Assembly: GCA_021324775.1 (NCBI GenBank) | Contig: JAJPIM010000031.1 | Coordinates: 1-43,032 of the forward strand | Direction: 5' to 3' | Length of the DNA stretch: 43,032 nt | Source: Gemmatimonadota bacterium | GTDB lineage: Bacteria; Gemmatimonadota; Gemmatimonadetes; Gemmatimonadales; Gemmatimonadaceae | Part shown: piece after piece, positions 1 through 43,032 of the stretch | How the letters are laid out: every line of letters starts with the position of its first letter | Position numbering within the stretch: position 1 is the first letter of the stretch | Notes under the pieces: generated by a model | Told to the model about the DNA's origin: nothing | Seen by the model: only the letters and a program-made list of their open reading frames with translations | The model's database searches: none | Translations under genes and position numbers: made by a program

Positions 1-878
1 CGGTTGACGAAGTTGTCGAAATCGCTCGGCGGCGCACCGAGGACGTTCATGATCTGGTTGATCGGGAGCGTGCTGAGCGCGGAGTCGACTTGCGTCTGGT
101 TGACGCTGATCTCGGGCATCATGTTCCATTGCTTGTGGATGCGGATCATGTCCGAGCGCGTGTAGGTGGCAGGGAAGACGGGCCGAGCCGGGTTGCCGGC
201 GGAGATGTCGTCGTACCACCCGACCCACCCGGCGAGATGCACTGCGCCGCCACGGTAGAAGTTCCCCATTTCGTTGTAGGGACCGACCTTGCCGATCCCG
301 GCCCCAGACCCCATCGGCACAACCGCCGCCAGGCCCGGGATGTGTGCCGCGTTGAGCCGGTGTTGTTCCTCCGCGCTCGACGAACAGCCAATCGCCCCCA
401 CCTTGCCGTTGGACCACGGCTGCTTCGTGATCCAGTTGATGGTATCGAAGCCATCCTCCGCCGTCCGCACCAGGAACGTGTAGGTGCCCTCGGAGAAGAA
501 CCGGCCGCGCTCATACTCCCAGACGACCGCGTAGCCGTGCTTGAGGAAGCTGGCGACAAATGGCCCGAACAGGTCCCCCATATGGTGCGCTTCGATGAGA
601 TAGGGGATCCGGATCATCACGGTCGGCAGGTTTTGCCGCGGTTCCCCTTTTGGGAAGAGGATGAGATGGTACAGCCGGACGCTATCGCGCATGGGAACCA
701 TCACCATGTCTTCGATGTCCGCGTGGCTGTCGATGTACGCCTGGGCCTCGTCGGCCGCTGACACCTGGGCTGGCGCGCGAGCAGGCAAGGCAATCGATCC
801 GGCGAGCACGCATCCGATCGCGCCGATCCGGAGAATCCGAGCGAGCCGCGATTCGCAGTGGGGCTGAAGCACGCGCAT
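1..878 (-). CDS. CocE/NonD (peptidase S15-like) hydrolase, C-terminus outside window
   Basis: The reading frame is open from an ATG at 878 to the left edge, about 292 codons, and continues outside the window. It begins with a basic stretch and a hydrophobic segment (IGAIGCVLAGSIALPA) ending near APAQ, which looks like a Sec signal peptide, so the product is probably periplasmic or secreted. The mature part has features of the CocE/NonD X-Pro dipeptidyl-peptidase S15 fold: VMVPMRDSVRL near the start, then GYAVVWEYERGRFFSEG, then the nucleophile-elbow region IGCSSSAEEQ, then a strand running into VVPMGSGAG. The family hydrolyses acyl esters or dipeptides; the substrate here cannot be read. The GAGG immediately before the ATG is too close to be an ideal ribosome binding site, so the exact start is uncertain. 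It is divergent from the phosphatase-like gene at 1106. Confidence 0.8.
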   Translation of the reverse strand, partial: MRVLQPHCESRLARILRIGAIGCVLAGSIALPARAPAQVSAADEAQAYIDSHADIEDMVMVPMRDSVRLYHLILFPKGEPRQNLPTVMIRIPYLIEAHHMGDLFGPFVASFLKHGYAVVWEYERGRFFSEGTYTFLVRTAEDGFDTINWITKQPWSNGKVGAIGCSSSAEEQHRLNAAHIPGLAAVVPMGSGAGIGKVGPYNEMGNFYRGGAVHLAGWVGWYDDISAGNPARPVFPATYTRSDMIRIHKQWNMMPEISVNQTQVDSALSTLPINQIMNVLGAPPSDFDNFVN

Positions 879-1105
879 CCTCTGGGAGAATTGGTCGGGG
901 GCGAACTTGCGACCGAGAGGGCGTTGAGTCAAGAATCGACACCACTGTCCCGCAAACCGGGACTGACGGCGCTGGCCGTCTCGGCGCGATTCCGGTCCAC
1001 ACCTGCGGCGGTATACGGACTCGTTACGGTCAGGTCCGACTCGGCCCGCTAGCTTTTCGGTTCGGTATCCGGACGACGAACACAGCGGGCGAGAGGGGGC
1101 ACGCG

Positions 1106-2260
1106 ATGAGATCGTGCACGGCGCGGGTTCGCGGCACCGGGCTGGTCGTGGGAATCGTTTGCGGGTTGGTTGCGACAGCGTTGCTCGCGGCGCGCGCTGA
1201 GGCGCAGACACCCCCGTCCCATTCGTTCAAGTCCCGGAACGTCTTCCTCATCGTGTCCGATGGACTCCGCTGGCAGGAGGTGTTCACCGGCGCCGATTCG
1301 CTTCTCATGAACGAGGAGCACGGCGGCATCTGGGAGAGCCCCGATACCCTCCGCCGCGCGTTCTGGAGAGCGACGCCGGCCGAGCGTCGCGCGGCGCTCT
1401 TTCCGTTTCTGTGGGGGACGGTGGCCAAGACTGGGCAGCTCATCGGAAATCAGAACGCGGGCAGCGTCGCCCATGTCGCCAACGGTCTGGCCTTCTCGTA
1501 CCCGGGTTACAACGAGATGCTGACCGGGTCGCCCGACCCGCGCATCAACGCCAACGACTTCGGTCCCAATCCGAACGTGACCGTCTTCGAGTGGCTGAAC
1601 GCGAAGCCTGATCTGCACGGCCAGGTGGCGGTGTACGGCACGTGGAGCACGTTCAAGGACATCTTCAACGAAGGGCGGAGCCACCTCCCGATGCTCGTAG
1701 GCTGGGACCCCCCGTATGGCCGCGGTTCGCTGACGCCGCGCCAGCGTCTGCTCAACGAACTCTACGCCTCGACGATTCGTTTCGACGACGAGACGAACTA
1801 CGACGAATTCATGCAGATCCCGCTGCTCGAGCGCCTGCAAGGCACGCATCCGCGGGTCGTGTTCGTCGGCTACGGCGAAACCGACAACTGGGCGCACGCC
1901 GGACGCTACGACCTCGTGCTCCGCAGCGCTCACGCGTTCGACCAGTACGTGGAGCAGCTCTGGAACACCGTGCAGTCCGTGCCGAGCTACAAGGGGCGCA
2001 CCACGTTCATCATCACGTGCGACCACGGGCGCGGCAGTGGCCTCGTGGACTGGAAGGAGCACGGCGTGGACCAGAAGGGGTCGGACAACATCTGGATCGC
2101 CGTTATCGGACCGGATACGCCGCCGATGGGTGAGCGCACCAACATCACCCCAGTGAGCCAGGCGCAGATCGCGGCCACGATGGCCGCGCTCCTGGGCAAG
2201 GATTACCCTCGCGAGGTTCCGTCGGCCGCGCCACCGATTGCCGAGGTCCTGCCGCCCTAG
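1106..2260 (+). CDS. Secreted alkaline-phosphatase-superfamily protein
   Basis: A 384-residue protein with an N-terminal signal peptide (hydrophobic residues about 11-30, cleavage near AEAQ). The metal-ligand pattern of the alkaline phosphatase/phosphodiesterase superfamily is visible: VSDGLRW with Asp52, then D260-x3-H264 (TDNWAH), then D306-H307 (TCDHGRG), then H319 in KEHG. The nucleophile region is probably FSYPGYNEM (130-138), where the exact nucleophilic residue is unclear. Members hydrolyse phosphate, phosphodiester or sulfate esters, or transfer phospho groups; the substrate is not inferable. A GAGAGGGGG stretch precedes the ATG at a good distance. It is exported and divergent from another exported hydrolase, which suggests an envelope or scavenging role. 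Confidence 0.8.
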   Translation: MRSCTARVRGTGLVVGIVCGLVATALLAARAEAQTPPSHSFKSRNVFLIVSDGLRWQEVFTGADSLLMNEEHGGIWESPDTLRRAFWRATPAERRAALFPFLWGTVAKTGQLIGNQNAGSVAHVANGLAFSYPGYNEMLTGSPDPRINANDFGPNPNVTVFEWLNAKPDLHGQVAVYGTWSTFKDIFNEGRSHLPMLVGWDPPYGRGSLTPRQRLLNELYASTIRFDDETNYDEFMQIPLLERLQGTHPRVVFVGYGETDNWAHAGRYDLVLRSAHAFDQYVEQLWNTVQSVPSYKGRTTFIITCDHGRGSGLVDWKEHGVDQKGSDNIWIAVIGPDTPPMGERTNITPVSQAQIAATMAALLGKDYPREVPSAAPPIAEVLPP

Positions 2261-2280
2261 CCAGCGTAGTAGCTGCGGAC

Positions 2281-2299
2281 GCCGGGCTGGAATCCCGGC
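2281..2299 (+). terminator. GC hairpin after the phosphatase-like gene
   Basis: GCCGGG (2281-2286) pairs with CCCGGC (2294-2299) around a 7-nt loop, 20 nt past the stop at 2260. No T-tract follows, so it is a weak candidate for an intrinsic terminator. Confidence 0.25.
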
Positions 2300-2370
2300 C
2301 CGGATTATCCCCGAGGCGCCGCCTGGGCTGTACCTTTCTGCCTGGACACTCCCAGCGGCCGCTCACTGTC

Positions 2371-5184
2371 ATGAATCCCGACTCGCGCGACCAACTGCAA
2401 GCCTCGCTCGGCGCGTCGTACGTCCTGGGGCGAGGGCTGGGCCGCGGGGGCATGGCGACGGTTTACCTCGCGCAGGATACCAAGCACCACCGCCCGGTCG
2501 CGCTCAAGGTGCTGCACCCGGAGCTTGCGGCGTCGCTGGGGCCGGAGCGCTTCCGGCGGGAGATCGAACTCGCAGCCCGGCTGCAGCACCCGCACATCCT
2601 CTCGGTCTACGATTCCGGCGAGGCGGCCAGTGGCCAGTTGTGGTTCACGATGCCGTATGTCGAAGGGGAGAGCCTGCGCGCGCGCCTCCAGCGGGAACAC
2701 CAGTTGCCGATCGCCGACGCTGTGCGCATCGCGCATGAAGTGGCAGATGCGCTGGTCTATGCCCACGCGCATGGAGTGATTCATCGCGACGTCAAGCCGG
2801 AGAATATCCTGCTCTCGGGCGATCACGCGTTGCTGGCGGACTTCGGGCTCGCACGGCCTCTGATGGATGGGGCCAGCGGCCCGGGTGGCGTCACGCTGAC
2901 CGGATCCGGACTCGCGTTGGGCACGGCAGGCTATATGAGTCCGGAACAGGCGAGTGGCGAGCGGACCGTTGATGCGCGGACGGATATCTACGCGCTCGGT
3001 GTCGTGCTCTACGAGATGCTGGCGGGAGAGCCACCCTTCACCGGGCCGTCGGCGCAGGCGATGATCGCCAAGATGATGCGCGGCGTGGTGCCGGCAGTGG
3101 AGGAACAACGTCCCTCGGTGTCGCCGGCTCTCGCGTCGGTTGTGCGGACTGCGCTCGCTCCCGCGCCGGCCGACCGGTACGCGACTGCTGCCGCTTTTCG
3201 TAAAGCCCTTGACGTGGCGGAACTCGCGAGCGCTGCCGCGCCGACGGCCACCGGACCTGCGACCCGATCGAGGCCTCGCGTCCCTGTCGGTCTGGCCCTG
3301 CTCGGACTGGGGATCTGCATCGGTGCTGGATTCCTATTCGCGTGGCGCTCCAGCTGGCGGGGATCCGTCACTGGCCGCGCAGTTCGCGTCGCCGTGCTGC
3401 CGTTCGACAACCTCGGCGATTCCGCGGATGCCTATTTCGCCGACGGGATCACGGACGCTTTGCGGGGCAAGCTGGCCGCGCTGCCCGGGATAGAGGTGAT
3501 CGGAGCCACCAGTTCGGCGCATTACCACCACAGCTCCAAGAGTGCGCAGGAGATCGGACATGAGCTAGGTGCCCGCTATCTGCTTATCGGCAAGGTGCGG
3601 TGGGCCAAGGTGCCGGGTCACGAGAGCCGAGTGGAGGTGAGTCCCGAGCTGGTGGACGCGCAGTCGTCGGCGACGCGTTGGGGGGCGCCATTCGATGCCG
3701 CGCTCACGGACGTGTTCCGGGTGCAGGCGGATGTCGCGAGCCAGGTGGCGCAGGCACTCGGCCTCGCGCTGAGCACGGGAGCCCACGATTCGTTGCGCGC
3801 GCGCCCCACGCAGAACGAGGCCGCCTACAACGCGTACCTGCAGGGAACATCGGCGATGCGCGGCGATGTGGACGAAGCGCTTCCGGGCGCGGTTTCGCCG
3901 ACGCGGCAACATGCAATCGTCGCGCTTAACCAGGCCACGAGGCTCGATTCGGCGTTTGCCGATGCGTGGGCGGCATTGGCCGTTGCGGAGTCCCTGCAGT
4001 ACGCCGAAGGGGCAGGTTTCAGCCAGCCTGACTCGGCGCTCGGCGTGTCCGCTAAAGCGGACGCCGACCGCGCGATTGCCCTGGCACCACGCTCGGCTGA
4101 CGCGCACCGCGCCGAGTCCGCCTATCACCGCTACGTTCTCAACGATTTCGCCGGAGCGATGACGGAAGATTCGCTTGCGCTTCGGGTCAGGCCCAACGAT
4201 GTCGAGACCCTGAGCGACCTGGGCGCATCATACGCTGGCCTGGGTCACGCCGACGCGGCGGTCCCGCTGCTACAGCGCGCGCAGATGCTCGATCCACGCT
4301 CTACCCACGCCGCTCATGAGCTCTCCTTCACGCTTCGGCTGGCCGGCCGTGCCGACGATGCGGCAGCAGCGGCCGAACGCGGACTCGCGATAGACCCCAT
4401 CAACCTTGGCCTGCTGAACGACCTCGGGTCGGCTTGGCAAATTGTGGGTGACACAGCGCGCTCCCGCGCCGCCCTGATGCGCGTCCGCGCGATCGATCCC
4501 ACCAACGTCGCGGTGATTCTGCGTTTGGTGGTTTCGCATCTCAACGTGGGAGACCTGGATGGTGCACGCAACGTGGCGAACGCCACGTACCCGGAGATAC
4601 TGCCCGACGTACAGACCGTACAACTGTCCGAATTTGATGTGCCCTGGGTACTCGATGACGCCAGGCAGCGGCGTCTATTCAATATCCCAGTGGCGATATT
4701 CGCACCTGACCAGAAGCCGGCGTCTTTCCGCGATCGATTCCTTGCGCTCGCACACACCGCGTGGCTCCGAGGCAACACTCGAGGAGCGCGCGCGTACGGC
4801 GACAGCGCCATCGGCCCGGCGAGCGCCGTTCTCCGGGCCAACCCCGGCAATGCGGACGCGCACGAATTGCTCGCGGTCGCCGAAGCGTATGCCGGCGCCC
4901 GGCAAACGGCGTTGCGGGACGCGCATGCGGGAACAGCTTTGGCACCGCTGCGACCCGGCCTGGATGCGGCTGCCTACGACCAAGTCCAACTGGCCCGGGT
5001 CTTCACGATCCTTGGCGACGCGGATAGCGCTGCCGCGGCGCTCGAGCCGGTGCCGGCAGCAGCCCCCTTGTTCTGGTCACGGGCGTGGCTACGCATCGAC
5101 CCAACCTGGGCACCGCTCCGAACCAACTCCCGGTTCCAGCGGCTCATCGCGGATTCGGCGAGCGCCAAGCGGCCGGTGGCGTGA
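2371..5184 (+). CDS. Receptor Ser/Thr protein kinase with TolB-like and TPR domains
   Basis: A 937-residue membrane kinase. The kinase domain is about residues 18-285: glycine loop GLGRGG (22-27), catalytic Lys46 in ALKVL, HRDVKPENIL with HRD at 138-140, DFG at 157-159, and activation segment ending GYMSPEQ (187-193). A single transmembrane segment lies at about 304-325. The outer part starts with a TolB-N/FlgO-like domain (about 338-465; AVLPFDNLGDSADAYFADG is the signature) and continues with TPR-like helical repeats to the end. All core catalytic residues are present, so it should be active. This kinase-TolB-TPR layout is common in Gemmatimonadota and Acidobacteriota and is thought to link an extracytoplasmic signal to phosphorylation; ligand and targets are unknown. 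No strong Shine-Dalgarno precedes the ATG. Confidence 0.9.
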   Translation: MNPDSRDQLQASLGASYVLGRGLGRGGMATVYLAQDTKHHRPVALKVLHPELAASLGPERFRREIELAARLQHPHILSVYDSGEAASGQLWFTMPYVEGESLRARLQREHQLPIADAVRIAHEVADALVYAHAHGVIHRDVKPENILLSGDHALLADFGLARPLMDGASGPGGVTLTGSGLALGTAGYMSPEQASGERTVDARTDIYALGVVLYEMLAGEPPFTGPSAQAMIAKMMRGVVPAVEEQRPSVSPALASVVRTALAPAPADRYATAAAFRKALDVAELASAAAPTATGPATRSRPRVPVGLALLGLGICIGAGFLFAWRSSWRGSVTGRAVRVAVLPFDNLGDSADAYFADGITDALRGKLAALPGIEVIGATSSAHYHHSSKSAQEIGHELGARYLLIGKVRWAKVPGHESRVEVSPELVDAQSSATRWGAPFDAALTDVFRVQADVASQVAQALGLALSTGAHDSLRARPTQNEAAYNAYLQGTSAMRGDVDEALPGAVSPTRQHAIVALNQATRLDSAFADAWAALAVAESLQYAEGAGFSQPDSALGVSAKADADRAIALAPRSADAHRAESAYHRYVLNDFAGAMTEDSLALRVRPNDVETLSDLGASYAGLGHADAAVPLLQRAQMLDPRSTHAAHELSFTLRLAGRADDAAAAAERGLAIDPINLGLLNDLGSAWQIVGDTARSRAALMRVRAIDPTNVAVILRLVVSHLNVGDLDGARNVANATYPEILPDVQTVQLSEFDVPWVLDDARQRRLFNIPVAIFAPDQKPASFRDRFLALAHTAWLRGNTRGARAYGDSAIGPASAVLRANPGNADAHELLAVAEAYAGARQTALRDAHAGTALAPLRPGLDAAAYDQVQLARVFTILGDADSAAAALEPVPAAAPLFWSRAWLRIDPTWAPLRTNSRFQRLIADSASAKRPVA

Positions 5185-5260
5185 GGGAGCAAGCCATCTA
5201 AGGGCCTCGCCCACGTTCCAGAGCACATCAGACATACGACCCGCCATGCCTCGCCCTTGC

Positions 5261-5278
5261 CTTGAAGTGCACTTCAAG
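5261..5278. promoter_or_regulatory. 18-bp perfect palindrome upstream of the DinB-like gene
   Basis: CTTGAAGTGCACTTCAAG is identical to its reverse complement over all 18 positions. It ends 55 nt before the ATG at 5334. A TTGCCT-like box overlaps its left end and a TACCGT-like box follows, about 18 nt apart, an arrangement reminiscent of MerR-family operators lying between the -35 and -10 boxes. The regulator is not identified. Confidence 0.5.
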
Positions 5279-5333
5279 ATGTACCGTCGAGAAACTTACG
5301 GCTCGGACACCTTGCAAGACGTGGAGGCTGGTG

Positions 5334-5720
5334 ATGAAATCGCTCCACATTCTCTTGGCGTTTCCGCTCCTACTGGTGAGCCGCGGTGCGACGCGCGCAC
5401 AGGACGCCATACTGGTGGGGACGACGGCGCCCGCACCGCCCGAGCACCGCGCGGCACCGATTCGTACAGTGAGCCAAGCGCTCGACTTCTGGAGGACCAT
5501 CGCTGAACGCGAGGTAATCGCCGCTGGCGATGCAATGCCGGAGGACAGGTATTCCTTGGCGCCAGCCGCTGGCGGGTTTACCGGCGTCCGCCGCTTCGGC
5601 CATCAACTCAAGCAATTGCGAGTAGGCCAGGGGCCGGCTCCCTCCAGCGACGAATCCAATAGGGTGTGCCCAGGGAACCCACTGTCCGGACGTGGTCACG
5701 CGGCCGGCGGCCAGCGTTAA
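5334..5720 (+). pseudogene. DinB-like protein, 3' end lost
   Basis: The chosen ATG at 5334 has a good GGAGG at 5323-5327. The product starts with a signal peptide (KSLHILLAFPLLLVSRGATRAQ). Residues following it, including a Trp-containing helix, AAGDAMPEDRYS and GGFTGVRRFGHQLKQL, match the first helices of secreted DinB/DUF664-type four-helix proteins. After HQLKQL the similarity stops abruptly, and the last 35 or so residues are Gly/Pro/Arg-rich and unlike the family. DinB proteins normally run about 150-180 residues, so roughly the last two helices are missing. I found no continuation in another frame before the convergent anti-sigma gene 6 nt away, so deletion seems likelier than a simple frameshift. 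It could still be a short functional variant. Confidence 0.55.
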
Positions 5721-5726
5721 CCGCGA

Positions 5727-6608
5727 TCAGAATGCCGCGGCACCCGTAATGGAGAGGGGAATCGCATACGAGCCGCCCGGCTGTTTGACGCCGGTCGTCA
5801 CGATGGCCCCGCCGCGCCGAGCAAAGACGACGTGCCCGGCTACGCGGATGGACACCACGGGTAACTGCAGCGCGGGCGGCAACGACACGTCGTAGTCGAG
5901 ATTCGGCGCCGCACGATTGTCGATGGCGATCGTGTCCTGCGACACGAGGTACGTCGCGCCATCACCGCTGGCCAGGACGGATACCCGTGGGCCCCGTTCA
6001 TCAACCTTGGCAGCGGTAGTCAGCTGGATCACGCCGTCCCTTTGCGGCTGGCGAATCGTCACGACCACGGGCCCTCGCGCGATGATCGCAACCCCCCGGG
6101 GCGTTGTCGCCGTGCGGGGCACAGTCCTCGGTGGTGCGGGCCCGGCCGCGACCGAGGCGTCAGTGCGATCATGCAGCGAGATCCAGGCTGTAATCAGATG
6201 CCGCACCGGCGATCGCGGCACGCCCGCCACGGCCGCCGCCGCCGTGGCAAACAGAAGAATGGCGACCCACCGGACCGCGGGTTTCCGTACGACGTGCGCG
6301 GCCACGGCTGCTGCCCACTGATTGGGCGCGTTGCGCACGCGGATCAATCCCTTCATGAATTGCGGCGTGCGGCGCGGCATGATGTCCGGCGCGGCCGCGC
6401 GCTCCGCGATGGCGGAGAATTCCAGGACCGGGAGCGGATGATCGAGTGCCGAGAGCAGCTCGGCGACCTCGCGATCGGCGGTGCGCGCGTCCTGGATTGC
6501 GTGGCTGCACTCCGCGCAGGACGCCGCGTGCGCAAGCGCCGCTGTGCCGGCTGCGCCTCCGCCTGCAGGGTCGAGCACCGCTCCCAGTGCCGCATCACTC
6601 AGATGCAT
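5727..6608 (-). CDS. Anti-sigma factor (single-pass, zf-HC2-like)
   Basis: The start is placed at ATG 6608 (MHLSDAALG), where a GAGGG precedes it and the frame overlaps the sigma factor by 14 nt; the longer open frame upstream only shadows the sigma gene. The N-terminal region contains AHAASCAECSHAI, a His-x3-Cys-x2-Cys zinc-finger type anti-sigma domain (zf-HC2/ZAS). One transmembrane segment (WVAILLFATAAAAVAGV) lies at about residues 116-132. The C-terminal half is extracytoplasmic and beta-rich, with no recognisable enzyme motif. The expected role is to hold the neighbouring ECF sigma factor at the membrane until an envelope signal releases it. The overlap implies translational coupling and matched stoichiometry. 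Confidence 0.8.
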   Translation of the reverse strand: MHLSDAALGAVLDPAGGGAAGTAALAHAASCAECSHAIQDARTADREVAELLSALDHPLPVLEFSAIAERAAAPDIMPRRTPQFMKGLIRVRNAPNQWAAAVAAHVVRKPAVRWVAILLFATAAAAVAGVPRSPVRHLITAWISLHDRTDASVAAGPAPPRTVPRTATTPRGVAIIARGPVVVTIRQPQRDGVIQLTTAAKVDERGPRVSVLASGDGATYLVSQDTIAIDNRAAPNLDYDVSLPPALQLPVVSIRVAGHVVFARRGGAIVTTGVKQPGGSYAIPLSITGAAAF

Positions 6609-7233
6609 GGTGCCCTCGACGCTGTGCGGCCCTGGCATCCTGATCGACGGCATCGGGCAGCGACCTGCGAAATGCGCGCGTAGCCCGGATGAGCATCGTG
6701 CCGACACTGCGCTCTGACACGCCGACCGCACGCGCGAGGTCGCGGTAGCTGTACCCTTCATGGCGCAGGACCACGAGTTGCCGGTCGCGGTGAGACAGCG
6801 CGTTGAGCGCGGCCCGGACACGCGCCCGGGCTTCACCCGCCAGGACGGCGGCGTCCGTGTCGGCCGAATCGGTCGCGAGGGCCGGGTCCGCGACCCACTG
6901 TGCGATCAGCTCGCCGCGCCGGCGGCGGACCCGCCGATCATCGCGAAACAGATTCGTGGCGACCGTCGTGAGCCACGCGTGCGAGTCGTCCGGCATTGTA
7001 CCGCGGCGATACAGGCGCACGAACGTCTCCTGGGCGAGATCCATAGCCAGGTCGGGGTCACCCGTCAGTCGGTCCAGGTACCGAAACAAGGACTTATACC
7101 GGGCGTGAAAGAGCGCCGCGACGGCATCAACGAAGCCGGCCTCGTCCGGGGGTCCCTCCATCAGGCCGTCGCGTACACATGCATTGAGCGCGCGACGAGC
7201 GGCGTTGTGACATCGCCATCGCGCCACGGACAC
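6595..7233 (-). CDS. ECF-family RNA polymerase sigma factor
   Basis: A 212-residue sigma-70 family protein lacking regions 1 and 3. Region 2 is visible as LFHARYKSLFRYLDRLTGD followed by DLAQETFVRLY, the core-binding and -10-recognition part. Region 4 is visible as ALNALSHRDRQLVVLRHEGYSYRDLARAVGVSERS in pieces, the -35-recognition helix-turn-helix. It lies 63 nt after a TonB-dependent receptor and overlaps the anti-sigma gene, so receptor, sigma and anti-sigma form one minus-strand unit. The start could be GTG 7233 as given or ATG 7161 (MEGPPDEAG); the latter removes 24 poorly conserved-looking residues. Confidence 0.9.
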   Translation of the reverse strand: MSVARWRCHNAARRALNACVRDGLMEGPPDEAGFVDAVAALFHARYKSLFRYLDRLTGDPDLAMDLAQETFVRLYRRGTMPDDSHAWLTTVATNLFRDDRRVRRRRGELIAQWVADPALATDSADTDAAVLAGEARARVRAALNALSHRDRQLVVLRHEGYSYRDLARAVGVSERSVGTMLIRATRAFRRSLPDAVDQDARAAQRRGHHASE

Positions 7234-7296
7234 GAGCTGCCCGGCGATTCGCTGCCGGCGCGGCGGACCGTCATGCCCAGTGGCGACGGGCGCCCG

Positions 7297-9771
7297 CTAG
7301 AACGTCCAGGTCACGCCAGCGAGTAGCGAGCGTGGCAACAGGACGATGGCGCGAGGCGGCGCACCGAGTGACCCCGGGAAGATCGTCGCGACATTGTCGT
7401 GGTTGAACACGTTCGCGAGTGTCAGAAATGTCGAAAGACGACCGCTGGCTGGCCCGGCGCGCCATTCGCGGCGTAACTGGATGTCGGCGCGGACATAGGC
7501 GGGCAGGGAGGCCATGGACGCTGTGGTGGAGGAGAGGTCTCGATCTCCAGGCCCCGCTACGGCCGCGCCACCGTCGTCGGTGTCCCGCCCTCCGGCCGTC
7601 CCGCCATTATCGTCGGCGTCGTGACCGTCGGGCAAGCCGTCCAGCAAACCGGGAGGCCGCCCGGCGGCGAGCCAGGTCGCGACGCGGAGTTGCGTGACGC
7701 GGTCGAGGTGCACTGCGGCGGCCGCGGACAGGGTCTGGCCGATCTCGGCCGCCGGATGATAGCGCATGGCCTCGAAGGTCTCGATGGTGGTGCCGACGCC
7801 ATACGCGGTTTGCCACATGATGCGTCCGGCGGCGCCATCCAGTTCCAGCGCGCCCCCGGTGACACGGGCCGATCCGCGGTCAAAACCGTAGACTGCGAAG
7901 GCGTCCGCGCGCGCCGGACCGACGATGGCCAGCCCCGACATCCGGCGCGCGTAGCCGTCCACCGTGAGACGCGCCACGGCGCCGAGCTGCGCGCCGACAC
8001 CGACCGTGGCTGCATCGCTCTGTGCGATCGGGATTCCGCTCATTCCCGCCGCAGCCGGCAGATCGAGACCGATCTGGGCGCCATACGGCGAATCCGGATC
8101 CCGGAGTGATTGGATGAACTGATGCGTGCGTGCCAGCCCAGCCGAAGCCGTGATGCCCGTGGCGATGCGCAGTATCCCGCCAAGGCGCGGCTCGATCCTC
8201 GGTGTGGTGCCGGTCATCGCTGCGGCCCGGAGTCCGGTCGTGATCTGCCACGGGCCATCCAACGGGCCCCAGGCCTGATCGGCGTAGGCGCCCGCGAGAA
8301 TCGGTTCACCCCGCAAGTTCAGCATTCGGCGGCCGGGATCGTCGTCGCTGAGCGCCGGGGTGGCCGATCCGGGCGCCGATCCGGCGGCATCCGGGGCAAC
8401 GGCCGTCACCCGGTATTGTAAGGCCAACGCGTCCACCACCGCGCCGAGCGTCATGTTCCTGATCGCAAGTTGGGTCGACCCCTCGACCTGGTGTACGCCA
8501 CTCGCCAGCGTGGGCGCCGACAGATCCAACTGACCGGGCACTGTCGCCGAGAATGTCGCGTTGGAGACCCGCGAAGTGAGGCGTGCGCCGTCGCCGAGCA
8601 ACTGGGTCCAGATCATGCCCACGGTTTGCGTCTGCCAGGGCGTCCGCATGCGAGCCTCGATCGGCCCGTCGTGCACCAGCTCATCGTTGGGAGCGACTCG
8701 GTCGCTGCTGCCAATAGCCTCGACGCGGACCGAGGTTGGGCCCGACGCCAGCGACGCTGTGGCGATGCCATCGGCCCACTGGTCGCGGAATCCGGCCGCA
8801 TTCGGCTGCAGCGTCGATACGCCCCGGTCGCTCACCCGGCCGGCGACGAGAACCGCGCCCAACGCATCGCCGATCGCGAGGGGACCAGTCCACATGGCGC
8901 GTGCGGCGGCGGGGCCGATCGCGGCACTCCCGGCCGAGCCCGCGACCGCCGAGTCGGGTGTGTCAATATCAACGACTGCCGCGAGCCGGTCGCCGAATTC
9001 GGCCGGCATCGATCCGTCGTGGAGAGTGACGCTGGTGACGGCATCCGGTGTGATCGCGGCAAGAGCACCGCTCGCGTGCACGGGATTCCACACCGGCAAC
9101 CCGTCGATCCGGACGAGCACCTGGCCCGCAGTGCCGCCACGATCCATCAGGGCGGTCGGCCACTCGGGGCGCATCGCGACGTTCGGATCGCCATCGAGCA
9201 CGCGAAACACGTCAGGCTCACCAGTGGACGCTGGGGCGTCAGCGAGCGATCCCTGCCAGCGCCATGAGTCGGGACCTTGGACGCCCTCGCCGATAGCCCG
9301 AGCGTGCATCGACGCAAGACCGGGAACGCGGACCGAATCCAGAACCACGAGTTTCGGGGCCAGGGTCACGTCCAGGCGCACGATCCCGAGCGCCGCAACG
9401 GTGACCTGCACCGTCAACGTGTCAAAGCCGGGGTGGCTGACGCGCATCGTTACGGTGCCCGGCGCGATGTGATCGAGGGTGTACTGGCCCGCTATGTCCG
9501 ACCACACCGCGCACGCCTGTGGGCCTTCGGGCCGGCCAGAGACCTCGTCCAGTGCTATCCCCGCACCGGCGACGGGAAGACCCGAGGTGCCGCTGCGCAC
9601 AGTGCCGAGGATTGCACCCGCTATCGCGCTGTCGCGGCCGCACGGGTCGCGTACGTCCTGAGACGGCAACGCGCGAACGGGCGACGCCGCGCCATCAACC
9701 GCTGCGGCGAGGATTCCCGCCGCGGTCGTCGTGGCCAGCACCCATCGTGTCACAATCCGGCGGCTCCGCAC
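7297..9771 (-). CDS. TonB-dependent receptor with N-terminal carboxypeptidase-regulatory-like domain
   Basis: An 824-residue outer-membrane protein starting at a GTG with a signal peptide (ATTTAAGILAAAVDGAAS). Next comes a carboxypeptidase-regulatory-like beta domain (about 50-135, including GQYTLDHIAPGTVTMRVSHPGFDTL), then a plug-like region (VLVRIDGLPVWNPVH and AITPDAVTSVTLHDG), then a long alternating beta-barrel ending in a C-terminal phenylalanine (LAGVTWTF), as expected for BAM-dependent insertion. No secretin/TonB short N-terminal (STN) signalling domain is seen. It heads the operon with the ECF sigma/anti-sigma pair, which suggests regulated uptake of an unknown ligand. The plug/barrel part is somewhat divergent, so the transport role is inferred. 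Confidence 0.8.
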   Translation of the reverse strand: MRSRRIVTRWVLATTTAAGILAAAVDGAASPVRALPSQDVRDPCGRDSAIAGAILGTVRSGTSGLPVAGAGIALDEVSGRPEGPQACAVWSDIAGQYTLDHIAPGTVTMRVSHPGFDTLTVQVTVAALGIVRLDVTLAPKLVVLDSVRVPGLASMHARAIGEGVQGPDSWRWQGSLADAPASTGEPDVFRVLDGDPNVAMRPEWPTALMDRGGTAGQVLVRIDGLPVWNPVHASGALAAITPDAVTSVTLHDGSMPAEFGDRLAAVVDIDTPDSAVAGSAGSAAIGPAAARAMWTGPLAIGDALGAVLVAGRVSDRGVSTLQPNAAGFRDQWADGIATASLASGPTSVRVEAIGSSDRVAPNDELVHDGPIEARMRTPWQTQTVGMIWTQLLGDGARLTSRVSNATFSATVPGQLDLSAPTLASGVHQVEGSTQLAIRNMTLGAVVDALALQYRVTAVAPDAAGSAPGSATPALSDDDPGRRMLNLRGEPILAGAYADQAWGPLDGPWQITTGLRAAAMTGTTPRIEPRLGGILRIATGITASAGLARTHQFIQSLRDPDSPYGAQIGLDLPAAAGMSGIPIAQSDAATVGVGAQLGAVARLTVDGYARRMSGLAIVGPARADAFAVYGFDRGSARVTGGALELDGAAGRIMWQTAYGVGTTIETFEAMRYHPAAEIGQTLSAAAAVHLDRVTQLRVATWLAAGRPPGLLDGLPDGHDADDNGGTAGGRDTDDGGAAVAGPGDRDLSSTTASMASLPAYVRADIQLRREWRAGPASGRLSTFLTLANVFNHDNVATIFPGSLGAPPRAIVLLPRSLLAGVTWTF

Positions 9772-9843
9772 GTTCTATCGCAGTTCAGTGCTGATGGGGG
9801 CTCGTACGGGCCCTGTCCCTCTCACGACGGGCCACGATACAAG

Positions 9844-10662
9844 ATGATCCACGTTGCGCTCATCGCCTCGTTGGTCGCCGGAGGTCTCCGGACCTCCGCT
9901 GCTCGTCCCGATTTGGCCCCAGGTAACGTATCCACCTCCTCCAACCCCGACACGCTGGTCACGAATTCAGCCGGGACGGCGACAATTCACGGAGCGCCGG
10001 CATCTGCCGAGACCGGCGCGCCCGCCACCGCCGCTCCTCCTGGGGTCGATACGCCTCGGGTCGCAGCGCCTGGCGACGTCGTCGGGCCTCGCGCCATCCC
10101 CATGGGGTTTACCCACGCGGTTATGGACCTGGGGGGTGACGGCAGTGGGCCGGCCGACACGACTCCCCGCCGGGTCACGCGTCCGCGCGCGATTGAGTAT
10201 AGCGACTGGTATTATCGCCGCCTCACGATGCACCGCATCGGGAGCTACGTCGAGTTCCCGCTGTTCGCCGCCGAGTACATCTTGGGCGAACGCCTGCTGC
10301 ACGATCAGCAGCAATTGGGGTTCGTTCCGGCAGGCCAGCACTCCGACTCAGCCCGGGTTCCGTCGGGCCTCCTCACCGCCCACACGTTGGTAGCTGGCGG
10401 GTTAGCCGTTCTATTTGGGTTCAATACAATCACGGGTGGTTGGAACCTGTGGCAGTCGCGCAAGGAGCCCGTTGGCCGGACGCGGCGGATCGTGCACACG
10501 GCGTTGATGTTGGCGGCTGACGCGGGATTTGCCGCCACCGGCGCCGCGGGCGGGGGAGCAAAGCACAGTCTGTCCAATGCGGACACGCATCGGGGGCTCG
10601 CCGAGGCGTCTATGGGGGTAGCAGGCGCCGGCACGATCATGATGTGGGTCTGGAATCACTGA
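9844..10662 (+). CDS. Membrane protein with four conserved-type histidines, cytochrome b561-like arrangement
   Basis: The start is ATG 9844, giving 272 residues. A short signal-like N-terminus is followed by a Pro/Ala/Thr-rich, probably disordered stretch (about 30-110). The C-terminal 150 residues hold about four hydrophobic segments, each with a histidine at a comparable place: LTMHRIGSY (H130), LLTAHTLVAG (H180), RIVHTALMLA (H218) and DTHRGLAEASM (H249). Four helices with four histidines would fit bis-haem b ligation as in cytochrome b561-type proteins, but I do not recognise a named family. It is followed after 4 nt by another small membrane protein and then by a Tat-exported Rieske protein, supporting a redox role. 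Function beyond that is inference. Confidence 0.6.
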   Translation: MIHVALIASLVAGGLRTSAARPDLAPGNVSTSSNPDTLVTNSAGTATIHGAPASAETGAPATAAPPGVDTPRVAAPGDVVGPRAIPMGFTHAVMDLGGDGSGPADTTPRRVTRPRAIEYSDWYYRRLTMHRIGSYVEFPLFAAEYILGERLLHDQQQLGFVPAGQHSDSARVPSGLLTAHTLVAGGLAVLFGFNTITGGWNLWQSRKEPVGRTRRIVHTALMLAADAGFAATGAAGGGAKHSLSNADTHRGLAEASMGVAGAGTIMMWVWNH

Positions 10663-10666
10663 CGCC

Positions 10667-11176
10667 GTGCACGGCATCATCCACACGGTCGCGCAGATCC
10701 TCAGCCCGTGGCAGTCGATCTACAGCAACTCCAAGGCGGTGTCGAGCGGCATCACATTTGTCCATCTCGCGGGACTCCTCTTCGCGGGCGGATTCGCCGT
10801 TGCGGCGGATCGTGCGACGCTCCGCGCGGGACGCTCGACGCCGGAGCGCCGGCTTGACGCGCTGAACGAGCTCGACGCGGTACACCGCCCCGTCCTGGCG
10901 GGCCTCGGCGTCATTTTCGCGAGCGGCGTTCTGCAGTTCAGCGCGGATGTCGAAACGTTTGCGACGTCGCCGGTGTACTGGACAAAGATGTCGCTGGTGG
11001 CGCTGCTGCTGGCGAACGGGTACGTCCTGAAGCGGACCGAGACAACCCTGCGCGCCCGTGGCGGAGGGCAACCGCACGATCCGTTGTGGAATCGGCTGCG
11101 GACCAGTTCCATCGCGAGCGCCATCTTGTGGGCCGCCATCGTGTTGGCGGGGACGATCCTCAACAGCATCAGCTAG
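10667..11176 (+). CDS. Small four-helix integral membrane protein
   Basis: A 169-residue protein starting at GTG 10667, 4 nt after the preceding stop, so translation is probably coupled. Hydrophobic segments are visible at about 27-48 (GITFVHLAGLLFAGGFAVAA), 72-90 (VHRPVLAGLGVIFASGVLQ), 103-120 (TKMSLVALLLANGYVL) and 148-167. Two histidines (H33 in FVHLAG and H73 in AVHRPV) sit in the first two helices and could bind haem or metal. I cannot assign it to a family. Its place between a histidine-rich membrane protein and a Rieske protein suggests it belongs to the same electron-transfer assembly. Confidence 0.6.
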   Translation: MHGIIHTVAQILSPWQSIYSNSKAVSSGITFVHLAGLLFAGGFAVAADRATLRAGRSTPERRLDALNELDAVHRPVLAGLGVIFASGVLQFSADVETFATSPVYWTKMSLVALLLANGYVLKRTETTLRARGGGQPHDPLWNRLRTSSIASAILWAAIVLAGTILNSIS

Positions 11177-11257
11177 CAACAGTTATCCATCGGCTCCCGG
11201 GATCGGGCGTCGTGCACGCTTCTGCCAGCACTTGCACACAGAACCCAGGTATACGGA

Positions 11258-11806
11258 ATGCGTTCATCGGAGAGGGCTGTTTCAGAGAGCGGCGCGTCAC
11301 GGGCCAACACCCGTGATTGCGCGAATTGTACGCTGCATGATCGCCGGGGGTTCCTGCGCGATGCCCTGGTGACGGCTGCGGCCGCCCTCGCAGCCGCCGG
11401 TGTGCAGCCACCTGTCGCCTCGGCACTCCCTGTCCGCTGGGTCTCGGCGCTGGTGCGGGCGGGCACCGGGCAGTCGTACCCGCTGCCCTCGACCGACGGC
11501 GTGCAGATCGATCGTGACAACCAGGTGATTCTCGTACGGTGGCAGAACGCCGTCTACGCGTTCAACCTGTCCTGCCCCCATCAGAACACCGCGCTGCGCT
11601 GGGATGACGCGGATGCGCGATTCCAGTGTCCAAAACACCACTCGAAGTATCAGCCCGACGGCACCTTCATCTCGGGACGAGCGACGCGCAACATGGATCG
11701 CTTGTCAATCCAGCGCGACGCCGGCACTGTCGTCGTGGATCTCGATACCATGCATAAGAGCAACGAAGACCAGGCCGGCTGGACGGCGGCAGTAGTACAC
11801 CTCTAG
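11258..11806 (+). CDS. Tat-exported Rieske [2Fe-2S] protein
   Basis: A 182-residue protein with a twin-arginine type signal (DRRGFLRD at 28-35, then an Ala-rich hydrophobic core to about residue 56). The Rieske cluster ligands are complete: C106-x-H108 in CPHQN and C124-x2-H127 in CPKHH, 15 residues apart between motifs, followed by the usual Pro-loop-like segment SKYQPDGTF. It should carry a high-potential [2Fe-2S] cluster on the outer face of the membrane, either anchored by an uncleaved Tat helix or released. The two membrane proteins just upstream are plausible partners. There is no cytochrome b/c1 gene here, so this is not a standard bc1 operon. Confidence 0.85.
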   Translation: MRSSERAVSESGASRANTRDCANCTLHDRRGFLRDALVTAAAALAAAGVQPPVASALPVRWVSALVRAGTGQSYPLPSTDGVQIDRDNQVILVRWQNAVYAFNLSCPHQNTALRWDDADARFQCPKHHSKYQPDGTFISGRATRNMDRLSIQRDAGTVVVDLDTMHKSNEDQAGWTAAVVHL

Positions 11807-11894
11807 CCGCGGCAAAGACCGCCAGTCGTCAGGAGAGCGGCGCGCACATTCGGGGCAGCGCGGACCATACCCCGCGTACACGACCAATCCGCGG

Positions 11895-12611
11895 TCAGCG
11901 GACCAACCCCCCGTCGATCAACAGGTTCTGGCCCGTGATGTACGACGCGCCATCCGACAGGAGAAACGCGGCGGCGGACGCGACCTCCCCGACACGCGCC
12001 GGGCGGCCAGCGGGGATCGCCGCAACGGTCGCCGCATCGACCGCGTGGCTGTCTACGAACCCCGGTAGTAGCGCATTCACGCGGATGTGGGGGGCGAGGC
12101 GTTCCGCCATGAGACGCGTCCAGGCCGAGAGGGCTGCCCGAAACACGCTCGACACGGGGCGCGTGGCGTCCGGCCGGACCGCCGCGTAGCTCGAGATCGT
12201 CACGATCGCGCCGCCGCCCTGGCGCTCCATCACTGGAACCGCGAGGCGTGCCAGACGGAAGACGCTCTCCAGAATCAGATGGTAGCCGTCCTCCCACTGC
12301 GCGTCGCTCAGCGCGAGCGGGTCACCCTTGGCCGGGTGGCCGGTGTTGTTCACGACGGCATCGATGCGGCCCCATCGCGTGACCGCGCGCTCGGCCAATT
12401 GCTCCAGTGCCGCCGCGTCCGTGATCGAGCCGCGCACGCCGATACCACCAAGCTCGGTCGCCAGCGACTCGGCGCCGGCCGATCGCGCCAGCACCGCGAC
12501 GGACCAGCCCCGCGACGCGAGATGGCGCGCGACGCCGGCGCCGATCCCCTGACTGGCGGCCGTTACCAGAACCACGCGAGTAGCCGGGGTGTCCGCGGGG
12601 ATCGCGCTCAC
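11895..12611 (-). CDS. SDR-family protein lacking the Tyr-x3-Lys catalytic pair
   Basis: A 238-residue short-chain dehydrogenase/reductase fold. The nucleotide-binding motif TAASQGIG (17-24) and the NNTG motif (88-91) are present, as is a serine in VTISSYA (139-142). Where the catalytic YxxxK should be, the sequence is PVSSVFRAAL (152-161), so Tyr is replaced by Ser and Lys by Arg. A C-terminal NALLPGFVDS and GQNLLIDGG are typical of FabG-like members. I recall a subgroup of SDRs with such an RAAL motif, so this may be a conserved non-classical branch and not a decayed gene. It starts at GTG 12611, overlapping the TacT toxin stop by 4 nt, and so is co-transcribed with the toxin-antitoxin pair. 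Confidence 0.85.
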   Translation of the reverse strand: MSAIPADTPATRVVLVTAASQGIGAGVARHLASRGWSVAVLARSAGAESLATELGGIGVRGSITDAAALEQLAERAVTRWGRIDAVVNNTGHPAKGDPLALSDAQWEDGYHLILESVFRLARLAVPVMERQGGGAIVTISSYAAVRPDATRPVSSVFRAALSAWTRLMAERLAPHIRVNALLPGFVDSHAVDAATVAAIPAGRPARVGEVASAAAFLLSDGASYITGQNLLIDGGLVR

Positions 12612-13171
12612 GATCGGCCCTCGAGTAACAGCCGTGCGGTCTCGGTCGTGAGAAGCATGACCCGCTCGCCGAGGGGTGAGAGTACGAATCCATGCCGCTC
12701 ATAGAATCGGACCGCATCGGCATCAATAGCGTGCGCGACAATACCGCGAACACCCGCAATCTCCGCGGCGGCCAGACAACGGCGAATCGCATCGGCCACG
12801 AGCGCAGTACCGAGGCCCACGCCCCGAAATGCATGATCGACGGCCAAACGGCCAATGAGCAAAACGGGCACCGGATCAGGCATCCCCCGCCGCAGTTTGG
12901 CGCTCGGCAGCGCGATTCGCTGCTCGACGGCCGTCGAAATCGCGTAGTACCCAACGACACGGGTTGGCGCATTGATATCGCAGACGACGTATGTTCGCGC
13001 TGAAAGACCTTCACTGGCCAGGGCCCGCTTTCGAAGCCATTCGTCGAGCGACGGATGGGACTTCGTCGAGAACGTGGAGAGATCGTGCTCAACGCTCAAT
13101 CGTTCCGGGGGTCGCACACCGGCGGCCCCTCTGGCAGGCTCCCGCACCTCGCGCGGCCGCCGGGGGACCAC
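12608..13171 (-). CDS. GNAT-family toxin of a TacT type (type II toxin-antitoxin)
   Basis: The protein shows the pattern of TacT/AtaT-like acetyltransferase toxins: EHDLSTF near the start, LDEWLRKRAL, ARTYVVCD, VVGYYAIS, MPDPVPVLLIGRLAVD, the acetyl-CoA-binding RGVGLGTAL, GVRGIVAHAID and YERHGF with the catalytic-type tyrosine, then SPLG. Family members block translation by acetylating aminoacyl-tRNA; that is family knowledge and not shown here. The given start is GTG 13171, 13 nt after the antitoxin stop; GTG 13117 (RPPERLSVEHDL) has a better AGAGGGG upstream and may be the true start, because the extra 18 residues are Arg/Pro-rich and unlike the family. Confidence 0.88.
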   Translation of the reverse strand: MVPRRPREVREPARGAAGVRPPERLSVEHDLSTFSTKSHPSLDEWLRKRALASEGLSARTYVVCDINAPTRVVGYYAISTAVEQRIALPSAKLRRGMPDPVPVLLIGRLAVDHAFRGVGLGTALVADAIRRCLAAAEIAGVRGIVAHAIDADAVRFYERHGFVLSPLGERVMLLTTETARLLLEGRS

Positions 13172-13184
13172 TAGCCCCCCGCCA

Positions 13185-13514
13185 TCATCGCTCCCACGGC
13201 GGCGTCCGCCTCAGCCGCACGCGCACCTCGTTCGCCGGCTTGGCGGGATGATCGAGCATCGCCAGGAACTGGACATGGGCTCGAGCGTCGAGAAAGAACG
13301 TGCGCTGGTCGAGGATGGTCTCCTCAGCCTGGCGACGGGCGCTGTCGAGCATGAATTCCGACAGCTTCTGGCCGCGCAGGGTGGCGGCGCGGTTGAGGAC
13401 CGCTTTCATCTCGGCCGATGCCCGAATCTGGATCACGTCATCCTTTCGGGCCGCGGCGCCAGGACGCCGAGGTGCCACTCGCACCGAGTGCACGATTGCC
13501 GTGGTCCGCGCCAT
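13185..13514 (-). CDS. DUF1778 (TacA-type) ribbon-helix-helix antitoxin
   Basis: A 109-residue protein. After a basic N-terminal 25 residues comes the ribbon-helix-helix of DUF1778 antitoxins: VIQIRASAEMKAVLNRAATL and GQKLSEFMLDSARRQAEE in sequence, then the toxin-neutralising tail containing FLAMLDHPAKPANEV, which matches the FlaaLdnPp motif of the family. It precedes the GNAT toxin in the usual antitoxin-first order. RHH antitoxins repress their own operon, and a palindrome overlaps the -35 box just upstream. The start ATG 13514 lies only 6 nt from a good -10 box, so the transcript is probably leaderless. Confidence 0.88.
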   Translation of the reverse strand: MARTTAIVHSVRVAPRRPGAAARKDDVIQIRASAEMKAVLNRAATLRGQKLSEFMLDSARRQAEETILDQRTFFLDARAHVQFLAMLDHPAKPANEVRVRLRRTPPWER

Positions 13515-13520
13515 GCGTGC

Positions 13521-13552
13521 AAGCTAGGCATCTGTACTGACAATGTCAATAC
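13521..13552 (-). promoter_or_regulatory. Promoter and operator of the toxin-antitoxin operon
   Basis: On the minus strand TTGACA (13549-13544) and TAGCTT (13526-13521) are separated by exactly 17 nt, an excellent sigma-70 type promoter. The ATG of the antitoxin begins 6 nt after the -10 box, so transcription should start at or next to the start codon. The -35 box overlaps the perfect inverted repeat TGACA-A-TGTCA (13538-13548), which extends with one mismatch to 13534-13552. This is a natural site for autorepression by the DUF1778 antitoxin. Confidence 0.7.
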
Positions 13553-13588
13553 ACCTGGATCTACTCGCTCCGGGGTCGATCCAATACG

Positions 13589-15787
13589 TCACAGCCGCGC
13601 GCTTAACGTCACCGTGATACGACGCGCGTAGCCCGGGGTGTAGAACGGCTCGACGATCGGGTTCGCGGGCGGGCTGTTCTGGAGGTAGGGGCCGAGGATG
13701 TTCTGGGCTTCGATTCCGAACGTGTAGTACGGGCGGTTGAAGAGGTTCTCGATAGCCAGTTCCACACCGAACTGGTGGTAGTCGGCGCGCGCCGTGAGCC
13801 CCGCGACGGTATAGCCGGGCACCTCTTTTCGCTGGTTGGATTCGTCACCACGCAGAAACTGGCCCTGATAGCCGCGGATGTCGAACTCACCATCCAGGAT
13901 CAGCGCACCGAAGAGATGTGTGACCCCGGCGCCGATCCGCCCGCGATGGAGTGGAGACAGCGGGAACAGGTCGCCCGGCCTGGTCGCCTTGGGACTGCTA
14001 TCGGCGGTCGCGATGATGACCGCACTCTGATACGTGGCCGCGACGTAGCTGTAGGACCCGGCCAACCGGAAACCTTCGGGCAGTCCGATCTTTCCCGACG
14101 CCTCGATCCCCGCCCGCCGCGTGCGGGGGGCGTTGAGGAAATACTCCTGTGTGAGATTGGGCGACGCGAAGACGATGTCGTTGTAGACATCCGTCCAGAA
14201 GGCATCGACATCCAGTGAGGTCCGCGCCGTCAGGTCCACGTCGAAACCACCTTCGTAGTCCCTCGTGGTCACGGGTTCGAGACGCGGATCGTTGCCCAGC
14301 GAAAAGGGCAGGGAGCACGGCGCCGTTGGACTAGCGCATGCAAGCTCCAGTGGCGCAGGCGCGCGGAATCCGCTCTTGTACGCGGCAAACGCCTTGAAAT
14401 CATCCGTGAATCGATAGGTGAGTCCTAGCTCGGGGGAGACACGATTGTACGTGCTGGTGCCGTCGTTGCCGGCGTCCAGGCTATCGCGAAACGGTACGCG
14501 GACGTAGTCGGCGCGCAGGCCTCCGGTGACGTTCATCTCCGGTGTCACTGAGACCACGGCCTGTGCAAACGCACCGGCATTGTCCTGGTGAATCGTGGCA
14601 TCCGTGGTGATCGAGTCAGGGCGTCCGCCGCCGGTGCTCACGAGGCGGATGTGGGAGGACTCGCGCGAGTACTCCACGCCCATCGTCCATCCGACGGGGA
14701 CGCTGCCGATGGCGAGCGGCCGCGTCCATTCCAGCGTGGTTCCACCCGACAGGTTGAATGTGAAGCCGTCGGTGTTGGGCGGCGGGACGTTTGCGTTGAA
14801 CTGCTGGACGTTGTTTCGGCGGCCGAAGATCGTGCCGCGAAGGATGCCGCCCGCGAGCGGCTCGTTGCCCCGTAGCGCGAGGTCAACCGCTTCAGGCAGG
14901 AAGAAATCGCCGGGCGTGTAGTTGATGGTGGGGCTGATGGCGATGTAGCTCGCCGGCAGAGACCCCGCGGCAGAGATCCTGTCGTGCCCGTACTGGATGT
15001 CGAGCGCCACGTCGCCGCTGTCGTGCGTGGGTCCCCACTGGTGGCCGATCGTCGCGAAGAGGTTGCGGGTGTTGGAGCTGGTGGCCTGGCGCCATCCGAC
15101 TTCGTTCTCGCCGGTAAACGCGAAGAACCCGTCCACTCCGCCGAGCTTTCCGCCCGCCGTCGTGGTCAAGGTCTGTTCCCCAAACGAGCCGCCGCCGACT
15201 TCGAGCGTCGCTTCCGGCTGGTCACCGCCGCGGCGTGTCGTCAGCAGCAGCGTCCCGCCGAGGGAGTTCCGTCCGAACAGGACGTCGGGACCACGGACGA
15301 GGCTCGCCTGCTCGAACGCCGCGGAGGGCAGCAGGTCGAAGTTCACCTCCTGTGCATCAGGTTCGTTGGCCCGTACGCCATTCAGGAAGACGCTCACACC
15401 CTGGGGGTTGCCGACGACCGGCGATACGTTGAACCCGCGAACCTCGATTTCGGGCTGCAAGCGTGCGCCCTGGTCGTCGAACAAGGTGATGCCGGGGAGC
15501 GACAGTAGTGCGTTGTGCAACGTCTCGGGGCCGGGGATCGATTGCTTGATGTCCAACTGCTCGACCTGCGCCGGTGTGGCTTCGGACGCCGCGGAGAGCC
15601 GCGTGCTATTCACCACCACCGGCGCGAGTTGATGCGTCGCGCGGCGCAGCGAATCGGCCCGCGCACTGTCCGCGACGACAGCGGAATCCCGGCGGGGTGC
15701 TGGCTGCTGCGCCGCGAGAGACGCAGTGCTCAGAAGCGAACAGGCACCGGCGGCGCTCGCCAGCCGGCGCACCGAGGAGCCGTTCAC
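13589..15787 (-). CDS. TonB-dependent outer-membrane receptor
   Basis: A 732-residue receptor with a signal peptide (AGACSLLSTASLAAQQ). The plug domain is clear: LHNALLSLPGITLFDDQG, EIEVRGFNVSPVVG, GVSVFLNGVRANEPDA, and ASLVRGPDVLFGRNSLGGTLLLTTRRG in pieces. The barrel follows with TonB-box-III-like ends (FGVELAIENLFNRPYYTFG) and a C-terminal ITVTLSARL. It belongs to the ligand-gated siderophore/cobalamin receptor class (FecA/CirA-like); the substrate is unknown. It is divergent from the LysR regulator of the formate dehydrogenase operon with a 204-bp gap. I saw no cobalamin riboswitch in that gap. Whether the regulator also controls the receptor is open. Confidence 0.92.
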   Translation of the reverse strand: MNGSSVRRLASAAGACSLLSTASLAAQQPAPRRDSAVVADSARADSLRRATHQLAPVVVNSTRLSAASEATPAQVEQLDIKQSIPGPETLHNALLSLPGITLFDDQGARLQPEIEVRGFNVSPVVGNPQGVSVFLNGVRANEPDAQEVNFDLLPSAAFEQASLVRGPDVLFGRNSLGGTLLLTTRRGGDQPEATLEVGGGSFGEQTLTTTAGGKLGGVDGFFAFTGENEVGWRQATSSNTRNLFATIGHQWGPTHDSGDVALDIQYGHDRISAAGSLPASYIAISPTINYTPGDFFLPEAVDLALRGNEPLAGGILRGTIFGRRNNVQQFNANVPPPNTDGFTFNLSGGTTLEWTRPLAIGSVPVGWTMGVEYSRESSHIRLVSTGGGRPDSITTDATIHQDNAGAFAQAVVSVTPEMNVTGGLRADYVRVPFRDSLDAGNDGTSTYNRVSPELGLTYRFTDDFKAFAAYKSGFRAPAPLELACASPTAPCSLPFSLGNDPRLEPVTTRDYEGGFDVDLTARTSLDVDAFWTDVYNDIVFASPNLTQEYFLNAPRTRRAGIEASGKIGLPEGFRLAGSYSYVAATYQSAVIIATADSSPKATRPGDLFPLSPLHRGRIGAGVTHLFGALILDGEFDIRGYQGQFLRGDESNQRKEVPGYTVAGLTARADYHQFGVELAIENLFNRPYYTFGIEAQNILGPYLQNSPPANPIVEPFYTPGYARRITVTLSARL

Positions 15788-15991
15788 CTCCCAGGCCGCC
15801 CGGCGCGTCGGATCTCGCCGTATGGGGATTCGCGAAGCTGGCCCGCGCTCAAATGGGATTCAGGTCCCCGGCCGTTGCGGAGTTCATCGGGTTGAGCGGG
15901 ATGGTCAGCCATCGGTCATCTCGATTGGGGTTTGTACACCGCAGCGCAGCGGCAATCAAGATCGCTAGATTCGGGCAGTGGATGTGCCCCG

Positions 15992-16912
15992 ATGACCATG
16001 CAAATCAAGCATCTCGAGTATCTCGTGGCGCTGTCGCGAGAGAAGCATTTTGCGCGCGCGGCGGCTGCTTGTCACGTTACGCAGCCCACTCTGTCGGCCG
16101 GGATCAAGCAGCTCGAGGAGAGCCTGGGCGTCCTCATCGTCGAGCGGGGACAGCGTTTTCGCGGGTTCACGGCGCAGGGCGAACGCGTTCTGGGCTGGGC
16201 CCGCCGAATCCTGGGCGACGTCGACGCGCTTCAGCGTGTCGTCAGTGACGCGGACGGCGAACTCGTCGGGCGCCTCCGGCTGGGCGTGATCCCGTCGGCG
16301 CTCGCGACGGTTGCACAACTCACCGGGCCGTTCACCACGATGAACCCGAAGACCTCGGTGACCGTGCTTTCCCAGACATCGATCGACATCCAGCGTGGAC
16401 TCGACGATTTCACCCTGGACGCAGGAATCACCTATCTCGATAACGAGCCGCTGATGCATGTGCGGCCCGTACCACTCTATCGAGAGCACTACCGGCTCGT
16501 CACACCGGTATCCGGACCGGCGGGATCACTGTCGCAGATCCCGTGGCGCGACGCGGCGGACCTCCCGCTCTGTCTGCTGACGCCCGACATGCAGAACCGC
16601 CGGATCATCGACGGGCATTTCCGTGCGGCCGGCGCGGTGGTGAGACCGCGCATTGAGACGAACTCCCTGATCACGATCTGGACCCACCTCCGGCGTGGCG
16701 GCTATTCGAGCGTGCTGCCCGAGGCCATGCTCGGTGTCGTGGGCAGCGCCGACGGGCTTGTTACAATCCCGCTCGTGGAGCCTGACGCCTCACAGAGTGT
16801 GGGACTGATCGTGCCTGACCGTGATCCGCCGACTCCACTGGCCGCTGCATTTCTCGCGGTCGCGGAGACGGTGCCCGTCGTCGTGGGAAGATCTGAGCGA
16901 CGGGCGTCGTAG
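15992..16912 (+). CDS. LysR-family regulator of the formate dehydrogenase operon (FdsR-like)
   Basis: The start is ATG 15992 (MTMQIKHLEYL), or ATG 15998 two codons later; 306 residues. The N-terminal winged helix-turn-helix is classic LysR (FARAAAACHVTQPTLSAGIK, then QLEESLGVLIVERG). The effector domain follows (RLRLGVIPSALATVAQL, LSQTSIDIQRGLDDFTLDAG, then YLDNEPL). This particular pattern, with TSIxIQRGLDDFxLDAGxTYLDNEPL, resembles LysR proteins found next to soluble NAD-dependent formate dehydrogenase genes such as fdsGBACD. It sits immediately upstream of the operon in the same direction, with repeated motifs in the 246-bp gap that are likely targets. Effector unknown; formate is a reasonable guess. 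Confidence 0.88.
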   Translation: MTMQIKHLEYLVALSREKHFARAAAACHVTQPTLSAGIKQLEESLGVLIVERGQRFRGFTAQGERVLGWARRILGDVDALQRVVSDADGELVGRLRLGVIPSALATVAQLTGPFTTMNPKTSVTVLSQTSIDIQRGLDDFTLDAGITYLDNEPLMHVRPVPLYREHYRLVTPVSGPAGSLSQIPWRDAADLPLCLLTPDMQNRRIIDGHFRAAGAVVRPRIETNSLITIWTHLRRGGYSSVLPEAMLGVVGSADGLVTIPLVEPDASQSVGLIVPDRDPPTPLAAAFLAVAETVPVVVGRSERRAS

Positions 16913-16973
16913 GGGCCATCCCGGGGCATCCTGGCGGGTCCGGGTCGCCGCCTCGCTCGAATGGGTGTGTAAC

Positions 16974-17040
16974 GGTGATTGGCGCACCCTATCCGTGATC
17001 GGCCCGGCCTATCGGTGAATTGGCTCCATCCTATTTGAGC
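16974..17040 (+). repeat. Iterated ~21-bp motifs between the LysR gene and fdh
   Basis: Four related units stand in a row: GGTGATTGGC (16974-16983), CCTATCCGTGATCGGC (16988-17003), CCTATCGGTGAATTGGC (17008-17024) and CCTATTTGAGC (17030-17040). The GTGA cores begin 20 and 21 bp apart, about two helical turns, so a protein could bind all on one DNA face. They lie about 120-185 nt before the fdh start. A regulator array is inferred; which protein binds is not shown. Confidence 0.5.
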
Positions 17041-17158
17041 CGGCGGCGCGTGCGTGCATCTTGAGACAGGGGCGACATTTGGCCCTGGCCATGCTGCGGA
17101 CTCTCCGGAGAGCAGGCCGAGTGTGGGTTGCCCATCACACTGATGAGTGGCATCGACC

Positions 17159-19108
17159 ATGGCTCCACAGCGCTACATCCGGTTGACTACCCCTCTCGTC
17201 CGAGACAACGGGTCGCTGCGTACCGCGACCTGGGAGGAGGCACTCGACCGCGCGGCGAACGGATTTCGCCGCGTGATCGACCGCCACGGTGGCGACGCGC
17301 TGGGCATCTTCTCGTGCTCGAAGGCGAGCAACGAGATGAACTTCCTGGCGCAGAAGCTCGCGCGCATCGCGTTCGGCACCCACAACGTCGATAGTTGCAA
17401 TCGAACGTGACACGCTCCTAGCGTCGCCGGTCTGGCGGCGGTCTTTGGAGCGGGCGGGGGCACGAGCTCGTACCGCGAAATGGAGGAGACGGATGTCGTC
17501 TTCCTCTGGGGCGCGAACGCGCGCGAGAACCATCCGATCATGTTCCACCACGTGTTGAAGGGCGTGCACGCTGGTGCGCGCCTGTACGTCGTCGATCCGC
17601 GCCGGACAACGTCCGCCCAATGGGCGGATCGCTGGCTGGGCCTCAGCGTGGGCACCGACATCGCGCTGGCCAACGCCATGGCGCGCGTGATCATCCACGC
17701 GGGCCTCGAGAACGCGACGTTCATCCAGAATGCGACCGAGCACTTCGAGGCGTATCGCCAGCTCGTCGAGCCCTATACGCTGGAATTCGCGGAGCAGGTG
17801 ACCGGCGTGCCAGCGTCGGTGATTCGCGAGGTGGCCCTCGACTTCGCGAAGGCCGATCGGGCGATGATCTGCTGGACGCTGGGCATCACCGAGCACCACA
17901 ACGCCGTCGACAACGTCTGCGCGCTGATCAACCTCGTCCTGCTGACCGGCCATGTCGGGCGCTACGGATCCGGTGTCAATCCGCTGCGGGGGCAGAACAA
18001 CGTGCAGGGCGGGGGCGACATGGGGGCGATCCCCAATCGCCTCGTCGGATTCCAGGACATCCTGGATCCCGCCGTGCGGGAGCGGTTCGACAAGGCGTGG
18101 GGCATCACGATGGCGCCCCGTGTCGGTATGACCATTACGGACATGTTCGAAGCGATGCACGCCGGGCATTTCCACGGGTTGTACGTCATCGGCGAGAACC
18201 CGGCGCAATCCGAGGCGAATCAGGAGCACACGATGGCGGCGCTGTCCTCGCTCGACCACATCGTCGTGCAGGACATCTTCCTGACCCGAACGGCAGAGTG
18301 CGCCGACGTGGTGCTACCTGCCTCGTCGAGCTGGTGCGAGGCGGAAGGCACGGTCACCAACAGCGAGCGCCGCGTGCAGCGGGTTCGCAAGGCGCTGGAA
18401 CCGCCGGGCGACGCACGCGACGACATGTGGATCATCACGGAGATCGGCAAACGGCTGGGCCACGATCTCGGGCCGCCGGACGCCGAAACGGTGTGGAATG
18501 AAATCCGGTCGCTGGCGCCCAAGATGTTCGGGGGGATGTCGTACGCCCGCCTCGAGGCCAACAATGGCCTCCAGTGGCCATGCCCCACGGAGTCGGATCC
18601 CGGATCGCAGTTCCTCCACGCTCGTCTCTGGGCGAAGCCACGAGTCGGTCCGGCCGCGCCGTTCTCGCTGGTCAATCACGAAGGCCCCGTCGAAATGCCG
18701 GACGCCGGCTATCCGTTCCAGCTCACCACGGGACGCCGGCTGGAATCCTACAATACCGGCGTACAGAGCGGGGGCTACACCTCGCCGCTCCGGCGGCCGG
18801 AGAGCCTCGACATGTCCCCCGAGGATGCGGCGACGCTCGGGGTCGCGGATGGCGACGCCATGCGGATCACGTCCCGCCGTGGCAGCATCGTGGCCCCGGT
18901 CCGGATCGACACGTCGCTGCGTGCGGGCCTGGTGTTCATGACGCTGCATTTCCAGGATCAAGTCCGAGTGAACGTGCTGACGACGGACGTATGGGATGCA
19001 AAATCCGGCACGTCCGAGTTCAAGGCGTGCGCCGTCCGTCTCGAGCCGGCCATGGCGGGCGAGGCGGCCGCCGAGGAGAATGCACGTGAACTCGTACCCG
19101 GAGACTGA
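17159..19108 (+). CDS. Formate dehydrogenase, catalytic C-terminal part, selenocysteine-containing
   Basis: The frame runs from ATG 17159 (GTG 17147 possible) to 19108 through one in-frame TGA at 17408-17410; 649 residues if TGA is read as selenocysteine, residue 84. Flanking residues (NVDSCNRT-Sec-HAPSVAGLA) match the active site of Sec-containing formate dehydrogenases, where Sec/Cys ligates Mo or W and a histidine follows. Later family motifs include GITEHHNAVDNVCALINL, LRGQNNVQGGGDMG, YVIGENPAQSEANQ, VLPASSSWCEAEGTVTNSERR in pieces, and the molydopterin dinucleotide-binding domain (FQLTTGRRLESYNTG onwards). Unlike FdsA/FdhA it starts directly at RYIRLTTPLVRDNG, so the whole ferredoxin-like and Mo/W [4Fe-4S] N-terminus is absent and is encoded at 21035. 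It oxidises formate to CO2, or the reverse. Confidence 0.9.
17408..17452 (+). promoter_or_regulatory. UGA selenocysteine codon and bacterial SECIS hairpin
   Basis: TGA 17408-17410 is followed by 18 nt and then GGTCT (17429-17433), the same distance and loop as I recall for E. coli fdhF. The upper stem GTCGCC (17423-17428) pairs with GGCGGC (17434-17439), including one U-G that may be a bulged U, and C17422-G17440 extends it. The lower stem CGCTCC (17413-17418) pairs perfectly with GGAGCG (17447-17452). This is a textbook SelB-binding hairpin and explains the apparent stop. Confidence 0.92.
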
Positions 19109-19127
19109 TGCCGCACCGAGGTGAGGG

Positions 19128-21038
19128 ATGGACCTCCGACTGACACTCGCCGAAGCGACCGGCGACGAGCGCGCCGCGGTGGACGCGTGCCTGGGTCCCC
19201 CCGCATCACAATGGGATGGCGGCGATCGCGATGCCGCGGTGGCAAGCCGCTCCGCGTCGGGCGGCCGGGAGCTGGGTCGCGCCAGACGGAATCTGCTGCT
19301 GCCGGCGCTACAGGCGGTACAGCGCCGGTTCGGCTGGATCACCGAGGGCGCGCTCATCTACGTGTGCGAGCGTCTCGACGTGCCCCCGGCGGAAGCGTAC
19401 GGTGTCGCCACTTTCTACGCGCTGCTCGCGACCACGCCCCGGCCACGCCGCATACTGCACGTCTGCGATGACATCGCTTGCCAGTGCCGCGGCGCGACGG
19501 AGATGATCGCCGAGCTTGAACGCGCGGCGGGGCCGCCGCTCTCGCACGGACCGCATGCCGATCACGTCATCGTCGACCCGGACGGCGCCGCCTGGATCCG
19601 GAGCCCGTGCCTCGGACTCTGCGATCAGGCGCCGGCCGCGATGCTGCAGGTGGCGGGCGAACATCCGGCCGACACGCTCTTTGGGGCGACGACCGCGCCA
19701 GAGCTCAACGCGGTGCTGCACGGGGACGATCGCATTCAGAAGCGCCCACACCCGCGCGTCCCGCAAGCGGGGGCGCCGGAACTCCGCCTGCTCGCCCGCG
19801 CCAGTGTCATCGATCCCGCGAGCCTCGACGCCTACCGCAGCACGCACGGCTATGCGGGACTCCGTCGCGCCTTCGAGCTGGGACCGGCGGGCGTGATCCG
19901 TGAGGTGCTCGACGCCAAGCTGCTGGGACGGGGCGGCGCCGCGTTTCCGACCGGCAAGAAATGGGAAGCCGTGGCGCGCCAGCCGGTACGCCCGCACTAT
20001 CTGATCTGCAACGCCGACGAGTCCGAGCCGGGCACGTTCAAGGACCGGGCGCTGATGGAAGGCGACCCGTTCGCGCTCGTCGAGGCGATGACGATCGCCG
20101 CGTACGCAACCGGCGCCGAGCTTGGCTACATCTACATCCGCGGAGAGTATCCGCTCGCGATCGAGCGCCTGGAACACGCCATCGCTCAGGCGCGTGCGCG
20201 CGGCTTGCTTGGCGACAGTGTGATGGGACACGACATGCGTTTCGAACTCGAGGTGCGGCGCGGTGGGGGGGCATATATCTGCGGCGAAGAGACCGCGCTC
20301 TTCAATTCCATTGAAGGATTCCGGGGCGAACCACGCAACAAGCCGCCCTTTCCGGTCGACGCGGGACTGTTCGCCAAGCCCACCGTCGTCAACAACGTCG
20401 AGACGCTGTACAATGTCCCGTGGATCGTGCGCGAAGGCGGCGCCGCGTTCGCCGCGATCGGAACGGCGCAATCCGCCGGCACGAAGCTGTTCTGCCTCTG
20501 TGGGTGCGTCGGGCGTCCGGGTGTCTACGAGGTCCCGTTCGGCACCACGCTGCGCGAGATGCTCACCCTCGCGGGTGGTGTGCCGGGTGGCCGTCCGCTG
20601 CGGGCCGTGCTGGTGGGCGGCGCGGCAGGCGTGTTCGTGCGCCCTGACGAACTGGATATGCCGTTAACGTTCGAGGGGACGCGGGCGGCGCAGGCCACGC
20701 TCGGCTCGGGTGTGATCATGGCTGTCGACGATACCGTCGGCCTCGAGCCCATGCTGCTGCGGATCGCGGCGTTCTTCCGCGACGAGTCGTGCGGGCAATG
20801 CGTGCCGTGCCGGGTGGGCACCGTGCGCCAGGAGGAAGCGTTGCACCGGATCACCCGCGGCCGGATGCGAGGTTCCATACGCGATGAGTTGGCGCTGCTC
20901 GGTGAGATCGGGCTCGGTATGAAGGATGCGTCCATCTGTGGACTGGGCCAGACCGCCTACAGCGCCATCGAATCCGCGATCCAGCGTCTTCGCCTCTTCG
21001 AGACGGCGGCTGCCCCCGGTGGAGCAGCGACGCCATGA
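19128..21038 (+). CDS. Formate dehydrogenase diaphorase subunit, NuoE-NuoF (FdsG-FdsB) fusion
   Basis: A 636-residue fusion. Residues about 50-200 form the NuoE-like thioredoxin-fold [2Fe-2S] domain with C113-x4-C118 and C161-x3-C165. Residues about 215-620 form the NuoF-like part: NADH/FMN site GRGGAAFPTGKKWE (268-280), NADESEPGTFKDR, GGGAYICGEETAL (379-391), and the [4Fe-4S] ligands C555-x2-C558-x2-C561 with C604. It passes electrons between the iron-sulfur chain and NAD(P). Fused FdsG-FdsB subunits are known, for example in Methylobacterium FDH1. It starts 19 nt after the catalytic gene and overlaps the next gene by 4 nt (ATGA), so the three subunits are translated together. Confidence 0.93.
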   Translation: MDLRLTLAEATGDERAAVDACLGPPASQWDGGDRDAAVASRSASGGRELGRARRNLLLPALQAVQRRFGWITEGALIYVCERLDVPPAEAYGVATFYALLATTPRPRRILHVCDDIACQCRGATEMIAELERAAGPPLSHGPHADHVIVDPDGAAWIRSPCLGLCDQAPAAMLQVAGEHPADTLFGATTAPELNAVLHGDDRIQKRPHPRVPQAGAPELRLLARASVIDPASLDAYRSTHGYAGLRRAFELGPAGVIREVLDAKLLGRGGAAFPTGKKWEAVARQPVRPHYLICNADESEPGTFKDRALMEGDPFALVEAMTIAAYATGAELGYIYIRGEYPLAIERLEHAIAQARARGLLGDSVMGHDMRFELEVRRGGGAYICGEETALFNSIEGFRGEPRNKPPFPVDAGLFAKPTVVNNVETLYNVPWIVREGGAAFAAIGTAQSAGTKLFCLCGCVGRPGVYEVPFGTTLREMLTLAGGVPGGRPLRAVLVGGAAGVFVRPDELDMPLTFEGTRAAQATLGSGVIMAVDDTVGLEPMLLRIAAFFRDESCGQCVPCRVGTVRQEEALHRITRGRMRGSIRDELALLGEIGLGMKDASICGLGQTAYSAIESAIQRLRLFETAAAPGGAATP

Positions 21039-22162
21039 CGGCACCGGGCGCACTCGTTCAAATTTCCCCGCCCCGGCGATCGGTCGAGCTCACGATCGAC
21101 GGCGACACGGTCGCCGCGCCGGAAGGCACGACGATTCTGGACGCGTGCCGGCAGCGCGGGCAGGACATTCCGACGCTGTGCTACCTGGAGACGCTGCATC
21201 CGGTCAACGCCTGCCGGGTGTGCGTCGTCGAGGTGGAGAACTCGCGTGTGCTCGTGCCGTCGTGCTCACGCAGGATCGAACCCGGCATGGTCGTGCACAC
21301 CGACTCCCCCCGGGTGCGTCACAGCCGAAAGATGGTGCTCGAGTTCCTGGCATCGTCGGTCGATTTGTCGACTACACCGCACGCGGCCGAATGGATCGCC
21401 AGCTATGAGTGCCATCCCGAACGGTACGGACCCCCGGCACCGCCAGCGGCCGCCGGGATCCGGGATGCCGCCCACGCCGGACACCATGAGCCGCCCGATC
21501 CCGCGTTCGCGGCCACCGTCCACCAGCCGATCAAGGCCGACAACGAGTTGTACGTCCGCGACTACGGGAAGTGCATCCTGTGCTACAAGTGTGTCGAGGC
21601 GTGCGGCATCGACTATCAGAATACCTATGCGATCGCGGTGGCGGGCCGTGGATTCGATGCGCGCATCTCGACCGAGTTTTCGGTGCCGCTACCCGGGTCC
21701 GCGTGCGTGTATTGCGGGAACTGCATCGCCGTGTGTCCGACGGGCGCGCTCATGTTCAGTTCGGAGCACGACCGCCGTGCCGCCGGCACGTGGGACGAGA
21801 GCCGCCAGTCCGTGGTCGATACGATCTGCCCCTATTGTGGCGTCGGATGCACGCTGTCGCTGCACGTCCAGAACAACGAGATCGTGAAGGTCACGTCGCC
21901 ATTTGACGTGTCGATCACGCACGGCAACCTGTGTATCAAGGGACGGTTCGGGTGGCAATACGTGCAGGAGCGTCCCGGCAACGGCAAACGGACGAACGGC
22001 GTGCCGCGCCGGCCCCGAGACATCGAAGCGGCCAGCAACGCGGCAGGGAAGTCCCGCCGGAAGGGCCATGACATCTCGCAACGCGATGGACCCCAGCACG
22101 ACGGGCCCCCGCACGCCGGGACGCCGGGCGACGGAGACGGGAAGGGCAGCGGGCACCCGTGA
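21035..22162 (+). CDS. Formate dehydrogenase, iron-sulfur N-terminal part of the alpha subunit
   Basis: A 375-residue protein carrying what is normally the first part of FdsA/FdhA. Residues 15-95: NuoG-like [2Fe-2S] domain (C49, C60, C63, C77). Residues 175-240: two [4Fe-4S] clusters (C180, 183, 186, 190 and C224, 227, 230, 234). Residues 263-310: the Mo/W-bisMGD [4Fe-4S] domain with C265-x2-C268-x3-C272 and C300 followed by the usual Ile-Lys-Gly. It ends at GRFGWQYVQ, exactly where the catalytic protein at 17159 would continue, followed by a 65-residue Gly/Lys/Arg/Pro-rich tail of unknown role. It must assemble with the catalytic chain in trans to complete the electron path to the Sec/Mo or W site. 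Confidence 0.92.
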   Translation: MTAPGALVQISPPRRSVELTIDGDTVAAPEGTTILDACRQRGQDIPTLCYLETLHPVNACRVCVVEVENSRVLVPSCSRRIEPGMVVHTDSPRVRHSRKMVLEFLASSVDLSTTPHAAEWIASYECHPERYGPPAPPAAAGIRDAAHAGHHEPPDPAFAATVHQPIKADNELYVRDYGKCILCYKCVEACGIDYQNTYAIAVAGRGFDARISTEFSVPLPGSACVYCGNCIAVCPTGALMFSSEHDRRAAGTWDESRQSVVDTICPYCGVGCTLSLHVQNNEIVKVTSPFDVSITHGNLCIKGRFGWQYVQERPGNGKRTNGVPRRPRDIEAASNAAGKSRRKGHDISQRDGPQHDGPPHAGTPGDGDGKGSGHP

Positions 22163-22172
22163 GTGGGCACCG

Positions 22173-23033
22173 GTGAGTGACCTCCCGCTCCCACCGCCGC
22201 TGACGCCGGGTCATCCCCTCTTCGGACTCGGCTACAGCAACACCCATCGGGAATATCCGTTCGTCCGGCTGGCCGGCGACGCGGCCACGACGTCGTCCGC
22301 CGAAGTCGCCGAGGAAGTGCCGGTGGCATTCGTGTACAATGGGCGGCCACACGTGGTGATGATGGCCACGCCGGCGGATTTCGAGGACTTCGGCGCCGGG
22401 TTCTCGCTGTCGGAAGAGATCGTGGCGTCGCTGTCCGAGCTGGAACGGATCGAAGTCGTGCCCTACAGCCAGGGCGTCGAGCTCCAGTTGCAGATCCCCG
22501 CGGAGCGAGCCGCTGCGGTCGCGGGGCGTGACCGCCAGCTCGCCGGCCGCACGGGCTGCGGTCTCTGCGGCGTGCAGACCATCACGGATGCGCTGCGTCC
22601 GACGCGCACGGTCACCCACCACTGGGCGCTCAAGCCGAGCGGGTTGTGGCGAGCCGAGTCGCTGCTGGCCGCCCGCCAGGAGCTCAACCGGACCACCAAG
22701 GCCGTGCACGCGGCCGCGTGGGCGACCCCGGACGGCGAACTGCTCGTCGTGCGAGAGGATGTCGGCCGGCACAATGCTCTCGATAAGGTGATCGGCGCGC
22801 TCGCTCGCGATGGCCGAGACCCATCGTCGGGGTTCGTGGTCATGACCAGCCGGGCGAGCTACGAGCTGGTACAGAAGGCTGCGGCTGCCGGGATTCCGCT
22901 ACTGGCGGCGGTGTCCCGTCCCACCGGCCTGGCGGTCCGGCTGGCCGAGGCCGCCGGCATGACCCTGGTCGCGCTGCTGCGTGGCGAGAGCGGCAACGTC
23001 TTCACGCACGCCGAGCGAATCGACGACGGCTAG
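22173..23033 (+). CDS. fdhD: FdhD, sulfurtransferase for formate dehydrogenase maturation
   Basis: A 286-residue protein from GTG 22173, 10 nt after the preceding stop; upstream in-frame starts are possible but enter the shadow of the previous gene. FdhD features: EVPVAFVYNGRPHVVMMATP, DFGAGFSLSEEI, GRTGCGLCGVQ with the sulfur-transfer pair C129-x2-C132, VREDVGRHNALDKVIGAL, MTSRASYELVQKAA and AVSRPTGLAVRLAE. FdhD takes sulfur from the cysteine desulfurase IscS and sulfurates the bis-MGD cofactor before insertion into formate dehydrogenase. Its place as last gene of the operon fits that job. Confidence 0.93.
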   Translation: MSDLPLPPPLTPGHPLFGLGYSNTHREYPFVRLAGDAATTSSAEVAEEVPVAFVYNGRPHVVMMATPADFEDFGAGFSLSEEIVASLSELERIEVVPYSQGVELQLQIPAERAAAVAGRDRQLAGRTGCGLCGVQTITDALRPTRTVTHHWALKPSGLWRAESLLAARQELNRTTKAVHAAAWATPDGELLVVREDVGRHNALDKVIGALARDGRDPSSGFVVMTSRASYELVQKAAAAGIPLLAAVSRPTGLAVRLAEAAGMTLVALLRGESGNVFTHAERIDDG

Positions 23034-23058
23034 GCCCGCGTGGCGCGCTGCTGGACCC

Positions 23059-23367
23059 TCAGCGGCGCCGGAGGGGCTGCCGGGCGGCGGCCATCTCGAG
23101 CGGGTCGCCGGACGGGCGGAGCGTGTGGTACCAGAGCGTCACCCGTGCTCTGAGCACATCGGCATCGCGGTAGCGCTCGGGGACCCCGCACGCGTAGCGG
23201 GTCGCATCGCCGCTGACCTCCAGGATGATCACGGGGTCGGCGGCCGGCGGCGCGTCGTCCCCTGCCGCCCTTGCGTCGCGAGGGAAGAGGGGAACGGTAT
23301 CGGTGGCGGGCCCCATGGACAGCGTGAACTGGCGGCCTTTGTGCTGGAACGCAATCGGAAATATCAC
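23059..23367 (-). CDS. Small hypothetical protein between fdhD and the DUF2378-like gene
   Basis: I place the start at GTG 23367 because AGGAG lies 4 nt upstream; the frame is open further to 23508 but that extra part is Arg/Gly-rich. The 102-residue product (IFPIAFQHKGRQFTLSMGP, then PVIILEVSGDATRYACGVPERYR, then LRARVTLWYHTL) looks like a small mixed alpha/beta protein with no motif I recognise. It lies on the strand opposite to its neighbours and converges on fdhD with a 25-nt gap. It has reasonable amino-acid composition, but no independent support. Confidence 0.45.
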   Translation of the reverse strand: MIFPIAFQHKGRQFTLSMGPATDTVPLFPRDARAAGDDAPPAADPVIILEVSGDATRYACGVPERYRDADVLRARVTLWYHTLRPSGDPLEMAAARQPLRRR

Positions 23368-23644
23368 GACACTCCTGGTGCGGAACGCATTGAGGTGGTC
23401 GGTCGGACCCGGCCCGCGAGCACGGTTGCTGGCGCGTGCGCGCGATAGGTGACGCCCACGGACACCGCGGGCAACCGCGGTCCGCGGCCCGTCCGCATTG
23501 TGTGGCACCCGGCGTACCCAACGCTGTCGTGATTACCTCGGCGAGTGATCCGCCGTCCAGAGAGATCGGGAGCGCGCCACCGCGGCGGCGGCTCCCGGAA
23601 GACAGTCCGCGCCGAGTCCAGAACGCCGGGCCGATTACGGAGAG

Positions 23645-24205
23645 GTGAGTGTGCAGCAGGTGAAAGGGACGGTGCTCAAGTCACGGTTGCTGTTTCTCGA
23701 GGATCATTTCGGCAAGGAAGGCGTGTCGAAAGTGCTCGACAGCCTCTCGGCCGAGGATCGGAAGGCCTTCCGCCTGATTCTGCCGGTCGTGTGGTATCCG
23801 TTCGCGCTCGGGGAGCGCCTGGACGACGCGATCGTGCGTGTGCTAGCCGGGGGCGACACAACCTTCTTCGAGCGGCTGGGTGAGGCGTCGGCCGAGCGCA
23901 ACCTCGGCACCGTGCACCGCGGGTTTCTCCGGCCGGGCCATCCCCACGAGTTCCTGGAGAAGACGCCGTCGATCTATCGCACGTACTACGAAGTCGGGCG
24001 CCGCGAGTACGCCAGGACGGGGCCCACATCCGGCGTATTCACGACGTACGATGCCGAGGTGTTCAGTGCACCGGACTGTCTCACGATCGTCGGGTGGCAC
24101 CGCAAAGCGCTGGAGATGTGCGGCGCGTCGGGCGTGCGGGTTCGCGAAACCGAGTGCCGGGCAAAGGGCGGCAAAGTCTGCCGCTACGAGATCTCCTGGT
24201 CCTGA
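23645..24205 (+). CDS. DUF2378 (TIGR02265)-like protein with V4R-like C-terminus
   Basis: A 186-residue protein; GTG 23645 is given and GTG 23651 is possible with GGAGAG upstream. The pattern resembles the Myxococcus-rich DUF2378/TIGR02265 family: FLEDHFGKEGVSKVLDSL, LPVVWYPFALGERLDDAI, then TPSIYRTYYEVGRREY, and a C-terminal segment CRAKGGKVCRYEISW similar to V4R/haem-NO-binding-associated small-molecule domains. The last part has paired cysteines (ETECRAKGGKVC) typical of V4R. No enzyme motif is seen. It is probably a ligand- or protein-binding sensor component; a link with the formate dehydrogenase operon upstream is positional only. Confidence 0.6.
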   Translation: MSVQQVKGTVLKSRLLFLEDHFGKEGVSKVLDSLSAEDRKAFRLILPVVWYPFALGERLDDAIVRVLAGGDTTFFERLGEASAERNLGTVHRGFLRPGHPHEFLEKTPSIYRTYYEVGRREYARTGPTSGVFTTYDAEVFSAPDCLTIVGWHRKALEMCGASGVRVRETECRAKGGKVCRYEISWS

Positions 24206-24229
24206 CCCGCGCGCGCGCCCAACGCGCGC

Positions 24230-25570
24230 TCACGCCGCGGGGGCGACCTGGTCGCGGATCAACTGCCGCATGGCGTTGAGCGACCGCCAGTAGACGTCCT
24301 CCATCAGCCAGTGCGCGAACTCGCCGTTCCGCCCGACGCTGTAGAGTCCCTCGACGCCGGTTGAACGGGCCAGCGCCTGCCGGTCCTGTTCGTACTCGTT
24401 GAGGAAGATCGGGTACGCGACCGGCGACCGGACGACCCGGCACCCGAGGTAGCGGCGGCGGGCGTTCGGAATCCAATCGAGGTACTGGAGGCAGCGCTCG
24501 CCGAGTTCCTCATCGCTGGCCGTCCAGATGGCATCACCGACCTCGCATCCGAGGTCCGCCGTGATGAGCGTGTGTCCCTTTGGCGCGAGCCACGGCATCG
24601 AGAGCGGCGTTTCGGTGAGCCGGAAGAACGGCGCGCCGCCGTCGGGCGTCCACAGCATGGTGTCCGGCAGGTGGCCGCGTCCGGTGAACCGGAGATTGGC
24701 GAACACCATCGGGCGGTAGCGAAAGCGTGCCAGCGGGCGGAGCGCGTCGGTCCCGGTGACCATGCGGGAGAGGATGTGGACCGGTGCGGTGCTGACGACG
24801 GCGGCGGCCGGCTGTTCGCGGCCATTCGCGCGCACGGCGGCGACGCGCCCCTGTTCGACGATGATGCGGTCCACGGGCGTTTCGAGATCGATGCACGATT
24901 CCAGCTCGTTCGCGAGGCGCCTGCAGAGCAGCGAGACCCCGCCGACGGGATACACGTGCCAGACATGGCGTGTCTCGGGCAGCTCGTGGCAATACCCGAT
25001 CGCCACCGCACGCTGGCGGAGGCGCGAGTTGATCTTGAGCAGCACCGTGTGTCCGATGCTGTTGTTGAGCACTGTGGCGACCGACGGTGCGAGGTCGGTC
25101 GCACGCGCGCCCGACCAGGACTCGAGCAGCGGAATCGCGACCTCGTCGGCGAGTGCCGCGCCGTAGCGACTGCGGAACACGTCGGCCGCCGATTGCGGCG
25201 GAGTGGCGCCCCATTGGCCTGCCCGTGCACTGATTCCGCTCAGGAGGAACCGCGCCGACCGCATCAGCCCGAACGGGTAGCCGTAGGTGCGGCCGCCGAG
25301 CCGGACCATCTCGCCGTAGTGTGCGACCGGGAGGCAGTCGGCGCTGACGCCGATCGCGGCCGCGAGCCGGTTCGTGATGAAGTGCGCGCCGAAGTCGTAG
25401 CTGAACCCTTGGGCATCCACGTGCGTGGACGCGAGGCCAGCGACCTGCTTGCCGGCTTCGCACACCCGCACGGGGATCCCTCGCCGCCGGAGAAAAGCGG
25501 CGGCGGTGAGACCGGCAAGGCCGGCACCGACCACGATTACGGGGGGAGTGGTCTTGCTCGGCTCAGCCAT
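24230..25570 (-). CDS. FAD-dependent amine-oxidase-like oxidoreductase
   Basis: A 446-residue flavoprotein. The N-terminal Rossmann motif VVGAGLAGLTAAAFLRRRG (about 13-31) is followed by the second FAD-contact FSYDFGAHFIT and, near the C-terminus, by EGLYSVGRNGEFAHWLMEDVYW in pieces, the third FAD-binding segment. The fold is that of protoporphyrinogen oxidase/UDP-galactopyranose mutase-like enzymes, where GAHFIT and GRNGEF patterns often occur in sugar- or lipid-modifying members. It overlaps the upstream methyltransferase by 34 nt, so the two are probably coupled in one pathway, perhaps on a glycan or secondary metabolite. The substrate is unknown. Confidence 0.82.
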   Translation of the reverse strand: MAEPSKTTPPVIVVGAGLAGLTAAAFLRRRGIPVRVCEAGKQVAGLASTHVDAQGFSYDFGAHFITNRLAAAIGVSADCLPVAHYGEMVRLGGRTYGYPFGLMRSARFLLSGISARAGQWGATPPQSAADVFRSRYGAALADEVAIPLLESWSGARATDLAPSVATVLNNSIGHTVLLKINSRLRQRAVAIGYCHELPETRHVWHVYPVGGVSLLCRRLANELESCIDLETPVDRIIVEQGRVAAVRANGREQPAAAVVSTAPVHILSRMVTGTDALRPLARFRYRPMVFANLRFTGRGHLPDTMLWTPDGGAPFFRLTETPLSMPWLAPKGHTLITADLGCEVGDAIWTASDEELGERCLQYLDWIPNARRRYLGCRVVRSPVAYPIFLNEYEQDRQALARSTGVEGLYSVGRNGEFAHWLMEDVYWRSLNAMRQLIRDQVAPAA

Positions 25571-26676
25571 CTGTCAGGAGGCAGGGTGTGGGTGAGGGGC
25601 GTGCGGACGCGAGCGAATATTCGGCGGCGAGGAGCGGACCGCTCCGGCGGCGACCGCCGCGAGGCCGCGGCTGCGCTCATGCCGGGTTCAGGCGAGGGGC
25701 GACCGGTGGCCGCCGACGCCACTGCGGCGGAGTCGTTCGCTGCCGCGGCCGTTGCTGGCCGGCGCAGCACCGCGCGGAGCAGTGCGCCTGCGCCGGCGAT
25801 CTGATGCGCGGAATCGACCAGCGTGAAGAATGCGAGCGCGACCGGGGAGCGGAGGCTGAAGCGTTCGACGAGCCAGGCCGGCGCTCCCCAATCCACGAGC
25901 GCGTTGCGGACCGAGTACACCCAGTTGACCGGGCTCATGACCGTCTCGATCGAGTCGACGTCGAGCTCCGTGTTTGCGGCCAGGCGTTCGAGCGTTCTGC
26001 GATTGAAGAGGTTGAAGTGCCGCGGGAAGTGGTATCCGCCCCAGTGGCGTGCGCCGAAGACGGCGAAATCCAGCGTGGCGGTATTGTCGGTGACGATGAC
26101 GACGCGGCCACCGGGTTTGAGGAGCCGCCGCACGGCGCGGAGGACGCCGGCCGGATCGTCGACGTGCTCGATGGTGGCGATCAGCAGGATGAGGTCATAC
26201 GTGGCTGCGGGCAGCGCGAGTTGTTCGATGGTACCGTGATGCACCACGAGACCAGCGCGGCGCGCGGCGTCGACGGCCCGGTCGCTCGCATCGATGCCTT
26301 CGAGCTTCCAGCCGGGGCGTCCGAAGTCGCGCAGGAGCCGCAGGTGGAATCCATCGCCACAGCCGACATCGAGAATCCGCGCGGTGTCGCCGAGGCCGCG
26401 GCACCATTGCAGCGCGCGACGTGCTTCGAGCGAGCGGCGGACGCGGTAGACGAGACCGAAGCGCTCCGGAGAAAAATCGAACGCGTGGTAGTTCGGCGGA
26501 TAGATGCGCGGCAATTCGGTGGCGGCCGGCCGGGGGTCGAGATACACGAGTCCGCATTCGCGGCAGCGCATCGCGATGAACGTGTCCGGGCTCGTCCGGT
26601 ATTCGAAGTCCTCGCCGATGCCCGCGGGGACGCAGTCTTCCGCGCCGCAGACGCAGCACGCGACATGTTTGAGCAT
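25537..26676 (-). CDS. Class I SAM-dependent methyltransferase with N-terminal zinc-ribbon-like motif
   Basis: The start is set at ATG 26676 (MLKHVACCVCGAEDC); the frame is open further upstream but that part has no family similarity. The N-terminus has a Cys cluster (CCVCG and MRCRECGLVYLDPRP), the zinc-ribbon found in methyltransf_23-type sugar or natural-product methyltransferases. The SAM site is ILDVGCGDGFHLRLLRDFG, followed by GIDASDRAVDAA and LLIATIEHVDDP. The last 70 or so residues are Ala/Arg/Pro/Ser-rich and look disordered; they overlap the start of the oxidoreductase gene. C-methylation or O-methylation of a nucleotide sugar is a guess from the domain layout. Confidence 0.82.
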   Translation of the reverse strand: MLKHVACCVCGAEDCVPAGIGEDFEYRTSPDTFIAMRCRECGLVYLDPRPAATELPRIYPPNYHAFDFSPERFGLVYRVRRSLEARRALQWCRGLGDTARILDVGCGDGFHLRLLRDFGRPGWKLEGIDASDRAVDAARRAGLVVHHGTIEQLALPAATYDLILLIATIEHVDDPAGVLRAVRRLLKPGGRVVIVTDNTATLDFAVFGARHWGGYHFPRHFNLFNRRTLERLAANTELDVDSIETVMSPVNWVYSVRNALVDWGAPAWLVERFSLRSPVALAFFTLVDSAHQIAGAGALLRAVLRRPATAAAANDSAAVASAATGRPSPEPGMSAAAASRRSPPERSAPRRRIFARVRTPLTHTLPPDRWLSRARPLPP

Positions 26677-27185
26677 GAGGCCGGCGCTGCGCCCGGTGGG
26701 GAGCGCGTCGTGCCGTGCGTCGTGCGGATCGAGGAGTGGTGGAGCGTGGGAGGAAACCGGCGACGCGGCGGCCCCGGACGCATCCGTCCGCGAGACTCGG
26801 TGTTCGAAACGTTCCGGGTGCACAGCCATGGGGGCCCGCCGGCAGTGTCGCGTCGGAAGTATCCTTTGCAACTCGTGCGCCAGAGCCTGCAGGATCCGGC
26901 GCAGCTGCGAAGGGATGCCGGATGACCGGTGAGTATCATCCTGGTATTCGCCGCATACCAAGCGTGTCGTGCGTGCAGAGCGCGGTCAAGACGCAGCCGG
27001 AAGTTATGACGGACGGACGTGCGCGGCGTGCATCTCGCCGCGGTGCATGCCGTCGCAGGCGGCTTGCGATATCGCGGCCGAACGGGTGTATTTACGCGGT
27101 CAGGAGCACGACAACAGTGCTACTGGAGCGGACATTTTGGCCGCATCCCGAATCCGCCGCCGTACCATTTCTTCACACCGCATCA
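26677..27185. other. 509-bp divergent intergenic region
   Basis: This lies between the methyltransferase (minus) and the TPR protein (plus). The long open frames crossing it are Arg/Pro-rich with no recognisable protein. A short inverted repeat TGGTAT/ATACCA (26942-26947, 26955-26960) and a weak promoter-like pair TTGCGA (27064-27069) with TGTATT (27087-27092), 17 nt apart on the plus strand, are all I see. Confidence 0.3.
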
Positions 27186-27848
27186 ATGCCCGCAACTGGC
27201 GCCGCTGCTCGTCCCGCACCCGCACCGATCGAGGAAAGTTTCTCGGACTGGATCCAGACCCGCTATCGGGAGGTGCTGATCGCGGCCGCCGTGGTGATCC
27301 TGGCTGGCGGGGGCGTCTTGCTGTACCGCTCGGCAGTCGCGACGCAGGCGGGGCAGGCTGAGGCGGCCCTCGCGGGGCCCGAGCAATCGTTGGCGGCGGG
27401 GAACCTCCCCCTGGCGCAAGCCGATCTCAAGAAGGTCGTCTCGCGGTTCAGCGGAACGGCGGCGGCGGCTCAGGCTGGGCTCCTGCTGGCCTCGACGTAC
27501 TACAACGAGCGGCAATACGCCGAGGGCCTGGCGGTCTTGAACCAGACCAAGACGACGGGAGCCGCCAAGTCGTTCGCGCCGGCAGTCGAGGCGATGATCG
27601 CGGACGGGTACGGGCTGCAGGGCAAGTATGCCCAGGCAGCGGCCCATTACGTCGCGGCGGCGGGTCATTCGCCGTATCCGAGCGAGCAGGCCCGATACCG
27701 CGCGAGCGCGGCACGGGCCGACGCGAAGGCCGGCGATACGGCGGCGGCCGTGGCGATCTGGACCGAATTGGCGGCTGACCCGAAGGACGGCCAGTCCCAG
27801 GAAGCTCAGCTGCGGCTGGGCGAGCTGACGGCGAAGCCGGCCAAGTAG
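27186..27848 (+). CDS. YfgM-like membrane-anchored TPR protein
   Basis: The start is ATG 27186, 220 residues. A cytoplasmic N-terminal segment (EESFSDWIQTRYREVL) leads into one transmembrane helix (LIAAAVVILAGGGVLLY, about 31-47) and a TPR-type helical domain (EQSLAAGNLPLAQADLKKVV, LLLASTYYNERQYAEGLAVL, AMIADGYGLQGKYAQAAAHY). This matches YfgM/TPR_21 proteins, which in E. coli associate with the SecYEG translocon and periplasmic chaperones such as PpiD. The assignment is by architecture, since TPR sequences diverge quickly. The gene ends 24 nt before a strong intrinsic terminator, so it is the last or only gene of its unit. Confidence 0.75.
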   Translation: MPATGAAARPAPAPIEESFSDWIQTRYREVLIAAAVVILAGGGVLLYRSAVATQAGQAEAALAGPEQSLAAGNLPLAQADLKKVVSRFSGTAAAAQAGLLLASTYYNERQYAEGLAVLNQTKTTGAAKSFAPAVEAMIADGYGLQGKYAQAAAHYVAAAGHSPYPSEQARYRASAARADAKAGDTAAAVAIWTELAADPKDGQSQEAQLRLGELTAKPAK

Positions 27849-27871
27849 CCAAACAGGTAAGGAGACAAGAG

Positions 27872-27907
27872 AAAGGAGACCCAGGCGGTCTCCTTTGTTG
27901 TTTCTGT
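27872..27907 (+). terminator. Rho-independent terminator of the TPR gene
   Basis: AAAGGAGACC (27872-27881) and GGTCTCCTTT (27887-27896) form a perfect 10-bp stem with a 5-nt loop, followed by GTTGTTTCTG, a T-rich tail. Confidence 0.88.
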
Positions 27908-28065
27908 CATCTCTGGTGGCGGGCGGCGTCGACGGCATCCGAGGCTGCCGGGACACCTCACGGGTTACGTGAGGCGAGCTGCACGGCGCGTCTGACGCGT
28001 CGCCGTCGCCATGGTGGGCCGATGCTGTCGTCCTGGCATACTACGTATAATGGATATTATGTAAA

Positions 28066-28088
28066 CCACATCACCCGCGGTGGTGTGG
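28066..28088 (-). terminator. Hairpin after the tandem-HTH gene
   Basis: CCACATCACC (28066-28075) and GGTGGTGTGG (28079-28088) form a 10-bp stem with one wobble-type mismatch and a 3-nt loop. Read on the minus strand it lies 24 nt after the stop at 28113 and is followed by TTTACATAATAT, an A/T-rich tail in otherwise GC-rich DNA. It is a likely terminator of the minus-strand gene. Confidence 0.55.
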
Positions 28089-28112
28089 AGAACTGGCGGC
28101 CGTCAGCCGCTG

Positions 28113-29030
28113 TCAGCCGTGGGTCGCTGCATCCGCGGAGCCCGCCCACCCCGTCTCCGCGTCTGGCTCTGGGGCGAACTCCGTCGCGTACGGGTCGCGT
28201 TTGGCGGAGCGGATGAAGGCGTCGAGGGTGCGGTGCGTGATGCGAAGGCGGCGTGCGAGGGCGACCTCGATGGAGTCCGAGCGGCGGAGCCCGCTGAGCG
28301 TCGTGAGGAGCTGATCGAGGGTAAAGCGCTGGGCGCGGGCGGCGAACGCGGCCAGCGTCTCGGGCCACATGGCGTAGCCGATGACGCGGGACGGCGGCAT
28401 GGACGCCGCGGCGCCCGGCAGGACGGCCATGGCGAGGCGCTCGAGCGGGTTCGTGCCATCGCGGTGCGGCGGGTACGGGGGTGTAGTCCAATCGATGGGA
28501 GCGGGCTGCCTCCAGTTGGCGAGTCCCGCGCCGGCGAGGACGGCGGCGTAGGCGGCGGGCCGTTTGGCGGCCGGCACGGCGGGGGCGGCATCGATGAGGT
28601 GGTCCAGGACCAGGATCGGGACGCCGAGCCTGGTGGCGAGCAGCGCGCGGAGGCGGGTGTAGCGGCGGTGGCGGCGGAAGAGGTTGGCGACCTGGGAGTC
28701 ATCGACCCCTGCCCCTTTGGCCCAGGCGACGAGCGGCTCGGGATAGAGGACGAGCTGGACGATCTCGCTGGCGGAGAGTGCGCTCAGGTGGCGCCGGACG
28801 TTGTCGGTGGCGGCGCGGACGATGGGGTCGTCGTCGCGGCGGTCGGGTCTCGCCGGGGCGGCGTCGCGCGCACTGGCGCCGGCCAGCGGTGGCTGCCCGG
28901 AGAGCGGCAGCCCGGAGAGCGGCTGCCTGGCGGGTGGCGGCGTGGCGGGCGGCGGCGTGGCGGGTGGCTCGCTGGCCGCGGTCGCGGGCTGGAGGCCGAG
29001 GTCGGGCGGGATGGGCGGAGGCGGATCCAT
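28113..29030 (-). CDS. Protein with two tandem helix-turn-helix-like repeats, function unknown
   Basis: The start is set at ATG 29030 (MDPPPPIPPDLGL); GTG 29075 and TTG 29093 are upstream alternatives. The first 65 of 305 residues are Pro/Ala-rich with short internal repeats (PPATPPPATPPPA, LSGLPLSG). Two segments of about 55 residues resemble each other: residues 96-149 (starts YPEPLVAWAKGAG, ends LATRLGVPILVLDHLI) and 221-275 (starts WPETLAAFAARAQ, ends LARRLRITHRTLDAFI). Each looks like a PE-x-L helix plus a Cro/Ner-like HTH. I do not recognise the family. A DNA-binding or phage-derived regulator is plausible. Two 12-bp direct repeats about 150-180 nt upstream could be its operator. Confidence 0.6.
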   Translation of the reverse strand: MDPPPPIPPDLGLQPATAASEPPATPPPATPPPARQPLSGLPLSGQPPLAGASARDAAPARPDRRDDDPIVRAATDNVRRHLSALSASEIVQLVLYPEPLVAWAKGAGVDDSQVANLFRRHRRYTRLRALLATRLGVPILVLDHLIDAAPAVPAAKRPAAYAAVLAGAGLANWRQPAPIDWTTPPYPPHRDGTNPLERLAMAVLPGAAASMPPSRVIGYAMWPETLAAFAARAQRFTLDQLLTTLSGLRRSDSIEVALARRLRITHRTLDAFIRSAKRDPYATEFAPEPDAETGWAGSADAATHG

Positions 29031-29177
29031 CGGGGTCTCGCGGGCGACGGGAGCCGAGGGGGGGAAGGTACTCACGCGGCACGCGAGGGGCAACCGGATA
29101 AGCGATTGTGGGATGGCTGGTTGGCGTGTGGGGGTGCGGCGGGGTGCCGGCCCTGCGGTCAGTTACCGTGGCAGAGG

Positions 29178-29208
29178 AAACTTTCCACATCCCGTGAAGC
29201 TTTCCGCA
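29178..29208 (-). promoter_or_regulatory. Direct repeat, possible operator of the tandem-HTH gene
   Basis: On the minus strand TGCGGAAAGCTT and TGTGGAAAGTTT (10 of 12 identical) repeat with a 19-bp period, upstream of the HTH gene. Two sites for a protein with two HTH units is an attractive but unproven match. Confidence 0.4.
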
Positions 29209-29360
29209 CCACCCCAAGCCCCTGGCTCCCCCCCACCGGAAATCGCCGGGGCCCGCCCCCGCCGCCCACGCCTCCCTACTCCCCTACAGCACTTCCCTAT
29301 TATGGATCAGTTCGGCATATCCGCCCGCGCGACGCGGCGCGGGCCCGCCAGCACGCAGCC

Positions 29361-29396
29361 GGTTGCGTAGCCAGTTGCGGTGCCCGTTGCGTAGCC
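29361..29396. repeat. Three 12-bp tandem repeats
   Basis: GGTTGCGTAGCC (29361-29372), AGTTGCGGTGCC (29373-29384) and CGTTGCGTAGCC (29385-29396) follow each other without gaps, just beyond the stop codon of the HAD gene. Confidence 0.6.
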
Positions 29397-29402
29397 GGCC
29401 GC

Positions 29403-30149
29403 TCAGCCGCCAGCCGCCGTCGGCGGCGCGCTCCCATCGCCCGGCACCCGGAGATGCCGCGGACCCGGCGCCATCACGCTCGCCAGGTCGTCCGCCAGCA
29501 GCCGCCCCACCAGCTCTTCCACCCCCGCCCCGTGGTCCCCCACGGTGACCAGGTCGGCCTCGCGCTTGAGCGACGGCAAGGCGTTCGCCACCGCCACCGC
29601 ACACCCGCACGCCGCCAGGAACGCGTGGTCATTCTCCGCGTCCCCCACCCCCACCACCGCCCGCGCTGGAATACCGAACTCGGCAATAGCGGCCAGCAAC
29701 CCGCTCGCCTTGTTCACGCCCGACGGCAGTGCCATCACCGATCCCTTGTTGAAGATCAGGTGCCACTCGAGGCGTGATTTCCGGATCGCATCCAGTACCA
29801 CCGGTGCGTTGACCTCCTTGGTCGCCACGATCACCTTGCCCACCGACAACGGCACCACCTGCTGCCGCCGCAGCGCCTGGACGAATCGTTCGGGCGGCCC
29901 CACCGCCAACGGCCGCTCCCGGCCCGAGGCAGGGTCCACCAGCAGCGCTCCGTTCTCCGCCACGATCAGGTCGAACAGATCCAGTCGCGGGCACACCTCC
30001 CGCAACTGGCCCATCTCGCGGCCCGTCACGAGCAGCACCCGGCGTCCCGACGCCCGGCACCGCTCCAGCGCCGCCGCAGTGGTGCCAGCCAGCCGCCCAC
30101 GGTTAGCCAATGTCCCATCGTAGTCGCACGCCAGGGCCAGATATCGCAT
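29403..30149 (-). CDS. HAD-superfamily (Cof/IIB-type) phosphatase
   Basis: The start is ATG 30149 (MRYLALACDYDGTLA), the usual beginning in the family; a start at 30209 is possible. Motif I is DYDGTLA with nucleophile and acid aspartates, motif II is LLVTGRE, the motif III lysine lies in the GVNKASGLLAAI region, and motif IV is GVGDAENDHAFL. The cap between motifs II and III is of type C2B, as in sucrose- or mannosyl-phosphate phosphatases and Cof-like sugar phosphatases. The C-terminus has a Pro/Gly-rich tail of about 20 residues. The natural substrate, probably a sugar phosphate, is not visible. It follows dapF on the same strand. Confidence 0.85.
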   Translation of the reverse strand: MRYLALACDYDGTLANRGRLAGTTAAALERCRASGRRVLLVTGREMGQLREVCPRLDLFDLIVAENGALLVDPASGRERPLAVGPPERFVQALRRQQVVPLSVGKVIVATKEVNAPVVLDAIRKSRLEWHLIFNKGSVMALPSGVNKASGLLAAIAEFGIPARAVVGVGDAENDHAFLAACGCAVAVANALPSLKREADLVTVGDHGAGVEELVGRLLADDLASVMAPGPRHLRVPGDGSAPPTAAGG

Positions 30150-30213
30150 GCGCGTTATCGGCCGGCCCGGGCGGCGCTCGGCCACCACGAAATCGAGTGC
30201 AGCAGCCAAGGCA

Positions 30214-31044
30214 CTAGGCGTCGATCAGCTCGCCGCGGAACACGAGGCGCGCCTCCCCGCGGAGCGCCGCACTCCACGCCTCGCCGGACCGGTTCACCGT
30301 GACGTCGAGCGGGAGGCCGGACCGCGTCCAGAGCCGCACCGGCGATCCCGCCGCGAGCCCCCACGCGCACAGCAGTGTGCTCGCCGCCACCGACCCGGTC
30401 CCGCAGGCGAGGGTCTCCCCCTCCACCCCGCGCTCGTAGGTCCGCATCACCCAGTCCCCGGTACCGGCGCCGTTCCCGGGCGCCGGTGCCACGAAGTTGA
30501 CATTCGCCCCTCCCGCGCCCGTCGCCGCATGAGAGCGCAACGCCCGGCCACGGCCCGCCACGTCCACGTCGCCAACACCGTCGACGAGCACCACCAGGTG
30601 CGGGACGCCCGCCATCGCGTAGCCGATGCGCCGCTCGCCGGCGGCACGCTCGATCGCCGGATCGGTCTCCACACGGGTGACGGCGCCGAGGTCGAACTCC
30701 GGCAACCCGCCCGCCATGCGGGCGGTCATGATGCCGGCGTCAGTCGCGATGCGGAGTCCGGCGCCCGCGTGGAGCCCCAGCTCGGCCGCCAGCCGCACGG
30801 TGCACAGGGTCGCATTGCCGCAGAGTTCCCCGAGCGATCCATCGGCGTTGAAGTAACGGATGGCGATGTCGGCGCCGGCTGGGGCCGGACCGACGAAGAC
30901 GATCCCGTCCGCGCCCACTCCCGTGCCTCGGGCGCAGACCTCCCGGATCCGCCCGGGCGTGGCCAGGTCTCCGGCCTCACCACGCCGGGCATCGACGAAC
31001 ACGAAGTCGTTGCCCGAGCCGCTCATCTTGTAGAACTGGCGCAT
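30214..31044 (-). CDS. dapF: Diaminopimelate epimerase
   Basis: The start is ATG 31044 (MRQFYKMSGSGNDFVF); the upstream open frame has no family similarity. 276 residues, normal for DapF. DapF interconverts LL- and meso-diaminopimelate for lysine and peptidoglycan using two cysteines. Both are present: the first in GELCGNATLC, the second in ETLACGTGSVA. The first motif departs from the common CGNGxRC (Gly-x-Arg replaced by Ala-Thr-Leu), so the substrate pocket may differ. Other family features are present: GVGADGIVFV, YFNADGS, AGVPHLVVLVD, GANVNFV and TYERGVEGE. Lysine-pathway neighbours are absent. Confidence 0.88.
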   Translation of the reverse strand: MRQFYKMSGSGNDFVFVDARRGEAGDLATPGRIREVCARGTGVGADGIVFVGPAPAGADIAIRYFNADGSLGELCGNATLCTVRLAAELGLHAGAGLRIATDAGIMTARMAGGLPEFDLGAVTRVETDPAIERAAGERRIGYAMAGVPHLVVLVDGVGDVDVAGRGRALRSHAATGAGGANVNFVAPAPGNGAGTGDWVMRTYERGVEGETLACGTGSVAASTLLCAWGLAAGSPVRLWTRSGLPLDVTVNRSGEAWSAALRGEARLVFRGELIDA

Positions 31045-31152
31045 CCTGAAAGTTACTCGGGGAGGGTCCCGCCGAGCTCGCTCCACACTCTGTGGACCGG
31101 ACACAACGGTCTGGCCACCCACCCCGCGCCGCGGCGCCGTTCTGGCCGCTCC

Positions 31153-31875
31153 CTAGACGCGCCCCGTCATCGACCACCACCGCAGGCGCCAGACCATCCA
31201 GACGGCCTCCCGGACGATGCGGCGCGACATCTTGCTCACGCCTTCGCTGCGGTCCACGAACGTGATCGGGATCTGCGCGATCCGGAAACCGCGCTTCCAG
31301 ATCCGGAAGCTCATCTCGATCTGAAAGGCGTAGCCGTTCGATCGCACCGCCCCGAGGTCGATCGCCTCCAGCACCGCGCGGCGATAGCATTTGAATCCGC
31401 CGGTCGCATCGTCCAGCGGCAGCCCGGTCACCCGGCGCGCATAGATGTTGGCGGCGTAACTCAGGATGAGTCGTGACATTGGCCAGTTCACCACCGTCAC
31501 CCGGCCGCGGTTGTACCGCGACCCGACGACGAGATCGGCGTGCTGGATCGCCGTGAGAAACTCACTCAGGTGCGCCGGGTCGTGCGAGAAGTCGGCGTCC
31601 ATCTCGAACATGTAGGCGTAGTCGCGCTCGAGCGCCCACCGGAATCCGGCGACGTACGCGGTACCCAATCCCATCTTCCCTGGGCGGCGCAGGATGTGGA
31701 TTCGCGGGTCGCGCGACGCCATCCCCTCCACGATCCCCCCTGTTCCATCCGGCGAATTGTCGTCGACGATCAGCACGTCGAGACGAGGGTCCTGGTGGAG
31801 GACGGCGGTGATCAGCCGCTCGATATTTGCGCGCTCGTTGTATGTGGGAACGATGACAAGGGCACGTTCAGCCAT
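31153..31875 (-). CDS. Polyprenol-phosphate mannosyltransferase-like GT2 enzyme
   Basis: The start is ATG 31875 (MAERALVIVPTYNERANI), overlapping the YfhO-like gene's stop by 8 nt; 31902 is an alternative. GT2 fold: VPTYNE, LIVDDNSPDGT, GKMGLGTAYVAGFRWAL, the metal/nucleotide motif EMDADFSHDP, GSRYNRG, and GFKCYRR. The combination matches bacterial Dpm1-like polyprenol monophosphomannose synthases without the C-terminal membrane domain. Such enzymes load mannose or another hexose on polyprenyl phosphate for use by membrane glycosyltransferases on the outer face. The coupled YfhO-like gene is a natural user of the product. The sugar cannot be read from sequence. Confidence 0.88.
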   Translation of the reverse strand: MAERALVIVPTYNERANIERLITAVLHQDPRLDVLIVDDNSPDGTGGIVEGMASRDPRIHILRRPGKMGLGTAYVAGFRWALERDYAYMFEMDADFSHDPAHLSEFLTAIQHADLVVGSRYNRGRVTVVNWPMSRLILSYAANIYARRVTGLPLDDATGGFKCYRRAVLEAIDLGAVRSNGYAFQIEMSFRIWKRGFRIAQIPITFVDRSEGVSKMSRRIVREAVWMVWRLRWWSMTGRV

Positions 31876-34252
31876 GTCGTCGCCGCTCGCTGGCCAGGGC
31901 AACGGCCCACCACCCGAATGCGCCGATCATCGCGACGAGCGTGAGCGTCGCGCTCCACCGGAACACCGTATTGTGGAACTCGAGATCGACGGTGGTCGCA
32001 CCGGCGGGAAGCGGCACGCCGATCAGCGTATAGTCTGCCCGCCCGACGGGCGCCGGTTTACCGTCCACGGTCGCCCGCCATCCCGCATAGTAGTTCTCCG
32101 ACACGATCAGCGAGGCGCCGTCCGGCGCGGGACGATCGAGGCGGAATGTCATGTGCCCGGGGTCGTACCGGGTCGCAGTCACGCCGATGCCGAGCGGGGC
32201 GGGCGTCTGATCCACCTGCTTCCCGGTCACCGGGGCGGTCGTATCGTAGATCGCCGCGACCAGTGGATCAAACCGGGCGTCGGTCACGGTCGCGAGTGCA
32301 CGATCATCGCCGACTTTCACCGACACCGGGGTCACCCAAGCCGGTGGATTGTCGCCCGGCAACCGGTACAGATAGATGGTCGTGCCGGCTGCGTCGCGTA
32401 CCGGCCCCGCCACGAGACTTGCCCCCGGGAGCGGCAGCGTCGCCAGGTTGGTCAGGAGAAACCGGATGTTCAGGAGACGCCAGATCTGGGCGCTGAAGAT
32501 CGGCCGGAATCCGTCCGCCTTGCCTGCGAGAACGTCGTATCGCTTGATCTCGTTGCTGTGATATCCGATGGCCTGGCGAATGTCATGGATCATCAGCGCG
32601 TCGCCCTCGAGCTCGGGATCGCGCTGCGCGACATCCGGCCCGAGCGGCGCGGCCAGCACGCGCCCCGGTTCTTTCTGTGCGCGCAGGGAGTCGATCGCGG
32701 CATCGGACGCGTAGGTGACCGACGCGGGCGGCGAGAAATGCCAATACAGCCGCTCCACGCTCCAGAGATCGGCCGCGACCAGGACGCCGAGGAGAGCGGC
32801 GGTGACGGTCGCGGTGATGCGCCCGCGCCGGTAGAGCAGGATCGCCGAGCACACGAGGACCACGAACACGAGACACCGGATCGCGCCGGCGGCGACGGCC
32901 GGCTGGTTCTCCGCGACCCGGTCGGCCATCTCCGGCACCGCGATCCCGGCCGACAGGGTCGTGAGCGCCCCGCTGACCGCCAGGAGTGCGATCCCCAGCG
33001 CCACGATCATCCATGTCACCAGGTAGCCCGTGGGCACGGTCCGGCGGAGCACGTTCTCTACTCCTTCGGCCGCCAGCACCGCTACCGAGAACGCACTCAG
33101 GAAGAACATCATCGACGGCGCCCGGAAAAACTTCGTGCCCGGCACGAGCGCGTACACAATGTGGTAGAGGGGCGTCGATCCGCCGAGCGACCAGAGGGTC
33201 GCGGCGATCGCGATGATGAGCCAGTAGCGGATGTGACGGCGGCGCTCGGGGGCCGCACCGAAGAACGCGCACCCCATGAGGATCAGCACCACCGCGCCCA
33301 GATACTCGCTGTGGAAGTGGATGAGGTTGCGGCCCCAGTAGGCGTCGAGAATCCCCGAGAACTGCGGGAGGTACGTATTCATCAACTCTTCCAGCGGCAT
33401 CGAGAACTGGATCGCGAACTCGTAGCCGCCCTGGCCGCCGCCGGCGCGCGGCGACGACGAGATGTATTTGATCAGCGACGCGAACTGGATCGCGCCCATC
33501 GACATGCCGATGAGCGCGGCGCCGAGCGCCAGTCCCATCCGGCGGAGCGCCACGGGCCGCGGCGGCGTGAGTCCCGGCCCGCTCCACAGCCCGAGGTACA
33601 AACCGAAGGCGCCGCCGCCGAGCAGCAGGTACTGGAAGATCTGCGGGTGGGGCGTGAGCAGGGCGAAGCCGACGGCCAGCGCGATCGCGGGCCACGCCCA
33701 CCGGCGGCCATCCCGGATGCCGCGCAGGAGCAGCATCAGGACCAGCGGGAAAATCGCGCTCACGTACAGCTGGCCGTCGTGGCCGGGCGAGACGTAGGAC
33801 GCGATCGGGCCGGACATGAGATAGGCGAGTCCGCCGATCAGCGCCGCCGGGAACCGGAGGCCGGTACTGCGCAGGAAGAAGTACGCCAGCCACCCGGCGA
33901 GGAACAGGTGGACGATGAACAGCCATGTCACCGCCACGTCCGGGCGCATGAGAAAGCGGAACAGCACGCTCGGCGGGTAGAAAATGTCGCCGTTCATCGA
34001 GCCGATATACGGCATCCCGCCGAACAGATATGGGTTCCACTGCGCGAAGTGTCCCGTCCGCGCGAGCACCTCGTGCCCGAAGTTGCGGACCGCATAGCCG
34101 CCGATGTACTGGTCGCTCGTCGGCGAGACGAGAAATCCCCCGGTGAGCGCCGGAAACGCGAAGACCATCGTGGCCGCGGCGTAGACGAGCGCCGCCCAAG
34201 CGGCGCCGAATCGCGGGCCCGACGCGGTCGCCGGCGGACGAGAAGGTGTCAT
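31868..34252 (-). CDS. YfhO-family polytopic membrane protein
   Basis: A 794-residue protein with about a dozen transmembrane segments in the first 550 residues and a soluble C-terminal part. YfhO-type signature regions: FPALTGGFLVSPTSDQYIGG, HFAQWNPYLFGGMPYIG, FLRSTGLRFPAALIGGLAYL, PHPQIFQYLLLG. In Firmicutes YfhO glycosylates lipoteichoic acid using polyprenyl-phosphate sugar; here it is more probably a GT-C-like transferase for envelope glycans. The 8-nt overlap with the Dpm1-like gene supports donor-transferase pairing. The start ATG 34252 has little Shine-Dalgarno. It is divergent from a methyltransferase gene with a 57-nt gap. Confidence 0.85.
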   Translation of the reverse strand: MTPSRPPATASGPRFGAAWAALVYAAATMVFAFPALTGGFLVSPTSDQYIGGYAVRNFGHEVLARTGHFAQWNPYLFGGMPYIGSMNGDIFYPPSVLFRFLMRPDVAVTWLFIVHLFLAGWLAYFFLRSTGLRFPAALIGGLAYLMSGPIASYVSPGHDGQLYVSAIFPLVLMLLLRGIRDGRRWAWPAIALAVGFALLTPHPQIFQYLLLGGGAFGLYLGLWSGPGLTPPRPVALRRMGLALGAALIGMSMGAIQFASLIKYISSSPRAGGGQGGYEFAIQFSMPLEELMNTYLPQFSGILDAYWGRNLIHFHSEYLGAVVLILMGCAFFGAAPERRRHIRYWLIIAIAATLWSLGGSTPLYHIVYALVPGTKFFRAPSMMFFLSAFSVAVLAAEGVENVLRRTVPTGYLVTWMIVALGIALLAVSGALTTLSAGIAVPEMADRVAENQPAVAAGAIRCLVFVVLVCSAILLYRRGRITATVTAALLGVLVAADLWSVERLYWHFSPPASVTYASDAAIDSLRAQKEPGRVLAAPLGPDVAQRDPELEGDALMIHDIRQAIGYHSNEIKRYDVLAGKADGFRPIFSAQIWRLLNIRFLLTNLATLPLPGASLVAGPVRDAAGTTIYLYRLPGDNPPAWVTPVSVKVGDDRALATVTDARFDPLVAAIYDTTAPVTGKQVDQTPAPLGIGVTATRYDPGHMTFRLDRPAPDGASLIVSENYYAGWRATVDGKPAPVGRADYTLIGVPLPAGATTVDLEFHNTVFRWSATLTLVAMIGAFGWWAVALASERRRHG

Positions 34253-34309
34253 GGCGGACGAAAGGTGCGCGTTGCGGTCTGCGCGCGCTAGCTACTAGGT
34301 TCCGCGCGC

Positions 34310-34999
34310 ATGCACGGCCCGGCACTCCGCGAGTTCTACGACCGCGAGTATCACTTCGGTGAGGACGTCGACCGGCCAAATCCCGAGCGCCTCTGGCGCG
34401 CCGTGCGCGAGCTCGAGCCGCTGGCCGGCACCACGCTGCTCGACCTCGGGTGCGGCGTCGGCTGGGCCACCCGCCTCGCCGCGGCGCGCGGGCGGGTGCG
34501 TGACGCCGTGGGTCTCGATTTCTCGCGCACGGCGTTGCACGCCGCAGCCACCACGGGCCCGGCGAACGGGACCGCCGGTGCGCCGGACGGCGCGCCGGCG
34601 CGGATCACGTGGGTGTGCGGGGACGGCACTGCGCTCCCCTTCTCTGCTGGCACTTTCGATCGTGCGTTCTCGTTCGGATCGATGGAACATTTTCCCGATG
34701 TCGCCGCGGGATTCCGCGAGCTGGCCCGCGTGCTTCGCCCTGGCGCGATCGCGGTGACCGTCGTTCCCAATTTCTACGTCCGGACAGCCCAACCTGTTGA
34801 GCACCGCGACACCGAGAGCGGGTGGCGGCGGCTGATCACGGGCGCCGGACTCGAGGTCGTCCGCGTGCGCGCGGATCCGGGCCCGGCCATCTTCAAGAAT
34901 CGGCGGCCGCTTCGGATCATGCTGCGCGTTGGGCTCCGGCTGCTCGGGCTCGTCCCGGCGTTCCGCTACCAATTCATCTTCGTGATGCGGAAGCCCTGA
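34310..34999 (+). CDS. Class I SAM-dependent methyltransferase
   Basis: A 229-residue methyltransferase of the methyltransf_11 type: REFYDREYHFGED near the start, SAM-binding LLDLGCGVGWATRLAA (about 44-59), GLDFSRTAL, then GDGTALPFSAGTFDRAFSFGSMEHFPDV, the motif II-III region, and a C-terminal basic hydrophobic helix. It is divergent from the YfhO-like gene and its 3' end overlaps the convergent flippase-like gene by 26 nt. It probably modifies a glycan or lipid in this envelope cluster; substrate unknown. Confidence 0.85.
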   Translation: MHGPALREFYDREYHFGEDVDRPNPERLWRAVRELEPLAGTTLLDLGCGVGWATRLAAARGRVRDAVGLDFSRTALHAAATTGPANGTAGAPDGAPARITWVCGDGTALPFSAGTFDRAFSFGSMEHFPDVAAGFRELARVLRPGAIAVTVVPNFYVRTAQPVEHRDTESGWRRLITGAGLEVVRVRADPGPAIFKNRRPLRIMLRVGLRLLGLVPAFRYQFIFVMRKP

Positions 35000-36020
35000 G
35001 ACGCCGGGCGACCGCGTCGATGCTGACGACGGTCGCGGCGCCGATGATCTCGAGCGAGACGAGCCATATCCGCGACGCGATGGCCAGCACCGCCGCACGC
35101 TCCGGACCGATCGCCGACTTCAGCGTGACGACGAGTGCGCCCTCGCGGACGACCAGCCCGCCGGGGGCGAAGACGGCGATGAGCCCCAGCAGGTAGCTCC
35201 CGACGTACGACGTCGCGGCCAGCCAGAGGTGCGGTGCGTCGTCGCCGAACAGCGAGACGGCGAACAGCCAAAACGCCAAGCCATATCCCGCCCAGCCCAG
35301 CGCCGACCGCACGACGTACAGCGCGAAGGCGCGCTGGGGCGGCGCCGGGAGTGGGACTGGCCGCTTCGTGATGCGCTCGGCCCAGCGGCGCGCCGCCGGG
35401 AGCATCCTCGGGAGCGCGACGATGAGCGCCGCCGTGAGCAGGACCCCGAGTACGAGCTGGGACGCGGTGTCGAGCTGCCCGGTCCACGCCCCGAGGAAGT
35501 GCGGCGCGCCGCTCAGGATCAGCACGAAGCCGGTGGCGAGCAGCACCAGTTGCTGGAGCAACACCGCCACGGTGGCCGCGACGGGAGACGCACCGGCGTC
35601 CGTACTCATGGCGGCGAGCCCCGCGAACTGCCAGACACCGCCCGGCGCGTATCGCGCGAGGTTGGTCACGAAGAAGATGCGGACCGCGCGGAACCACGAG
35701 AGTCGCGTCGGCGAGTGACGGAGCGCCGCGTCCCACCACGGCAAGCTGGATGACCAGAGCTGCACGAGTTGCGAATACGACGCCATCCAAACCGCCGAGG
35801 CGAGGAGCAGGATCGGCCAATGCACGTGCGGACGGACCGCGCGGAGCGCCGGGGACGTCGACCGCACGAGACCGATGAGGACGACGAGCCCTGCCAGGAT
35901 GGCGACAACCTGCACGAGGGGCAGCAGGCGACGCCACCACGAGGGCGCCGCCGGGCTGCGGCGGGCCGATTCGCCGGAGAGCATCGCCTGATCGGCCGGG
36001 TCATCGGGAGCGCCCATCAC
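34974..36020 (-). CDS. LPG_synthase_TM (UPF0104) flippase-like membrane protein
   Basis: A 348-residue protein with about eight transmembrane segments. It resembles the lysylphosphatidylglycerol synthase transmembrane region family: SQLVQLWSS, FFVTNLARYAPGGVWQFAGL, the central RMLPAARRWAER loop, and YLLGLIAVFAPGGLVVREGAL. There is no catalytic lysyltransferase domain. Such stand-alone domains often lie in glycan clusters and are thought to flip or regulate lipid-linked intermediates. The 3' end overlaps the methyltransferase by 26 nt tail-to-tail. The start ATG 36020 is immediately next to a tandem-repeat block. Confidence 0.85.
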   Translation of the reverse strand: MMGAPDDPADQAMLSGESARRSPAAPSWWRRLLPLVQVVAILAGLVVLIGLVRSTSPALRAVRPHVHWPILLLASAVWMASYSQLVQLWSSSLPWWDAALRHSPTRLSWFRAVRIFFVTNLARYAPGGVWQFAGLAAMSTDAGASPVAATVAVLLQQLVLLATGFVLILSGAPHFLGAWTGQLDTASQLVLGVLLTAALIVALPRMLPAARRWAERITKRPVPLPAPPQRAFALYVVRSALGWAGYGLAFWLFAVSLFGDDAPHLWLAATSYVGSYLLGLIAVFAPGGLVVREGALVVTLKSAIGPERAAVLAIASRIWLVSLEIIGAATVVSIDAVARRLRASASRR

Positions 36021-36170
36021 GCCGGGCTCACGCGGGGCTCATCACGCGGGGCCTCATCACGCGGGGCCTCATCACGCGGGGCCTCATCACGCGGGCTCAT
36101 CACGCGGGGCTCATCACGGGCGGCTGATCACGTGGGGGGCATCACCGGCCGCTGATCACCGAGGCTCATG
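36018..36170. repeat. Tandem repeat array of 13-15-bp units
   Basis: About ten consecutive units ending in ATCAC or a variant. Three identical 15-bp units GCGGGGCCTCATCAC lie at 36046-36060, 36061-36075 and 36076-36090, flanked by 13-14-bp versions (36032-36045, 36091-36103, 36104-36117) and decaying versions (36118-36131, 36132-36145, 36146-36159). It fills the space between the divergent flippase-like and glycosyltransferase genes. One reading frame through it is a Ser/Arg repeat, but no gene is supported. Confidence 0.85.
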
Positions 36171-36233
36171 GGGCGCATGCCGGGAGAGTATACGCGCGTT
36201 GCCCCGTGCGCGCTCGCCGGGCATCATTGCCGG

Positions 36234-37436
36234 GTGCGCATCCTCATCGTATCGACCGCGTTCCCCAGATATCAGGACGATCCGACGGCCAAATGGCTCG
36301 TCGAGACGATCCGACGGCTGGCCTCCGAGGGATATGAGTTCGAGGTGCTGACGTCCGCGTACCGAGGAGGAGGCAACACCGAATACGCGGGAATTCCGGT
36401 GCACCGGTTCCGCTACTTCTTCGCGCGCTGGGAGAACCTGACCCACGAGGAATCGGCGCCCGACCGGATGCAGCGGTCCCTGTTGTACAAGGGGATGGCG
36501 TTCAGTTACGTCGTATTCGGCACCATCGCGGCCTGGCGGCTCGGCCGCCGCGGGCGCTTCGACATCGTGCATGTCCACTGGCCGGTCCCGCACGCGATCT
36601 TCGGGTGGGCGGCGCGCGCCGGCAGCGCCTCACCGCTCAAGATCATCGCACACTTTTACTCCGTGGAGCTTCGCTGGGTCCGGCACTCCCTGCGGCCACT
36701 CCGCGGCTTTCTCCGCCGCGCGATCACGTCCGCGGATCGTGTCGTCGCGATATCCAACAGCACCGCCGCCGAGGTGCGTTCGGTGGCGCCCGTGCCGGTC
36801 GAGGTGATCCCGTATGCCGTCGACCTCCCCGTGCCGCCGCTCACGGCGCTGCCCCGCACGCAAGCGCCCGCATATTCGATCCTGTTCGTCGGACGCCTCG
36901 CGGAGCGTAAAGGCGTCCGCTATCTGATTGATGCCGTCGCGGATCTGCCTGCCGCGCTGCAGCCGCACCTCACCGTCATCGGCGACGGTCCGGAGCGCGG
37001 CGCGCTCGAAGCACAGTCGCGGGCGCGCGGTGCCGGCGACCGAGTGACGTTTCGGGGATGGGTGCCGCCCGAGGCGCTCGACGCCGCGTACACGGCGGCG
37101 TCGGTGTTCGTGCTGCCCGCCGTCGTCGATGCCCGTGGCGACACCGAGGGACTCGGCATGGTCCTCCTCGAGGCGATGGCCTATCGCGTGCCCGTGATCT
37201 CGACACCACTGGGTGGCGTGACGGACATCGTCCGGCATGACAGCACCGGGCTCCTCGTGCCGCCGAACGATGCATCGGCGCTCGCTGCGGCCATCATGCT
37301 GCTGGCGACCAACCCGGCGATCGCGGACCGTCTGGGTACCGCCGGGCGCGACTACGCGCTCAGTCACTTCAGTTGGGCCGCGGTCCTGGGACAGTGGCGC
37401 GCCCTGTACGCGGGAGTGCTGGAGCGCCAGCGGTAG
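36234..37436 (+). CDS. GT4-family glycosyltransferase
   Basis: The start is set at GTG 36234 (RILIVSTAFPRYQDDPTAKW after the initiator); ATG 36168 is possible but its first 22 residues derive from DNA next to the repeat array. GT-B fold with N-terminal acceptor domain (FDIVHVHWPVPHAIFG) and C-terminal donor domain: ILFVGRLAERKGVRYLIDAV, GDGPERGALE, VTFRGWVPPEALDAAY, then the E-x7-E motif in EGLGMVLLEAMAYRVPV, and GLLVPPNDASAL. This is a WbuB/PimB-like retaining glycosyltransferase; donor unknown. The next gene is the kinase-permease fusion, 110 nt downstream. Confidence 0.9.
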   Translation: MRILIVSTAFPRYQDDPTAKWLVETIRRLASEGYEFEVLTSAYRGGGNTEYAGIPVHRFRYFFARWENLTHEESAPDRMQRSLLYKGMAFSYVVFGTIAAWRLGRRGRFDIVHVHWPVPHAIFGWAARAGSASPLKIIAHFYSVELRWVRHSLRPLRGFLRRAITSADRVVAISNSTAAEVRSVAPVPVEVIPYAVDLPVPPLTALPRTQAPAYSILFVGRLAERKGVRYLIDAVADLPAALQPHLTVIGDGPERGALEAQSRARGAGDRVTFRGWVPPEALDAAYTAASVFVLPAVVDARGDTEGLGMVLLEAMAYRVPVISTPLGGVTDIVRHDSTGLLVPPNDASALAAAIMLLATNPAIADRLGTAGRDYALSHFSWAAVLGQWRALYAGVLERQR

Positions 37437-37546
37437 CCTGCGAGAGCGCATCACGCCTGACAGCATTCTGACATTCCGCTGACATCGCGCGGCGGTACGC
37501 GGCACGACACGCGCCGCACAAACCATCGACCCGGTGCGAGTGTCGA

Positions 37547-40500
37547 ATGGAACCGATGACGAGTTCCAGTGGCCCCGCCGATGATGTTGCCCCACGGCTG
37601 CAGCGCGCGATCGAGGCCCGGTACGTCCTGATCAGCCGCCTGCAGGGCGGTGCGATGTCGGCGGTGTTCCTCGCGCGCGATGCGTCGCTCGGCCGGCGCG
37701 TCGTGATCAAGGTGCTGCCAGGCGGCGTGGCCAGTGCGGATGCCATCGACCGGTTCAGGCGCGAGATCGCGACCGTTGCAGCGCTGTCTCATCCACAGAT
37801 CGTGCCGATCCTGGCTGCCGGCGACGTCGAAGGACTGCCCTACTTCGTCATGCCGTATGTCGAGGGGGAATCGCTCTCGCGCCGGCTGGCGCGGGGTCCG
37901 CTCTCCGTGCGGCAAACGGTGAGCATCCTCGTGGACGTCGCGCGGGCGTTGGCGTTCGCGCACGAGCGGGGCGTGATCCATCGTGACATCAAGCCGGGCA
38001 ACATCCTCCTCACCGCCGACTCCGCCGTCGTCACGGATTTCGGCATCGCCAAAGCTCGCGTGGCAGCCCGGCCGCGCGGCAGCCGCGCGGTCTGGCACCT
38101 CGCGAGCGACGGCTCGAATCTCACGGACCAGGGCACCTCGCTCGGCACACCGGCCTACATGGCGCCTGAGCAAATCGCGGGCGACGATGAGATCGACAAC
38201 CGTGCCGATCTGTATTCGTTCGGCGTCACCGCGTATGAGATGCTGGCCGGATCGCCGCCGTTTGCGGCCGCCACGCGCCGGCAGCTGCTGAGCGCGCATC
38301 TCGTCGAGCTGCCGACGCCGATTGCGAGGCGCCGGCAGGATGTGCCGCGCGGCCTCGCAGACGTCATCATGCAGTGCCTTGCCAAGGATCCGGAAGCGCG
38401 CCCGCGAACGGCGATGGAGATCGTCCGCACGTTGCAGGATCCCATCGCCCTCGCCACGCGCAGCGGTCAAGCCGCCGAGGCACGACGGGGAGGGGATGCC
38501 ACTCGTGCGGCCCGAGCGCTCGATCGGTTCCGCGCATTCCTCGGAGATCTCAGAGTCGGAGCCCGAAGCTTGCTCCGGGTGCCCTCGATCACCGTATCCG
38601 CTCTGGTCTGTCTCGCGCTCGGCTCAGGCGCCACGCTGTCGGTCTTCACGGCGATCGATCGGGCGTTGATCCAGCCGCTCCCGTTCTCACATGCGGGCGA
38701 GCTGGTGACCGTGTACCGCACCACGCCGCATTTCGACGGCGGGCCATTCTCTCCACCGAACTTCGCCGACCTTGCCCGGACCGATCGTAGCCTCGACAGC
38801 CTCGCGGCAATCGCGACCACGGCCGGGCACGTGTTGATCGGCGACGACGCCAGCGCAGTCAATGTCGTGCGCGCCAGCGGCGCGCTGTTCGCGGACCTTG
38901 GCGTCGCAGCATTGCACGGCCGGTTGCTCGGCAGCAATGATGGCCGCGCCGAGGCGCCCCCGGTCGCCGTTGTCAGCGAGGAATACTGGCAATCGCAGTT
39001 CGGGGCTGACCTGGCGGCGATCGGTCGCACCATCCAGCTTGACGGCGTACCGACCACCGTAGTGGGCGTCCTGCCCAGCCAGTTCCGGGTGCCGTATGGA
39101 CCCGCGGAGATCGAGGGCGACATCTGGATTCCCCTCCGATTCACCGACAAGGAGGCAAGCGCTAGTTCCCGCCGGACGAACTTCCTGGCCGTGCTCGGCA
39201 GGCTGGCCCCGGGGGCGACCGTCCGCCGAGCGGAGAGCGAACTGGTCGGATTGATGGCGGGCCTTGCAAAGACATACCCAGGCCTCGAGGGGGAGTCGGC
39301 GCGTGTCGTGCCTCTGGAGAGCGACAGCGCCGCGTCGGTGCGGCCATCGCTCCTGTTGTTGCTGGGAGCCGTGTGCATGGTGCTGCTGATCGCGACGGCC
39401 AATGTCGTCTGTCTGCTGTTGGCCAGGGGCGTGCAGCGGGAACGCGAGACCGCCATCCGCGCAGCCATGGGCGGGTCGCGATGGGCTGTGGTGCGGCCTG
39501 TCATCGCCGAGAGCACCTTACTCGCGACGGTAGGCGTCACGGCCGGCTGGGGAGTCGCGTGGCTCACCATCCGGATCATCGGCGCGCGGGTCATCGACGA
39601 CATACCGCAACTCGCCCATCTGTCGCTCGGCACTCGCATCATCCCGGTCGCGTTCGCGCTGGCGATCGTCGTGACGCTGCTGGCCGGTGCCCTCCCCGCA
39701 TGGCGCAATGCCGGGATCGAGCCACAAGCCGCGTTACGAGGCGGGACGGGTGGAGGGACTGGCCGTGACCGCAATCGGATCCTGTCGGCACTCGTCGTCG
39801 CGGAGGTCGCGCTTTCGCTCATGCTCCTGGTGGGCGCCGGGCTTATGCTCAAAGGTTTCGTCCGGCTCACGGAGCAGGACTCAGGGTTCGACCGTCGTCC
39901 GGTGTTGACCGTGGAGGCCGCCGTGTCACCGGTGCGCTACCGCGACAGTTCCGCTGTCCGTGCGTTTCTCGAGCCCGCGCTCTCGGCAATCGGCCGACTC
40001 CCCGGAGTGGAGGCGGTTGGGGCGATTTCAGTGATGCCAATCCGCAACTGGGGCTACAACTCGAACATCCGCTACGAGGGCCAGCCCGCCGAACGGATCA
40101 CGCAGCGGCCCCTTGTCGAGCAGCGCGTTTTGACCCCGGGTCTGTTTCAGGTCACCCGGCAGCATCTGATCGCCGGCCGGTTCCTTCGGGACGACGACGC
40201 AGCACCGGGAATCCCCGTCGTGGTCGTCGTGAACGACCTGCTCGCCAAGCGAGATTTCCCCGGACAAGATCCGGTCGGCAAACGCTTCTACCTGACGGAT
40301 ACCTCGTTCGCCACGATCGTAGGCGTCGTGAGCGCCATCAGCAACAACGGTCCGACTGGCGAGGCGCGGCCGGAGGTGGATTACCCATACTTTCGCGCCG
40401 GCGACGGGGCGGCGACGCGGTTCAACATCATGGTTCGAGTGCGGAACGGCGACCCTTCCCTCCTCACGGCGGCGGTCAGGACGGCGATCCGCTCGATCGA

Positions 40501-40957
40501 CAACCAGGCAGCATTGACGCGGATCATGCCGATGCCGGATGTGCTGAACGACAGTGTGCGGCGCCCACGGCTGATGCTGTCGCTCATTGGGGTCTTTGCC
40601 GGAGTCGCGGTCGTGCTCGCGATTGCCGGGCTGTACGGTGTGCTGAGCTATGCCGTCGCCCAGCGAACTCGCGAGCTTGGCATCCGGTCCGCGCTGGGTT
40701 GCACACCGGCGCAGACTGTGGGTCTGGTGGCGCGCCGCGGAATGATCCTCGCGGTCGTCGGCGTCGCCTGCGGGCTTGCCGGGGGGGCAGCCATCACCCG
40801 GCTTCTGGGGTCGATCCTGTACGGCGTCAGCCCACTCGATGGCGAGACGTGGTTCGTCGTCACCATCGCCCTGCTTGCCGCCGCGATCGTGGCCACGCTG
40901 ATTCCATCGATCCGCGCGACGCAGATCGACCCATTGCAGGCGATCCGGGCCGAGTAG
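37547..40957 (+). CDS. Ser/Thr protein kinase fused to an ADOP/MacB-type permease
   Basis: A 1136-residue fusion. The kinase domain is about residues 25-300: LQGGAMSAVF loop, Lys55 in VVIKVL, HRDIKPGNIL with HRD at 145-147, DFG at 164-166, and APEQ at 206-209. It is apparently active. The rest (about 330-1136) is an acidobacterial duplicated orphan permease: first transmembrane helix about 348-370, a MacB_PCD-like periplasmic region, FtsX helices about 605-630 and following, a second MacB_PCD region and a final set with RTRELGIRSALGCTPAQ and the usual ending SIRATQIDPLQAIRAE. Typical ADOPs have a short cytoplasmic N-terminus; here a kinase takes its place. No ATPase gene lies nearby. The gene ends 2 nt before the convergent deacetylase stop. 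Confidence 0.9.
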   Translation: MEPMTSSSGPADDVAPRLQRAIEARYVLISRLQGGAMSAVFLARDASLGRRVVIKVLPGGVASADAIDRFRREIATVAALSHPQIVPILAAGDVEGLPYFVMPYVEGESLSRRLARGPLSVRQTVSILVDVARALAFAHERGVIHRDIKPGNILLTADSAVVTDFGIAKARVAARPRGSRAVWHLASDGSNLTDQGTSLGTPAYMAPEQIAGDDEIDNRADLYSFGVTAYEMLAGSPPFAAATRRQLLSAHLVELPTPIARRRQDVPRGLADVIMQCLAKDPEARPRTAMEIVRTLQDPIALATRSGQAAEARRGGDATRAARALDRFRAFLGDLRVGARSLLRVPSITVSALVCLALGSGATLSVFTAIDRALIQPLPFSHAGELVTVYRTTPHFDGGPFSPPNFADLARTDRSLDSLAAIATTAGHVLIGDDASAVNVVRASGALFADLGVAALHGRLLGSNDGRAEAPPVAVVSEEYWQSQFGADLAAIGRTIQLDGVPTTVVGVLPSQFRVPYGPAEIEGDIWIPLRFTDKEASASSRRTNFLAVLGRLAPGATVRRAESELVGLMAGLAKTYPGLEGESARVVPLESDSAASVRPSLLLLLGAVCMVLLIATANVVCLLLARGVQRERETAIRAAMGGSRWAVVRPVIAESTLLATVGVTAGWGVAWLTIRIIGARVIDDIPQLAHLSLGTRIIPVAFALAIVVTLLAGALPAWRNAGIEPQAALRGGTGGGTGRDRNRILSALVVAEVALSLMLLVGAGLMLKGFVRLTEQDSGFDRRPVLTVEAAVSPVRYRDSSAVRAFLEPALSAIGRLPGVEAVGAISVMPIRNWGYNSNIRYEGQPAERITQRPLVEQRVLTPGLFQVTRQHLIAGRFLRDDDAAPGIPVVVVVNDLLAKRDFPGQDPVGKRFYLTDTSFATIVGVVSAISNNGPTGEARPEVDYPYFRAGDGAATRFNIMVRVRNGDPSLLTAAVRTAIRSIDNQAALTRIMPMPDVLNDSVRRPRLMLSLIGVFAGVAVVLAIAGLYGVLSYAVAQRTRELGIRSALGCTPAQTVGLVARRGMILAVVGVACGLAGGAAITRLLGSILYGVSPLDGETWFVVTIALLAAAIVATLIPSIRATQIDPLQAIRAE

Positions 40958-40959
40958 GC

Positions 40960-42504
40960 CTACGTGGGGCCGGTCGCCGCGAGCCGCTCGCGAGGCCGGC
41001 CATCGGCGTCCTCGACAATCACCTCGAAGGCACGAGGCGACGGACCGGCCAGCGTCACATTGCCATCCGCACTCACAGCCGTGGCGCGCACCGCCCGGCG
41101 GAGGGATCGCCATTCCGTAATGCGCTGCAACGGAGCCATGTACGGATGCTCGGCCGCCAGCGCCGCGACTAGCCGCTCGAACGCGGCGGGCGCACCCGGA
41201 AAACCCAGAGCCGCCGTAAGGTTGGGATGCCAGAGTCCGACCCACAAACCCTCGGCCCGGCGGCATACGTCGGCGAGTGCCATGGCGTCGGCAATCCATT
41301 GGCCGGGATCTTCGATCCCCTGGTACTTGCTCTGCGCGCGATCCATCCACACGAGCGGTACCTCGTCGAGCGGCAACGTTCGCTGCCCAGCGGCGTCCCA
41401 CGCCGGGACGACATCGACCACACCCAGCCGAAACGCGTTCCGGTCAGGGAACCCATAGGTCGCGTCATAGCTGAATCCCGCACCGGCCATCCACCGCTGG
41501 GTCACTCCCGGCCGCATGCGCAAATAATGCTGGCGGACGCCCACCGCGTCCGCGGCGGACAGCGCGCGTAGGCGTACGCGCTGTTCGCCGAACACGCCCG
41601 CCGCATCGCCGGTCGCGAAGCTGCCGTGCAGTCCGAGCTCGTGCCCGCGCGCGACGACGGCGCGCATGATCCGCCGAGCGGCGGGCGATTCCGGCCGATA
41701 GGTCAGGTCTCCGGCGCGAAAAGTGGCAGCGGTCGGCGTGCCACAGAGCATGAACCACGTGGATGTCACGCCGTACCGTTGCTCCGCATCGAGCACTGCC
41801 CGGACGCCGGCCCAGACTGGATCGCCACCCGTCTGGCCCGCGGCCGCGGCCAGGACGCCGGCCGCCAGGCGCCCCTGCCCTTTACTCACCAGTTCCACCA
41901 GGCGGAGCGCCGTGAACGCAGGCCACGCCGCCACGACGTCGACGTCGTGCGTGAGCGCCGCGCACCACCGGTGCCCGTCCGGCCATGGGGCGAGCACGCG
42001 CACCGGCCGCGACCCGGCAGCCTGCGCGACGGCCTCGCGGAGGCGCGCGCTTGCGGTCGAGACAACCGGCTCGCGCTCGACGCCGGCGGCGACCAGCGGG
42101 TTGGCGGCCGATGGAGTCCTGCCGTAGCGATCGCGCGCCGGCGATGCCTGCTCGATCGCCGCACCGGCGATGTCAGCTACGCCGCGAAGCAGCGCTCGCG
42201 GCACCGTGACCGCCCCATCGGCGACTGCGATGACCTCCGCGAGACTCGCCACCGCCTGCACGGACGGAGTGCCATCCACCGGCGTCGCGAGCGTGCCAGT
42301 GTAGAGCGTCACCACCGATGAGCTGGAGGGCGCCGGCGCGCCGGTGTCGTCCAGTACGACGAGGCGCGATAGATCGACGAGCACACCCAGCCCGTACTCT
42401 TCAGCGGGGCTGAGCGCGAGCGCCGCTGGCGCGATGCGAATCACGAGACGCCGCCGGTGGCGCGGCGCCGCATCGCCGGATCGCATGGCCGGCAGATTGG
42501 CCAT
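40960..42504 (-). CDS. Polysaccharide deacetylase-family protein
   Basis: The start is ATG 42504 (MANLPAMRSGD); a longer frame to 42609 is unlikely, since it enters the region of the divergent acyltransferase gene. 514 residues. The N-terminal 160 residues are an uncharacterised domain. The deacetylase NodB-like part follows: motif 1 as CAALTHDVDVV (metal Asp), motif 2 as RGHELGLHGSFA (H-x3-H type), then RHYLR-like QHYLRMRP and a late GLWHPNLT. The THDVD version of motif 1 is common in capsule/exopolysaccharide cluster members. It removes N-acetyl groups from glycans or from lipid-linked precursors. It is divergent from the acyltransferase at 42572 and convergent with the kinase-permease gene. 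Confidence 0.82.
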   Translation of the reverse strand: MANLPAMRSGDAAPRHRRRLVIRIAPAALALSPAEEYGLGVLVDLSRLVVLDDTGAPAPSSSSVVTLYTGTLATPVDGTPSVQAVASLAEVIAVADGAVTVPRALLRGVADIAGAAIEQASPARDRYGRTPSAANPLVAAGVEREPVVSTASARLREAVAQAAGSRPVRVLAPWPDGHRWCAALTHDVDVVAAWPAFTALRLVELVSKGQGRLAAGVLAAAAGQTGGDPVWAGVRAVLDAEQRYGVTSTWFMLCGTPTAATFRAGDLTYRPESPAARRIMRAVVARGHELGLHGSFATGDAAGVFGEQRVRLRALSAADAVGVRQHYLRMRPGVTQRWMAGAGFSYDATYGFPDRNAFRLGVVDVVPAWDAAGQRTLPLDEVPLVWMDRAQSKYQGIEDPGQWIADAMALADVCRRAEGLWVGLWHPNLTAALGFPGAPAAFERLVAALAAEHPYMAPLQRITEWRSLRRAVRATAVSADGNVTLAGPSPRAFEVIVEDADGRPRERLAATGPT

Positions 42505-42571
42505 CCCGCAGCGTCCGAAGCGGATGCCGGGCGCTTGACGGCAGCCACGCGCCCGCGCCACCTTCCGGCCC

Positions 42572-43032
42572 GTGGCCCGGACGCTGCTCCCCAAGTCGCG
42601 CATTCCCATCGGCCACCTGCTGTGCTTCGGGTGGCTTCCGAGCCCGGTGAAGGTCTGGGCATACCGGGCGCTACTCGGCTACCGCATCGGGCGACGCGTG
42701 CGCATAGCCTTTGGCGGCGTGATCATCGGGACCGACGTCGAGTTGGGAGACCACGTAGAGATCGGGTTGCTCACCGTCGTGCAAGGGCGGCGGATACGCA
42801 TCGGCCGTCATTCGAGTATCGGCACGATGTCGTACGTGTCCTGTGAGCAGATCGAGATCGGCGAAGACGCGCGCATCCGCGAGCAGGTGTTCGTCGGCGG
42901 CCCGCAGCTTCCCGAATCCCGGTTCTCACTCGGCGATCGAACGATAGTGCTGCAGATGGCCAACATCAATCCGACGAAGCCCGTCGTGATCGGCGATGAT
43001 ACCGGGATCGGCGGCCACTGCCTCATCTTTAC
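42572..43032 (+). CDS. Left-handed beta-helix (hexapeptide) acyltransferase, C-terminus outside window
   Basis: The frame is open from GTG 42572 to the right edge (153 codons), so it has no stop here. Hexapeptide repeats of the [LIV]-G-x4 type are regular: IGRRVRIAFGG, IGTDVELGDHVEIG, IRIGRHSSIGTMSYV, IEIGEDARIREQV, VIGDDTGIGGH. This is the fold of WbbJ/LpxA-type O-acetyltransferases that modify sugars in capsule or lipopolysaccharide. It pairs sensibly with the divergent polysaccharide deacetylase and the nearby glycosyltransferase genes. The catalytic histidine is probably beyond the window. The start is tentative, as no clear Shine-Dalgarno is visible. Confidence 0.78.
   Translation, partial: MARTLLPKSRIPIGHLLCFGWLPSPVKVWAYRALLGYRIGRRVRIAFGGVIIGTDVELGDHVEIGLLTVVQGRRIRIGRHSSIGTMSYVSCEQIEIGEDARIREQVFVGGPQLPESRFSLGDRTIVLQMANINPTKPVVIGDDTGIGGHCLIF

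Follow-up and report, generated by a model that had tools for sequence, protein, structure and literature searches.

The window, a 43,032-nucleotide stretch of Gemmatimonadota DNA, encodes a protein in which a Hanks-type Ser/Thr kinase and a complete permease of the ADOP family lie in one chain, the kinase N-terminal and the permease C-terminal (Pfam and NCBIfam). We give an even chance to the reading that this fusion works as a membrane receptor kinase of the Ser/Thr type, built as a single chain with the ADOP half as its periplasmic input, in which we infer the direction of control, the ligand, the target and kinase activity itself. The ADOP half joins two FtsX/MacB units covalently into a pseudo-dimer with eight transmembrane (TM) helices and two periplasmic domains. 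In such a receptor it would be the input part, binding an envelope-derived ligand or tracking the state of the envelope. The stalk and TM helices would carry a change in the periplasmic domains to the N-terminus in the cytosol. There the kinase would occupy the place of the ABC ATPase in MacB; the transmitted change would alter kinase activity, and the kinase would then phosphorylate putative cytosolic targets. Control of the kinase from the periplasmic side, opposite in direction to MacB, is the simplest reading because the kinases of such fusions are constant, their periplasmic domains appear exchangeable, most carry a helix-turn-helix, and no partner gene accompanies them.

The fusion gene (positions 37547..40957, + strand) is one intact frame of 1136 amino acids that begins with ATG and contains no internal stop, and the matches to both families within it confirm a sequence-only reading of this DNA, which had proposed a kinase fused directly to an ADOP permease. 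Third-position GC is about 0.8 in one frame on either side of the junction and flatter within an Ala/Arg-rich linker to TM1 (residues 299-344; 38441..38578, + strand), which lacks conservation. Because this periodicity stays in the same frame across the junction, nothing points to a frameshift. Further, the join at residues 300-340, where the sequence-only reading had placed a possible artefact, is also present in two relatives from independent genomes (L009 and L010), and the independent assemblies with the identical join include a three-contig genome. Given this recurrence and the single-frame coding, we rejected the idea that an assembly artefact or a frameshift merged two adjacent genes; its probability is negligible.

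The kinase domain (residues 20-298; 37604..38440, + strand; PF00069, structural matches and an AlphaFold model) gives a Pkinase match at residues 31-293 with 146 bits and an E value of 1e-42. Alignment places its functional residues at K55, E73, H145-R146-D147, K149, N152 and D164-F165-G166, followed by G200-T201, E208, D221 and R285, so that the lysine, glutamate, HRD, asparagine, DFG and APE elements of a Hanks-type Ser/Thr kinase are all there. The earlier statement that all kinase catalytic residues are present thus stands, with one small flaw: Q33 takes the position of the first glycine of the P-loop, the sole oddity in the domain. Within the activation segment from DFG to APE (residues 164-209; 38036..38173, + strand), the candidate phosphorylation sites T193, S198 and T201 are common to all three aligned type I fusions. 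AlphaFold models residues 11-300 with pLDDT mostly 80-98, except for the activation loop (about residues 171-200), which is modelled as disordered at pLDDT 40-55. The alignment behind this model was rich in kinases only; because the ADOP half had just two homologues in the input, its model (pLDDT mostly <60) is unusable. The nearest solved structures are those of mycobacterial PknB (PDB 3orm, 168 bits), the closest PDB match and the main likeness to PknB-type kinases. Unlike these, the fusion has no PASTA repeats in Pfam or NCBIfam, reaches 250 bits against the cut-off of 450 for the PknB/Stk1 PASTA kinase model NF033483 (over the kinase only), and would have an FtsX/MacB-fold permease as its sensor.

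The ADOP half, a duplicated orphan permease (residues 332-1136; 38540..40954, + strand), matches TIGR03434 at 748.5 bits, above the curated cut-off of 622.3, over profile positions 2-803 of 803, and Pfam finds in it two MacB_PCD (PF12704) and two FtsX (PF02687) domains. This full-model match, with two FtsX blocks and two periplasmic core domains, upholds the description of the C-terminus as a complete duplicated FtsX/MacB-type permease. The fold leads one to expect 4+4 TM helices, most of which hydropathy resolves. The FtsX fold suggests that the periplasmic domains lie outside and the kinase in the cytosol, which would give the layout of a one-chain receptor-type kinase: periplasmic domain, TM helices and cytosolic kinase. 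Like other ADOPs, the C-terminal 805 residues match the whole family model above its cut-off without an adjacent ATPase; unlike them, they follow a complete Ser/Thr kinase. All 105 ADOPs that were scored in the Acidobacteria genome G335 are unfused, so that fusion is the exception among ADOPs. The kinase had been thought to replace a usual short N-terminal domain, which did not hold: standalone ADOPs of the clade to which this ADOP half belongs start 10 to about 60 residues ahead of the ADOP core (99 at most, counted stop to stop) and lack a domain in front of it. The kinase is an addition to a prefix-less ADOP, with nothing replaced.

Of the 45 ABC ATPases in the genome (PF00005), none lies on the 43-kb contig, in agreement with the earlier remark that no ABC ATPase is next to the gene; the protein here resembles an ADOP, with no fused or adjacent ATPase, and not MacB. 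The same holds for the family at large, however, as an ATPase directly adjoins only one of the 21 ADOP matches in the genome. A missing neighbouring ATPase is the norm for ADOPs and by itself no argument for a receptor, so that the step from no ATPase nearby to a receptor is a weak one. At the single exception (G000:C37:173075-177013), two matches to ABC ATPases begin at a distance of 200 bp, on the same strand as the ADOP. The fusion also retains the coupling-helix motif in both halves, at residues 627-656 (39425..39514, + strand; ExAxRxAxG type, cytosolic) and at residues 1036-1066 (40652..40744, + strand), as do all 21 fusions that we aligned. In MacB the coupling helix is the contact with the ATPase, and the motif of the first half can be equated with CH1 of MacB (PMC8277102). 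Because the motif persists in both halves, it is possible that an ABC ATPase acts on the fusion in trans, and any of the 45 in the genome could do so. These observations speak for an effector role of the permease, in which the kinase would phosphorylate ADOP loops, or a shared bound ATPase, and thereby switch export or lipid or lipoprotein handling. In Mycobacterium tuberculosis, PknF modulates Rv1747, and the kinase gene adjoins the transporter gene (PMC3908365). As in the fusion, a Ser/Thr kinase and a membrane protein of the ABC superfamily form a functional pair, although the two are separate genes and Rv1747 has its own ATPase and FHA domains. We consider regulation of the ADOP by the kinase unlikely and place control of the kinase by the ADOP above it, partly on the evidence from the locus and from other fusions.

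The gene lies between a GT4 glycosyltransferase gene (36168..37436, + strand) and a convergent polysaccharide-deacetylase-like gene (40960..42609, - strand). These two genes border an empty site in G104 and G107, the two further genomes of the genus: there they are direct neighbours separated by roughly 180-240 bp, and the kinase-ADOP gene is missing from this locus. All three genomes share the gene order YfhO, methyltransferase, LPG-synthase-like, GT4, deacetylase and hexapeptide transferase. The fusion is present in one of the three; the species studied here gained a single gene at this site, loss in both others being less simple. Comparison of the flanks with G104 and G107 shows that no partner gene arrived with the inserted fusion; in particular it came without an ATPase, which weighs against a kinase that regulates a transporting ADOP. 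Such patchiness is also what would be expected of a chance fusion on a recently inserted gene, without selected joint function, and the abundance of both ADOP and kinase genes makes accidental joins likely. We nevertheless give this explanation only a slim chance, as two other genomes encode proteins with the same order, 46-47% identical and with no catalytic residue lost, and several classes of fusion exist in two phyla.

The two relatives that match over the full length in the same order, L009 in G072 (47% identity) and L010 in G182 (46%), come from another genus of the same family and adjoin a TSUP-type transporter gene (translation read by eye), not the flanking genes of the window. Together with the window protein they make up type I. 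In a tree with 55 other kinases, the three type I kinases form a single clade (support 98/96). Their ADOP halves all fall inside one ADOP clade (100/100) that also has standalone members, without grouping together; an AU test was borderline against one group (p 0.045). The ADOP half of the window protein is 53% identical to standalone ADOPs vs 44% to L009 and L010. Type I may thus go back to a single fusion followed by kinase loss, or related kinases may have been fused twice to related ADOPs; both are possible on these trees.

A search for the same fusion across Gemmatimonadota and Acidobacteriota, which the sequence-only reading had suggested, found it in both phyla: in at least 12 of 298 Gemmatimonadota and at least 3 of 247 Acidobacteriota genomes. 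None was found in 145 Verrucomicrobiota genomes, for which few candidates per genome were scored. The large searches scored the best two candidates per genome, and every count of fusions is therefore a lower bound; queries with fusions, not with ADOPs alone, brought out further ones. The total is at least 21, with 3 of type I, 17 of type II and 1 of type III, the last a kinase-ADOP protein in G143. Type II, first met in G139 (L044) and G120 (L206), has the order helix-turn-helix, kinase, ADOP. At least 15 type II modules occur in the Gemmatimonadota sample, 14 of which continue into a whole ADOP and are spread over eight other genomes, six of them in G103 alone; the fifteenth, in a frame of 444 residues, has no ADOP. 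Acidobacteriota add at least three type II fusions, one shortened by a TAA. Beside the type II fusions no neighbours recur beyond kinases and ADOPs, except for one family at 3 of 18 loci, and the search for a conserved ATPase partner, likewise suggested earlier, found none on the contig of the window and no partner gene that recurs beside type II fusions. A contig scan with an alignment of three fusions yielded patterns that are kinase motifs and matches that are mostly kinases; in two of these loci (L055 and L109) an ADOP lies near a kinase in a separate frame. At L055 (3-1685), one frame reads by eye as an alpha/beta-hydrolase-like segment followed by the Ser/Thr kinase, and the ADOP lies downstream on that strand in a frame of its own. 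L206 (5815-12101, G120) holds a standalone ADOP of the same clade as that of the window protein, with a type II fusion 65 bp downstream on the same strand.

None of the 21 aligned fusions has lost the catalytic lysine, glutamate, HxD aspartate, asparagine or DFG. Type I and type III kinases have HRD, and all 17 type II kinases (for example L206, L044, L254-L265 and L300-L302) have HCD in its place and are thus non-RD, with the catalytic aspartate kept. Because of this difference, type I may need phosphorylation of the activation loop and type II may not, as general knowledge of kinases suggests. Mean identity among type I fusions is 60% for the kinase vs 48% for the ADOP half (43-48% for the periplasmic core domains); among type II it is 55% vs 29%, lowest in the periplasmic domains at about 25%. 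L044 and L206, for instance, are about 60% identical in the N-terminal module vs about 28% in the ADOP half. This contrast is weak evidence alone, as rapid evolution of the periplasmic domains may be common to ADOPs in general, and more weight falls on the tree: the helix-turn-helix-kinase part of type II is one family, though its ADOP parts are dispersed across the ADOP tree (47 rows), where the type II label changes 9 times, at least 6 of them forced by supported branches. These supported changes mean that the kinase module was fused to ADOPs of several lineages, or that ADOP halves were exchanged.

One kinase module on many unrelated ADOPs would be odd for a substrate-specific regulator, and most other fusions bear a helix-turn-helix; both observations count against a kinase that controls its ADOP. 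Membrane tethering is common among bacterial Hanks kinases. The ADOP half could accordingly serve as a mere membrane anchor or clustering device, with a kinase that is constitutive or set by concentration or oligomer state, and the low ADOP identity among type II fusions would fit such a use. A single TM helix would suffice for that purpose, yet nearly all fusions keep an ADOP of 800 residues with two periplasmic domains and both FtsX blocks, and we regard an anchor as improbable, more so than regulation of the ADOP by the kinase.

For a receptor with the ADOP as input, we count the intact sites in 21 of 21 fusions, the conserved kinase beside a variable periplasmic part, the type I kinase clade, the many ADOP lineages under one type II kinase family, the lone insertion and the lack of a recurrent neighbour beside type II fusions. 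In type II, the DNA-binding-like helix-turn-helix at what should be the cytosolic end is in keeping with an output there. Against a receptor, we count the retained coupling-helix motif, the origin of the tree argument in type II and not in the type I of the window, the lack of a helix-turn-helix in the type I protein, and the Bce and FtsEX relatives, which drive the change by an ATPase, none being identified for the fusion. The earlier suggestion that the permease may act as a receptor and not a pump thus gains from recurrence, intact sites, variable periplasmic parts on a constant kinase, the helix-turn-helix and the lack of a conserved partner gene near type II fusions, while the part of it that relied on the missing ATPase carries little weight.

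Known systems offer partial precedents for such a receptor. The fusion shares with MacB, a type VII ABC transporter, the FtsX/MacB fold and a nucleotide-using cytosolic domain N-terminal to TM1; it differs in having a kinase for the ABC ATPase and a permease duplicated in one chain. In MacB the N-terminally fused ATPase drives periplasmic movement from inside, and FtsEX signals, apparently without transport (PMC8277102). The nearest precedent is BceAB-BceS, in which a permease of the FtsX superfamily that does not transport controls a kinase and is proposed as its sensor (PMC10314905). That system consists of separate proteins, with a histidine kinase, a cognate ATPase (BceA) and a permease of 10 TM helices (BceB), unlike the fusion, which has a Ser/Thr kinase and no ATPase on its contig and so is not a Bce-type module.

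Somewhat more tentatively, and with less than an even chance, we suggest that ADOPs, or some of them, are exchangeable periplasmic sensors for Hanks kinases and form with them an undescribed class of receptor kinase, whose helix-turn-helix chains would join envelope sensing, an HCD kinase and DNA binding. If this is true, it would give a signalling role to a large orphan family, which has 21 matches in the genome of the window and more than 100 in one Acidobacteria genome. Should the receptor reading hold, ATPase-less permeases of the FtsX/MacB fold would be a further input for Ser/Thr kinases of bacteria beside those already known. Kinase and ADOP are both known families and what appears new is their combination, although domain databases may well list this architecture already. 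The literature searched, thin in subscription journals and preprints, held nothing relevant on ADOP, TIGR03434 or kinase-FtsX fusions, and no functional study of ADOPs was found in it. A recurrent fused kinase with intact sites makes the role of ADOPs directly testable, by following phosphorylation while the ADOP half is altered.

Several minor observations concern other genes. The genome of the window has about 35 kinase matches beside its 21 ADOP matches, and five kinase genes lie inside one 26-kb contig (G000:C35). A second Hanks kinase in the window (2371-5184) carries C-terminal TPR repeats. A formate-dehydrogenase/NuoG-like catalytic subunit (17480-22162) looks split, with a molybdopterin half (17480-19105), a NuoE-NuoF fusion (19128-21035) and an Fe-S N-terminal half (21035-22159) in that order.
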